A DNA stretch of 44,040 nucleotides. Source: Flavobacteriales bacterium. GTDB lineage: Bacteria; Bacteroidota; Bacteroidia; Flavobacteriales_D; Crocinitomicaceae. This document shows, piece by piece, positions 1 to 44,040 of this stretch. Location of the stretch: the NCBI GenBank assembly GCA_947491305.1, contig CANLIL010000017.1:1-44040 (forward strand), read 5' to 3'. Every line of letters starts with the position of its first letter. Position 1 is the stretch's first letter. A model generated the notes under the pieces. It saw nothing but the letters and a program-made list of their open reading frames with translations. It was not told the DNA's origin and did not search any database. The position numbers were made by a program, and so were the translations under genes.

Positions 1-32
1 GTTATCGGGAGGTTAGAGCGCAGAAAAAATAT

Positions 33-106
33 GGCGAGGTAGCTCAGTTGGTTAGAGCGCAGGATTCATAACCCTGAGGTCGAGAGTTCAAATCTCTCTC
101 TCGCTA
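33..106 (+). tRNA. tRNA-Met (anticodon CAT)
   Basis: A cloverleaf can be folded by eye. The 7-bp acceptor stem is 33-39 with 99-105 (two G-U pairs), the D stem is GCTC 42-45 with GAGC 55-58, the anticodon stem is 60-64/72-76 with loop 65-71 and anticodon CAT at 67-69, and the T arm is GAGAG 82-86 with CTCTC 94-98 around TTCAAAT. The innermost anticodon-stem pair is an A-C mismatch. The discriminator is A106 and CCA is not encoded. CAT could be elongator Met, initiator Met or lysidine-modified Ile2; the A-U-closed form without a C1-A72 mismatch argues against initiator, and Met elongator is the best guess. A terminator follows directly. Confidence 0.93.
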
Positions 107-135
107 CAAAGGAAAGCCCAGTTTAACGACTGGGC
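96..135 (+). repeat. Direct repeat copy 1 (tRNA 3' end plus terminator stem)
   Basis: These 40 bases are identical to 183-222, at an offset of 87. The unit contains the 3' strand of the T stem, the 3' acceptor strand, the spacer and the whole terminator hairpin. This copy belongs to the functional tRNA-Met. Confidence 0.95.
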
Positions 136-140
136 GTTTT
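116..140 (+). terminator. Rho-independent terminator of tRNA-Met
   Basis: A perfect 7-bp stem, GCCCAGT (116-122) with ACTGGGC (129-135), encloses the loop TTAACG and is followed by GTTTTT. It sits 10 bases past the tRNA end and is the first copy of a duplicated segment. Confidence 0.85.
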
Positions 141-164
141 TAATGGGTATAAGTCGAGTGTTCA

Positions 165-182
165 TTCCGATAACAATCGGAA
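165..182. repeat. Small palindrome inside the tRNA remnant
   Basis: TTCCGAT (165-171) and ATCGGAA (176-182) form a 7-bp inverted repeat around AACA. Its left arm and loop, CCGATAAC (167-174), are the exact reverse complement of bases 1-8. It interrupts the duplicated T-arm sequence. Confidence 0.7.
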
Positions 183-222
183 CTCTCTCGCTACAAAGGA
201 AAGCCCAGTTTAACGACTGGGC
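183..222 (+). repeat. Direct repeat copy 2 (tRNA tail remnant)
   Basis: This is a perfect 40-base copy of 96-135. Just upstream, 153-164 matches tRNA bases 79-90 at 11 of 12 positions, so the duplicated part starts before the T arm and was then altered by about 13 extra bases in the T-loop region (165-182, a hairpin). It has no 5' acceptor, D arm or anticodon arm, so it is not a functional tRNA. Confidence 0.9.
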
Positions 223-229
223 TTTTTTG
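203..229 (+). terminator. Second copy of the tRNA terminator
   Basis: The stem GCCCAGT/ACTGGGC (203-209 and 216-222) is followed by six T residues. It would terminate any read-through from the tRNA. On the other strand the same bases contain the last codons and the stop codon of the cry-DASH gene (stop at 210-212). Confidence 0.75.
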
Positions 230-1511
230 TTAACCACAATTCCCGATAAGCTCCGTTTTTATCGTAATCGTTAGCTTGCTTTACGCAATTAAATGCCCTC
301 GTTCCTCTTGGATCGTTTCCAACGCCTGCAAGATAGGCCCAATTCCCCCAATTGCTACACACATCGTAATCAACAAGTTGTTCTTCGAAGTAACGAGCGC
401 CAATGCGCCAATCCAACTTCAAGTCATGGCAAAAGTAACTGGCAACATTTTGGCGACCCCGATTACTCATAAAACCAGTTAATTTCAATTCAATCATATT
501 GGCATCAACAAAATCTTGACCTGTTGTACCATTGATCCATTTTTCAATTAACTCCAGATTTGAACCTGTTGTTAGCGGTTTGTCTTGAAAACCATTTTTT
601 AAGAAAAATGAAGTTTGGTATTTTTTAAACATGAAACGAAAATAATCGCGCCACAACAATTCAAAATACAACCAATAGGTCGATTCATTGGCTGTAAACA
701 TTTTTTCGTACAGTTTTAATTGGTCGTAAATATACCGTGGTGAAATACAACCTAATGCCAACCATGCAGAGAATTTTGAAGAATAATCTGGTCCAATTAA
801 TCCGTTTCTTGTTGTTTTGTAGCTGGCAATGGCATGACTTTCTTCAAAATAATGTTTCAAACGTTGAAGTGCTGCTGTTTCTCCTCCTTTGAACACCAAT
901 GCTGCTCGTTCATCTTGTATCACTTCTTGTGCATTCAATTGATGCAAAGAGGGCAATTTCGTTGAAGGTAAAGTCGGAGATTTTATAGAAACAGGCGCTT
1001 CAAATACAGCGCGAATTTGCGATTCTTTTTCAACTTTCTTTCGAAACGAAGTAAACATATCTGGAATGTCACGAATGGAAAAAGGTAAATCGGAGGCGTT
1101 GTAAAGCGTGCTTGTACTGTACGATTTTAATTCGCATTTGTTTTTCCATAGCGCATTTTCAACCAAGGTAGCTGTTGCTTTTTCTTCATAAGCGACTTCT
1201 TTTTTGGCATAAACCTGATGAACATTGTATGCTTGTGCCAATTTTGGCAATTCAATTTCTGGTTTCCCAAATACAATCAATAAATTCGATCCTTTTTTTT
1301 GTAAATTCTCTTGTAAATCCCTCACGGCTTCATGGATGAACTGCGTTCTAAAATCACCTGTTTTTCTGAATCCACCTGTTGTTTTTTGAAAATGTTGCTC
1401 ATCGAAACAATACACAGGAATAACTTGGTCATTTTGTGCAATGGCTTTTACAAGTGTTTCATTGTCGTGCAAACGTAAATCTGTTTTAAACCAAATAATT
1501 GCTGTTTTCAT
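210..1511 (-). CDS. DASH-family cryptochrome
   Basis: A 433-aa protein of the cryptochrome/photolyase superfamily: N-terminal Rossmann-like antenna domain (about 1-130, starting with WFKTDLRLHDN) and C-terminal helical FAD domain. DASH signatures are clear: YKTTRNGLIGPDYSSKFS (231-248), LLWRDYFRF (285-293), MSNRGRQNVAS (348-358) and SNWGNW (386-391), which keeps the FAD-proximal Asn and Trp. DASH proteins bind FAD and MTHF and repair cyclobutane dimers mainly in single-stranded DNA; this is family knowledge. The start ATG overlaps the upstream DUF2256 stop (ATGA), implying translational coupling. The last residues (PSR) and stop lie inside the duplicated tRNA terminator. It is the last gene of a four-gene cluster. 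Confidence 0.95.
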   Translation of the reverse strand: MKTAIIWFKTDLRLHDNETLVKAIAQNDQVIPVYCFDEQHFQKTTGGFRKTGDFRTQFIHEAVRDLQENLQKKGSNLLIVFGKPEIELPKLAQAYNVHQVYAKKEVAYEEKATATLVENALWKNKCELKSYSTSTLYNASDLPFSIRDIPDMFTSFRKKVEKESQIRAVFEAPVSIKSPTLPSTKLPSLHQLNAQEVIQDERAALVFKGGETAALQRLKHYFEESHAIASYKTTRNGLIGPDYSSKFSAWLALGCISPRYIYDQLKLYEKMFTANESTYWLYFELLWRDYFRFMFKKYQTSFFLKNGFQDKPLTTGSNLELIEKWINGTTGQDFVDANMIELKLTGFMSNRGRQNVASYFCHDLKLDWRIGARYFEEQLVDYDVCSNWGNWAYLAGVGNDPRGTRAFNCVKQANDYDKNGAYRELWLTKKPSR

Positions 1512-1630
1512 AACTCGTTAATGTGATTTAAATAATGTTCTGCTTTTTCCCACTTTTTGCGCCAACTGAAAGGTCGTTCACACACGATACAGATTTTACT
1601 AGGTAAATGTTGTTTTTTCACTCCTTTCAT
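1508..1630 (-). CDS. Truncated DUF2256 family protein
   Basis: A 40-aa open frame lies between the two photolyase-family genes, overlapping each by ATGA (ATG 1630-1628; stop TGA 1510-1508). The translation contains [20 protein letters not shown], the hallmark N-terminal half of DUF2256 (a small zinc-knuckle-like family commonly found beside cryptochrome genes). Family members continue from WEK into a second cysteine pair of the type WDEVKYCSxxC; here the sequence turns into [11 protein letters not shown] and ends, so only CxxC 14-17 remains. None of the three frames after WEK restores the missing half, so this looks like loss or replacement rather than a simple frameshift. Whether it still folds is unknown; conserved coupling suggests it is translated. 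Confidence 0.8.
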
Positions 1631-3111
1631 ACTTTTTTTACTTTTGCTGGTCTAACATGTGTTTTAAGTATGCGAGCGCCTTCAACTTTTACAGAAGCTT
1701 GTTTGCGGTACTTCCATACAATTTCACTGGCATATTTTCTAGTTTCATCAATGTCAACTATAGGAAAGGGATAATCTTTTCCAATTTCACACCCATATAG
1801 TTGTTGATCCATCCACGTTAATTTCCAAGGTTCATGAATGAGGTGCGGTGGAATTTCAGTTAATTCAGGTAACCATTTTTTGATAAAAATTGCTTCCGAA
1901 TCATGGTCTTCCGAATTTTTGATTGGGTTGTAAATACGAATGGTATTAATTCCAGTAACTCCCGCTTGCATTTGCAATTGTGGGTAATGAATTCCTGGTT
2001 CATAGTCTAAAAATTGGCGGGCTAAAAAATGTAAATCGCGCCAATCTTGCCACAAGTTGAAGACAAAGAAGGAAACCACCATTGCACGCATGCGAAAATT
2101 AATATAACCTGTTTCTTTTAAACAACGCATGCACGCATCTACAATTGGAACGCCCGTTTGACCTGTTTGCCAAGCTTTAATGTATGCTTCGTTTCTGTTT
2201 TTTGGTAATTGATCGTAGGCACGGTTGACATTTTCAAATTCCATTCGACATTCGCTTTCAAACTTCTGAATAAAGTGACAATGCCAATGCAAACGAGAAA
2301 CGAAATTTGCCAATGCACGTTTGTTACTAGCTGTTTGATAGTGTTTTAACGTTTGTTGGTACACCATGCGCATGCTGATATTTCCGTATGCGATGTAAGG
2401 CGATAAACGACTGCATCCGGTTCTACTTAGCGCAGGTTTTGAAATGTGTTTGCTGTAATTGACCGATCGATTTGTAAGGAAACTGTTCAAATAACGCCAA
2501 GCCAATGATTCTCCTCCTTGTTGAAAATTTGGATTGCGTTCTTGAAGTTCAGCTGGTAAATCGGAACCTTTTAGAAGTTTGTAAATTGATTCTTCAAGAC
2601 GAACGAATTCCGTGTTTTGAACTGAAAACGAAACGGGATTGGAAGTCATTTTATGTTTCCACAAAGCATCCCAATTTTCACGCGATTTTAACTTGCGAAT
2701 CACACCATTGGTTTGACTTTCGCACCAATTAATCTGTTGGTTGCGGAAAAACTTCCCTACTGTAATATCGCGTTGAAACGTCAATTGATTGCCTGTTTCT
2801 TGGTGAGAAAAAACAGATTTTAGAGTAAAAAGTTGCGACAGTTGCTCGAATACAAACAATGCTTCTTGGTGAAAAACGTGAATTGTAGCTTGAATTTCAA
2901 GTTGGTGCAATTGATTTTGTAAATCTTGAATAGATTCGTAAACAAAGCGCCAATGACGCACATCAGAATCATCGTAATTTAGAATGCTTGGTTCAAAACA
3001 ATAGATCAATAAAATTGGCAATTTCTCTTGTTGCGCTGCCCACAATGCTTCATTGTCTTGCAAACGCAAATCTCGTTTAAACCAAACAATATTGATGGCA
3101 GTTTTAGTCAT
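1627..3111 (-). CDS. Divergent cryptochrome/photolyase family protein
   Basis: A 494-aa protein with the photolyase fold: antenna-type N domain ([17 protein letters not shown], 7-23) and an FAD domain with [13 protein letters not shown] (234-246), [17 protein letters not shown] (313-329), DWR (356-358) and IYNP (393-396). Compared from memory with E. coli photolyase, the segment for LIDGD..NNGGWQW reads [14 protein letters not shown] (369-382): the FAD-proximal Asn378 and Trp382 are not present, and no Trp is found in the Trp306 stretch (285-312). Trp359 appears as W357. It is therefore unlikely to use the classical Trp triad. The ATG overlaps the flavin reductase stop by 8 bases and its own stop overlaps the DUF2256 start. 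Confidence 0.9.
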
Positions 3112-3751
3112 TCTTTAAAATCGAAGTAACTGATAAATTTGGTTTTGCGTAACTCAATCTATCCAATTGTTGGGTTGAATGATAACTGTCTAATCCAGAG
3201 CACGTGATGCAATCGCTGGCTGATAAATCAACAAATCCATCTTCTTTTAAAAATTTTTCGGGAATATGAATGTGCGTAATTTCACCAATAATCATCGTTG
3301 TATTGTTTAAGTGAATTTCAAGTTTATCTCGAAATTCAACACCTAATTGAATGGTGCTTTCCTTCACAAAAGGCGCTTGAAATGCTTCTTTGTATTCAGG
3401 TGTTAAGCCAACTTCTGTAAATTCAGAAATTCCAGCATCATAACGTGCTGAAGTTTGGTGCGCTTGTTTATAAAAAGATGAATTAATGTGATTTATGGTG
3501 TAAAATCCTGTTTCTAAAATATTTTTGTAGGTATCACGTTCAGGCGGACTCGGTCTAAAAATCAATCCAACCAGCGGAGGATGCGCGCCAATATGCACCA
3601 ATGAACTAAAGATTGCTAAATTTTCTGCTTGCTCATTTTTAGTCCCCACCAACACAACACTTTTAAAACCGCCAATACTGTTGATTAAATTGATTCTTTT
3701 TTGTTTTTCAAATGCCTCAATTCCATTGGCGTTAATAAAAAGTTTGTTCAT
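3104..3751 (-). CDS. Flavin reductase family protein
   Basis: An FMN-binding split-barrel protein of about 215 aa ([19 protein letters not shown] start). The frame stays open upstream to 3808, but the residues before this Met do not resemble the family, so 3751 is preferred. Recognisable features are [17 protein letters not shown] near the N-terminus, the segment around [16 protein letters not shown] and [10 protein letters not shown], typical of the flavin_reduct domain. Such proteins bind FMN and reduce flavins or act as partner oxidoreductases. Its stop overlaps the photolyase-like gene by 8 bases, so it is the promoter-proximal gene of a four-gene unit. A role in supplying reduced flavin to the two photolyase-family enzymes is plausible but is inference. 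Confidence 0.85.
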
Positions 3752-3777
3752 AAAACTAAATTTTAATTCTTGGTTGA

Positions 3778-3796
3778 TTGTACACTTGTAAAACAA
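3778..3796. promoter_or_regulatory. Possible dyad/direct repeat upstream of the flavin reductase operon
   Basis: The sequence holds TTGTA twice, 8 bases apart, and the dyad TACA-CT-TGTA at 3781-3790, about 27-45 bases before the flavin reductase start. It contains TGTACA. No clear TAnnTTTG box is seen in 3752-3929. It might be an operator, but chance occurrence in AT-rich DNA is not excluded. Confidence 0.2.
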
Positions 3797-3929
3797 ACCT
3801 GAATGCAAATTGTTTTAGAATTTTACGAAAGAAAAAGTTATATTTAATGGTTTTATTCGCCTGATTTAATGGCTAAGACAAATGTTTAAAGATTAGGCAC
3901 AAATATTTTTGGAACTCGAATCCAACCAT

Positions 3930-4679
3930 TCAATCCCATTTCTTCAACTCACCACCATCTTCTCCAATTTCTAAGTACGTGAAATATTGAATCCAATCGC
4001 CGAGGTTGATGTAGCGCGCTTGATCGTTTAAGGGAAGATTTAATGGCAAATGGCGGTGACCAAATACAAAATAATCGAAGTGTTCTTTTTTGAGTTGTTC
4101 TTGGCAATAAATGAACAACCATTCGTTTTCGTTGCCTAAGAATTTTTCGTCTTCATTTCCTGTGGCTGCGCGGCTTTTTCTCGAAGAATAATTAGCCAGC
4201 CAAAAACCAAAGTTAGGGTGGAGTCGGGCAAAACACCATTGACAAAATTTATTATCAAATACTTTTTTTAAGAATTTGTAGCCTTTGTCTCCTGGACCTA
4301 AACCATCGCCGTGACCAATGTAGATTTTTTTTCCAAAAAATTCGCGAACGATCGGAGCTCTGTGCAATTGAACACCCAATTCTTTCGGAATGTAATCGAA
4401 AATCCACATGTCGTGGTTACCTGTAAAAACATGAACCGGAATTCCTTTGTCTGTTAATTCTGCTATTTTTCCTTGCAAGCGCACAAATCCTTTTGGAATA
4501 GCATGTTTGTATTCAAACCAAAAATCAAAAATATCGCCCACTAAAAAAATTTCAAGCGCTGTTGCTTCAATGTGATTGAGCCAGGCAACAATTTTCTTCT
4601 CACGATCCAAACTCTTTTCATACGTTGGAACACCTAGGTGAAAATCGGATGCGAAATATATTTTTTTAGTGTCGTTCAA
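3930..4679 (-). CDS. lpxH: UDP-2,3-diacylglucosamine diphosphatase
   Basis: A 249-aa calcineurin-like phosphoesterase. Metal-ligand motifs appear in order: SDFHLG (11-16), GDIFDFW (48-54), TGNHD (86-90), GHGDG (122-126) and a late GHRH, matching LpxH, which hydrolyses UDP-2,3-diacylglucosamine to lipid X at the inner membrane in lipid A synthesis. The length fits the family. It is the last gene of the minus-strand cluster that begins with lpxK, so two lipid A genes bracket it. The gap to the upstream TlpA-like gene is 9 bases. Confidence 0.92.
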   Translation of the reverse strand: MNDTKKIYFASDFHLGVPTYEKSLDREKKIVAWLNHIEATALEIFLVGDIFDFWFEYKHAIPKGFVRLQGKIAELTDKGIPVHVFTGNHDMWIFDYIPKELGVQLHRAPIVREFFGKKIYIGHGDGLGPGDKGYKFLKKVFDNKFCQWCFARLHPNFGFWLANYSSRKSRAATGNEDEKFLGNENEWLFIYCQEQLKKEHFDYFVFGHRHLPLNLPLNDQARYINLGDWIQYFTYLEIGEDGGELKKWD

Positions 4680-4688
4680 AGTCCTTTA

Positions 4689-5801
4689 TTAATGGCCAAA
4701 TTGGCGTTTTAATTCTTGTTCTAACGCTTCTCCACGTAAATTGGTTTGAATAATTTTCCCTTCTTTGTCTAACAACGCAGTGAATGGAATTCCTTTTACT
4801 TGGTACAATTGTCCGACTTTACTTTGCCATTGTTTTAAATCACTCACATGATTGGGCCAAGTTAAATTGTCTTTTTGAATGGCAGCTTCCCACGCATTTT
4901 TGTCTTTGTCCAACGAAACACTCATCACTGTAAAACCATCATTTTTGTATTTTTCATACAAACGAACAACGTTCGGATTTTCTTTGCGGCAAGGTCCACA
5001 CCACGAAGCCCAAAAATCCAACAATACAATTTTACCGCGTAAATCAGATAATTTCATGGTTGTTTTACCGTCTAGTTTCAATTCTTCAAAGTCTGGAGCA
5101 ACTTTACCTGGCGCTATTAAATTTGCAGCTTCTTTTTGAGCTTTTAGTTGTGTTAGTTGACGCATTAATTCTTTTACAGAATTTGATTCAGGAAAACTAA
5201 CATTTAGCTGACTAACAATCGATTCAAACGATGCGAAATCATTTTCTTTATCAATAACACTGATAATGGGCATCAAAGCTGCAGAGTTTTGATTTTGACT
5301 CGCAAATGCTTGTAAATCACGTTGAAAATTAGAATATGCTCCTTGCATTGAATTGTTGATTTCTTCTTGTTTTTCTGGTGTTGCTTGCATGATTCGAACA
5401 GCTGAATCTCTTTTAGCATTCCAAACAGATAATACTTTGATGAAATTATTCATGTTTGCTGTTTCATCCGAACCTACAATGTTTGAAAATTCAGCAATTT
5501 TTGACGCATCACCGTATACTTTGATGTTTGAATTGTTACGTAAAATCAAGTTTACATGGTTCGTGCCAACTTTTAAAACATAGTAATCAGCTGCAGGTAA
5601 ATTCGCATTTATTTCAAAAACACCTTTTTTACTCAACTTTGCTTTGGCAAAATCGACATAATGTGTACCATAAAATTGTGCAATACTAACGGAATCAGCG
5701 TTCACATTGAAAAGTTCTCCCGAAACAGAAACTTTTATTGGTGCTTGCGCAAAAAGTGCAGTCGAAATAATAAGTTGAATGAATAAGCTAAAACTACGCA
5801 T
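4689..5801 (-). CDS. TlpA-type thioredoxin-fold protein with DUF4369-like N domain (copy 1)
   Basis: A 370-aa exported protein: signal peptide about 1-19 (ending ALFAQA), a beta-rich DUF4369-like N domain (about 20-110), a helical linker and a C-terminal thioredoxin/TlpA domain (about 230-370) with WASWCGPC, cysteines 268 and 271. Such proteins are periplasmic thiol-disulfide reductases. It has no lipobox, unlike its neighbour. The thioredoxin domain is very similar to that of the adjacent upstream gene (for example ENPNVVR and WPNHVSDLK in both), so the pair arose by tandem duplication. The gap to the upstream copy is 3 bases, so they are co-transcribed. The substrate is unknown. Confidence 0.88.
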   Translation of the reverse strand: MRSFSLFIQLIISTALFAQAPIKVSVSGELFNVNADSVSIAQFYGTHYVDFAKAKLSKKGVFEINANLPAADYYVLKVGTNHVNLILRNNSNIKVYGDASKIAEFSNIVGSDETANMNNFIKVLSVWNAKRDSAVRIMQATPEKQEEINNSMQGAYSNFQRDLQAFASQNQNSAALMPIISVIDKENDFASFESIVSQLNVSFPESNSVKELMRQLTQLKAQKEAANLIAPGKVAPDFEELKLDGKTTMKLSDLRGKIVLLDFWASWCGPCRKENPNVVRLYEKYKNDGFTVMSVSLDKDKNAWEAAIQKDNLTWPNHVSDLKQWQSKVGQLYQVKGIPFTALLDKEGKIIQTNLRGEALEQELKRQFGH

Positions 5802-5804
5802 AAT

Positions 5805-6971
5805 TTAATTTTTTAAAAGTTCTTCTAATTTTTGTTCCAATGCTTCACCTCTTAATCCAGTGGCAATAATTTTCCCATCTTTTCCAATTAAAACTGTGTG
5901 TGGAATGCCATCAAATTGATAGGTTTGCACCAACGGTGTTTTCCAACCTTTTAGATCACTTACGTGGTTAGGCCATACCAATCCATCCATTACAATGGCT
6001 TGTTTCCATGCTGTTTGATCTTCATCTAAAGAAACAGAATAAACCGTAAAACCTTTGTTCTTATATTTCTTATACATACGAACGACATTCGGGTTTTCTC
6101 CGCGACACGGTCTGCACCATGAAGCCCAAAAATCAAGCAATACAATCGATCCTCGCAACGAAGAAAGTTTAATTATTTTTCCTGAAGGAGAAGGTAATGC
6201 AATTTCTGGTGCTAAAATAGCGGAAGCAACTCCTGTTGAATTTTTAAATTCATTGTAAGCATTATTGATTTGAAAAACTTGATTTTCCAATGTTTGAACA
6301 ATCGGATTGTTTTGAAATCTTTTATTCAATGCAAGCGAAACTTCGTGTAAAACCGAAATATTTTCAGGATCCCAATTGTCAAAACCCATTGCAGGAGTAG
6401 CAGAAGTGGATAAAATAATATTAAATGAATTACCTGGATTTTTCTTCATTTCTGCAATTGAAAAATCATCTAAAGGCTTTTTTATTGATTGAAAAATAGC
6501 TGCAATTTCACTATCGCTCATATCTGAAGATGCTGCTTGCATTTCGCGTTGGTCAGAAGCAAATTGCAACATGATTGGCATATATGCATTCAAAGTTTTT
6601 GTCCAAGAAGCTCCTGATGCATTTGGTTTTTCTAAAAAATCTTGAAAAGAAGTTGTAAGTGTAATGTGTTCTTTTGGAGCAATGGTAAAGGGAATAATTT
6701 TGTCTGGAGATTCTCCCAAACGCAATTGATAAATTCCAAATCCAGGAATATTCCCTTTCATTAAAAATTTTCCACCACCTTGAATGATTGTTTTTGCTAC
6801 TTCAATAGTTCCTTTTTGACTGAATGCTTCCAAGTACAACGTTGCTTGATCCGCTTGTGAAATTGTTCCACTAATGGTGAAATTGTCTTCTAGTTGCGCT
6901 TCAGGTGTTGTTTTCGATTGACAAGCTGTCAAAACGACCAATAGAAAAAAGAAATAGCTTAACTTTTTCAT
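5805..6971 (-). CDS. TlpA-type thioredoxin-fold lipoprotein with DUF4369-like N domain (copy 2)
   Basis: A 388-aa lipoprotein: signal peptide with lipobox LTAC (Cys17), a DUF4369-like N domain (about 30-115), a helical middle and a TlpA/thioredoxin domain (about 250-388). The active site is WASWCRPC with cysteines 286 and 289; the CRPC dipeptide differs from CGPC in the neighbouring copy and may alter redox potential (inference). It probably acts at a periplasm-facing membrane as a thiol-disulfide oxidoreductase. The start overlaps the gatB stop (ATGA), and copy 1 begins 3 bases after its stop. Confidence 0.88.
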   Translation of the reverse strand: MKKLSYFFFLLVVLTACQSKTTPEAQLEDNFTISGTISQADQATLYLEAFSQKGTIEVAKTIIQGGGKFLMKGNIPGFGIYQLRLGESPDKIIPFTIAPKEHITLTTSFQDFLEKPNASGASWTKTLNAYMPIMLQFASDQREMQAASSDMSDSEIAAIFQSIKKPLDDFSIAEMKKNPGNSFNIILSTSATPAMGFDNWDPENISVLHEVSLALNKRFQNNPIVQTLENQVFQINNAYNEFKNSTGVASAILAPEIALPSPSGKIIKLSSLRGSIVLLDFWASWCRPCRGENPNVVRMYKKYKNKGFTVYSVSLDEDQTAWKQAIVMDGLVWPNHVSDLKGWKTPLVQTYQFDGIPHTVLIGKDGKIIATGLRGEALEQKLEELLKN

Positions 6972-8428
6972 AAATTCTCCAATGATTTACGTAATAATTC
7001 ATTCGCTACTTTCGGATCTGCTTTTCCTTTAGATACTTTCATTAATTGCCCCATTAAAAAGCCCATTAACTGTTTTTCACCATTTTTATATCGCTCAATT
7101 TCCGAAGGATTTGAAGCAATAACTTCTTGAATAAAGGTACTTATTCCATCTTCACTTGAATCTTGAATCAAATTCAACGTTTCAGCAATTTGTAATGGAG
7201 CATCTGTAAGGTTCACCAACATCTCTGGGAATATTTTCTGAGAAGCAATCGAAGTGGATACTTTTCCAGCATCAATTAATGCGATTAATTCTGCCATTCG
7301 ATCAGCTGGAATTGGGAATGCGTCAATTTCAACACCGTATTGATTCAAGTATGATTTCACGTCACCCATCAACCAATTGGCTGCCGATTTGTAATTTTTT
7401 GTATGCAAAAGTAGTGTTTCGTAATAATTGGCAATGCTTTTGGTATCAGTCAGAATGTAGGCATCGTATTCAGATAAGCCATATTCTTTGGTGTATTTCA
7501 AGAATAATTCTCTTGGGAGCGCAGGCATTTCAGCGTGAATCGCATTGATTTGTCCTTCATCAATAACTAATGGTAATAAATCTGGCTCAGGAAAATAGCG
7601 GTAATCATTTGCTGCTTCTTTCGAACGCATAGAAATCGTAATTCCTTTCAAGGCATCAAATGAACGTGTTTCCTGAGAAAGTGTTCCACCGTTTTCAAGT
7701 TCTTCAATTTGACGAATAATTTCAAATTCAATAGCGCGTTGCACGTTACGAATAGAGTTCATGTTTTTAACTTCAACTTTCGTTCCGAATTCAGGCGCTC
7801 CAACTAAACGAACAGAAATATTTGCATCGCAACGCATCGAACCTTCTTCCATATTTCCATCACAAATATCAAGGTAACGCACCAATTTTCTAATTTCTGT
7901 CAGATAATAGTAAGCTTCTTGTGAAGAACGTAAATCAGGTTCAGAAACGATTTCTAATAATGGAACACCAGCACGGTTCAAGTCAACTAATGTATCGTAA
8001 ATATCCACGTCATGAATGCTTTTTCCTGCATCTTCTTCCATGTGAATACGCGTGATACCAATTGTTTTTTCAGTTCCTTCTTCTAATTTTATGTGAACGA
8101 AACCACCCGTACAAATGGGTGTTTTATCTTGGGTAATTTGATATCCTTTTGGAAGATCAGGGTAAAAATAATTTTTACGGGCAAAATATTGATCACGTGC
8201 AATGTCACATCCCAATGCCAATCCTAATTTTATGGCATATTCAATGGTTTTTTTGTTCATTTTTGGCAAAGTGCCCGGATGACCCAACGTTATAGCACTG
8301 ATATTGTTGTTAGGGTGCGCACCAAATTCATTGACATCGTTCGAATACGCTTTCGATTTCGTCAACATTTGAGCATGAACTTCTAAACCAATGACCGCTT
8401 CGTATTTTGATCTAATTTCTTCTTTCAT
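6968..8428 (-). CDS. gatB: Asp/Glu-tRNA amidotransferase subunit B
   Basis: About 486 aa. The N-terminal YEAVIGLEVHAQM motif, the GatB catalytic-domain segments (YFYPDLPKGYQITQ, RIHMEEDAGK, LVDLNRAGVPLLEIVSEPD) and the C-terminal YqeY-like tail identify GatB. With GatA and GatC it transamidates misacylated Glu-tRNA(Gln) or Asp-tRNA(Asn). The frame is open to 8446, but the Met at 8428 (MKEEIRSKYEAV) fits family starts better and leaves 4 bases to the upstream phosphorylase stop. The stop overlaps the next gene by ATGA. No gatA or gatC lies in the window, so the subunits are encoded apart. Confidence 0.95.
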   Translation of the reverse strand: MKEEIRSKYEAVIGLEVHAQMLTKSKAYSNDVNEFGAHPNNNISAITLGHPGTLPKMNKKTIEYAIKLGLALGCDIARDQYFARKNYFYPDLPKGYQITQDKTPICTGGFVHIKLEEGTEKTIGITRIHMEEDAGKSIHDVDIYDTLVDLNRAGVPLLEIVSEPDLRSSQEAYYYLTEIRKLVRYLDICDGNMEEGSMRCDANISVRLVGAPEFGTKVEVKNMNSIRNVQRAIEFEIIRQIEELENGGTLSQETRSFDALKGITISMRSKEAANDYRYFPEPDLLPLVIDEGQINAIHAEMPALPRELFLKYTKEYGLSEYDAYILTDTKSIANYYETLLLHTKNYKSAANWLMGDVKSYLNQYGVEIDAFPIPADRMAELIALIDAGKVSTSIASQKIFPEMLVNLTDAPLQIAETLNLIQDSSEDGISTFIQEVIASNPSEIERYKNGEKQLMGFLMGQLMKVSKGKADPKVANELLRKSLENL

Positions 8429-8432
8429 ATAC

Positions 8433-9245
8433 TTAAATACGTGCAATTAATTCACGCATAATTTTTGTCATTTTAGGTTCTTGACGCGATGCAACAGCAA
8501 TAACATCTTGAACACTTACTTTTTGAATTTTTCCTGGAACCCCTAAATCTGTAATGATTGAAATCGCAAAACAAGGAATTTCCATGTGGCGCGCAACAAT
8601 CACTTCTGGAACAGTTGACATTCCAACTGCGTCTGCACCAATTGCACGAACATATCCATATTCTGCAGGCGTTTCAAGTGTTGGTCCAGTTAAACCAGCA
8701 TAGGTTCCAACAGAAACTTTAATGTTGTTTTCTGCTGCAATTTGTTGTGCCAATGTAATCATTGTTGGATCGTAAGGCTCACTCATATCTGGGAAACGAG
8801 GTCCTAACTCATCAAAGTTTTTACCAATTAATGGATGTGCTGGGAATAAATTAATGTGGTCGTTTTGAATCATTATTTCACCTACTTCAAAGTCCGGATT
8901 TACACCGCCTGAAGCATTGGAAACAAACAATTTTTCAATCCCCAATAATTTCATCACACGCACTGGAAACGTTACTTGTTGCATCGAATAGCCTTCGTAA
9001 AAATGAAAGCGACCTTGCATGGCAACTACTTTTTTTCCACCTAATTCTCCAAAAATCAATTTCCCAGAATGACTTTCTACGGTTGAAACAGGGAAATTTG
9101 GAATATCCTGGTAAGGAATTTCATCGATGACATTAATTTCCTGCACTAAGCCACCTAATCCAGTTCCTAAGATAATTCCAATTGTAGGTTGAACATTCGT
9201 TTTTTGTTGAATGTAAGCAACGGATTCTTTAAATTGCGTTAACAT
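8433..9245 (-). CDS. Purine nucleoside phosphorylase (trimeric type)
   Basis: A 270-aa class I nucleoside phosphorylase. Key segments are the phosphate-binding GTGLGGL (27-33), ESHSGK (57-62), GRFHFYEG (78-85), NASGGVN (110-116), GPTLETPAEY (187-196) and the base-binding VGMST (207-211), typical of the inosine/guanosine-specific trimeric PNP (PunA type). It converts purine (deoxy)nucleosides plus phosphate to base and (deoxy)ribose-1-phosphate in the cytosol. It overlaps lpxK by 17 bases and precedes gatB closely. The co-location with lpxK and gatB looks like operon packing rather than pathway logic. Confidence 0.93.
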   Translation of the reverse strand: MLTQFKESVAYIQQKTNVQPTIGIILGTGLGGLVQEINVIDEIPYQDIPNFPVSTVESHSGKLIFGELGGKKVVAMQGRFHFYEGYSMQQVTFPVRVMKLLGIEKLFVSNASGGVNPDFEVGEIMIQNDHINLFPAHPLIGKNFDELGPRFPDMSEPYDPTMITLAQQIAAENNIKVSVGTYAGLTGPTLETPAEYGYVRAIGADAVGMSTVPEVIVARHMEIPCFAISIITDLGVPGKIQKVSVQDVIAVASRQEPKMTKIMRELIARI

Positions 9246-10251
9246 AACGTTCGATTAATTGTATAAATTTATTTTCTTCTTCAATTTTCAATGCGATGGG
9301 CTGGTAATACCACGGATAATTGTTTAATTCCCATTCCTTCACATGCATTTTTAAACGCGTATAATCTTTCTCAGTCGTTAAGATAATAGACGTTTCTTGT
9401 ACAAAAGTATCAAATTTTTGGTGAATTTTTTCGATATCTTTTTGATTAAACGAATGATGGTCGTCAAATTGAATAATTTCGACGGTATAATTCTGACTCA
9501 ATTCATCTATTAATGGTTGAGGATTGGCGATTCCTGTAACTAATAACACTTGTTTAATTTCAGTTTTAGGCGATCCAATTGGACGAATATCTTCATAAAC
9601 AATCGAAGAAAAAAACACGTTTGAACATGCAATTTTTTCAATGTATTTTGTTTTAATTTCAGGTGAAAGCGAGATAGGGCATTTTGAAACGATGACACAA
9701 TCTGCACGTTTTACCCCGCTTGCGTATTCCCGCAAATTACCAGTTGGCAATAAATGATCTTCGAAAAATGGGGAAGAAAAATCGGTTAAAACAATTGAAA
9801 ATCCTGCTTTAACGGCACGGTGTTGGAACGCATCGTCTAATAAAAGCAAGTTGTTATCTGGATAAGTTTTTGCTATTTGTTGAATACCTTCAGCTCTTTT
9901 TTCTGCGACAAAAACACGCGTATTTTTATTAAATCGTTGTGCATAAAACAACGGTTCATCGCCAACTTGTTCGCTCAAGCTGTTGTCAAAAACTTCTAAA
10001 AATCCCTTGCTAGTTCTTCCGTAGCCACGACTCAAAATCGCAAGTTTCATCTTGTTATTAAAATAATCTCCCAGGTAAGCAACTAAAGGGGTTTTTCCAG
10101 TACCACCAACACTTAAGTTGCCAATACAAATAGATTTTTGAGGAATTTCATAGCTTTTGAAAAAAGCCCAATCGTATAATTTATTTCGAAAGAAAGTAAT
10201 CCATCCGAAGAGGATTGCAAAAGGAAATAGAATTTTTCGAACGAATTGCAT
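9229..10251 (-). CDS. lpxK: Tetraacyldisaccharide 4'-kinase
   Basis: A 340-aa inner-membrane-associated kinase that phosphorylates the 4' position of the lipid A disaccharide. An N-terminal hydrophobic anchor (about 7-22) is followed by the P-loop GNLSVGGTGKTP (44-55), SRGYGR (74-79) and DDAFQHR (139-145), all characteristic of LpxK. It is the first gene of a tightly packed minus-strand cluster ending with lpxH. A TATCTTTG box lies only 4 bases before the ATG. Confidence 0.94.
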   Translation of the reverse strand: MQFVRKILFPFAILFGWITFFRNKLYDWAFFKSYEIPQKSICIGNLSVGGTGKTPLVAYLGDYFNNKMKLAILSRGYGRTSKGFLEVFDNSLSEQVGDEPLFYAQRFNKNTRVFVAEKRAEGIQQIAKTYPDNNLLLLDDAFQHRAVKAGFSIVLTDFSSPFFEDHLLPTGNLREYASGVKRADCVIVSKCPISLSPEIKTKYIEKIACSNVFFSSIVYEDIRPIGSPKTEIKQVLLVTGIANPQPLIDELSQNYTVEIIQFDDHHSFNQKDIEKIHQKFDTFVQETSIILTTEKDYTRLKMHVKEWELNNYPWYYQPIALKIEEENKFIQLIERYVNAI

Positions 10252-10255
10252 AAAT

Positions 10256-10263
10256 CAAAGATA
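10256..10263 (-). promoter_or_regulatory. Possible -7 box before lpxK
   Basis: On the minus strand TATCTTTG matches TAnnTTTG and ends 4 bases before the lpxK ATG. No TTG is found at the -33 distance. If used, the transcript would start at or near the ATG. Confidence 0.3.
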
Positions 10264-10343
10264 GGTAAAAAAGTTTGTTTGATTTCACATGAGTGATCGT
10301 TAAATTGATTGATTCAAAAAATTGATTAAAAAAATGTCAAAAG

Positions 10344-10375
10344 TTTGCTTATTAATTAAGAATTTAATATGTTTG
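10344..10375 (+). promoter_or_regulatory. Bacteroidota-type promoter of the XRE/S24 regulator
   Basis: TTTG (10344-10347), a 20-base spacer and TATGTTTG (10368-10375) match the Bacteroidota consensus exactly. The start codon is 18 bases past the -7 box. The dyad GTTT-GT-AAAC (10371-10380) overlaps the -7 box and TTAATTAA (10352-10359) lies in the spacer; either could be an autoregulatory site, which is speculative. Confidence 0.72.
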
Positions 10376-10393
10376 TAAACTAAAATTATAAAA

Positions 10394-11197
10394 ATGGAAA
10401 TCGGGAATAACTTAAAATTACTTAGAAAACGATTGAAAAAATCGCAAGAAGAAGTTGCACAAGATTTGAATTTAACCCGTTCAACCTATAGTGGATATGA
10501 AAATGGCGTAGCACAGCCTAATTTAGATAGTTTAATTGCATTTAGTGATTATTTTAAAGTTTCAATTGATGATTTAGTTCGCAAAGATTTCGAATCTTTT
10601 TCTGATAGTGAGTTGTCCCGATTAGACAAAGGACTTTACACAGATTTACAAGGACAAAAACTAAGGGTTTTAACGGCGATGGTGGATCATAATGAAGATG
10701 AATTAATTGAAATGATTCCTTTGAAAGCGAGTGCTGGATACACGTCTGGTTATGCTGATCCTGATTATTTAAAAGTATTGCCAACGTTTCATTTGCCTTT
10801 TTTATCTAAAAGTAAAAAATACCGTTCTTTTCCCATTCAAGGTGATTCTATGCCTCCAGTTGTAGAAGGTTCTTATGTTGTTGCTGAATATGTGCAAAAT
10901 TGGATGTCAATTCGTTCTGGAACTCCATGTATTGTTGTTACACAGGATGATGGAATTGTTTTTAAAGTCGTACATAACTTGCTTGAATCTAGCCAATCTT
11001 TTCAATTGTGTTCTACAAATACATTTTACGAGCCATATTTGGTTCACGCGAATGATATTCTAGAAATGTGGCGCTTTGTGAATTATATTTCACCAGAATT
11101 ACCGGATATTAAAATGGATGAAAATGAATTGAGTAGATCCATACAGCAATTGCAGCAAGAAATTCATGCAATGAAAATTTCACTTGAAAAAAATTAA
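10394..11197 (+). CDS. XRE-family regulator with LexA/CI-like S24 domain
   Basis: A 267-aa protein with an N-terminal helix-turn-helix (about 4-62: QEEVAQDLNLTRSTYSGYENG), a linker and an S24 peptidase-like domain (about 108-235). The geometry is that of LexA/CI: a candidate cleavage site Ala114-Gly115 (KASAGY), nucleophile Ser152 in GDSM and general base Lys191 (VFKVV), at spacings of 37 and 39 residues close to those of LexA. The C-terminal ~25 residues look coiled-coil. It may be a self-cleaving repressor responding to DNA damage or another signal; this is inference. It has its own promoter and ends tail to tail with recQ, the stop codons sharing TTAA. Confidence 0.88.
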   Translation: MEIGNNLKLLRKRLKKSQEEVAQDLNLTRSTYSGYENGVAQPNLDSLIAFSDYFKVSIDDLVRKDFESFSDSELSRLDKGLYTDLQGQKLRVLTAMVDHNEDELIEMIPLKASAGYTSGYADPDYLKVLPTFHLPFLSKSKKYRSFPIQGDSMPPVVEGSYVVAEYVQNWMSIRSGTPCIVVTQDDGIVFKVVHNLLESSQSFQLCSTNTFYEPYLVHANDILEMWRFVNYISPELPDIKMDENELSRSIQQLQQEIHAMKISLEKN

Positions 11198-13083
11198 TGC
11201 TGATTTAAGTGGAAATTTGTTCCGTCAAAAGAAATTTTCTCGGCCAATTCAAGTTTTTGAAGCAATTCTTTTAAGTATGTTTCAGATAGTTTAGTTGAAA
11301 TTAAGCAATTAGAATAAGATTGAGGCGTTTTTAAGAATTCAAGTAATTTTGTTGTTTCATCTACGATTGATATAGTTGATTGATCATTTTTTATACAATT
11401 ATCACATTTTCCACAATCATTTCCTTTTTGACCAAAATAGTTGACTACAAATTTTGCTCTGCAAGTTGTTGTTTTAAGGAATGAAATTGCAGCATTTAAT
11501 TTCTTCTCCGCATTATTTTTACGATCTAAATAAACTTCGTTACTTAGATTCAAATAATCATCTGGAAGTCGTTCATGAGTCAGCGTAACGGAAGGTAAAT
11601 TACTTTGCCAAGAAACATCTATTACACCATATTTTTCTAATTGTTTTAACAAGTTTTCTAGTTCCGGTTTTGTTAGCGCTAATCGTTTGCAAAATTCAAG
11701 CGTATGTAGTTCAAAATAACTATCAAAAATACCTGGATACGATCGCGTCATTAAAGTGATTAAGTTTAAAAATGAGCTGTTTTGAATTTGAAAATTGTAT
11801 AACTCTTTATTCCCAATCGCTAGCTTAACTTTTGTAGGATGAAAGACACCCTCAGAAAAAACTAAGTCATTGTTTAGTCCCAAAATTTTTAACGCATTGT
11901 ATGTTTCAATTGGTTTTAAATTAAATTGCGTACAAAATTTTACTATTTCAAAGAAATAAGTTTCATCTTTTCCTGATCCAATAGCAATTTTTAAATGATT
12001 ACAAAGCGCTTTATAGGTGTTTTTTACGATTTCAATTGAAGGAAAAGCTTGATTTGTTCGCGTTATTAAATCGTGACAATCTTTTTCTTCCCAAAAAACG
12101 ATCGCACGTGATGCTTGCCCATCTCTTCCTGCTCTCCCTGCTTCTTGGAAATAGGCTTCTAGTGATGGAGGAAATTCATAATGTAACACAAAACGAACAT
12201 CTGGCTTATCTATTCCCATTCCAAATGCATTGGTTGCAACCATCACTGAAATCTTATTTTGCAGCCAATTGTTGAGCATTAATGACCGATCTTCTTTTGT
12301 CATTCCTCCATGATAAACGCCAACACTGATGTTGTTTGCATGCAACAATCGTGCAATCGCTTTGACGCTTTTTCGTGTTTGACAATATACTATTCCACAT
12401 TCAGATAGGTGATTTTGACAATAATCAATAATTTTTTGTTGCTTATTTTCTGAAATGTATGCTTCGTAACTTAAATTGGATCGTTCAAATGAAGCTTCGT
12501 GTATTTTTGGATTATTTAAACGAAGTTCTTTAATGATATCTTTTTGAACGCGTTCAGTTGCTGTTGCAGTAAGCGCAATAAATGGAACGGAGGGATGTAT
12601 TGTTCGTAATTCATAAATTGATTTAAATGAAGGACGGAAATCATGTCCCCATTCTGAAATACAATGCGCTTCATCGATAACTATTAATCCAATATTCATC
12701 AATTTAAAACGTTCAATGAACAAACTTGATTGCAAGCGCTCGGGAGAAGTGTATAAAAAATCTAACGCGCCAAAGCGAGCATTGTCTAAGGTTATATCAA
12801 TTTCACGGTAACTCATTCCGCTAACAATTGATTTTGCTCTTAACCCCTTTGAAACAAGGTTGTTAACTTGGTCCTCCATCAGCGCTATCAACGGAGAAAT
12901 AACGAGTGTTAATCCTTCTCGAGCCATTCCAGGCACTTGAAAACAAATTGATTTTCCACCGCCAGTTGGAAGCAAGGCTAACACATCATGACCATAAATT
13001 GCATCATCAACAATGGATTCTTGAATGGATCTAAAGGTGTCAAAACCCCATATTTTTTTTAATATTTCTCTGCTTTTTTCCAT
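11194..13083 (-). CDS. recQ: RecQ-family ATP-dependent DNA helicase
   Basis: A 629-aa SF2 helicase. Motif I LPTGGGKSICFQVP (40-53), DEAHCISEWGHDFRP, SAT-type ALTATATERV and motif VI EAGRAGRDGQ are all present, followed by the zinc-binding segment (CGKCDNC) and an RQC-like winged-helix region. No obvious HRDC domain follows, as in many Bacteroidota RecQ proteins. It unwinds DNA 3'-5' in recombination repair. On the minus strand TAAATTTG at 13097-13104 is a possible -7 box 13 bases before the ATG, without a clear -33. The gene is monocistronic. Confidence 0.94.
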   Translation of the reverse strand: MEKSREILKKIWGFDTFRSIQESIVDDAIYGHDVLALLPTGGGKSICFQVPGMAREGLTLVISPLIALMEDQVNNLVSKGLRAKSIVSGMSYREIDITLDNARFGALDFLYTSPERLQSSLFIERFKLMNIGLIVIDEAHCISEWGHDFRPSFKSIYELRTIHPSVPFIALTATATERVQKDIIKELRLNNPKIHEASFERSNLSYEAYISENKQQKIIDYCQNHLSECGIVYCQTRKSVKAIARLLHANNISVGVYHGGMTKEDRSLMLNNWLQNKISVMVATNAFGMGIDKPDVRFVLHYEFPPSLEAYFQEAGRAGRDGQASRAIVFWEEKDCHDLITRTNQAFPSIEIVKNTYKALCNHLKIAIGSGKDETYFFEIVKFCTQFNLKPIETYNALKILGLNNDLVFSEGVFHPTKVKLAIGNKELYNFQIQNSSFLNLITLMTRSYPGIFDSYFELHTLEFCKRLALTKPELENLLKQLEKYGVIDVSWQSNLPSVTLTHERLPDDYLNLSNEVYLDRKNNAEKKLNAAISFLKTTTCRAKFVVNYFGQKGNDCGKCDNCIKNDQSTISIVDETTKLLEFLKTPQSYSNCLISTKLSETYLKELLQKLELAEKISFDGTNFHLNQH

Positions 13084-13439
13084 CGAATAAGATGGTCAAA
13101 TTTACGCAATTTTTCTTAGAAATCATAGGTGTATTGGATGGAGAAAACTGAATGTAATCTTGCTAGTTGAGTTGTTTCATCTTAATTTTATTATTAAATA
13201 AACACTTTTAATAAGTTAGTTTAAATTATATTAAATCAGTTATTTAATTTTTAAACTATTAATTATTTTGCATCTTATTAAAGCGTTGAAATAATCTGTA
13301 ACTTTGTGAAAAATTGAACAGTATGTTGGAGAATCAAATCATTTAATTAATAGGTATAATCCGACAAAACATCAACAAAATTAAATAAATCAATTGTGCT
13401 ATTATATGTTTTATAAGGCTTAAAAATTTAGAAAAAGGC
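13084..13439. other. AT-rich intergenic region, divergent promoters expected
   Basis: 356 bases between the divergent recQ and pentapeptide-repeat genes, among the most AT-rich stretches of the window. All frames are broken by stops. TAnnTTTG-like boxes are TAAATTTG on minus (13097-13104, towards recQ) and TAACTTTG on plus (13299-13306, towards the pentapeptide gene); neither has a convincing -33 element. The latter would leave a ~125-base leader. I see no RNA gene, repeat or riboswitch fold here. Confidence 0.5.
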
Positions 13440-14012
13440 ATGAGAAATTTTATTGAAGATCAAACATTTAGTAAATTAAACGGCGTTGAATCGCCATTGG
13501 AAAAAGCGGAATATGAAAATTGTATTTTTTCTGAATGTGATTTTTCCGCTAGCTCATTGAATAGCATTGTTTTTAGTAATTGTGAATTCAATGAATGCAA
13601 CCTTAGTATGACTAAGATTTCTGATACTGCTTTTCGAACGGTGAAATTTAACCACTGTAAATTAGCTGGATTGCAATTTGATGGATGCAATCCTTTTTTA
13701 TTGGAAATGAATTTTTTTGAATGTAATCTAAATTATGCCACTTTTTACAAGCTAAATATGAAAAACGCTGATTTTTCTGGTTCATCTCTGCAAGAAGTCG
13801 ATTTTACCGAAGCAAATCTAGCTGGAGCAGTTTTTACTAATTGTGACCTTCAAAATGCTGTTTTTGATCGAACGAATTTAATGGGAGCCAACTTTGAAAC
13901 CGGCTATAATTATGAAATTAATCCTACAAATAACGTCGTTAAAAACGCTCGATTTTCCTATCCTGGTATGATTGGATTGGTAACTTCTTTCAAAGTGAAA
14001 ATTGTTAAATGA
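13440..14012 (+). CDS. Pentapeptide-repeat protein
   Basis: A 190-aa protein made almost entirely of A(D/N)LXX-type pentapeptides, seen as ENCIFSECDFSASSLNSIVF near the start and NMKNADFSGSSLQEVDFTEA from about 115. This predicts a right-handed quadrilateral beta-helix. There is no signal peptide, so it is probably cytosolic. After the coils, a short non-repeat tail (about 160-190, ending LVTSFKVKIVK) closes the structure. Qnr/MfpA proteins of this fold mimic DNA and protect gyrase, but nothing here proves such a role. The start has no strong ribosome-binding site, as is usual for this phylum. Confidence 0.85.
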   Translation: MRNFIEDQTFSKLNGVESPLEKAEYENCIFSECDFSASSLNSIVFSNCEFNECNLSMTKISDTAFRTVKFNHCKLAGLQFDGCNPFLLEMNFFECNLNYATFYKLNMKNADFSGSSLQEVDFTEANLAGAVFTNCDLQNAVFDRTNLMGANFETGYNYEINPTNNVVKNARFSYPGMIGLVTSFKVKIVK

Positions 14013-14091
14013 TTATTAATATTCTTCATTCTGAAAAATAAATTTACAACCTCAATTATTCTATTTATATTCGCAACGAAATTTTACATTT

Positions 14092-15162
14092 ATGTTGCAA
14101 GAAAAGCTTAATATTAAGATCACTAAAGCGGCTGAATCTCGTGTTTCAGAAGTGGATTGGTCTAACTTACCATTTGGAAAAATATTTTCAGATCACATGC
14201 TGATTATGGAATATAAAGATGGTGAATGGCAACAGCCAGAAATAATGCCTTTTGGTAATGTTTCGATTCATCCTGCTACATCTTCTGTTCATTATGGTCA
14301 ATCTATTTTTGAAGGAATGAAAGCCAACCGAAGAGTGGATGGTAAAATTTCTATTTTCAGACCTGAAATGAATGCAAAACGTTTTGCTGAATCGTGCGAA
14401 CGTATGTGTATGCCTGTTATTCCGGAAAAAATGTTTGTTGAGTTGGTTCGTCAATTCGTCGAAGTTGAAAGTGCTTGGATTCCTGAAATGGATGATTATT
14501 CATTGTACATTCGACCTTTCATGTTCGCAACAGATGAGTTTATTGGTATTCGCCCATCAGAAACGTATAAATTTATGATTTTTACGTGTCCTGTTGGATC
14601 GTATTATACAGAACCAGTTCGTGTGAAAATTGAAGAATTTTACGCTCGAGCAACTGTTGGTGGTGTTGGAAGAGCTAAAACTGCTGGAAACTATGGTGCT
14701 TCTTTATTTGCTGCAAGAAAAGGACAACAAGAAGGGTTTCATCAATTGGTATGGACAGATTCAAAAGAACACAAATACATAGAAGAATCGGGAACGATGA
14801 ACATTGTATTTATGATGAACGATACCTTGATTTCGCCTTCAGAAGAAACCGATACTATTTTGCGTGGCACAACAAAAAGAGCTGTTTTAGATATTGCAAC
14901 CATGTGGGGGATTCCAGTGGAAGAACGAAAAGTTTCTGTTGAAGAAATAATTACTGCAGCAAAAAACGGGACCTTACAAGATTGTTTTGGAGCTGGAACT
15001 GCAGCAACGATTGCGCCAATTGTTAAAATTGGATTCCGTGATGAAGTATTAGAATTACCACCATTAGAAACAAGAACAACGTCGATTAAAATTAAAAACT
15101 ACTTAGATGATTTGAAAGCTGGTAAAGTAGAAGATCCTTTGAACTGGTGTTTAATCGTTTGA
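14092..15162 (+). CDS. ilvE: Branched-chain amino acid aminotransferase
   Basis: A 356-aa fold-type IV PLP enzyme of the large BCAT group. Features are SSVHYGQSIFEGMKA (near 65-80), the PLP-lysine region RAKTAGNYGAS, YIEESGTMNIVF and the glycine-rich GAGTAATIAP. It transfers the amino group between Leu/Ile/Val and 2-oxoglutarate, the last step of synthesis and the first of degradation. TATATTCG at 14066-14073 is a one-mismatch -7 box, 18 bases before the start. A terminator follows. Confidence 0.95.
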   Translation: MLQEKLNIKITKAAESRVSEVDWSNLPFGKIFSDHMLIMEYKDGEWQQPEIMPFGNVSIHPATSSVHYGQSIFEGMKANRRVDGKISIFRPEMNAKRFAESCERMCMPVIPEKMFVELVRQFVEVESAWIPEMDDYSLYIRPFMFATDEFIGIRPSETYKFMIFTCPVGSYYTEPVRVKIEEFYARATVGGVGRAKTAGNYGASLFAARKGQQEGFHQLVWTDSKEHKYIEESGTMNIVFMMNDTLISPSEETDTILRGTTKRAVLDIATMWGIPVEERKVSVEEIITAAKNGTLQDCFGAGTAATIAPIVKIGFRDEVLELPPLETRTTSIKIKNYLDDLKAGKVEDPLNWCLIV

Positions 15163-15181
15163 TTTTAAAAGAAATAGATTT

Positions 15182-15209
15182 AAAGCCTTTCAATTGAAAG
15201 GCTTTTTTT
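15182..15209 (+). terminator. Terminator after ilvE
   Basis: A 10-bp perfect stem AAAGCCTTTC/GAAAGGCTTT around AATT (15182-15205), with a run of seven T from 15203 to 15209, lies 20 bases after the ilvE stop. Confidence 0.9.
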
Positions 15210-15253
15210 ATGGAATTCTGTTAATTTAGCCATCTTGCTTTAAACGATACACT

Positions 15254-16582
15254 ATGAAAAAAATAGTAACATTTTTACTCTTGCTGTTTTGTACTCCAAT
15301 ACTTAGTGCTCAAACTGTTCAAAATGATTCTGTTGTTGTTCGGTTTACGTGTATCGATCAATTGCACAAAGAAACGGTTCAAAATGTCACTGCAACCTTA
15401 AAAATTGGTGATAAAATCTTTTACAAACAAGCTTCTCAAAAAGGTGTTATAACTATAAAATGGCTTAATAATAGTCAGGTAAATGGTTCATTTAATCATC
15501 CGTTGTTCGAAACAACTCAAAAGAACTTTGAGTTAACATCTAAACAAGATACTGTTGAATTTACCGTTAGTTTGCGTCCTATAAAAGTGGTTGATTTAAA
15601 AACGATTACTGTAAAACCATTAGGGACGCCTTACACTGTTTATGGTTCAACGATTTTAAATGTTGCTGATTTTGAAATCATTGAAAACGGTTCACTTGTT
15701 TTATTGGCTTATAAAAAACAATTGAAAAATGGCAGCGAAATCCTTTTGTACAATGGACAAGAAGTGATTAATTCTTTTCAAGTACCAGAAGTTGCTGAAG
15801 AATTAATCCATGATTTTAGAGGAAATACGCACATTGTTTGTAAAGATCATATCTACGGACTCCAAATTAACGAGAACAAAATTGGAATTGCTACGTTGGA
15901 TAAAGCTTATTTTTATACGTACATCGCACCAATTGTAGATTCATTAAAAATGAAACTATTTTTCTCTAATTTCAGTAAAGATTACCCAGCATTTAATTAC
16001 TTTTCTTTTGATCAAATGGATTCTGCCTACGCGAAAATTCTGCACATTGAAGATACATTTATGATGGAATTATACCGTTCAGAATACAAATGGATGGATG
16101 CACGAACAAAACTATGGGCAAGGCAACGAGAAATAGAAACGGGAATTGATGCAGAAGTAATTGTTGGCGCAAATTATTTTACACAATCAATTTATTACAA
16201 AGAATTGTATGCGCCGTTGTTTCATAAAAATGATACGATTTATGTTTTTGATTATTACAAAGATAAATTATTTGCTTTCGATGCGAATGGAAATGCGATT
16301 GACAGTATACCAATTTACCACCATTATCAACCAAAATCAACAGGTTGGAAAAAAAACTTGATTCAAGATCAAAAAACGGGAACGATTTATGCTCATTTTG
16401 AATTGGATGGGTATTCTTACATTGGAAAAATCAATTTATTAACTGGATTAATTGAAAACAAAGTGAAATTAGCCTACAAATACGTTGACAAGATTGCAAT
16501 TTATAACAATGAAGTTTATTTTATTTACAGGCCGTTTGAATCGATGCAAAACAAATATTTGTATAAGCAAGTAATGGTATAA
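15254..16582 (+). CDS. Secreted protein of unknown function
   Basis: A 442-aa protein with a Sec signal peptide (MKKIVTFLLLLFCTPILSAQ). Residues ~25-115 look like a beta-sandwich resembling carboxypeptidase-regulatory/CNA-B folds (ATLKIGDKIFYKQASQKGVI). The remainder holds alternating strands with repeated NG/DG turns (KNGSEILLYNGQEVINSF, FAFDANGNAIDSIP) that could form a beta-propeller. No catalytic motif was recognised and there is no Por-type C-terminal sorting domain. It is flanked by the ilvE terminator and a convergent EEP gene, so it seems monocistronic. Confidence 0.8.
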   Translation: MKKIVTFLLLLFCTPILSAQTVQNDSVVVRFTCIDQLHKETVQNVTATLKIGDKIFYKQASQKGVITIKWLNNSQVNGSFNHPLFETTQKNFELTSKQDTVEFTVSLRPIKVVDLKTITVKPLGTPYTVYGSTILNVADFEIIENGSLVLLAYKKQLKNGSEILLYNGQEVINSFQVPEVAEELIHDFRGNTHIVCKDHIYGLQINENKIGIATLDKAYFYTYIAPIVDSLKMKLFFSNFSKDYPAFNYFSFDQMDSAYAKILHIEDTFMMELYRSEYKWMDARTKLWARQREIETGIDAEVIVGANYFTQSIYYKELYAPLFHKNDTIYVFDYYKDKLFAFDANGNAIDSIPIYHHYQPKSTGWKKNLIQDQKTGTIYAHFELDGYSYIGKINLLTGLIENKVKLAYKYVDKIAIYNNEVYFIYRPFESMQNKYLYKQVMV

Positions 16583-16592
16583 CTACCTGAAA

Positions 16593-17540
16593 TTAATTCG
16601 TAACACTAATTGAAACTGGTAAGTGATCCGAATATCCTCCAATGTATTTTGAGCCACCAAACGTTCTAAAAGGGACAATTTGACCTTTGTAGGTTTGTAA
16701 TAAATACTCAAAAGAATAAATTTTTCCAGATGAAGGAATAACTTTTAGACCTTTTTTACTTTGAAATCCTTTTGAAACAAATATATGATCCATCACATGC
16801 CATTCGTCTTTGTAATTGTGGGTCCCGCCAAATTTTCCAGACGCCGGAACAATCATTGGTGTTAATTTTTCTTGAATCAGTTGCGGTGCTTTGTCAGCTG
16901 GATAATCATTTAAATCGCCCATTAATACAATTTTAGCCTCTTTATTGATTGTAAGTATAGAATCAATGAAGCGACGCGCGTTTTGCGCAGCTGCTAGGCG
17001 TAAAATTTCACTTTCATCTTGTCCACTTCTTCTACTAGGCCAATGGTTCACTAACACATATATGACATCTTTTTTTGTTGTGAATTTACCCCAAACAATA
17101 TCACGTGTTGTTGGTGCTGTTTGACCTGGCAAAGTAAATCGTATGTTGCCACTAGCAGCTAATTTTAGTCGAAGACTGTCGTAAATTAACGCAACGTCAA
17201 TTCCACGTGCATCTGGACTTTCGTAATGTACCAATCCAAACGTTTTAATAGTTGTTTTTTGAAGAACATTGCGAACAACTCCAGCATTTTCAATTTCACA
17301 CAAACCAATGATTAATGGTTGTTGTAACTCATTTATTACTTGCGCAACATGTGAAGTTTTTTCATTGAATTTTACAGAATTCCAAGCTGATTTAGAAGCA
17401 GGTAAAAATTCTGCATCATCATTGGTTCCGTCGATGGTGTCAAAGAGGTTTTCAACATTGTAAAAAGCAATTGTACTTGTTTTTTGAGCAACTAATGCTG
17501 TTGAAAAAAGGATGATAGCGAACGTAATTAATTGTTTCAT
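16593..17540 (-). CDS. Exported endonuclease/exonuclease/phosphatase family protein
   Basis: A 315-aa protein with signal peptide MKQLITFAIILFSTALVAQ followed by an EEP (DNase I-like) domain: AFYNVENLFD (catalytic Asn/Glu region), GLCEIENA, NHWPSRRSGQ, MGDLNDYPAD and a final SDHLPVSI. These are the metal and phosphate-handling motifs of the fold. The substrate could be nucleic acid or a phosphoester; export favours extracellular DNA or phosphate scavenging, which is inference. It is the last gene of the parA-to-EEP cluster, 3 bases after wbqC-like. Confidence 0.88.
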   Translation of the reverse strand: MKQLITFAIILFSTALVAQKTSTIAFYNVENLFDTIDGTNDDAEFLPASKSAWNSVKFNEKTSHVAQVINELQQPLIIGLCEIENAGVVRNVLQKTTIKTFGLVHYESPDARGIDVALIYDSLRLKLAASGNIRFTLPGQTAPTTRDIVWGKFTTKKDVIYVLVNHWPSRRSGQDESEILRLAAAQNARRFIDSILTINKEAKIVLMGDLNDYPADKAPQLIQEKLTPMIVPASGKFGGTHNYKDEWHVMDHIFVSKGFQSKKGLKVIPSSGKIYSFEYLLQTYKGQIVPFRTFGGSKYIGGYSDHLPVSISVTN

Positions 17541-17543
17541 AGT

Positions 17544-18140
17544 TTAATTATTAATGAGCCAATTTCGAGCCATTGGACCTTCGTTGAGAAGTAAGTCAAG
17601 AATCGATAAATTGGGAATAAATTTATTACTTGGATTAAAAACTTGAATGTACGGTTTAAAATCACCCGAATAATCAAAATTAGAAAATCTTAAATCAAGT
17701 TTATCATTTCCTTGATAATAAGTTGTTGTAAATTTAATTTCACTCTCCAACGAAAGCCATTCCATGATTTGATAGGTACAATTCAAGGTGTATTCTAATA
17801 AGTTGGTTTCCTTCTGATAAATCAACGCTTCGATATCCATTCCATAGTAATCGAAAAATGGGGCAGAAGAGTAGGCTGTTTCAATGGATTTCCACATTTT
17901 TTTACGCCAATCAATGTCGTGGGCAATTGAAATCTCGTCAAAAAGAGTTTTAGATCCGTTTTTTCGCACAACAGGTATTGGTAATTGTTGAATTCCATTT
18001 GGCGAAAGTATTTCACACCGTGAAGAAATTGACCCTTTGTTGAAGTGTGATTTTGTTTCAATCAATACTGTTTCAGCATTTGCAAGTACTTGAAAGTAGC
18101 CACAACTGCCAAAAAAACTAATTGGAACAACAATTCCCAT
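17544..18140 (-). CDS. WbqC-like family protein
   Basis: A 198-aa protein matching the WbqC-like family in its start (SFFGSCGYFQVL, corresponding to the usual P.YlP...y...), the LPIPV segment and the KKMWKSIETAYSSAPFFDYY motif. Some members lie in O-antigen or sugar-biosynthesis loci, but the activity is not established. The ATG shares a base with the lepB stop (TAATG), and this lepB/wbqC pairing recurs in Bacteroidota as I recall. Confidence 0.8.
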   Translation of the reverse strand: MGIVVPISFFGSCGYFQVLANAETVLIETKSHFNKGSISSRCEILSPNGIQQLPIPVVRKNGSKTLFDEISIAHDIDWRKKMWKSIETAYSSAPFFDYYGMDIEALIYQKETNLLEYTLNCTYQIMEWLSLESEIKFTTTYYQGNDKLDLRFSNFDYSGDFKPYIQVFNPSNKFIPNLSILDLLLNEGPMARNWLINN

Positions 18141-20017
18141 TAATGAATCAATTTGAAAACTCTATCCCAACGTGTTCCAATTGCTGGATCGATGCTACTT
18201 GAGAACCAAACTAATGACGCTTTACCAACAACATGATCTTCAGGAACAAATCCCCAAATACGTGAATCGGCAGAATTGTATCGATTGTCACCCATTAACC
18301 AATAATAATTCATGGCAAATGTGTAAGTTGTCGCTTTTTTTCCGTCGATGAAAATTCCGTTTTTGGTTTCTTTTAGTGTGTGACCTTCGTATGCTGTGAT
18401 AATTCTTCTAAACCAAGCTATATTTTTTGAAGATATAGCAATTTTTTGTCCTTTAAAAGGAATTTGAAATTTCGTGAAATCTGTAATTGTATTGTTTACA
18501 TTCAGGTCTTTAGGAAATTGTCCTAAATTACTCAAACGATCTGCAGCAGTAGGTTTGTAGCCTTTTACATCCGCATATTGATCTTGAATAACTAAATTGA
18601 ATTTCACACCAGGGTTGTCAGCTTTCAATGCTTTTAATTGACTTTTTGTTAAATTCAAAACATACGTTTTACCACCATCTTGTGTGTAATAATCGTTGCG
18701 ACTGTCTTCTAAATTGTATTTTTCACGCATCAATGTTGAAGAACGTGGTACAAAATTTTCTGCAGTATATTGTAAGTTTTGGAACTCTGAAACAAATGCA
18801 GGTTTGTTGTTGACGTATAAGATTGATTTTTTGATTTCCAACCAATCGCCAGGAATTCCAACACAACGTTTGATGTAATTTTCACGTTTGTCAACAGGAC
18901 GATAAACCAATCCATAATGTTGAATTGTTTGGCCATTTTGATGTGCAATTTTTTCCTCAGCCAACATTTTACGGGCTTTGTTTTTATAAATATCTAATTG
19001 CTCAACTAAGGTTTGATTTAAGAATAAATTACACAAACTATCAACGGAAGAAACGTCGCCATTTATTTTTGTCAAACTATCCGTATAATAAGTTTTCGCG
19101 ATCGAATATTTGTTACTCACTGCCGGATCTTGTTGAAACAACATAAATGCTTCATTGTTTACAATGCCATGGTAATCGTGTCCCATCAATCCGTCAGGCA
19201 TTCTAGGATCGTAAACTGCTGTGTCACCTGAAGGATAATTGAAAACAACCACATCGTTGCGGTTTACTTTCGTAAAACCTGGTAATCTAAAATAATTTCC
19301 AGTTTCAATTGGTGCATACGATTTGATGTTGACAAAAGGAACGGTATTGTGAAACAATGGAAAAGAAAATGGTGTTACGGGAACTTTAGGTCCATAAGCC
19401 AATTTATTCACAAATAAAAAGTCACCAACCAACAAGGTTTTTTCCATCGATCCTGTTGGAATTTTAAACGGTTCAAAAACATATGTACGAATGATGCTTG
19501 CGGCAATTAACGCAAATAAAATGGAATCTCCCCATTCTTTAACTTTTGATTTATCTCCTGGTTTTTCACGTTTTAGTGCATTAAATATCAGTGCAATCAC
19601 ATGGCCTAAAACAGGAAGTGAAAGCGCTAAGACTAAATGATCACCTTGTTTTCTCGTTTCCGTTTCACGGCTATTCGCCCAGTTGGTTTCTGGAAGAATT
19701 GGATCTTCATTTTTGGCGATTTTAGCAAACAATAAATACGGGAAAAAGATCCCTTGAAAAGTATCAGCTAAGGAATAATATCCAAATCGACGAATGTAAG
19801 AAACATTCAACACAGCCCACATAACGATATGTACGCCCGGAAATAACAATAAAAATGCCCAAAATGGCTTCTTGCAGGCAATTTTAAATGCAATAAAATA
19901 ATTCAATCCTGGGATTAAGGCGAACCAAGAAGCATAACCCGCTTTTTTAAAGCTCAAAAACCATTGCGCCAAATAAGGATGCGCTAAAAGGATTAAATAA
20001 AAATAAAATACATTCAT
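18140..20017 (-). CDS. lepB: Signal peptidase I, long form
   Basis: A 625-aa membrane protease. The first ~150 residues hold several hydrophobic segments (about 5-20, 30-45, 52-70, 130-148), then the SPase I domain: catalytic Ser190 in KIPTGSMEKTL, general-base Lys383 in YIKRCVGIPGDWLEI and the C-terminal MGDNRYNSADSR (575-586). About 190 residues separate Ser and Lys, far more than the ~55 of E. coli LepB; such insertions are known in Bacteroidota. It removes Sec signal peptides on the periplasmic side. It starts 3 bases after the dapB stop. Confidence 0.94.
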   Translation of the reverse strand: MNVFYFYLILLAHPYLAQWFLSFKKAGYASWFALIPGLNYFIAFKIACKKPFWAFLLLFPGVHIVMWAVLNVSYIRRFGYYSLADTFQGIFFPYLLFAKIAKNEDPILPETNWANSRETETRKQGDHLVLALSLPVLGHVIALIFNALKREKPGDKSKVKEWGDSILFALIAASIIRTYVFEPFKIPTGSMEKTLLVGDFLFVNKLAYGPKVPVTPFSFPLFHNTVPFVNIKSYAPIETGNYFRLPGFTKVNRNDVVVFNYPSGDTAVYDPRMPDGLMGHDYHGIVNNEAFMLFQQDPAVSNKYSIAKTYYTDSLTKINGDVSSVDSLCNLFLNQTLVEQLDIYKNKARKMLAEEKIAHQNGQTIQHYGLVYRPVDKRENYIKRCVGIPGDWLEIKKSILYVNNKPAFVSEFQNLQYTAENFVPRSSTLMREKYNLEDSRNDYYTQDGGKTYVLNLTKSQLKALKADNPGVKFNLVIQDQYADVKGYKPTAADRLSNLGQFPKDLNVNNTITDFTKFQIPFKGQKIAISSKNIAWFRRIITAYEGHTLKETKNGIFIDGKKATTYTFAMNYYWLMGDNRYNSADSRIWGFVPEDHVVGKASLVWFSSSIDPAIGTRWDRVFKLIH

Positions 20018-20020
20018 ATG

Positions 20021-20743
20021 TTAAAAGTTTAATACGTCATTCATTGTGAAAACACCTTTTTTCTTTTGCAACCATTCCGCAGCAATGACAGCGCCAAGCG
20101 CAAAACCTTTGCGTGAATGCGCTTCATGGGAAATTGTGAGGGTGTCAACATCAGATTTGTAGTGAATACTATGCGTTCCAGGAACGTCGGGCTTACGGTA
20201 AGAAGTAATTCCGAGTTGACCATCAGTCGTGTAAGGATTTTTTTCTTCGCCTAAAACCCAAGAAGAATAATCTTCATTATTTTCCATGATTCCATGTGCT
20301 AATGTAATTGCTGTTCCGCTTGGAGCATCTAATTTTTGCAAATGATGAATTTCATCCATTGAAGCAGTATAATCCATTTTACCGTGCATCAATTGCGCCA
20401 ATTTTTTGTTCAATTCAAAAAATATATTGACTCCAACACTGAAATTAGAAGCATACAATAAGCTCCCGTTAGCAGCAAGAGTTTTCGCTTTAATTGCTTC
20501 AAAATGTGCTTGCCACGCAGTTGTACCAACAATAATTGGAATAGCGGAATCCAAACAATATTGAATGTGATCAACAACTTTGTCAGGTCTGCTAAATTCA
20601 ATGGCAACATCTGCTTCGAAAATTTCACTGGATTCAATAGGGTGTTGTGAGTTTATTTTGGAAATTATTGTATGTCCACGTTCTAAAGCAATTTCTTCAA
20701 TTGCTTTTCCCATTTTCCCATATCCAATTAGTGCTATTTTCAT
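20021..20743 (-). CDS. dapB: 4-hydroxy-tetrahydrodipicolinate reductase
   Basis: About 240 aa, starting at MKIALIGYGKMGKAIEE; the open frame extends to 20782 but the nucleotide-binding strand begins here and a promoter lies between. The motifs are GYGKMG (NAD(P)H binding) and EIHHLQKLDAPSGTA, the catalytic His/Lys segment. It makes tetrahydrodipicolinate in the lysine/meso-DAP route that feeds peptidoglycan; dapF, further along the route, is encoded at 33246. Confidence 0.94.
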   Translation of the reverse strand: MKIALIGYGKMGKAIEEIALERGHTIISKINSQHPIESSEIFEADVAIEFSRPDKVVDHIQYCLDSAIPIIVGTTAWQAHFEAIKAKTLAANGSLLYASNFSVGVNIFFELNKKLAQLMHGKMDYTASMDEIHHLQKLDAPSGTAITLAHGIMENNEDYSSWVLGEEKNPYTTDGQLGITSYRKPDVPGTHSIHYKSDVDTLTISHEAHSRKGFALGAVIAAEWLQKKKGVFTMNDVLNF

Positions 20744-20752
20744 CTTTGTAAA

Positions 20753-20782
20753 CAAATATAAGTGATTCGAAATCGTTGGCAA
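20753..20782 (-). promoter_or_regulatory. Promoter of dapB-lepB-wbqC-EEP
   Basis: On the minus strand TTG (20782-20780), a 19-base spacer and TATATTTG (20760-20753) fit the Bacteroidota consensus, 9 bases before the dapB ATG. It begins just past the DUF5683 stop, so dapB and downstream genes can be transcribed apart from parAB. Confidence 0.6.
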
Positions 20783-20788
20783 TAAAAA

Positions 20789-21337
20789 TTAACGAATTTT
20801 AAAGTTAAATTTCAGGCCATATGTATTCGAACCAAAGTAAGTCGGTTCAATGTGCATGCTTAAGTCTTTAGAAATATCAAAATTCACAAAACTCGCTTCA
20901 ATGTTTGCGTCAACAATTTGAAGCGCATAAACTAGACCAATACCTAAAATTGATAAATCGCGACGTCCAGCGTATTGGTCTTGCAACAAAATAATAGAAT
21001 AATCATCGTATTGTGCCCATTGTGCATCTAATGTGCCACCATTTTGTCGGTTGTAATACTCCGTTTTTAAATCGTTTTGTAATGTTTGGTTTTGAATTAA
21101 ATAATACGTGGTGATCCCTAAACCAGCATAGATTAATGGTACTTTCCAAAATGCTTTTTTCCGTCCTTTTGGCATTGCTAAATGGTTGTAAATCTGCCCA
21201 GCACCAGGAATAAAAGTGGATAATAATGTTGCTGTTTTAGGTGAGTGAACTTTTACTGTGTCGACTTTCGTTTGAATCGATTGTGCGAAAACATTACAAT
21301 TTAAGATGAAAAAACCAATAAAAATTACTAATCGCAT
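20789..21337 (-). CDS. DUF5683 family membrane protein
   Basis: A 182-aa protein with a signal peptide ([19 protein letters not shown]), then STFIPGAGQIYNH, a glycine-rich hydrophobic segment typical of DUF5683, one or two further membrane-embedded stretches (about 66-80 and 128-142) and a beta-like tail. Function is unknown. It directly follows parB (1-base overlap), an arrangement conserved in Bacteroidota to my knowledge. Confidence 0.85.
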   Translation of the reverse strand: MRLVIFIGFFILNCNVFAQSIQTKVDTVKVHSPKTATLLSTFIPGAGQIYNHLAMPKGRKKAFWKVPLIYAGLGITTYYLIQNQTLQNDLKTEYYNRQNGGTLDAQWAQYDDYSIILLQDQYAGRRDLSILGIGLVYALQIVDANIEASFVNFDISKDLSMHIEPTYFGSNTYGLKFNFKIR

Positions 21338-22245
21338 TAATTATTCAATAACTCAATAATTCGATTTAAATCTACCTCTGAATTAAAATTCACAATGATT
21401 TTACCATTTCCTGTTGGTGATTTTTTAATCTCTATTTTCGTTGCTAATTTATCACTCAAATGGTGTTGGAAAACGGATTGATTCTTTTCGATTTTAGGAA
21501 TTACAGTTGATTTAGACGAAGTTGAAGATGTTGTTCTTGGCTCAACATATCCTTGCCGTATCAATTGTTCAGCATCACGAACGGATAAACCATCTTCTAT
21601 AATTCGATTAAAAATTGCTAATTGCAAAGCTTCATCACTTGCTGCAACCAATGCTCTTGCATGACCCATTGACAAAACATTGTCACGCACACTTGCTTGA
21701 ATAGCTGCAGGAAGTTTTAACAATCGTAAATGATTTGAAATACTTGGGCGTGACTTGGAAATTTTTTGTGCTAATTGATCTTGCGTTAAGTTACATTCTT
21801 CAATTAAACGTGCATAGGATAGCGCAACCTCGATTGCATTTAAATCTTCGCGCTGGATGTTTTCAACCAAAGCCATTTCTAACATCGTTTGGTCATTCGC
21901 AACACGAATGTACACAGGTACTTCAGTTAAACCAGCCAATTGTGAAGCTCTAAATCTTCGTTCTCCAGAAATTAATTGGTAATTATCTCTGCCTAATTTA
22001 CGAACAGTTAATGGTTGGATTATACCGTGAATAGCGATCGATTTACTCAATTCTTCCAACGCTAATTTCTCAAAATTTGTTCTTGGATTAAAAGGATTTG
22101 CTTCGATACTTGAAATAGGTAATAATGAAACAGAACCAACACCACCATCATTTGTAGATTTTGAAGTGATATCAGTACCAGCATTTTCCAATAAAGCACT
22201 TAAGCCTTTACCAAGAGCAGAACGTTTGTTTGAATTAGAGCTCAT
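21337..22245 (-). CDS. parB: ParB/Spo0J chromosome-partition protein
   Basis: A 302-aa protein: a basic N-terminal tail ([12 protein letters not shown], the ParA-interacting segment), the CTPase domain with PFNPRTNF and [10 protein letters not shown], a helix-turn-helix ([20 protein letters not shown]) and a C-terminal dimerisation domain. It loads on parS, spreads as a CTP-driven clamp and guides origin segregation. It overlaps parA by 11 bases. No parS palindrome was found nearby. Confidence 0.95.
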
Positions 22246-23047
22246 CGTTTATTTCAATTGATTTTTCGTTGTTATCTATTTTTGTCAAGTTATTGCGTTG
22301 CAAAACTTCACGAACAAAATTAAGGTAATTAATAGAACCTTTACTTGCTGCATCGTACATTACGATTGTTTCTCCGTAACTCGGTGATTCAGCGATTTTA
22401 CTATTTCTGTGAATAACCGTATCGAATACTAATTCTTGAAAATGCGTTTTAACTTCATCAACAACTTGATTTGCTAAGCGTAAACGCGTATCATACAATG
22501 TTAATAAAATCCCTTCAATTTCTAAATCGGTGTTTAAACGACCTTGAACGATTTTAATGGTATTCAATAATTTACCCAAACCTTCTAACGCATAGTATTC
22601 GCATTGAACAGGAATAATTACTGAATGAGCTGCTGTTAAGGCGTTTACAGTAATTAATCCCAATGAAGGGGAACAATCAATGATAATAAAATCGTATTTA
22701 TCTTCGATTTTTTTCAATGCTAAACGCAACATTTGTTCGCGATTAGGTAGGTTGATCATTTCCAATTCAGCACCAACTAAATCGATGTGCGAAGGTAAAA
22801 TATCTAAGTTTGGATTACTTGTTGTTAAAATTAAATCAGATGGATCAACATCATTAATCAAACAATCGTAAATATTGCGGTTGTTATTTGGGTCAAAACC
22901 AACTCCAGATGTGGCATTTGCTTGAGGGTCAGCGTCAACTAAAAGTGTTTTATATTCTAACACACCCAAACATCCAGCCATGTTTACAGCTGTTGTTGTT
23001 TTGCCAACACCTCCTTTTTGATTTGCAATTGCAATAATCTTTGCCAT
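22235..23047 (-). CDS. parA: ParA/Soj chromosome-partition ATPase
   Basis: A 270-aa MinD/ParA ATPase starting [10 protein letters not shown] with the deviant Walker A KGGVGKTT (11-18), [10 protein letters not shown] (switch/Walker A') and IIDCSPSLG (Walker B). Lacking an N-terminal HTH, it is the small chromosomal Soj type. It binds DNA nonspecifically as an ATP dimer and is stimulated by ParB to move origins. It is the first gene of the minus-strand cluster; no TAnnTTTG box was seen upstream in 23048-23205. Confidence 0.95.
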
Positions 23048-23205
23048 TCTAATTTAATTTTGAATGTTAAAAGTACTCGTTTGAAATTGATTTACGAAAA
23101 AAAATAGAAGAAACTATTAAACAAATGCGTGTTAAAAGTTGATAACTGTTTGTCAATCTTTGATGAAATAGATTGAAACTAAGAATAAAAATCTAAAAAT
23201 TAAAT

Positions 23206-23460
23206 TTAATGATTATTCAACGCATTGATTTTTTCTAAGACATCATCTAATCCTTCTTTGAATTTTTCAAAATCTTCTTTGTATAAAAAGAGTTTATGCT
23301 TTTGAAATTGTTCAATCCCATTATCGTCAATCGTTTTTTTACTTTCGGTTAAGGTGATATACAATTCTTCTGATTTTGTTGCTTTTACATCAAAGAAATA
23401 GGTTCTTTTTCCAGCTCTTACAACTTTTGAATAAATTTCATTGTTTTTATCTTGTTCCAT
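23206..23460 (-). CDS. DUF3276 PUR-alpha-like nucleic-acid-binding protein
   Basis: An 84-aa protein with the family's core motif EIYSKVVRAGKRTYFFDVKAT followed by LYITLTESKK and HKLFLYKEDFEKF, one beta4-alpha PUR repeat. PUR proteins bind single-stranded DNA/RNA as dimers. It is cytosolic. It lies 49 bases after the ABC exporter stop and may share its transcript. Confidence 0.87.
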   Translation of the reverse strand: MEQDKNNEIYSKVVRAGKRTYFFDVKATKSEELYITLTESKKTIDDNGIEQFQKHKLFLYKEDFEKFKEGLDDVLEKINALNNH

Positions 23461-23509
23461 AATTCTACTTCAGTTGATTGAAGCAAATATGCAATTTATT
23501 TGGATAAAA

Positions 23510-25279
23510 TCAAAGTGCTTGATTCAGGTCGTTTTCATCCGCTAATTGTTTGGTGTACATTTCAGCATAAACACCATTCAAGGCTAATAAAGTTTCGTGT
23601 GTTCCTGACTCGATAATTGTTCCATGTTCAATTACAATTAACTTATTGGCATGGCGAATGGAAGAAATTCTATGAGAAACAATAATCGAAGTTCGCTGTT
23701 TGAATTCTTCTTTTAAATGATTTAAGATGATTTCTTCTGTTTCTGTATCTACTGCAGATAAACAGTCGTCTAACAACAATAATTTAGGATCTCTGATTAA
23801 GGCTCTTGCAATACTGACACGTTGTTTTTGACCACCACTAAGGTTCACGCCGCGTTCTCCAAGTAATGTTTCAAACTGATCTGGAAACGCACTAATATTG
23901 TCGTAAACATGTGCTTTTTTTGCAGATTCAATAACGCGTTCCATTGAAATTGCAGCGTCGTTACTTCCAAATTTAATATTGTTGGCAATGGTGTCTGAAA
24001 AAAGGAAAACATCTTGCGGCACAATGCCAGTTTGACCTCTAAATTGATCTAAGTTGATTGACTTGATTGGTTGTCCATCAATTAATAATTCTCCTGAATC
24101 AACATCTAATTGGCGCATTAACAAATTTAAAATGGTTGTTTTTCCACTTCCAGTTCTGCCAATAACGCCCAATGTTTCGCCTTTTTTCAAGGTAAATGAA
24201 ATGTCCTTTAATGCCGTAATCCCTGAATTTTCATACGTATAAGAAACATTTTTAAACTCAATTCCACCTTCAAAATCAAAGGTTTCCGAAGACGTGTTCT
24301 TAATAATTGGTTCAGTCAGTAAAAATTCGTTTATACGTGTTTGGGAAGCTGCTGCGCGTTGATTGATCGAAGTTACCCAACCAATACTTGCAAATGGCCA
24401 CGTAAGTTTGTTGACAAAAAAGATGAAAGCAACAATTCCACCAATTGAAATCGAGTTGTTGTAAGTTAATTCTCCTCCAATATAAATCGTTAATAAGGTA
24501 CTTAATCCAATTAGAAAAACAATTGTTGGCATAAAAAACGCATTAAAAATAACCATGCGCATGCTTTTAGCTTTGTAAGTTTTGGCACTTTTATTAAATT
24601 TATCATGCACTTCTTTTTCTCTGCTGTATGCTTTTACTACTCGAATTCCCGCAAATGTTTCTTGAGCCAATGTTGATAACATAGACTGTTCAACTTGCAC
24701 GTCTTTACTCATTAAATTCATTTTGGAAGATACTTTGTAAATTAAAAATGACATAATGGGCAATGGAATTAGAACAAATACGGTTAAGTATGGACTAATT
24801 TTTATCATCTGAGTAATGATCAAAATACTCAATGCAACAAGATTGATTGAATACATGATTCCGGGACCTAAATACATTCTGACTTGACTCACATCTTCAG
24901 AAATTCGATTCATTAAATCGCCCGTTGCATTTTTTTTGTAAAAAGTAAAATCCAATTTCTGGTAATGGGAATAAATCTCGTTTTTTAAGTCAAATTCAAT
25001 TAAACGCGACATAACAATAATGGTTTGGCGCATTAAAAAGAGAAAAAAACCACTAATTAAAGACAAAAGCATGTAGATTCCACCAATTTTCAACGATAAA
25101 TACAAGGCATCCTCAATACTTGTGATAGTGGTTGATTTCATTAAATCATCAATCGTAGATTTCACATAAAGAGGCATTTGTACACCAAAATAGTTGGAGA
25201 TTACAATGAAAATTGTACCTAACAAAAGGCGCCATTTGTATTTAAAAAAATATTTGTTTAGATAGCTCAGTGACTTCAT
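23510..25279 (-). CDS. ABC exporter, fused permease and ATPase (MsbA/MDR type)
   Basis: A 589-aa half-transporter: six-helix type I exporter membrane domain (about 1-320) and an ABC ATPase (about 340-589) with Walker A GRTGSGKTT, Q-loop VPQDVF, signature LSGGQKQR, Walker B LLLLDD and H-loop VSHR. It works as a homodimer, exporting lipids, drugs or peptides; the substrate cannot be told from sequence. Divergent from the dehydrogenase gene with only 93 bases between starts. A minus-strand TACTTTTG (25330-25323) may be its -7 box. Confidence 0.93.
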   Translation of the reverse strand: MKSLSYLNKYFFKYKWRLLLGTIFIVISNYFGVQMPLYVKSTIDDLMKSTTITSIEDALYLSLKIGGIYMLLSLISGFFLFLMRQTIIVMSRLIEFDLKNEIYSHYQKLDFTFYKKNATGDLMNRISEDVSQVRMYLGPGIMYSINLVALSILIITQMIKISPYLTVFVLIPLPIMSFLIYKVSSKMNLMSKDVQVEQSMLSTLAQETFAGIRVVKAYSREKEVHDKFNKSAKTYKAKSMRMVIFNAFFMPTIVFLIGLSTLLTIYIGGELTYNNSISIGGIVAFIFFVNKLTWPFASIGWVTSINQRAAASQTRINEFLLTEPIIKNTSSETFDFEGGIEFKNVSYTYENSGITALKDISFTLKKGETLGVIGRTGSGKTTILNLLMRQLDVDSGELLIDGQPIKSINLDQFRGQTGIVPQDVFLFSDTIANNIKFGSNDAAISMERVIESAKKAHVYDNISAFPDQFETLLGERGVNLSGGQKQRVSIARALIRDPKLLLLDDCLSAVDTETEEIILNHLKEEFKQRTSIIVSHRISSIRHANKLIVIEHGTIIESGTHETLLALNGVYAEMYTKQLADENDLNQAL

Positions 25280-25292
25280 ACGATTAATTTCC

Positions 25293-25330
25293 TATTTTTG
25301 TGCCCACGATTGCAGAACGATGCAAAAGTA
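25293..25330. promoter_or_regulatory. Facing -7 boxes between ABC exporter and dehydrogenase
   Basis: The plus strand has TATTTTTG (25293-25300) towards the dehydrogenase and the minus strand TACTTTTG (25330-25323) towards the ABC gene. Both match TAnnTTTG, but neither has a clear -33 TTG. If both are used, the transcripts start face to face and overlap by roughly 10 bases. Confidence 0.35.
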
Positions 25331-25372
25331 GGCATTAACTTGAATTAAATTTATAACATATAGCGTTAAAAA

Positions 25373-26470
25373 ATGTTTGAGGTAAAAAATATTGAGGATA
25401 CGAATCTATTTGAAAATCCTGTGGTGGCTCAAATGAGCAAATACAACCACGAACAATTGTTGTTTTGCAATGACAATGCAACAGGTTTAAAAGCAATCAT
25501 CGCTGTTCATAATACCGTTTTGGGTCCTGCGCTTGGAGGAACAAGAATGTGGGCTTACAATAATGAAATGGAGGCATTAACAGATGTTTTGCGTTTATCA
25601 AGAGGTATGACCTACAAAAATTCTATTTCAGGTTTGAATCTTGGTGGAGGTAAAGCTGTTATCATAGGTGATGCTAGAACCATGAAATCAGAAGCATTGA
25701 TGCGTCGTTTTGGAAAGTTTGTAAACAGTTTAGCTGGAAAATATATTACTGCTGAAGATGTTGGAATTGGAACTGCTGATATGGTGTATGTGAACATGGA
25801 AACGAATCATGTTGTTGGTTTGCCAGGGAAAAGTGGTGATCCATCACCTGTAACAGCACACGGTGTATATGTTGGAATGAAAGCATGTGCAAAAGAACAA
25901 TTTGGTTCAGATTCGTTAACGGGTAAAAAGATCGCTGTTCAAGGAGTTGGACATGTTGGAGAATACTTAGTTGCTGCTTTGGCGAAAGAAAATGCTGAAA
26001 TTTATGTAACAGATATTCACGAACCTTCATTGAAACGAGTTGCTGAAAAATATGGTGCGCACATTGTTGGGTTGAATGATATTTACGATATTGATATGGA
26101 TATCTATGCGCCATGTGCCTTGGGAGCAACTGTGAATGAAGATACTTTGTCTCGCTTGAAATGTTCAATTATTGCAGGTGCAGCAAACAATCAATTACAA
26201 ATTGAAGATGTTCACGGACGTTTGGTTATGGAAAAAGGAATTATTTATGCGCCAGACTTCGCCTTGAATGCAGGTGGTGTAATTAATTGTTATTCTGAAG
26301 TGAAAGGTTTGTCAGCTGAATGGGCAATGACAAAAGCAGAAGAAATCTACCAAACTATTGGTAATATTGTGAAACGTTCAAAATTGGAAAATATTCCAAC
26401 CTATCAAATTGCTAATAAAATGGCAGAAGAGCGAATCACAGCAATCGGTAATGTTAAATTACCATTATAA
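25373..26470 (+). CDS. Glu/Leu/Phe/Val dehydrogenase, leucine-dehydrogenase type
   Basis: A 365-aa NAD-dependent amino acid dehydrogenase. It shows LGPALGGTRMW, the substrate-binding/catalytic lysine region GGGKAVIIGD, AEDVGI and the Rossmann motif VQGVGHVGEYL, with AGAANNQL further on. Size and motifs fit leucine/valine dehydrogenase rather than the ~450-aa glutamate enzyme. It oxidatively deaminates branched-chain amino acids to 2-oxoacids, complementing IlvE at 14092. nusB follows after 9 bases. Confidence 0.92.
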   Translation: MFEVKNIEDTNLFENPVVAQMSKYNHEQLLFCNDNATGLKAIIAVHNTVLGPALGGTRMWAYNNEMEALTDVLRLSRGMTYKNSISGLNLGGGKAVIIGDARTMKSEALMRRFGKFVNSLAGKYITAEDVGIGTADMVYVNMETNHVVGLPGKSGDPSPVTAHGVYVGMKACAKEQFGSDSLTGKKIAVQGVGHVGEYLVAALAKENAEIYVTDIHEPSLKRVAEKYGAHIVGLNDIYDIDMDIYAPCALGATVNEDTLSRLKCSIIAGAANNQLQIEDVHGRLVMEKGIIYAPDFALNAGGVINCYSEVKGLSAEWAMTKAEEIYQTIGNIVKRSKLENIPTYQIANKMAEERITAIGNVKLPL

Positions 26471-26479
26471 TAAAATGAA

Positions 26480-27427
26480 ATGCTAAACAGAAGACATTTA
26501 AGAATTAAAGTATTGCAAACATTGTATGCCTATTTTCAATCAAATGAGGATAATTATGGGCATTCAGAAAAAGAATTAATGCAATCTGTTGAGCGAATTT
26601 ATGACTTGTATATTTACTTGTTACTAACATTTGCAGAGTTAAAGGAAATTGCTGAAAACCGCATTGAAGACAGCAAAAAGAAAATTCGCCCTTCGGAAGA
26701 AGAAACAAATCCAAATTTGAAGTTTGTCAACAATGCAATTATTCAAAAATTAGAGGAAAGTAAAACATTACGTGCAATTTCTGAAGATCGAAAAGTGAAT
26801 TGGGTAGGGGATGAGCACCGTGAGATGTTTCGAAAAATCTACTTTCAATTGCGTGAAGGCGAAACATATTTCGAATTTATGAATAACGGTTCTCAAAGTT
26901 TTGATGAAGATTTATCGTTTGCTATTGAATTGTTTAAAATTGAAATTGCCAATTCACCTATTTTATACAATTTCTTCGAAGAAAAAAGTATTCATTGGAT
27001 GGATGACATTGATTTGGCTTGTTCAATGGTTATCAAAACCTTAAAGTCAATTGAACTTGAGGAGCCGTTGTATTTGTTGCCATTGTATAAAGAAGATGAC
27101 GATGAACAAGAATTTATCCGTCAATTGTTGCGTAAAACAATTTCAATGGACAAAGAAAATGAAGCATTAATTGATGATTTGACCAAAAATTGGGAATTAG
27201 AGCGCATTGCTAAAATGGATATTATTTTAATGAAAATGGCTCTTACAGAATTACAAATTTTCAATAACATTCCAACAAAGGTTACTTTAAATGAGTATAT
27301 TGAAATTTCTAAATTTTATAGTACTCCGAAAAGTAATGGATTTATTAATGGTGTGCTAGACAAAGCAATTGACCGATTGAAGAAAGAAAAGAAAATAGTT
27401 AAAATCGGTCGAGGATTAATCAATTGA
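26480..27427 (+). CDS. nusB: Transcription antitermination factor NusB, long form
   Basis: A 315-aa protein. The start MLNRRHLRIKVLQTLYAYFQ and the C-terminal helical domain (WELERIAKMDIILMKMALTE, then KVTLNEYIEISKFYSTPKSNGFINGVLD) are the two ends of NusB, separated by a long middle insertion, as usual in Bacteroidota (~310 aa versus ~140 in E. coli). It binds boxA RNA with NusE/S10 in rRNA antitermination. It seems co-transcribed with the upstream dehydrogenase. Confidence 0.93.
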   Translation: MLNRRHLRIKVLQTLYAYFQSNEDNYGHSEKELMQSVERIYDLYIYLLLTFAELKEIAENRIEDSKKKIRPSEEETNPNLKFVNNAIIQKLEESKTLRAISEDRKVNWVGDEHREMFRKIYFQLREGETYFEFMNNGSQSFDEDLSFAIELFKIEIANSPILYNFFEEKSIHWMDDIDLACSMVIKTLKSIELEEPLYLLPLYKEDDDEQEFIRQLLRKTISMDKENEALIDDLTKNWELERIAKMDIILMKMALTELQIFNNIPTKVTLNEYIEISKFYSTPKSNGFINGVLDKAIDRLKKEKKIVKIGRGLIN

Positions 27428-27450
27428 AAAAAATAATGTAAATTAGCCCA

Positions 27451-27840
27451 ATGAAAAAATTACTTTTTATTCTTTGTTTTGGATTTATTTTAGCAGCTTG
27501 TTCATCGAACAATTCCGTTGAAGTAGGGCAAAAAACATCTATGTTGATTGATCCAGTATTTGATGCAGGTACAGTTTTAAGAGGTGAGATTATCAATGCT
27601 AAATTCATAGTAAAAAATACAGGCGAATATCCTTTGGTAATTGGAGACGTGCATGGTTCTTGTTCGTGTACAGTTGCTGAAAAACCAAGTGATATGATTC
27701 AACCTGGTGAAGAAGGAGTTATCAAAGCAATTGTAAATACTGAAAATTTTTCAGGAGGTGTAATAGCAAAATCTGTCACGATTGTTGCCAATACAGAACC
27801 ATCAGTCACTGAAGTAGTTATTAAAGCAAAAGTTAAATAA
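27451..27840 (+). CDS. DUF1573 domain lipoprotein
   Basis: A 129-aa lipoprotein: signal peptide with lipobox LAAC (Cys16), then one DUF1573 beta-sandwich (about 30-129) with FDAGTVLRGEIINAKFIVKN and the typical CSCTVAEKP. DUF1573 resembles Ig-like/ASH folds; the function is unknown, and the CSC motif may bind metal or be redox-active (speculation). It lies 23 bases after nusB and 25 before yajC, probably on the same transcript. Confidence 0.87.
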   Translation: MKKLLFILCFGFILAACSSNNSVEVGQKTSMLIDPVFDAGTVLRGEIINAKFIVKNTGEYPLVIGDVHGSCSCTVAEKPSDMIQPGEEGVIKAIVNTENFSGGVIAKSVTIVANTEPSVTEVVIKAKVK

Positions 27841-27865
27841 ATCATAAATCATAAAACAAATCAAA

Positions 27866-28138
27866 ATGAACGGAGGATCAGGTCAAATAATCATGTTAGT
27901 ATTAATGCTTGTAGTATTTTACTTTTTCATGATTCGCCCACAAATGAAAAAACAAAAAGAAATGAAAAAATTCCGTGAGCGTTTAAAAGCTGGGGATAAA
28001 GTTGTTACAATTGGAGGTATACATGGAAAAATTCTTGAAGTTGCTGATTCAACAGTTTTAATCAATGCTGAAGGTGCTAAATTAAGAATTGAGAAAAGTG
28101 CCATTGCAACTTCAACTGAAGATGTGTTAGTTGCTTAA
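27866..28138 (+). CDS. yajC: Preprotein translocase subunit YajC
   Basis: A 90-aa protein with a single N-terminal transmembrane helix (about 8-24, [17 protein letters not shown]) carrying the invariant RPQ motif and a cytosolic tail with the [16 protein letters not shown] segment. YajC associates with SecDF in protein export. No secD or secF is adjacent. A terminator follows. Confidence 0.94.
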
Positions 28139-28155
28139 TCAACAAATAGTTATTT

Positions 28156-28187
28156 AAAGCCATTATCTAAAGATAATGGCTTTTTTT
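28156..28187 (+). terminator. Terminator after yajC
   Basis: Inverted repeat AAAGCCATTATCT (28156-28168)/AGATAATGGCTTT (28171-28183) with a T run ending at 28187. It closes the dehydrogenase-nusB-DUF1573-yajC unit. Confidence 0.85.
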
Positions 28188-28201
28188 AAACCATTAAATA
28201 A

Positions 28202-28609
28202 ATGAAACTACGATATCTTTTGCCCTTCATTTTAATGTTTTTTTCATGCGAGAATAATACTAAAAATTTGCAGCTTCCTGCTTCAAAGAAAATACAACAT
28301 AAAAAAATAGCCGTGCATACTGCCCATAAAGAAAGTTACATCTCTGAAAAAAAAGAAAAAGAAGCACTGCAATCTCAAATTTCAACGAAATATGGGCAAC
28401 AATTTTCTTTTTGTGAATGCATTCAAAAAGGTGATTCTCTTAACAAAGCATTGAAGAATAAAAAATTAACAGATAATGAGTTGGATCGATTGCTCATCCG
28501 TTTCGATGAAATTGATGAAAAATGTCAAGCCTTTCGTATAAATAATGCCAATGCAACTCCGCTAGAACGACAACGTTATTCTAGAAAAGTGAAAAAATGT
28601 TTACAATAA
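28202..28609 (+). CDS. Small lipoprotein of unknown function with CxC motif
   Basis: A 135-aa protein: signal peptide with lipobox FFSC (Cys16), a lysine-rich linker (~20-65) and a helical C-terminal part with FCECIQKGDSLNKAL followed by DEIDEKCQ, and one more Cys (KKCLQ) at the end. The CxC plus a later C arrangement recurs in the next gene. Not recognised as a named family. It begins 14 bases past the yajC terminator and so needs its own promoter. Confidence 0.75.
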   Translation: MKLRYLLPFILMFFSCENNTKNLQLPASKKIQHKKIAVHTAHKESYISEKKEKEALQSQISTKYGQQFSFCECIQKGDSLNKALKNKKLTDNELDRLLIRFDEIDEKCQAFRINNANATPLERQRYSRKVKKCLQ

Positions 28610-28677
28610 AAAGTTCGTTTTAGTTTGATAGTCCCTTTTTTATCTTTTTATTTGTATCTTAAACAAAATAACTATTT

Positions 28678-28983
28678 ATGAAAAAAATATTTGTATCAAC
28701 TACAATGCTTGCTGTTTTAGCACTTGCTTCTTGTGGTAAAAGTGAAGTTTGTAACTGTGCTTCTGTTGGATTGGAAATGATGAAAGAAGCGCGTGATGCT
28801 AAAATGGATCCTTCTAAAATGTCAGGTATTGAAACAAAATACAAAGCTGATTTAGAAAAATGCCAAAAATTAGGCGAAGGAAAAACTGTTGAGCAACAAA
28901 AAGCAATGGAAAAAGAATTGAAAGATTGTGCTGATTTCAAAGAAATGGAAAAAGTTTCTAAAGAAATGATGGGGAATCGCTAA
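28678..28983 (+). CDS. Small lipoprotein of unknown function with CNC motif
   Basis: A 101-aa lipoprotein: lipobox ALASC (Cys19), then a helical, charged domain of about 80 residues containing VCNCASVGLEMMKEA, KYKADLEKCQK and KDCADFKEME. The C-x-C...(about 35 residues)...C pattern matches the neighbouring gene, suggesting a shared fold or disulfide pattern. The family is not known to me. A strong bidirectional terminator follows. Confidence 0.75.
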   Translation: MKKIFVSTTMLAVLALASCGKSEVCNCASVGLEMMKEARDAKMDPSKMSGIETKYKADLEKCQKLGEGKTVEQQKAMEKELKDCADFKEMEKVSKEMMGNR

Positions 28984-29000
28984 TCGGTTTAAAATAAAAA

Positions 29001-29030
29001 AAAAGGGTAGATGAATCTACCCTTTTTTTT
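29001..29030. terminator. Bidirectional terminator between CxC lipoprotein and GAPDH
   Basis: GGGTAGA/TCTACCC around TGAA (29005-29022) is flanked by a run of A on the left and eight T on the right, so it can terminate both the plus-strand lipoprotein and the minus-strand GAPDH transcripts. Confidence 0.9.
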
Positions 29031-29047
29031 ATGCTTTAATTTTATGA

Positions 29048-30499
29048 TCAATAATAAATTGCTCTTCTAACGTTTGTTACGTGTTTTGCTAAACGAATAA
29101 CTTGTTTTGTATAACCAAATTCATTATCATACCACGCATACAAAACGACATTTTTCGAATCATTGGAAACAATTGTTGCATGTGAATCAAATACGGAACA
29201 ACAGGTGTTACCAATGATGTCACTAGAAACTAATTCTGGATCATAAGAATAGAATATTTGATTCACCAACTCACCATTCAATGCGGCGTCTCTAACCAAT
29301 GCATTGATTTCTTCAACAGAAGTTTTTCCATTTAATTCTAAGCTTAAGATTGCTAATGAACCATTTGGTGTTGGAACACGAACTGCATTTGCCGTCAACT
29401 TATCTTTTAAATCTGGAATTACTTTCGTTACAGCGCTTCCAGCTCCTGTTGATGTAATTACCATGTTGATAGCAGCCGAACGACCTCTTCGCGGTTTGTT
29501 GTGCATGTTATCTAATAAATTCTGGTCATTCGTATAAGCGTGAACCGTTTCGATGTGACCTTTAACAACGCCATATTTATCATTGACTACTTTTAAAATA
29601 GGAGAGATGGCATTGGTCGTACAAGATGCAGCTGAGAAAATTGTTTCATTCTCAATGTCTAAATCTTTTTGGTTAATTCCGTAAACAACATTTGGAATTT
29701 CTTTTCCCGGAGCAGTTAGCAATACTTTAGAAACACCTTTAGCTTGTAAATGTCTTGATAATGCTTCTCGATTAGTGAAAACACCTGTATTGTCGATAAC
29801 CAAAGCATTTGTAATGCCATATTGCGTGTAATCGATGTCTTCAGGGTTTTTAGAATCAATCATGTGTACGATTTGACCGTTAATAATCAACGATTTATTT
29901 GTTAAATCTTCAATTACCGTTCCTTTAAAAGCACCGTGAACAGAGTCGTTTCTTAACAAAGAAGCACGTTTGATAATGTCTGCATCAGACGAACCTCGCG
30001 TAACGATTGCTCGCAAACGCAATTGCTGTCCTTTTCCAGCTTGTTTAATCAATTCACGCGCAGCCAAACGACCGATTCGACCAAAACCATATAAAACGAC
30101 ATCTCTTGGTTCGATTGAAGTACTTTCACCAGCGCCAAAGTTTTTTAATTTATCTGCTAAAAAAGCCGCTTTTGAGTCATAATTGCTTTGTTCTTCTAAC
30201 CATTCACTTGATAGTTTACCAATATCTAGTTTTGAAGGCACTAAATCCATTTGTAAGATTTCCTTAGCCAATTCAGAAGAAGTAAATACATCAATTGGTT
30301 TATTCACTACTTGACGCGCATATTCATGCAAGTTTAAAATTTCTGAAACGGTAACATCTGTTAAATGGTTTCTAAAAAGAACCAATTCGATTCCTTTATC
30401 ATACAGTAGTTCTCCAACTTTGCTAGAAAGTTTTACAGCGGCACGTTCTCGTTCAATGTGCGACTTTAATTCATTCTCATAACCTTGAGCTGCTTTCAT
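29048..30499 (-). CDS. Glyceraldehyde-3-phosphate dehydrogenase, long form
   Basis: A 483-aa protein. The first ~130 residues are a helical extension absent from classical ~335-aa GAPDH; then come the Rossmann motif YGFGRIGR (137-144), catalytic Cys293 in SAASCTTNAISP and DNEFGYTKQVIRL near the C-terminus. This long type is common in Bacteroidota and some other bacteria; it interconverts GAP and 1,3-bisphosphoglycerate with phosphate and NAD(P). Whether it serves glycolysis or gluconeogenesis here is unknown. It is monocistronic, between two terminators. Confidence 0.92.
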   Translation of the reverse strand: MKAAQGYENELKSHIERERAAVKLSSKVGELLYDKGIELVLFRNHLTDVTVSEILNLHEYARQVVNKPIDVFTSSELAKEILQMDLVPSKLDIGKLSSEWLEEQSNYDSKAAFLADKLKNFGAGESTSIEPRDVVLYGFGRIGRLAARELIKQAGKGQQLRLRAIVTRGSSDADIIKRASLLRNDSVHGAFKGTVIEDLTNKSLIINGQIVHMIDSKNPEDIDYTQYGITNALVIDNTGVFTNREALSRHLQAKGVSKVLLTAPGKEIPNVVYGINQKDLDIENETIFSAASCTTNAISPILKVVNDKYGVVKGHIETVHAYTNDQNLLDNMHNKPRRGRSAAINMVITSTGAGSAVTKVIPDLKDKLTANAVRVPTPNGSLAILSLELNGKTSVEEINALVRDAALNGELVNQIFYSYDPELVSSDIIGNTCCSVFDSHATIVSNDSKNVVLYAWYDNEFGYTKQVIRLAKHVTNVRRAIYY

Positions 30500-30554
30500 T
30501 TTTATTTATTATTTATCTGTTTGTAAAATTGACACTAAGTATAGTATATAAAGC

Positions 30555-30587
30555 AAAAAAGGCTACCCACATTGTAGGTAGCCTTTT
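30555..30587 (-). terminator. Terminator of rpoD
   Basis: Inverted repeat GGCTACC (30561-30567) and GGTAGCC (30577-30583), preceded on the plus strand by six A (a T run on the minus strand). It lies about 13 bases after the rpoD stop. Confidence 0.85.
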
Positions 30588-30595
30588 CGCTTTCG

Positions 30596-31462
30596 TTATC
30601 CCAAATATGATTTGAGTAATTTATTTCGCGACGTATGTCGAAGTCTTCTAATTGCTTTTTCTTTAATTTGGCGAACACGTTCACGCGTTAAATTGAATTT
30701 AGATCCAATTTCTTCCAATGTTAAACCATGATTCATTCCAATACCAAAGAATAAACGAATAATTTCTCGTTCTTTATCTGTTAATGTGCTCAATGAACGT
30801 TCAATTTCTTTTTGTAACGATTCAGCCATCAATGCATGATCCGCTTTAGGAGAATCGGCATTTGCCATAACATCCATTAATGTACCACCGTCTTCTGAAG
30901 TTGACAAAGGTGCATCCATTGATACGTGACGACCAGAAACATTTAAACTTTCTTTGATTTTATCTTCAGGAACTTCCAATGCCTCAGCTAATTCTTCAGC
31001 AGAAGGTGGACGTTCGTATTCTTGCTCTAAACGAGAGAACGCTTTATTGATTTTGTTTAATGAACCAACTTGATTCAATGGCAAACGAACGATACGCGCT
31101 TGTTCAGCTAATGCTTGTAAAATAGATTGACGAATCCACCATACAGCATATGAAATAAATTTAAATCCACGAGTTTCATCAAATTTTTGAGCAGCTTTAA
31201 TCAAACCCAAGTTTCCTTCATTGATTAAATCAGGTAAAGTTAACCCTTGATTTTGATATTGTTTTGCAACAGAAACAACGAAACGTAAATTTGCACGCGT
31301 TAATTTTTCTAAGGCTTTTTGGTCACCTTGTTTAATTTTACGGGCTAATTCTACTTCTTCTTCCGCTGTGATTAATTCCTCTTTACCAATGTCTTGTAAG
31401 TACTTGTCAAGTGATTGACTCTCACGATTCGTAATGGATTTTGTTATTTTTAGCTGTCTCAT
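30596..31462 (-). CDS. rpoD: Primary RNA polymerase sigma factor (RpoD/SigA)
   Basis: A 288-aa sigma-70 with regions 1.2 ([20 protein letters not shown]), 2 ([47 protein letters not shown]), 3 and 4 ([20 protein letters not shown]). Region 1.1 is absent, as in the Bacteroidota primary sigma, which recognises TTTG and TAnnTTTG elements; several promoters in this window carry them. It has its own promoter and terminator. Confidence 0.95.
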
Positions 31463-31512
31463 CCTGCTGTAATTCCTCTTTTTTAAATTTATAATTTGAG
31501 AAAAATTGGATG

Positions 31513-31545
31513 CAAAGGTACAACCAAATTACTCAGTTTTCCAAA
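31513..31545 (-). promoter_or_regulatory. Bacteroidota-type promoter of rpoD
   Basis: On the minus strand TTTG (31545-31542), a 21-base spacer and TACCTTTG (31520-31513) match the consensus. The leader is about 45 bases. Confidence 0.72.
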
Positions 31546-31580
31546 AAAAAACGCAACTAATTTAAATTGTTACATTTTTT

Positions 31581-31623
31581 TTTAAAAGCATGGTTTCTCT
31601 AGATTAACCGTCAAAAACCATGC
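31581..31623 (-). terminator. Terminator of the HtrA/Deg protease gene
   Basis: Inverted repeat GCATGGTTT (31588-31596)/AAACCATGC (31615-31623) with an 18-base loop, followed on the minus strand by TTTT. It lies 15 bases after the protease stop. The short T run makes it moderately strong. Confidence 0.65.
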
Positions 31624-31637
31624 CTTTTATTCAAATT

Positions 31638-33116
31638 TTACAATCCAAAACCGAAATACTCTTTTTTACCACTTTCTGTCAAGACTTCCAACAAGACTCC
31701 TTTATTGCTACCGTTCAATTTAGCAGTTAATTGTTCAACGGTTTCGATGATCTCATTGTTCACTTTTGTAATCACCATTCCTTGTTCTAAACCAATTGAT
31801 TTTAATTTTCCTGAATTGATCGAATTGATTTTTACGCCTGAATTGATGTTCAATTCTTTTTTCTCTTTGTTAGTTAAAGCAACGAATGTCGCACCCAACG
31901 CTAAATTTTTTGAAATCTCTTCCTTACTTACCAATTTTGTCTCTCCCTCTTTGTTGCGAAGCACCAATTCTTTAATGGTTTCGTTGTTGTTTTTTGTACG
32001 TATAGTTAAAGAAACTTTATCGCCAGGACGTCTTTTTCCAATTTCTTCTTGTAATTCGGCTACAGAATTTACTTCTTTTGAACCGATTTTCAAGATGACA
32101 TCGCCGTCTTTCATGCCTGCTTCATCAGCACTTCCATTGTCATTTATTTTGGCAACAAATACTCCCTTGTTATTTGGCAATTTGTTTTTCTCTTTGATCT
32201 CTTGCGTGACATCGTTGATTTGTACACCTAAGAATCCACGTTGAACAATTCCATAATCAATCAAATCGCGCATTACTTTTTGCACCAAATTAACTGGAAT
32301 GGCAAAAGAGTAGCCTGAATAACTTCCTGTTTGTGAAGCGATTGCTGTGTTAATCCCTATCAATTCTCCAGATGTGTTCACCAATGCGCCACCGCTGTTG
32401 CCGGGATTTACGGCTGCATCCGTTTGAATAAAGGATTCAATTGGAACGACATCTTTCGAACGATCGCTTAATAAATTGATGTTACGCGCTTTTGCAGAAA
32501 TAATTCCAGCGGTTACAGTTGATGTTAAATTAAAAGGATTTCCAACAGCTAATACCCATTCTCCAATGTGAACTTCATCACTGTTTCCTAATCGAATTGG
32601 TTGGAATCCACTTCCTTCAATTTTTAAAACGGCAATATCTGTTGATGGATCTGATCCAACGAGTTTTGCTGAATATTTAGAATTGTCATTTAAAATAACT
32701 TCAATTTCACTTGCATCTTCAATAACGTGATTATTGGTGACAATGTAACCTTCAGATGAAACAATTACGCCTGAACCTGATCCTGCACCAAATTGTTTGA
32801 ATTCTCTTCCGCCAGCGCCTGGTCCATAAAAGAACTCCTGAAATGGATCGCGTTGAAAGGACGTTTTAACGACTTTCGTTGTAACATGGACAACAGAGTT
32901 GATTGTGCTTTCAGACGCTTCAACAAAATTTGGAGCTGTGCCATTCATGCCATCTAAACCAACTGATTTTGCGTAATAATTTCTGTTTCCGTCGATAACT
33001 TCGTCGGATAAACTTGTGAATGGAGAAGAATGCAACATTAAAAATGCGCCCAATGGTAACATTCCACCCAACAATCCTAAACCAAAAAGTTTCATGTTGT
33101 TTTTCATAATTTTCAA
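31638..33116 (-). CDS. HtrA/DegP-type periplasmic serine protease
   Basis: A 492-aa protein with an N-terminal signal/anchor segment (about 9-28), a trypsin-like domain with the triad His130 (TNNHVIEDA), Asp160 (PSTDIAVLK) and Ser241 (NPGNSGGAL), then two PDZ domains (about 285-380 and 400-492). The first Met is used here; Met4 or Met8 are possible. It degrades or refolds misfolded envelope proteins. The linker before the protease domain is glycine-rich. No CpxR- or sigmaE-like site can be judged from sequence. Confidence 0.92.
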   Translation of the reverse strand: MKIMKNNMKLFGLGLLGGMLPLGAFLMLHSSPFTSLSDEVIDGNRNYYAKSVGLDGMNGTAPNFVEASESTINSVVHVTTKVVKTSFQRDPFQEFFYGPGAGGREFKQFGAGSGSGVIVSSEGYIVTNNHVIEDASEIEVILNDNSKYSAKLVGSDPSTDIAVLKIEGSGFQPIRLGNSDEVHIGEWVLAVGNPFNLTSTVTAGIISAKARNINLLSDRSKDVVPIESFIQTDAAVNPGNSGGALVNTSGELIGINTAIASQTGSYSGYSFAIPVNLVQKVMRDLIDYGIVQRGFLGVQINDVTQEIKEKNKLPNNKGVFVAKINDNGSADEAGMKDGDVILKIGSKEVNSVAELQEEIGKRRPGDKVSLTIRTKNNNETIKELVLRNKEGETKLVSKEEISKNLALGATFVALTNKEKKELNINSGVKINSINSGKLKSIGLEQGMVITKVNNEIIETVEQLTAKLNGSNKGVLLEVLTESGKKEYFGFGL

Positions 33117-33223
33117 TTTTTGTATTTTTCTGAATGCAATATTAACATTTACACTTTATTTTTTAGTATGCCAATGCTGTTAAAGAATGTTAAGCAATTC
33201 CACTTTTTTTCAGTGGAAAAAAT

Positions 33224-33231
33224 TACATTTG
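33224..33231 (+). promoter_or_regulatory. Possible -7 box before dapF
   Basis: TACATTTG matches TAnnTTTG and ends 14 bases before the dapF ATG, but no TTG stands at the -33 position. An ATG at 33237 in between is followed at once by an in-frame stop. Confidence 0.4.
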
Positions 33232-33245
33232 TAAAAATGAATTGA

Positions 33246-34043
33246 ATGACGATTAATTTTTCAAAATACCAAGGTACAGGAAATGATTTCATCTTATTGA
33301 ACAATCTAAATGGCGCGTTCAATAAAATATCTATTGCCACTATTAAATTGCTGTGCGATAGACGTTTTGGTATTGGTGCTGATGGATTGATTTTGATTCA
33401 TACTGCATCAGATTTTGATTTTGAAGTGGATTATTACAATGCTGACGGTTCTAAGAGTTTTTGTGGAAATGGCGCCCGATGTGCTGTTGCTTTTGCCGAA
33501 ACAATTGGTTTTTCAATTGAAAATTCTCATTTCAAAGCGATTGATGGCCCTCACACAGCGCGTAAATTGAACCAACAAATTGCATTGGATATGTTACCTG
33601 TAAAGGAAGTTATTCAATTTAACGCTGATTTTACTTTAAATACGGGTTCTCCACATTACATTCAATTTGTTCCTGATTTAGCTGCTTGTTCAATTGTTGA
33701 AACAGGAAAAGCAATTCGTTACAGCGCTTCGTTTAACAAAGAAGGAATCAATGTCAATCAAGTTGAGATTGTGGGTGAAAATCACTTGTCAATGTTGACT
33801 TATGAACGAGGTGTAGAAGATGAAACGCTTTCTTGTGGAACAGGTGCTACAGCAGCAGCAATTGCTTATGTAAACCTCAATAATCGCACTGGAAAGCAAT
33901 CCATTTCTATCGATGTGAAAGGTGGAAAGTTAACTGTTCAATTGGAAGCTACTGAAAATAAAGAATTTGTAAATATTCAACTGATTGGACCTGCGGAACA
34001 TGTTTTTGATGGTACAATCGAATTAACTGCATCCGATGTTTAA
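33246..34043 (+). CDS. dapF: Diaminopimelate epimerase
   Basis: A 265-aa protein with the two DapF catalytic cysteines in their motifs: Cys73 in FCGNGARC and Cys197 in SCGTGATAAA; MTINFSKYQGTGNDFI is the canonical start. It epimerises LL-DAP to meso-DAP for lysine and peptidoglycan. It leads a plus-strand run with GNAT and mltG and overlaps the GNAT gene by 8 bases, so translation is probably coupled. Confidence 0.95.
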   Translation: MTINFSKYQGTGNDFILLNNLNGAFNKISIATIKLLCDRRFGIGADGLILIHTASDFDFEVDYYNADGSKSFCGNGARCAVAFAETIGFSIENSHFKAIDGPHTARKLNQQIALDMLPVKEVIQFNADFTLNTGSPHYIQFVPDLAACSIVETGKAIRYSASFNKEGINVNQVEIVGENHLSMLTYERGVEDETLSCGTGATAAAIAYVNLNNRTGKQSISIDVKGGKLTVQLEATENKEFVNIQLIGPAEHVFDGTIELTASDV

Positions 34044-34557
34044 AGCAAATTCAGTTTTCTTGCGTGTGGTTGAACCTCATGATGCTCCTTTGTTATTATT
34101 ATGGGAAAACAACCCACAACATTGGAAAGTAACAGATACAGAAGTTCCTTTTTCGATGCAAGCTATTTTGCAATTAATAGACCAGCAACAACAAATTCGA
34201 ATGACAGGTCAATTGAGAATGATGATTTGTTTGAATGAAACGGAAGAAGCAGTTGGTGCAATCGATTTGTACGATGTTGATTTCAAAAATAAAAATGCTG
34301 CAATTGGAATATTAATTGGTGACGCAAAAAATAAAAAGAAAGGGTATGCGGCTGAAAGTCTTGTTTTAATGCAGGAATACGCTAAAAATAGTTTAGAATT
34401 ATACAATTTATATTGTTCAATTCAAGCAGATAATGAAGCGAGTATTCACTTATTTGAAAAAATTGGATTTAAAAAAATTGGCACACGAAAAGAATGGTTT
34501 TTAATGAAAGGTCAACGCGTTGACGAAATATTGTATCAATTATGTCTAAAAAAATAA
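34036..34557 (+). CDS. GNAT family N-acetyltransferase (RimJ/RimL-like)
   Basis: A 173-aa GNAT-fold protein: LRVVEPHDAPLLLLWENNPQ at the start, EEAVGAIDLYDVDFKNKNA (strand 4) and the acetyl-CoA region near GDAKNKKKGYAAESLVLMQEY, then DNEASIHLFEKIGFKKIGTR. The substrate is unknown; similar proteins acetylate protein N-termini, spermidine or sugars. It is locked between dapF (8-base overlap) and mltG (16-base overlap). Confidence 0.88.
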   Translation: MFKANSVFLRVVEPHDAPLLLLWENNPQHWKVTDTEVPFSMQAILQLIDQQQQIRMTGQLRMMICLNETEEAVGAIDLYDVDFKNKNAAIGILIGDAKNKKKGYAAESLVLMQEYAKNSLELYNLYCSIQADNEASIHLFEKIGFKKIGTRKEWFLMKGQRVDEILYQLCLKK

Positions 34558-35603
34558 TTTACGTTGGAATTGCGGTTGCATTAATCGCTGGTATAGTTGT
34601 TTTTCCTAAATTCATGTTGTTTTGGAACAGTCGTAAAACAACCGAAAACACAATCTCAACAGAATTTTTGATCGATTCAAAAATGAATTTGGTTCAGTTG
34701 GCTGAAAAATTACAAGCCGTTGGAATTATAGACAATAAAGACGCATTCATTGCAGTGGGAGATTACAAAGGAATGACAGCTGAAAACATTGCGATTGGTA
34801 AATATATCATTGAACCAGCGACAGAATTTCGCAATGTTTTAAATGGTTTTAAATTAAACACTGCAGGAAATGGAAACAATGAAGTTGAAGTGGATGTTAC
34901 GTTTAATAATTGCCGAGATATTTATCAAATGGCTGGAAAAGTGTCTAAAACATTAATGATTGACAGCACCAAATTGGTTCAATTTATTGAGGATGAAGCG
35001 ACGTTAGAGAACTATCAAATGAACAGCGGAGAAATTCCTGTTTTGTTTTTACCAAATACGTATAAAATGTATTTTGATACGGATGAGAAAACATTTGTAC
35101 AGCGCATGGCGGATGAATTTAAGCGCTTTTGGAACGATGAACGTTTAAGTAAATTGAAAGAAGTTGGATTAAAGTATCCATCTGAAGCGGTAACATTAGC
35201 AAGTATCGTTTATTCTGAACAAGGAAGAAATAAAAGCGAATGGCCAATTATTGCAGGTTTGTATTTGAACCGCATTCAACAAGGAATAAAATTACAATCC
35301 GATCCAACGTTTAAATTTTGTTGGGGAGATCAATTGAAAGGGGTGCAACGTTTGTTGAATGTTCATCGTGATATTGATTGCTTATACAATACTTACAAAA
35401 TCATGGGATTACCTCCGGGTCCAATTTGTATTCCACCAACAGAAGTGGTTGATGCTGTTTTAAATCGCGATCCAAACAATTATATTTTTATGATGGCGAA
35501 GGCTGATTATTCTGGTTTACATGATTTTTCAGTGGAGTATTCCAAACATAAAATGTATGCTGAGAAATACCAACGTTGGTTGGCAAATGAATTGAGAAAC
35601 TAG
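34542..35603 (+). CDS. mltG: Endolytic murein transglycosylase
   Basis: A 353-aa single-pass inner-membrane protein: cytosolic N-terminal stub, TM helix about 5-25 (IIYVGIAVALIAGIVVFPKF), then LysM-like and YceG/MltG catalytic domains with ASIVYSEQ (catalytic Glu) and LQSDPTFKF, YNTYKIMGLPPGPI. It cleaves nascent glycan strands to set their length. It overlaps the GNAT gene by 16 bases; dapF-GNAT-mltG links DAP synthesis and peptidoglycan processing. Confidence 0.93.
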   Translation: MSKKIIYVGIAVALIAGIVVFPKFMLFWNSRKTTENTISTEFLIDSKMNLVQLAEKLQAVGIIDNKDAFIAVGDYKGMTAENIAIGKYIIEPATEFRNVLNGFKLNTAGNGNNEVEVDVTFNNCRDIYQMAGKVSKTLMIDSTKLVQFIEDEATLENYQMNSGEIPVLFLPNTYKMYFDTDEKTFVQRMADEFKRFWNDERLSKLKEVGLKYPSEAVTLASIVYSEQGRNKSEWPIIAGLYLNRIQQGIKLQSDPTFKFCWGDQLKGVQRLLNVHRDIDCLYNTYKIMGLPPGPICIPPTEVVDAVLNRDPNNYIFMMAKADYSGLHDFSVEYSKHKMYAEKYQRWLANELRN

Positions 35604-35610
35604 ACTTGCG

Positions 35611-36621
35611 ATGGAACAAAAACGTAGAAAATTCTTAAAAATTGGCTTACTTGGATTAGTTGCAGGAATTGTAAAGCCTGTACTTGCGACTTCAACTGAA
35701 GTTTCGAATGCGCCATTAAAAACACCGAAGTTAATCGGTAAAAAGCCAATTGTTATTTCAACTTGGAATCACGGTTTAGCAGCGAATTTAGGTGCTTGGG
35801 AAGTTTTGTCTAAAGGAGGAAAGTCAATTGATGCCGTGGAAAAAGGAGTGATGGTTACTGAATCTGATGCTACCAATCGAAGTGTTGGAATCGGAGGAAT
35901 GCCAGATCGCGATGGTCACGTTACGCTTGATGCTTGTATTATGGATGAACAATCGCGTTGCGGAGCAGTTGGTTGTTTGGAAGGAATCGCGCATCCAATT
36001 TCAGTAGCACGTGCCATTATGGAAAAAACACAGCATGTAATGTTGGTTGGTGAAGGGGCGAAGAAGTTTGCGTTGGATCATGGGTTTTCAACAATTAAAA
36101 CACCGATTCCTGCAGTAAAAGAAGCCTATTTGAAATGGAAAAAGGAAAATAAGGACGTTTTTAAAAAACCCGTTATCAATCACGAAAATCACGATACGAT
36201 TGGAATGTTGGCATTGGATAGTGCAGGAAATTTGAGTGGTTCGTGTACAACGAGTGGTTGGGCGTTTAAATTACCCGGACGCTTGGGCGATTCTCCAATT
36301 ATTGGTGCAGGTTTATTTGTTGACAATGAAATTGGAGCGGCGTGTGCAACTGGTTTAGGCGAAGCAATCATTCGTGTTGCTGGAAGTCATACGGTTGTTG
36401 AATTAATGCGACAAGGTCATACGCCACAAGAAGCGTGTCAATTGGCGGTGGAAAGAATCATTTCTAAACACAAAGATTTAACAGGCTTGCAATGTGGATT
36501 CATTGCCTTGGATAAGCAAGGAAATGTGGGAGCGTATTCCATTTTTAATGGATTCAATTATGCTTTAAAAACTTCCGATGAAGAGAAATTAGTGGATGCT
36601 ACTTACAATCGAAAATGGTAA
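35611..36621 (+). CDS. Glycosylasparaginase (N4-(beta-N-acetylglucosaminyl)-L-asparaginase)
   Basis: A 336-aa Ntn-hydrolase precursor. The N-terminus has a twin-arginine signal (RRKFLKIG, then a hydrophobic run to about residue 27), so it is likely exported by Tat. The autocleavage nucleophile Thr196 lies in NHENHDTIGM, and GRLGDSPIIGAGLF plus CATGLGEAI are the glycosylasparaginase substrate-binding motifs. These enzymes hydrolyse GlcNAc-Asn; isoaspartyl peptidase activity is an alternative but the HDTIGM context favours AGA. It starts 7 bases after mltG and overlaps the beta-mannosidase start by 7. Confidence 0.88.
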   Translation: MEQKRRKFLKIGLLGLVAGIVKPVLATSTEVSNAPLKTPKLIGKKPIVISTWNHGLAANLGAWEVLSKGGKSIDAVEKGVMVTESDATNRSVGIGGMPDRDGHVTLDACIMDEQSRCGAVGCLEGIAHPISVARAIMEKTQHVMLVGEGAKKFALDHGFSTIKTPIPAVKEAYLKWKKENKDVFKKPVINHENHDTIGMLALDSAGNLSGSCTTSGWAFKLPGRLGDSPIIGAGLFVDNEIGAACATGLGEAIIRVAGSHTVVELMRQGHTPQEACQLAVERIISKHKDLTGLQCGFIALDKQGNVGAYSIFNGFNYALKTSDEEKLVDATYNRKW

Positions 36622-39101
36622 AAAAACTAATTTATAGTTTGATGTTAATAATTGGTTGCATGCATGTAATCAATGCACAAGAACAGCTAAAATGGGAATT
36701 ATATCATCCGGTAAAAAAGGAATGGTTACCAGCTGGAACACATGGTTCGGTTCAAGAAAAACTAATAGATAGAGGGGAGTTGCCAGATCCTTATTTCGGA
36801 AAGAATGAAAATTTATTTGCTTGGATTGAAGACCATAAATGGATTTTCCGTTCGACCCTTGAATTGAGCAACGAACAATTGTCTGAAAAATCAATTGAAC
36901 TTCAATTTCCTGGAATCGATACGTATGCAGCAATTTATTTAAACGATTCTTTGATTGGTTTCACAGACAATGCGTTTCATCCATTTCAGTTTGACATTAA
37001 AAAATATGTTCATATTGGAAAAAATAAACTAGAAGTTATTTTTACGCCGCCGGTTTTAATGCATCAACAGCGTTACGAAACAGAACGTTTTCATTATCCT
37101 GCGCCCAACGATGTGCATCAAATTGCAATTGCTTCGTTGACTCGTAAACCTCAGTATCAATTTGGTTGGGATTGGGCATTACGCATGAATACGATTGGAT
37201 TTTTAAAACCGGTAAAAGTTACAGCGTTGAGTCATCCTCAAGTTGCGAACGTTCAAATAACAACCGATAAACTTTTGAATGACAGAGCTATTGTGTCTTT
37301 TACATTGTTTTTTCAATCAAAAACAACAGAAGAATTAACTTGGACAAGTAATCTATTTGGAACATTAAAAATTCCAAAAGGGGTTTTGTTCTTCAAAAGA
37401 ACCGAAATCATTGAAAATCCTGATTTGTGGTGGCCAAGAGGTCAAGGAAAAGCGTTTTTGTATAACGATTCCTGGAAATTAACAGCTAATGAACAAGAAA
37501 TTTGGAGCGTTCAAAAACGATTTGGTGTGCGAACAACTCAACTAATACAAGAAAAAGACCAATGGGGTACAAGCTATGTGTTGAAAGTCAACGATCGACC
37601 AGTTTTTTGTAAAGGTGGCGATTACATTCCACAAGACATGTTTCCTGCTCGTGTAACCGATCAAATGTTACAAGAAATGGTGCAGCAAATGGTAAAAGCC
37701 AATTTCAACATGGTGCGTGTTTGGGGTGGTGGTTATTATCCTGAAGAAGCTTTTTTCAATGCATGTGATGAAAACGGAATCATGGTGTGGCAAGATTTTA
37801 TGTTTGCTTGTGCGATGTATCCAGGTGATTCAGCGTTTTTAGCGAATGTGAAACAAGAATTAGATTTTCAAATTCCCCGCATTTCTTCCCATTCAAGTGT
37901 AGTACTTTTCAATGGGAATAATGAAGTCGATGTAGCTTGGAAAAATTGGGGTTTCCAATTGAAATACCAATTAATCGGTAAATCGGTCACTGAAATTGAA
38001 AAAGCGTACGATGATTTATTTAAAAAATTAATTCCAACTACCTTAACTACTTTTTCAACGATACCATACATTCATACTTCACCTTTGAGTAATTGGGGGA
38101 AAGATGAGTTTTACAACCATGGAACACAACACTATTGGGGTGTTTGGCACGGGAAGGATCCACTCGAAAATTTTGCTAAAAAAATTGGACGTTTCAATGC
38201 TGAATATGGATTTCAAAGTTTCCCAGAAAAAGCAACGATAGCAACGTTTTCAACTGAAAAAGATTGGGATTTGAATTCAGATGTAATGAAACACCATCAA
38301 AAAAGTTATGTTGGAAATGGCATGATTTTAAAACATGCGAAAATCTTGTACGGAGAACCTAAAAACTTTGACGATTTCGTTTATTTATCTCAATTAACAC
38401 AAGCCAAAGCAGTTGGTTTAGCGGTAAATGGACACCGTTTGGATGCGCCAAGATGCATGGGGACACTTTATTGGCAAATAAACGATTGTTGGCAAGCACC
38501 AACATGGTCAAGCATCGATTATTTTGGTAATTGGAAAGCCTTGCATTACGAAATCAAAAAAGATTACGAAGACATCGCTGTGTTGAGTAAAAACAATGCT
38601 GTTGGTAAGACGATTTATTACCTGTATTCTGATTACTATTTACCTTTTGAAACTACGGTTCATTCAACGGTTTTCGATTTATCTGGAAAAATCCTTTTTC
38701 AGCAAGATAAAAAGATTGAATTAAAAACCTTTGAACATCAACAACTCATTGAAGCATGTGATTTAGAAAAGTTCGCTGATAAAAATTGTTTGGTGCAATT
38801 TGAATGGATTTCAGTAAAAGGTCAACAGCTGATTCGAAATTATCCCCAAATCCCGAAAAAGCGAGATAAATGTGATGAATCGAAGGTTAAAATTACCCTT
38901 TTGTCAATCAATGAAACGAATAAAACAGCTGAAATAATAATTGAAAACAATGAATTCGTCGCTGATTTTTGGTTGCAATCTTCTAAAAAAGGCGTTCGAT
39001 TTGATACTAACTTCTGTCATTTTTTACCAGGAAAACATACCATTCAAGTGACGTTTGAAGACTTACCAAAACAAGAAGATTTTCAATTTACCTATCAATA
39101 A
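36615..39101 (+). CDS. GH2 family beta-mannosidase, exported
   Basis: An 828-aa protein with a signal peptide (residues 1-21). It has a GH2 jelly-roll sugar-binding domain (about 25-200), an Ig-like domain (about 205-310), a TIM barrel (about 311-600) and beta-rich C-terminal domains. Catalytic residues are Glu437 (FNGNNEVDV, acid/base) and Glu530 (FNAEYGFQSFP, nucleophile); WWPRGQG (272-278) and RVWGGGYYPEE (368-378) are beta-mannosidase rather than beta-galactosidase features. It removes terminal beta-mannose, including Man-beta1,4-GlcNAc of N-glycan cores. Directly downstream of and overlapping the glycosylasparaginase. Confidence 0.93.
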   Translation: MVKKLIYSLMLIIGCMHVINAQEQLKWELYHPVKKEWLPAGTHGSVQEKLIDRGELPDPYFGKNENLFAWIEDHKWIFRSTLELSNEQLSEKSIELQFPGIDTYAAIYLNDSLIGFTDNAFHPFQFDIKKYVHIGKNKLEVIFTPPVLMHQQRYETERFHYPAPNDVHQIAIASLTRKPQYQFGWDWALRMNTIGFLKPVKVTALSHPQVANVQITTDKLLNDRAIVSFTLFFQSKTTEELTWTSNLFGTLKIPKGVLFFKRTEIIENPDLWWPRGQGKAFLYNDSWKLTANEQEIWSVQKRFGVRTTQLIQEKDQWGTSYVLKVNDRPVFCKGGDYIPQDMFPARVTDQMLQEMVQQMVKANFNMVRVWGGGYYPEEAFFNACDENGIMVWQDFMFACAMYPGDSAFLANVKQELDFQIPRISSHSSVVLFNGNNEVDVAWKNWGFQLKYQLIGKSVTEIEKAYDDLFKKLIPTTLTTFSTIPYIHTSPLSNWGKDEFYNHGTQHYWGVWHGKDPLENFAKKIGRFNAEYGFQSFPEKATIATFSTEKDWDLNSDVMKHHQKSYVGNGMILKHAKILYGEPKNFDDFVYLSQLTQAKAVGLAVNGHRLDAPRCMGTLYWQINDCWQAPTWSSIDYFGNWKALHYEIKKDYEDIAVLSKNNAVGKTIYYLYSDYYLPFETTVHSTVFDLSGKILFQQDKKIELKTFEHQQLIEACDLEKFADKNCLVQFEWISVKGQQLIRNYPQIPKKRDKCDESKVKITLLSINETNKTAEIIIENNEFVADFWLQSSKKGVRFDTNFCHFLPGKHTIQVTFEDLPKQEDFQFTYQ

Positions 39102-39143
39102 GCGTAATATTTCAACGTACAACCTAATTTTTAGATATTTCCC

Positions 39144-39174
39144 TTTGAAAATAGTACCATGGTAACTACTTTTG
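39144..39174 (+). promoter_or_regulatory. Bacteroidota-type promoter of marR
   Basis: TTTG (39144-39147), a 19-base spacer and TACTTTTG (39167-39174). Only 4 bases separate the -7 box from the marR ATG, so the transcript probably begins at or beside the start codon (leaderless or nearly so). Confidence 0.78.
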
Positions 39175-39181
39175 TACCATG
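39152..39181. promoter_or_regulatory. Putative MarR operator inside the promoter
   Basis: The spacer holds TAGTACCATGGTAACTA (39152-39168), a dyad around the perfect palindrome TACCATGGTA (39155-39164). GTACCATG occurs again 20 bases on (39174-39181), overlapping the ATG. The two sites on one DNA face would let a MarR dimer block the promoter; this is inference from the layout. Confidence 0.6.
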
Positions 39182-39637
39182 AAAATTGAAGATGAAATTC
39201 AAACTCGTTTTAAAACGCCTCAGCAAAAAGCAATCATCAACATTCGCTATACATCCAACTTTTTAGGAAATATACAGAATTCTTTGATGGATCAATATGG
39301 GTTGAGCATGGCGCAATTCAATATTTTACGCATTTTACGTGGAGCGAAAAGCGCAATAAATGTTCAAACGGTGAAAGAGCGTATGATTGAAAAATCGCCC
39401 AACACGACGCGTTTAATGGATAAATTAATTGAAAAGGAATTAATCGAACGCACACGATGTACCAAAGATCGACGCGTTGTTTATGTGGAGATTTCAAAAG
39501 ATGGTTTGGCTATTTTAAAAGCGATAGATGACAATTCAGATATTTTGAATATGATTCAAGTTGGATTAAGCGATGAGGAATCTACAATTCTAAGTGAATT
39601 GTTGGATAAAGTTCGCAATCATTACCACAAGAAATAA
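39179..39637 (+). CDS. MarR-family transcriptional regulator
   Basis: A 152-aa winged-helix protein: helices at both ends for dimerisation and the wHTH at about 58-110 (INVQTVKERMIEKSPNTTRLMDKLIEKELI, wing ERTRCTKDRRVVYVEIS). MarR proteins repress genes and are released by small ligands or oxidation. It likely represses itself through the palindrome in its promoter. The downstream outer-membrane protein and nitroreductase are plausible co-regulated targets. The nearest gene starts 55 bases after its stop. Confidence 0.92.
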   Translation: MKIEDEIQTRFKTPQQKAIINIRYTSNFLGNIQNSLMDQYGLSMAQFNILRILRGAKSAINVQTVKERMIEKSPNTTRLMDKLIEKELIERTRCTKDRRVVYVEISKDGLAILKAIDDNSDILNMIQVGLSDEESTILSELLDKVRNHYHKK

Positions 39638-39692
39638 CTTATTATCCTTATTTTTACACGCTCAATTACGATTTTATAAAAAAGACAAATCC

Positions 39693-42164
39693 ATGTTCAA
39701 GATAGTACTTACAACTAGTTTTTTATTCATACTTATTACAGGATTTTCACAAGGAAAAGCACCTCAAGCTGAAGGTGTAATTATCGGTAAAATAATAGAC
39801 GACAGCACCAATAAGCCCATCGATTATGCTTCTATAAAATTGTTTTCCATAAAAGATTCAACATTAAAAATGGGGATTTTTACTAACGCTTATGGGAAAT
39901 TCAACCTCGAGCAAGTACCTTATGGAAATTATTATATAAAAATTACGTACACGGGTTACGAAACAAAACAAATCTCAGATGTTGCTGTTTCTGCATCAAT
40001 TAAGATTGCAAACATCGGAACTGTTCAATTAAAACCGCTCAATTTTAAAGAAATTGGTGAAGTTAAAGTTGTTGGGAAATTAGATGTATTGAAAGCTGGT
40101 ATTGATAAAAAGATTTACAATGTTGGACAAGATTTATCAGTAAAAGGAGGTTCTGCAAATGATGTATTGAACAACATTCCATCTGTTCAAGTCGATCAAG
40201 ATGGCGGTGTAACATTAAGAGGAGATGGGGGAGTGACCATTTTGATTGATGGTCGACCAAGTTCTTTGTCTGGAGGAAACGGTAAATCATTGCTTGATGC
40301 CTTGCCTGCTGGTTCAATTGATCGCATTGAAATTGTAACTAATCCTTCCGCTAAATACGACCCAGATGGTACTTCAGGAATCATCAACATCGTTTTGAAG
40401 AAAAATAAATTAAAAGGATTCAATGGTTTAATCAATGGAAGTGTTGGTTCTGGAAATATCAAAACTGGAAATGCAGTGGATGGTTCTGTTTCTTTGAGCT
40501 ATCGAAATTCTAAGTTCAATGTCTTTGGATCGTATACAGAACGTTATACTGAAGGCTATAGAGATAATTACTCGTATTCTCAAAAAATTAGTACTGCTAA
40601 CGATACGAATAAATTAATTCAAAATAGAGCAGGAACGGATTTAAATACGAGTCACACCTTCCGTTTAGGCGCTGAATATTATTTTAAACCAAGAAATGTA
40701 TTGAGTTTTTCAACAACGGGAAGTTTAGGCGAAAGAAATCGTTCTGGAGACCAATGGAACTCATCGTTTTCAGGTGAACAAACTCAAACGGCCTTGTGGA
40801 AACGCTATTCTTCTGATCCATCGCAACAAAAAAATGCGGATTTCAATTTGAACTATAAATACGATTTAAAAAATGACCGAGGTAATTTAATTGTCGATGT
40901 GAATCAATCGTTGGGGGAAGATAACATTCAAGGTTATTACACCCAAGGTTCTTATAATTTTGATTATTCTCCACAGTCAGCACAAGAATTAAGACAACAA
41001 TTGAATAACAAAGAAAAAAACAATGTTACTTCAGCACAATTAGATTTTACGTATTTGTTACCAAAGCAAAATGCTCGAATTGAAACGGGTGCAAAAATGA
41101 TCGCACGTAGACAAAATGTAAACACGTATTCTGAGGCGTACGATACTTTGTTGGGTGCTTTTGTAGAAAGTAACATGGCTAATTTTGAATACGCGTACGA
41201 TGAAAATATTTTCAGTGCGTATGGAATCTTTGGTCAACAACTAAAAAAGTTCAAGTATCAAGCGGGTGTTCGTTTAGAGAAAGCTTACCAAATCCCAAAT
41301 TTAATTTCAGATACCATTCGCATTGTCAACGATTATTTTAATTTCTTCCCTTCAGCACACATTCGTTACGCTATAACAGATAAATCAGAAGTGAGTTTGA
41401 GTTATTCACGCAGAATCACACGTGCCAATTCAGGCGATTTGAATCCATTTACCAGCTATGCAGACCCGTTCAATTTACGTGCTGGAAATCCTTATTTACA
41501 ACCTGAATTCATTAATTCTTACGATTTAGGATACAGCATTGAAAAACAAAAATTCTCTTTTACTGGAAGTGTATTTTACCGCCAAACGTCCGATATGATC
41601 ACACGTTACCGTACAATTGATGAAAACAATGTTTCAACGATGACAATGGTTAATTTATCCGGAAGTAATGCATACGGAGCTGAAATTGTGTTTGTTTTTA
41701 AACCGTATAAATGGTGGAGAAATACCTTCTCTTCCAATGCGAATTACACGGAATATTTATCAGATGGTTCTGTACAAGTATTTAACAATGGCGGTTTTAA
41801 CTGGAATTTTAAATGGTCATCATCGGTTGAGTTTTGGAAAAGAACGGCAACGTTGCAGTTGAATGTCAATTACAACGGTCCGAGAGTTTCCGTACTTGGT
41901 ATTGTGCAACGTAGAGGTCCGATTGACATTTCTTTTGAAAAAACATTTAAAGATGGTAAATGGTCGTTAGGTGCTAGATGCACAGATATTTTAGACCGTC
42001 AAGGGTTTTATTTAGTGATCGATCAACCATCCATTCAACAAGATACAGAGTTTAAATGGTTGACACGAAGATTTTACATCACCTTCTCGTATAAATTTGG
42101 GAAATTAGAAATGTCTAAAGGTTCCAAAGGTGGAGCAGGTGGCGATGGTGGTTTTGATATGTAA
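39693..42164 (+). CDS. TonB-dependent-receptor-like outer-membrane beta-barrel protein
   Basis: About 823 aa. Start chosen at MFKIVLTTSFLFILITGFSQ, the signal peptide; the open frame runs upstream to 39594 inside marR without meaning. After the signal come a CarboxypepD_reg domain (VIIGKIIDDSTNKPIDYAS), a plug (DVLNNIPSVQVDQDGGVTLR, IEIVTNPSAKYDP, SGIINIVLKK) and a long beta-barrel of the OMP_b-brl_3 type, ending in a Gly-rich tail. No TonB box is evident. Such proteins may import small molecules or assist OM assembly; the substrate is unknown. It sits behind marR. Confidence 0.9.
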   Translation: MFKIVLTTSFLFILITGFSQGKAPQAEGVIIGKIIDDSTNKPIDYASIKLFSIKDSTLKMGIFTNAYGKFNLEQVPYGNYYIKITYTGYETKQISDVAVSASIKIANIGTVQLKPLNFKEIGEVKVVGKLDVLKAGIDKKIYNVGQDLSVKGGSANDVLNNIPSVQVDQDGGVTLRGDGGVTILIDGRPSSLSGGNGKSLLDALPAGSIDRIEIVTNPSAKYDPDGTSGIINIVLKKNKLKGFNGLINGSVGSGNIKTGNAVDGSVSLSYRNSKFNVFGSYTERYTEGYRDNYSYSQKISTANDTNKLIQNRAGTDLNTSHTFRLGAEYYFKPRNVLSFSTTGSLGERNRSGDQWNSSFSGEQTQTALWKRYSSDPSQQKNADFNLNYKYDLKNDRGNLIVDVNQSLGEDNIQGYYTQGSYNFDYSPQSAQELRQQLNNKEKNNVTSAQLDFTYLLPKQNARIETGAKMIARRQNVNTYSEAYDTLLGAFVESNMANFEYAYDENIFSAYGIFGQQLKKFKYQAGVRLEKAYQIPNLISDTIRIVNDYFNFFPSAHIRYAITDKSEVSLSYSRRITRANSGDLNPFTSYADPFNLRAGNPYLQPEFINSYDLGYSIEKQKFSFTGSVFYRQTSDMITRYRTIDENNVSTMTMVNLSGSNAYGAEIVFVFKPYKWWRNTFSSNANYTEYLSDGSVQVFNNGGFNWNFKWSSSVEFWKRTATLQLNVNYNGPRVSVLGIVQRRGPIDISFEKTFKDGKWSLGARCTDILDRQGFYLVIDQPSIQQDTEFKWLTRRFYITFSYKFGKLEMSKGSKGGAGGDGGFDM

Positions 42165-42182
42165 TTGTTAAATAGTTGAAGG

Positions 42183-42770
42183 ATGCGTTTTAATTTATCG
42201 GAAATAACAGAATTAATTAAAAGTAGGAGAACGATTTATCCTGAGCAATTCAGTGATCGAAAAGTTCACAAAGAACAAATAGATTTGATTCTGAACAATG
42301 CTCAATGGGCACCAACGCATGGCAATACACAGCCTTGGCGCTTTAAAGTGTTTATGGAGGAAGGTCGCCAAGTGTTAAGTGATTTCTTAGCTGAAACGTA
42401 TTTGAAATTAACGCCACCGGAAGCACAAAACGACCTAAAATTGGCTAAAATGATGAAACGTCCGATGCAAGCATCTGCAGTTATTGCTGTTTGTATGGAA
42501 CGTCAGCCAACTGAAAAGATTTTAGAAATCGAAGAAATTGAAGCTGTTGCGTGCGCCATTCAAAACATGCATTTAACGTGTACCGCTTATGGTTTAGGAG
42601 GTTTTTGGGCGACACCAAAATTAATCTATTCGCAAGAAATGAATGAATTTTTAAAGATTGGTGCGAAAGATAAATGCTTGGGCTTGTTCTACATAGGTTA
42701 TCCTGCAATTGATTGGCCAGAAGCGCACAGAAAACCGCTTGAATATACGACCGAATGGATCAATGGTTGA
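42183..42770 (+). CDS. Nitroreductase family protein
   Basis: A 195-aa FMN-dependent nitroreductase: ELIKSRRTIYPEQFSD (FMN phosphate-binding Arg), NNAQWAPTHGNTQPWRF (flavin-binding loop) and YGLGGFWATPK. They reduce nitroaromatics, quinones or flavins with NAD(P)H. It starts 18 bases after the barrel gene, so it is probably co-transcribed and may share MarR control. Confidence 0.9.
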   Translation: MRFNLSEITELIKSRRTIYPEQFSDRKVHKEQIDLILNNAQWAPTHGNTQPWRFKVFMEEGRQVLSDFLAETYLKLTPPEAQNDLKLAKMMKRPMQASAVIAVCMERQPTEKILEIEEIEAVACAIQNMHLTCTAYGLGGFWATPKLIYSQEMNEFLKIGAKDKCLGLFYIGYPAIDWPEAHRKPLEYTTEWING

Positions 42771-42825
42771 TACATTTTAATCAATCCAATAAAATAGATT
42801 ACTAAAAAATGCGTTTTTTGTAAGG

Positions 42826-43608
42826 ATGAATAAGATTCGAATTTTACTTTTTTTATGTTGCTCATTTCAGCTTTTTGTTGTTTTCGGACAAGAAGAGGAC
42901 GATGATTCTTACGAGAGAAAAGACAAATTCCCCTCTTATTTTGGGTTTCAAGTGCGACCGCTTTTACCAACGCAATTCATTGGAAACCCAATTACAACTA
43001 TTCAACAGCCCGTTTTTTCTACATCATTGACACAAACCTATGGGTATTCAATTGGTGGAATTGTTAGGGCTGGTTTCACAAAACGATTGGCGGTAGAAAC
43101 CGGAATTCATTACAACATTCGGAAATTTGATGTCGACATGTCCATTCCTGATTCTGCCTTATATGCAAAAAATGACTTAACCTTTATAACATTTGAAATT
43201 CCCATCAATTTATTGGTGTACATTCAAATGAGTAAAAAAGTCTATGCTTCAACTGCGTTGGGTGTTGCCATGACCTTTAAACCAACAGATGTTGGGATTT
43301 TAACCTTGCCAGGTGGCTCCAATACCTTTGCACATACAGGATTTGCACAGCGCAAATTTGTACTCGATTTTGATGCGCATTTTGGCGTTGAATACAGAAC
43401 TGAAAAAAAAGGTTTTTTCTATTTAGGAGGCGCAGCTAAAATCCCATTTTCGCCCTTATTTGATTTAATTGCAACCTACAAATACCAAGGAAATAAAACA
43501 ACCTATTACGGCGTGGTGGATGGTTCGTTTTTGGCGATTGAATTAAAGTACTTTTTCCACAATACGCGCAACAAAGGCGAACAATTTAAACCCGGACCAA
43601 TAGAATGA
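42826..43608 (+). CDS. Outer-membrane beta-barrel protein (PorT-like)
   Basis: A 260-aa protein with signal peptide (MNKIRILLFLCCSFQLFVVFG) and alternating hydrophobic strands (GFQVRPLLPTQFIG, YGYSIGGIVRAGFTKRLAVE, HFGVEYRTEKKGFFYLGGAA) of an eight-to-ten-stranded barrel similar to Bacteroidota porin-family/PorT-like proteins. The substrate and role are unknown. Its stop overlaps the next start by ATGA. Confidence 0.8.
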   Translation: MNKIRILLFLCCSFQLFVVFGQEEDDDSYERKDKFPSYFGFQVRPLLPTQFIGNPITTIQQPVFSTSLTQTYGYSIGGIVRAGFTKRLAVETGIHYNIRKFDVDMSIPDSALYAKNDLTFITFEIPINLLVYIQMSKKVYASTALGVAMTFKPTDVGILTLPGGSNTFAHTGFAQRKFVLDFDAHFGVEYRTEKKGFFYLGGAAKIPFSPLFDLIATYKYQGNKTTYYGVVDGSFLAIELKYFFHNTRNKGEQFKPGPIE

Positions 43609-44040
43609 GTCAGCAAAGAATACAAGAGCTTGTTACCCAATTTAACTTGCAAGCACATCCAGAAGGAGGTTTTTATTCAGAAACCTACCGTTCAGATCAG
43701 CTTACTGCTTCCCAAGATCGAAATCTAGTAACGTGCATCTACTTTTTGTTAACGTCTGAAAATGTATCCAATTTTCACCGCATAAAAAGTGATGAAATGT
43801 GGTTTTTTCACGAAGGAAGTTCCTTAACCGTTCACACCTTAGATCCACAAAATGGCCATCTTCAACATGCTGTAGGCAATGAAATTCAAAAAGGACAAAC
43901 CCCACAATTAGTAGTTCCAAAAAACACCATCTTTGGTTCTTCCGTTACCGATGAAAACAGCTATTCGTTTGTGTCGTGTGTGGTTGCACCAGGTTTTGAT
44001 TTCAATGATTTCGAATTGTTCACCCGAGATGCATTGTTAG
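43605..44040 (+). CDS. Cupin-domain protein (DUF985-like), partial at the window end
   Basis: The first 145 codons of an ORF that runs off the window. The start ATG overlaps the upstream stop (ATGA). The translation has FNLQAHPEGGFYSETYRSDQ, NFHRIKSDEMWFFHEGSSLT and QNGHL with PGFDFNDFEL near the end, matching the cupin_5/DUF985 family (double-stranded beta-helix, HxxPEGG and H...DE...E metal-type residues). The activity is unassigned. The C-terminus is missing. Confidence 0.85.
   Translation, partial: MSQQRIQELVTQFNLQAHPEGGFYSETYRSDQLTASQDRNLVTCIYFLLTSENVSNFHRIKSDEMWFFHEGSSLTVHTLDPQNGHLQHAVGNEIQKGQTPQLVVPKNTIFGSSVTDENSYSFVSCVVAPGFDFNDFELFTRDALL

Follow-up and report, generated by a model that had tools for sequence, protein, structure and literature searches.

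The window analysed here, a stretch of 44,040 nucleotides from a bacterium of the Flavobacteriales, carries on its minus strand (1627..3111) an open reading frame of 494 amino acids, P0001, in which an earlier note made from the letters had recognised a photolyase homologue short of canonical tryptophans. The question raised by this locus is whether such a protein is a damaged copy of a familiar enzyme or one of a separate kind with a function of its own. It clearly belongs to the photolyase/cryptochrome superfamily, with PF00875 (E 9.9e-20) followed by PF03441 (E 1.1e-66) in the Pfam search and with a predicted photolyase fold. The AF2 model, made from 59 sequences, has a pLDDT of 91.9 and a pTM of 0.89, and the solved structures that Foldseek ranks closest to it are those of photolyases and cryptochromes (6kii, 4u63 and mouse CRY2). 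VIA-align, which is a re-examination of Foldseek's own matches and in which fold likeness says nothing on function, put 2e0i (Z 37.8, with 420 residues aligned at rmsd 2.4) and 1np7 (Z 37.0) jointly first. P0001 falls short of every NCBIfam cut-off; its highest score is 165.9 bits, where 506 would be required.

Residues are numbered after E. coli K-12 PhrB as in the literature, where each number is the full-length number minus 1. In the MAFFT alignment of P0001 with PhrB, Asn378, which faces N5 of the flavin, is replaced by His375 (codon 1987..1989, minus strand, like all codons given here; coordinates counted from the ORF start at 3111). The proximal triad residue Trp382 is replaced by Leu379 (1975..1977) and Trp384 by Met381, the middle triad residue Trp359 is kept as Trp357 (2041..2043), and Trp306 has no Trp counterpart, residues 285-312 containing none at all. 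The absence of Asn378 and Trp382, the Trp-less stretch around position 306 and the surviving Trp357 had all been proposed in the earlier note and are borne out by the alignment. The register holds beyond one program, since Leu379 also falls on the proximal Trp, with no gap, in a profile alignment of P0001 to PDB 2e0i. An alignment slip masking Trp382 was considered and rejected on account of this ungapped alignment and of the relatives described below, where Trp stands at that position in 0/113 and 0/17 members. The loss of Trp306 alone tells little, since the adjacent CRY-DASH lacks it as well.

Among the residues that we take to form the FAD scaffold, Y222, S238, R344 and D372 are kept in P0001 while T234 and D374 are changed, as is N378, and FAD binding is a prediction. 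Another tryptophan, Trp354 (2050..2052), stands three residues before Trp357 in the alignment, as Trp381, the fourth Trp of Drosophila (6-4) photolyase, stands before Trp384. This fourth-Trp position is filled in 108/131 members of the group although the first and third Trp are absent. According to PMC9008703, the N5-side residue sets flavin protonation and is Asn in photolyases, Asp in plant cryptochromes and Cys in fly cryptochrome; in Drosophila (6-4) photolyase, the same paper states, a hydrogen bond links the N5-side Asn to the chain's first Trp, and a joint change at 378 and 382 therefore makes sense. With His fixed at N5 and the Trp behind it gone, the flavin has different surroundings. 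The suggestion of unusual electron transfer made from P0001 alone is supported at the level of sequence, the proximal donor being missing in every member read.

A pseudogene or a sequencing error can be rejected as the origin of such changes. The reading frame is without stops, and dN/dS is 0.058 (NG86) against the homologue in the nearest relative, G016, which is 95% identical, and 0.098 and 0.100 against those in G025 and G002, respectively. P0001 is under purifying selection, as the value of 0.058 demonstrates.

Relatives were collected from three sources. Among 60 related genomes, own genome included, 32 gave a match at E <= 1e-60; from GTDB contigs the best 80 of 590 confirmed stretches were taken; and 197 plasmid records matched, mostly with other photolyases, 18 of the 60 listed being examined. 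Removal of near-copies, with the window's own gene included and with a Nostoc homologue that keeps Trp382 (L123) and a fragment from the window (L003) excluded, gave a set of 114 members. His occupies position 378 in 113/113 readable members and Trp occupies 382 in none, the remaining member ending before this region. E274R, N341F and M345A are each present in 114/114, and Trp306 in a single one. A second sample from the Bacteroidota agrees, with His378 in 17/17, Trp382 in 0/17 and Trp306 in 1/17; at position 345 Ser replaces Ala in 2/17 and the other pocket positions are the same. The gene was found in 56/395 sampled Bacteroidota genomes (E <= 1e-90, own genome included), and ten phage records yielded only other photolyases at ~29% identity. 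A shortened member of the group lies on an Enterobacter kobei plasmid (L134 4076-4747), flanked by IS1 and IS1182 transposase genes. P0001 is thus one of a widespread and conserved group, not a single odd gene.

A tree of the FAD domain was built from 44 rows, a selection that lies outside the plant cryptochrome, class II and FeS-BCP groups, and in which several reference rows are long-branched and the deeper forks tentative. All 28 His378 rows fall on one side of a branch with support of 100/99, which supports the separate branch that the earlier note had suspected. The clade unites Bacteroidota with Vibrio, Salinivibrio, Pseudoalteromonas, Duffyella, Novosphingobium, Pseudorhodobacter and Deinococcus. 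It is joined, again at 100/99, by homologues from Nostoc, Halotia and Halobaculum as the nearest outgroup, that is, cyanobacteria and one haloarchaeon (L123 4010-5554; L136 3004-4551; L128 1417-3003). The Sulfolobus tokodaii photolyase 2e0i is placed beside the clade with support of 89/75, and the clade does not group with the class III enzyme PhrA of A. tumefaciens (4u63), although class III is itself held together weakly (66/32). Apparently the clade is undescribed: neither a description of it nor one of His at the N5 position was found in the open-licence literature searched, and nothing found there would make it a known subfamily with proven repair, a possibility that had been allowed for when P0001 was first noticed. 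PMC1839093, PMC9178010 and PMC9346374, among that literature, did not bear on the clade.

The changes are not confined to the flavin. Alignment with PhrB shows the lesion pocket of P0001 altered by E274R (Arg273, 2293..2295), N341F (Phe339, 2095..2097), M345A at the lesion-recognition position (Ala343, 2083..2085), W384M at the lesion-binding position (Met381, 1969..1971) and R226I, and retaining W277, W316, R342, R344 and D372. Two positions that tell substrates apart are given in PMC7560933 as M/W in CPD photolyases, H/W in (6-4) photolyases, Q/Y in DASH and V/Y in plant cryptochromes; if these are equated with PhrB 345 and 384, a mapping made in the present analysis, P0001 is A/M. In the same protein a Cys/His pattern, C233-H277-C278-H279-C327-C330 (C233, WHCHF and CxxC), was noted. 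It is complete in 100/131 members, including those from Vibrio and Salinivibrio, and incomplete in the Deinococcus, Novosphingobium, Duffyella, Pseudoalteromonas and Pseudorhodobacter rows; residues 233, 277-279, 327 and 330 are possibly a metal or redox site.

On the minus strand of the window the gene order is flavin reductase-like, P0001, a DUF2256 remnant and CRY-DASH, with successive genes overlapping by a few bases. The flavin-reductase-like frame (PF01613; 3104..3808, minus strand) overlaps P0001 by 8 bases, and its start is more likely the inner ATG near 3751, which fits the 215 aa homologue in G016. The DUF2256 gene is shortened to 40 aa (1508..1630, minus strand), matches positions 1-25 of the 40 in PF10013 and overlaps the end of P0001 and the start of CRY-DASH by 4 bases each. 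CRY-DASH (210..1511, minus strand) reaches 559.5 bits with TIGR02765, whose cut-off is 317.05. A blastn comparison with G016 places the junction of a deletion of ~1.78 kb at 1543..1549 on the same strand, the ends overlapping by 7 bases; relative to G016 the deletion took a photolyase gene of the PF04244 ((6-4)-type) group along with the last part of DUF2256. In G016 this PF04244 photolyase is itself split in two frames (L143 2720-4584). A canonical photolyase with the full triad is encoded elsewhere in the genome of the window (contig C22). In the window itself, two tandem thioredoxin-domain (AhpC/TSA-type) proteins are encoded further upstream on the minus strand (window 4689-6971), on the far side of an LpxH-like gene.

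Similar company is found in relatives. In several the order is flavin reductase, P0001-type, DUF2256, PF04244 photolyase and CRY-DASH, and an alternative order runs DUF2805, short photolyase, P0001-type and PF04244 photolyase; these orders come from 9 of 10 loci picked for nearby photolyase matches, and not all genes are present at each locus. Pfam confirmed five PF04244 proteins there, one of them a fragment. Of the 40 loci in the first sample that extend 4.5 kb to either side of the gene, 25 have a CRY-DASH within reach. A flavin reductase lay immediately upstream in 32/103 loci and adjacent on either side in 36/94. In Vibrio pelagius the flavin reductase is downstream of the gene. Among the 17 second-sample loci, with flanks of 1.5 kb, a flavin reductase was adjacent to the gene in none (0/17), which weakens the flavin reductase as a general electron donor; nor did the gene sit among other photolyases there. 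Around six plasmid copies outside the Bacteroidota (Salinivibrio, Vibrio pelagius, two from Deinococcus, Duffyella and Pseudoalteromonas) no second photolyase is annotated within ~4 kb on each side in the PLSDB tables, which are incomplete. These observations suggest that the photolyase island and the reductase are traits of some lineages and not of the clade. Some relatives encode a protein of ~370 residues immediately upstream (L141 4039-5157; L148 4841-5956). The one at L141, of 372 aa, has only FAD_binding_7 above the cut-off and may be a NewPHL-type photolyase.

Co-occurrence was assessed in the 60 relatives, own genome included, with photolyase classes hand-sorted by E-value and frame length and with Fisher tests that ignore kinship. 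Genomes with the P0001-type gene carry a PF04244 photolyase more often than those without it (26/32 versus 10/28, p 0.0005, kinship ignored), and likewise a CRY-DASH or short FAD_binding_7 photolyase (28/32 versus 8/28, p 4e-6, kinship again ignored). Canonical class I photolyase is independent of the gene (28/32 versus 25/28, p 1.0, with the same disregard of kinship), and P0001 therefore looks like an added enzyme and not a replacement. Four genomes with the gene lack a canonical class I match: G019 and G022, at 75 and 79% completeness, and G016 and G027, each at 98%. The last two, being near-complete, count against a purely added role.

An indication of function comes from Deinococcus. On plasmids of D. 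proteolyticus (L119 3992-6265) and D. aetherius (L135 4010-6331), the two examined of seven matching Deinococcus plasmid records, single ORFs of 757 and 773 codons combine PF00875 and PF03441 with a uracil-DNA glycosylase (UDG) domain. Dimers that contain C deaminate to uracil, and their splitting leaves uracil in DNA, which a glycosylase on the same chain would take out; the fusion suggests lesions of this sort, e.g. deaminated C-containing dimers. Together with the photolyase company in the Bacteroidota and the kept DNA-side residues, the fusion favours a repair enzyme. The most likely reading, to which we give about even chances, is that P0001 is a flavoenzyme of light-driven DNA repair whose substrate site has changed and whose FAD is reduced without the Trp triad. 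The proposal in the earlier note of a signalling or other-chemistry branch is supported in part: the branch is separate, but the UDG fusion, the neighbouring photolyases in the Bacteroidota and the retention of W277, R342, R344 and D372 point to repair at a changed lesion site rather than to its loss or to signalling. Counting against repair are the changed M345 and W384, which are tied to CPD recognition and whose alteration would fit a non-repair protein too, and the loss of the recognised CPD and (6-4) residues.

DNA repair by photolyase requires reduced flavin. Since the proximal Trp is absent, reduced FAD should come from cellular reductants, and FADH- would be made by these and not via the Trp382-Trp359-Trp306 chain; in the lineage of the window the overlapping flavin reductase perhaps supplies the reduction. 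His375 in place of Asn might aid protonation or hydrogen bonding at N5. Excited FADH- would then pass an electron to a flipped-out base lesion, which may be held by the retained Trp276 and Arg340 beside the new Arg273, Phe339, Ala343 and Met381. This lesion is probably not the one acted on by the class I CPD photolyase, (6-4)-type photolyase or CRY-DASH that accompany the gene in relatives. Two papers bear on flavin reduction: a mutation slowing photoactivation of a plant (6-4) photolyase lowered cell survival (PMC8948257), and for cryptochromes there is dispute over whether FAD in the cell is reduced without light (PMC12723161).

The same changes could be read as those of a blue-light photoreceptor or regulator, in which His375 would tune the redox properties of the flavin and the light state would be signalled without any DNA repair. 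The changed lesion-recognition positions agree with this, as does the presence in the cell of a canonical photolyase and a CRY-DASH, and in plant and fly cryptochromes the N5 residue is not Asn either. We nevertheless regard a photoreceptor as unlikely, given that no output domain was found in the 494 aa of P0001, that the usual radical-pair route is gone with the proximal Trp and that a fusion to uracil-DNA glycosylase exists.

A small chance is also given to an ordinary CPD photolyase, or one of broad pyrimidine-dimer specificity, whose FAD stays reduced in the cell and for which the triad is dispensable. Triad mutants of E. coli photolyase reportedly still repair in vivo (work of Kavakli and Sancar in 2004), the fold and FAD domain of P0001 are intact in the prediction, W277, R342, R344 and D372 are kept, and G016 and G027, both 98% complete, hold the gene together with CRY-DASH and no canonical class I match. 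R273, F339 and H375 are, however, fixed rather than drifting in the members read, and a canonical enzyme is already present in 28 of the 32 genomes with the gene.

Another chain of Trp or Tyr might photoreduce the FAD, by way of W357 and W354 with a longer first hop or by way of Y/W336 (PhrB W338). W357 is present in 129/131 and W354 in 108/131 members, and an aromatic residue (Tyr, Trp or Phe) occupies position 336 in 131/131. However, W354 is absent in Vibrio, Salinivibrio and others, and position 379 is Leu or Ile in 89/113, which leaves the first hop mostly without an aromatic bridge. The primary donor in E. coli is reported to be Trp382 (a study by Byrdin in 2003), and we find such a replacement chain distinctly improbable. 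It is very improbable indeed that P0001 is a flavoprotein that binds DNA or RNA without any photochemistry, or that it acts as a redox protein through WHCHF and CxxC, since the Cys/His pattern, though whole in 100/131 members, is broken in the Deinococcus, Novosphingobium, Duffyella, Pseudoalteromonas and Pseudorhodobacter rows and since another photolyase is near the gene in 9/9 loci, these having been selected for that.

Returning to the light-driven repair enzyme, one may speculate further, with low expectations, that the clade represents a further kind of photolyase, acting on a lesion poorly handled by the CPD, (6-4) and single-strand enzymes, with His at N5 and with flavin reduced enzymatically or chemically and not by light. 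Candidate lesions would then be Dewar isomers or deaminated dimers with uracil in them, the latter to be handed on, in the Deinococcus fusion, to its uracil-DNA glycosylase. Flavin photoreduction in photolyases is usually described with the Trp triad and the N5 Asn as core features, and a widespread clade that has fixed other residues at these positions offers a direct test of what each is for. Its occurrence in genomes already equipped with other photolyases and the UDG fusion suggest a substrate of light repair that is not yet assigned.

Compared with known systems, P0001 fits none of the named classes tested. With the class I CPD photolyases, E. coli PhrB and A. nidulans Phr, it has in common the fold, the order of the two domains, the scaffold of the FAD domain and the residues W277, W316, W359, R342, R344 and D372; it differs from them in lacking W382, W306 and W384 and in having N378H, E274R, N341F, M345A and R226I. 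Only W359 of the class I triad is present, and Met345, Trp384, Glu274 and Asn378 of that class are Ala, Met, Arg and His. Scores with the class I models lie well under their cut-offs (NF007955, 165.9 against 506 bits; TIGR03556, 148.7 against 884.6). CRY-DASH resembles P0001 in the absence of W306 from the window copy, but three DASH rows have Gln345, Tyr384, Asn378 and Trp382, where P0001 has Ala and Met in place of Gln and Tyr, and its score with TIGR02765 is 148 against 317.05 bits. P0001 is separated from plant cryptochromes by 145 against 603.85 bits (TIGR02766) and by His, not Asp, at N5; from eukaryotic (6-4) photolyases and animal cryptochromes by Ala in place of the active-site His at 345; and from class II CPD photolyases by 62 against 550.05 bits with TIGR00591 (phr2), which we take to be the model of that class. 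The prokaryotic (6-4) photolyases FeS-BCP (PF04244) stand beside the P0001 type in many relatives, and Pfam finds no PF04244 match in P0001. NewPHL and short photolyases differ from P0001, which opens with the usual N-terminal PF00875.

Groups from the literature were considered as well. According to PMC9649867, the PhrSph98-type bifunctional CPD/(6-4) photolyases occur in Bacteroidetes among others; they are not the clade, since that paper describes a model based on a class II structure and a kept, named Trp/Tyr/Phe chain. Nor is the uncharacterised CPF-related family of Great Lakes nitrifiers, in which PMC9239080 describes a FAD domain with an unrecognised region C-terminal to it. No group that can be matched to the clade stands in the list of clusters given by a 2024 review (PMC11362059), and the marine cyanobacterial Phr1-Phr8 (PMC9426592) were considered as a possible equivalent of the Nostoc-like sister group.

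The closest structure, the Sulfolobus tokodaii photolyase 2e0i, is 28% identical to P0001 and aligns without gaps over 378-384, but unlike P0001 it keeps W382, W384, N378, E274 and M345. The homologues of Nostoc, Halotia and Halobaculum share E274R, N341F, M345A and the change of R226 to I/L with the clade and differ from it in retaining Trp382 and in having Asn or Asp as residue 378, the N5 residue of Nostoc being Asp as in plant cryptochromes. Most simply read, these sequences would mean that remodelling of the pocket preceded the joint loss of Asn378 and Trp382, which would fall on the branch leading to the His clade.
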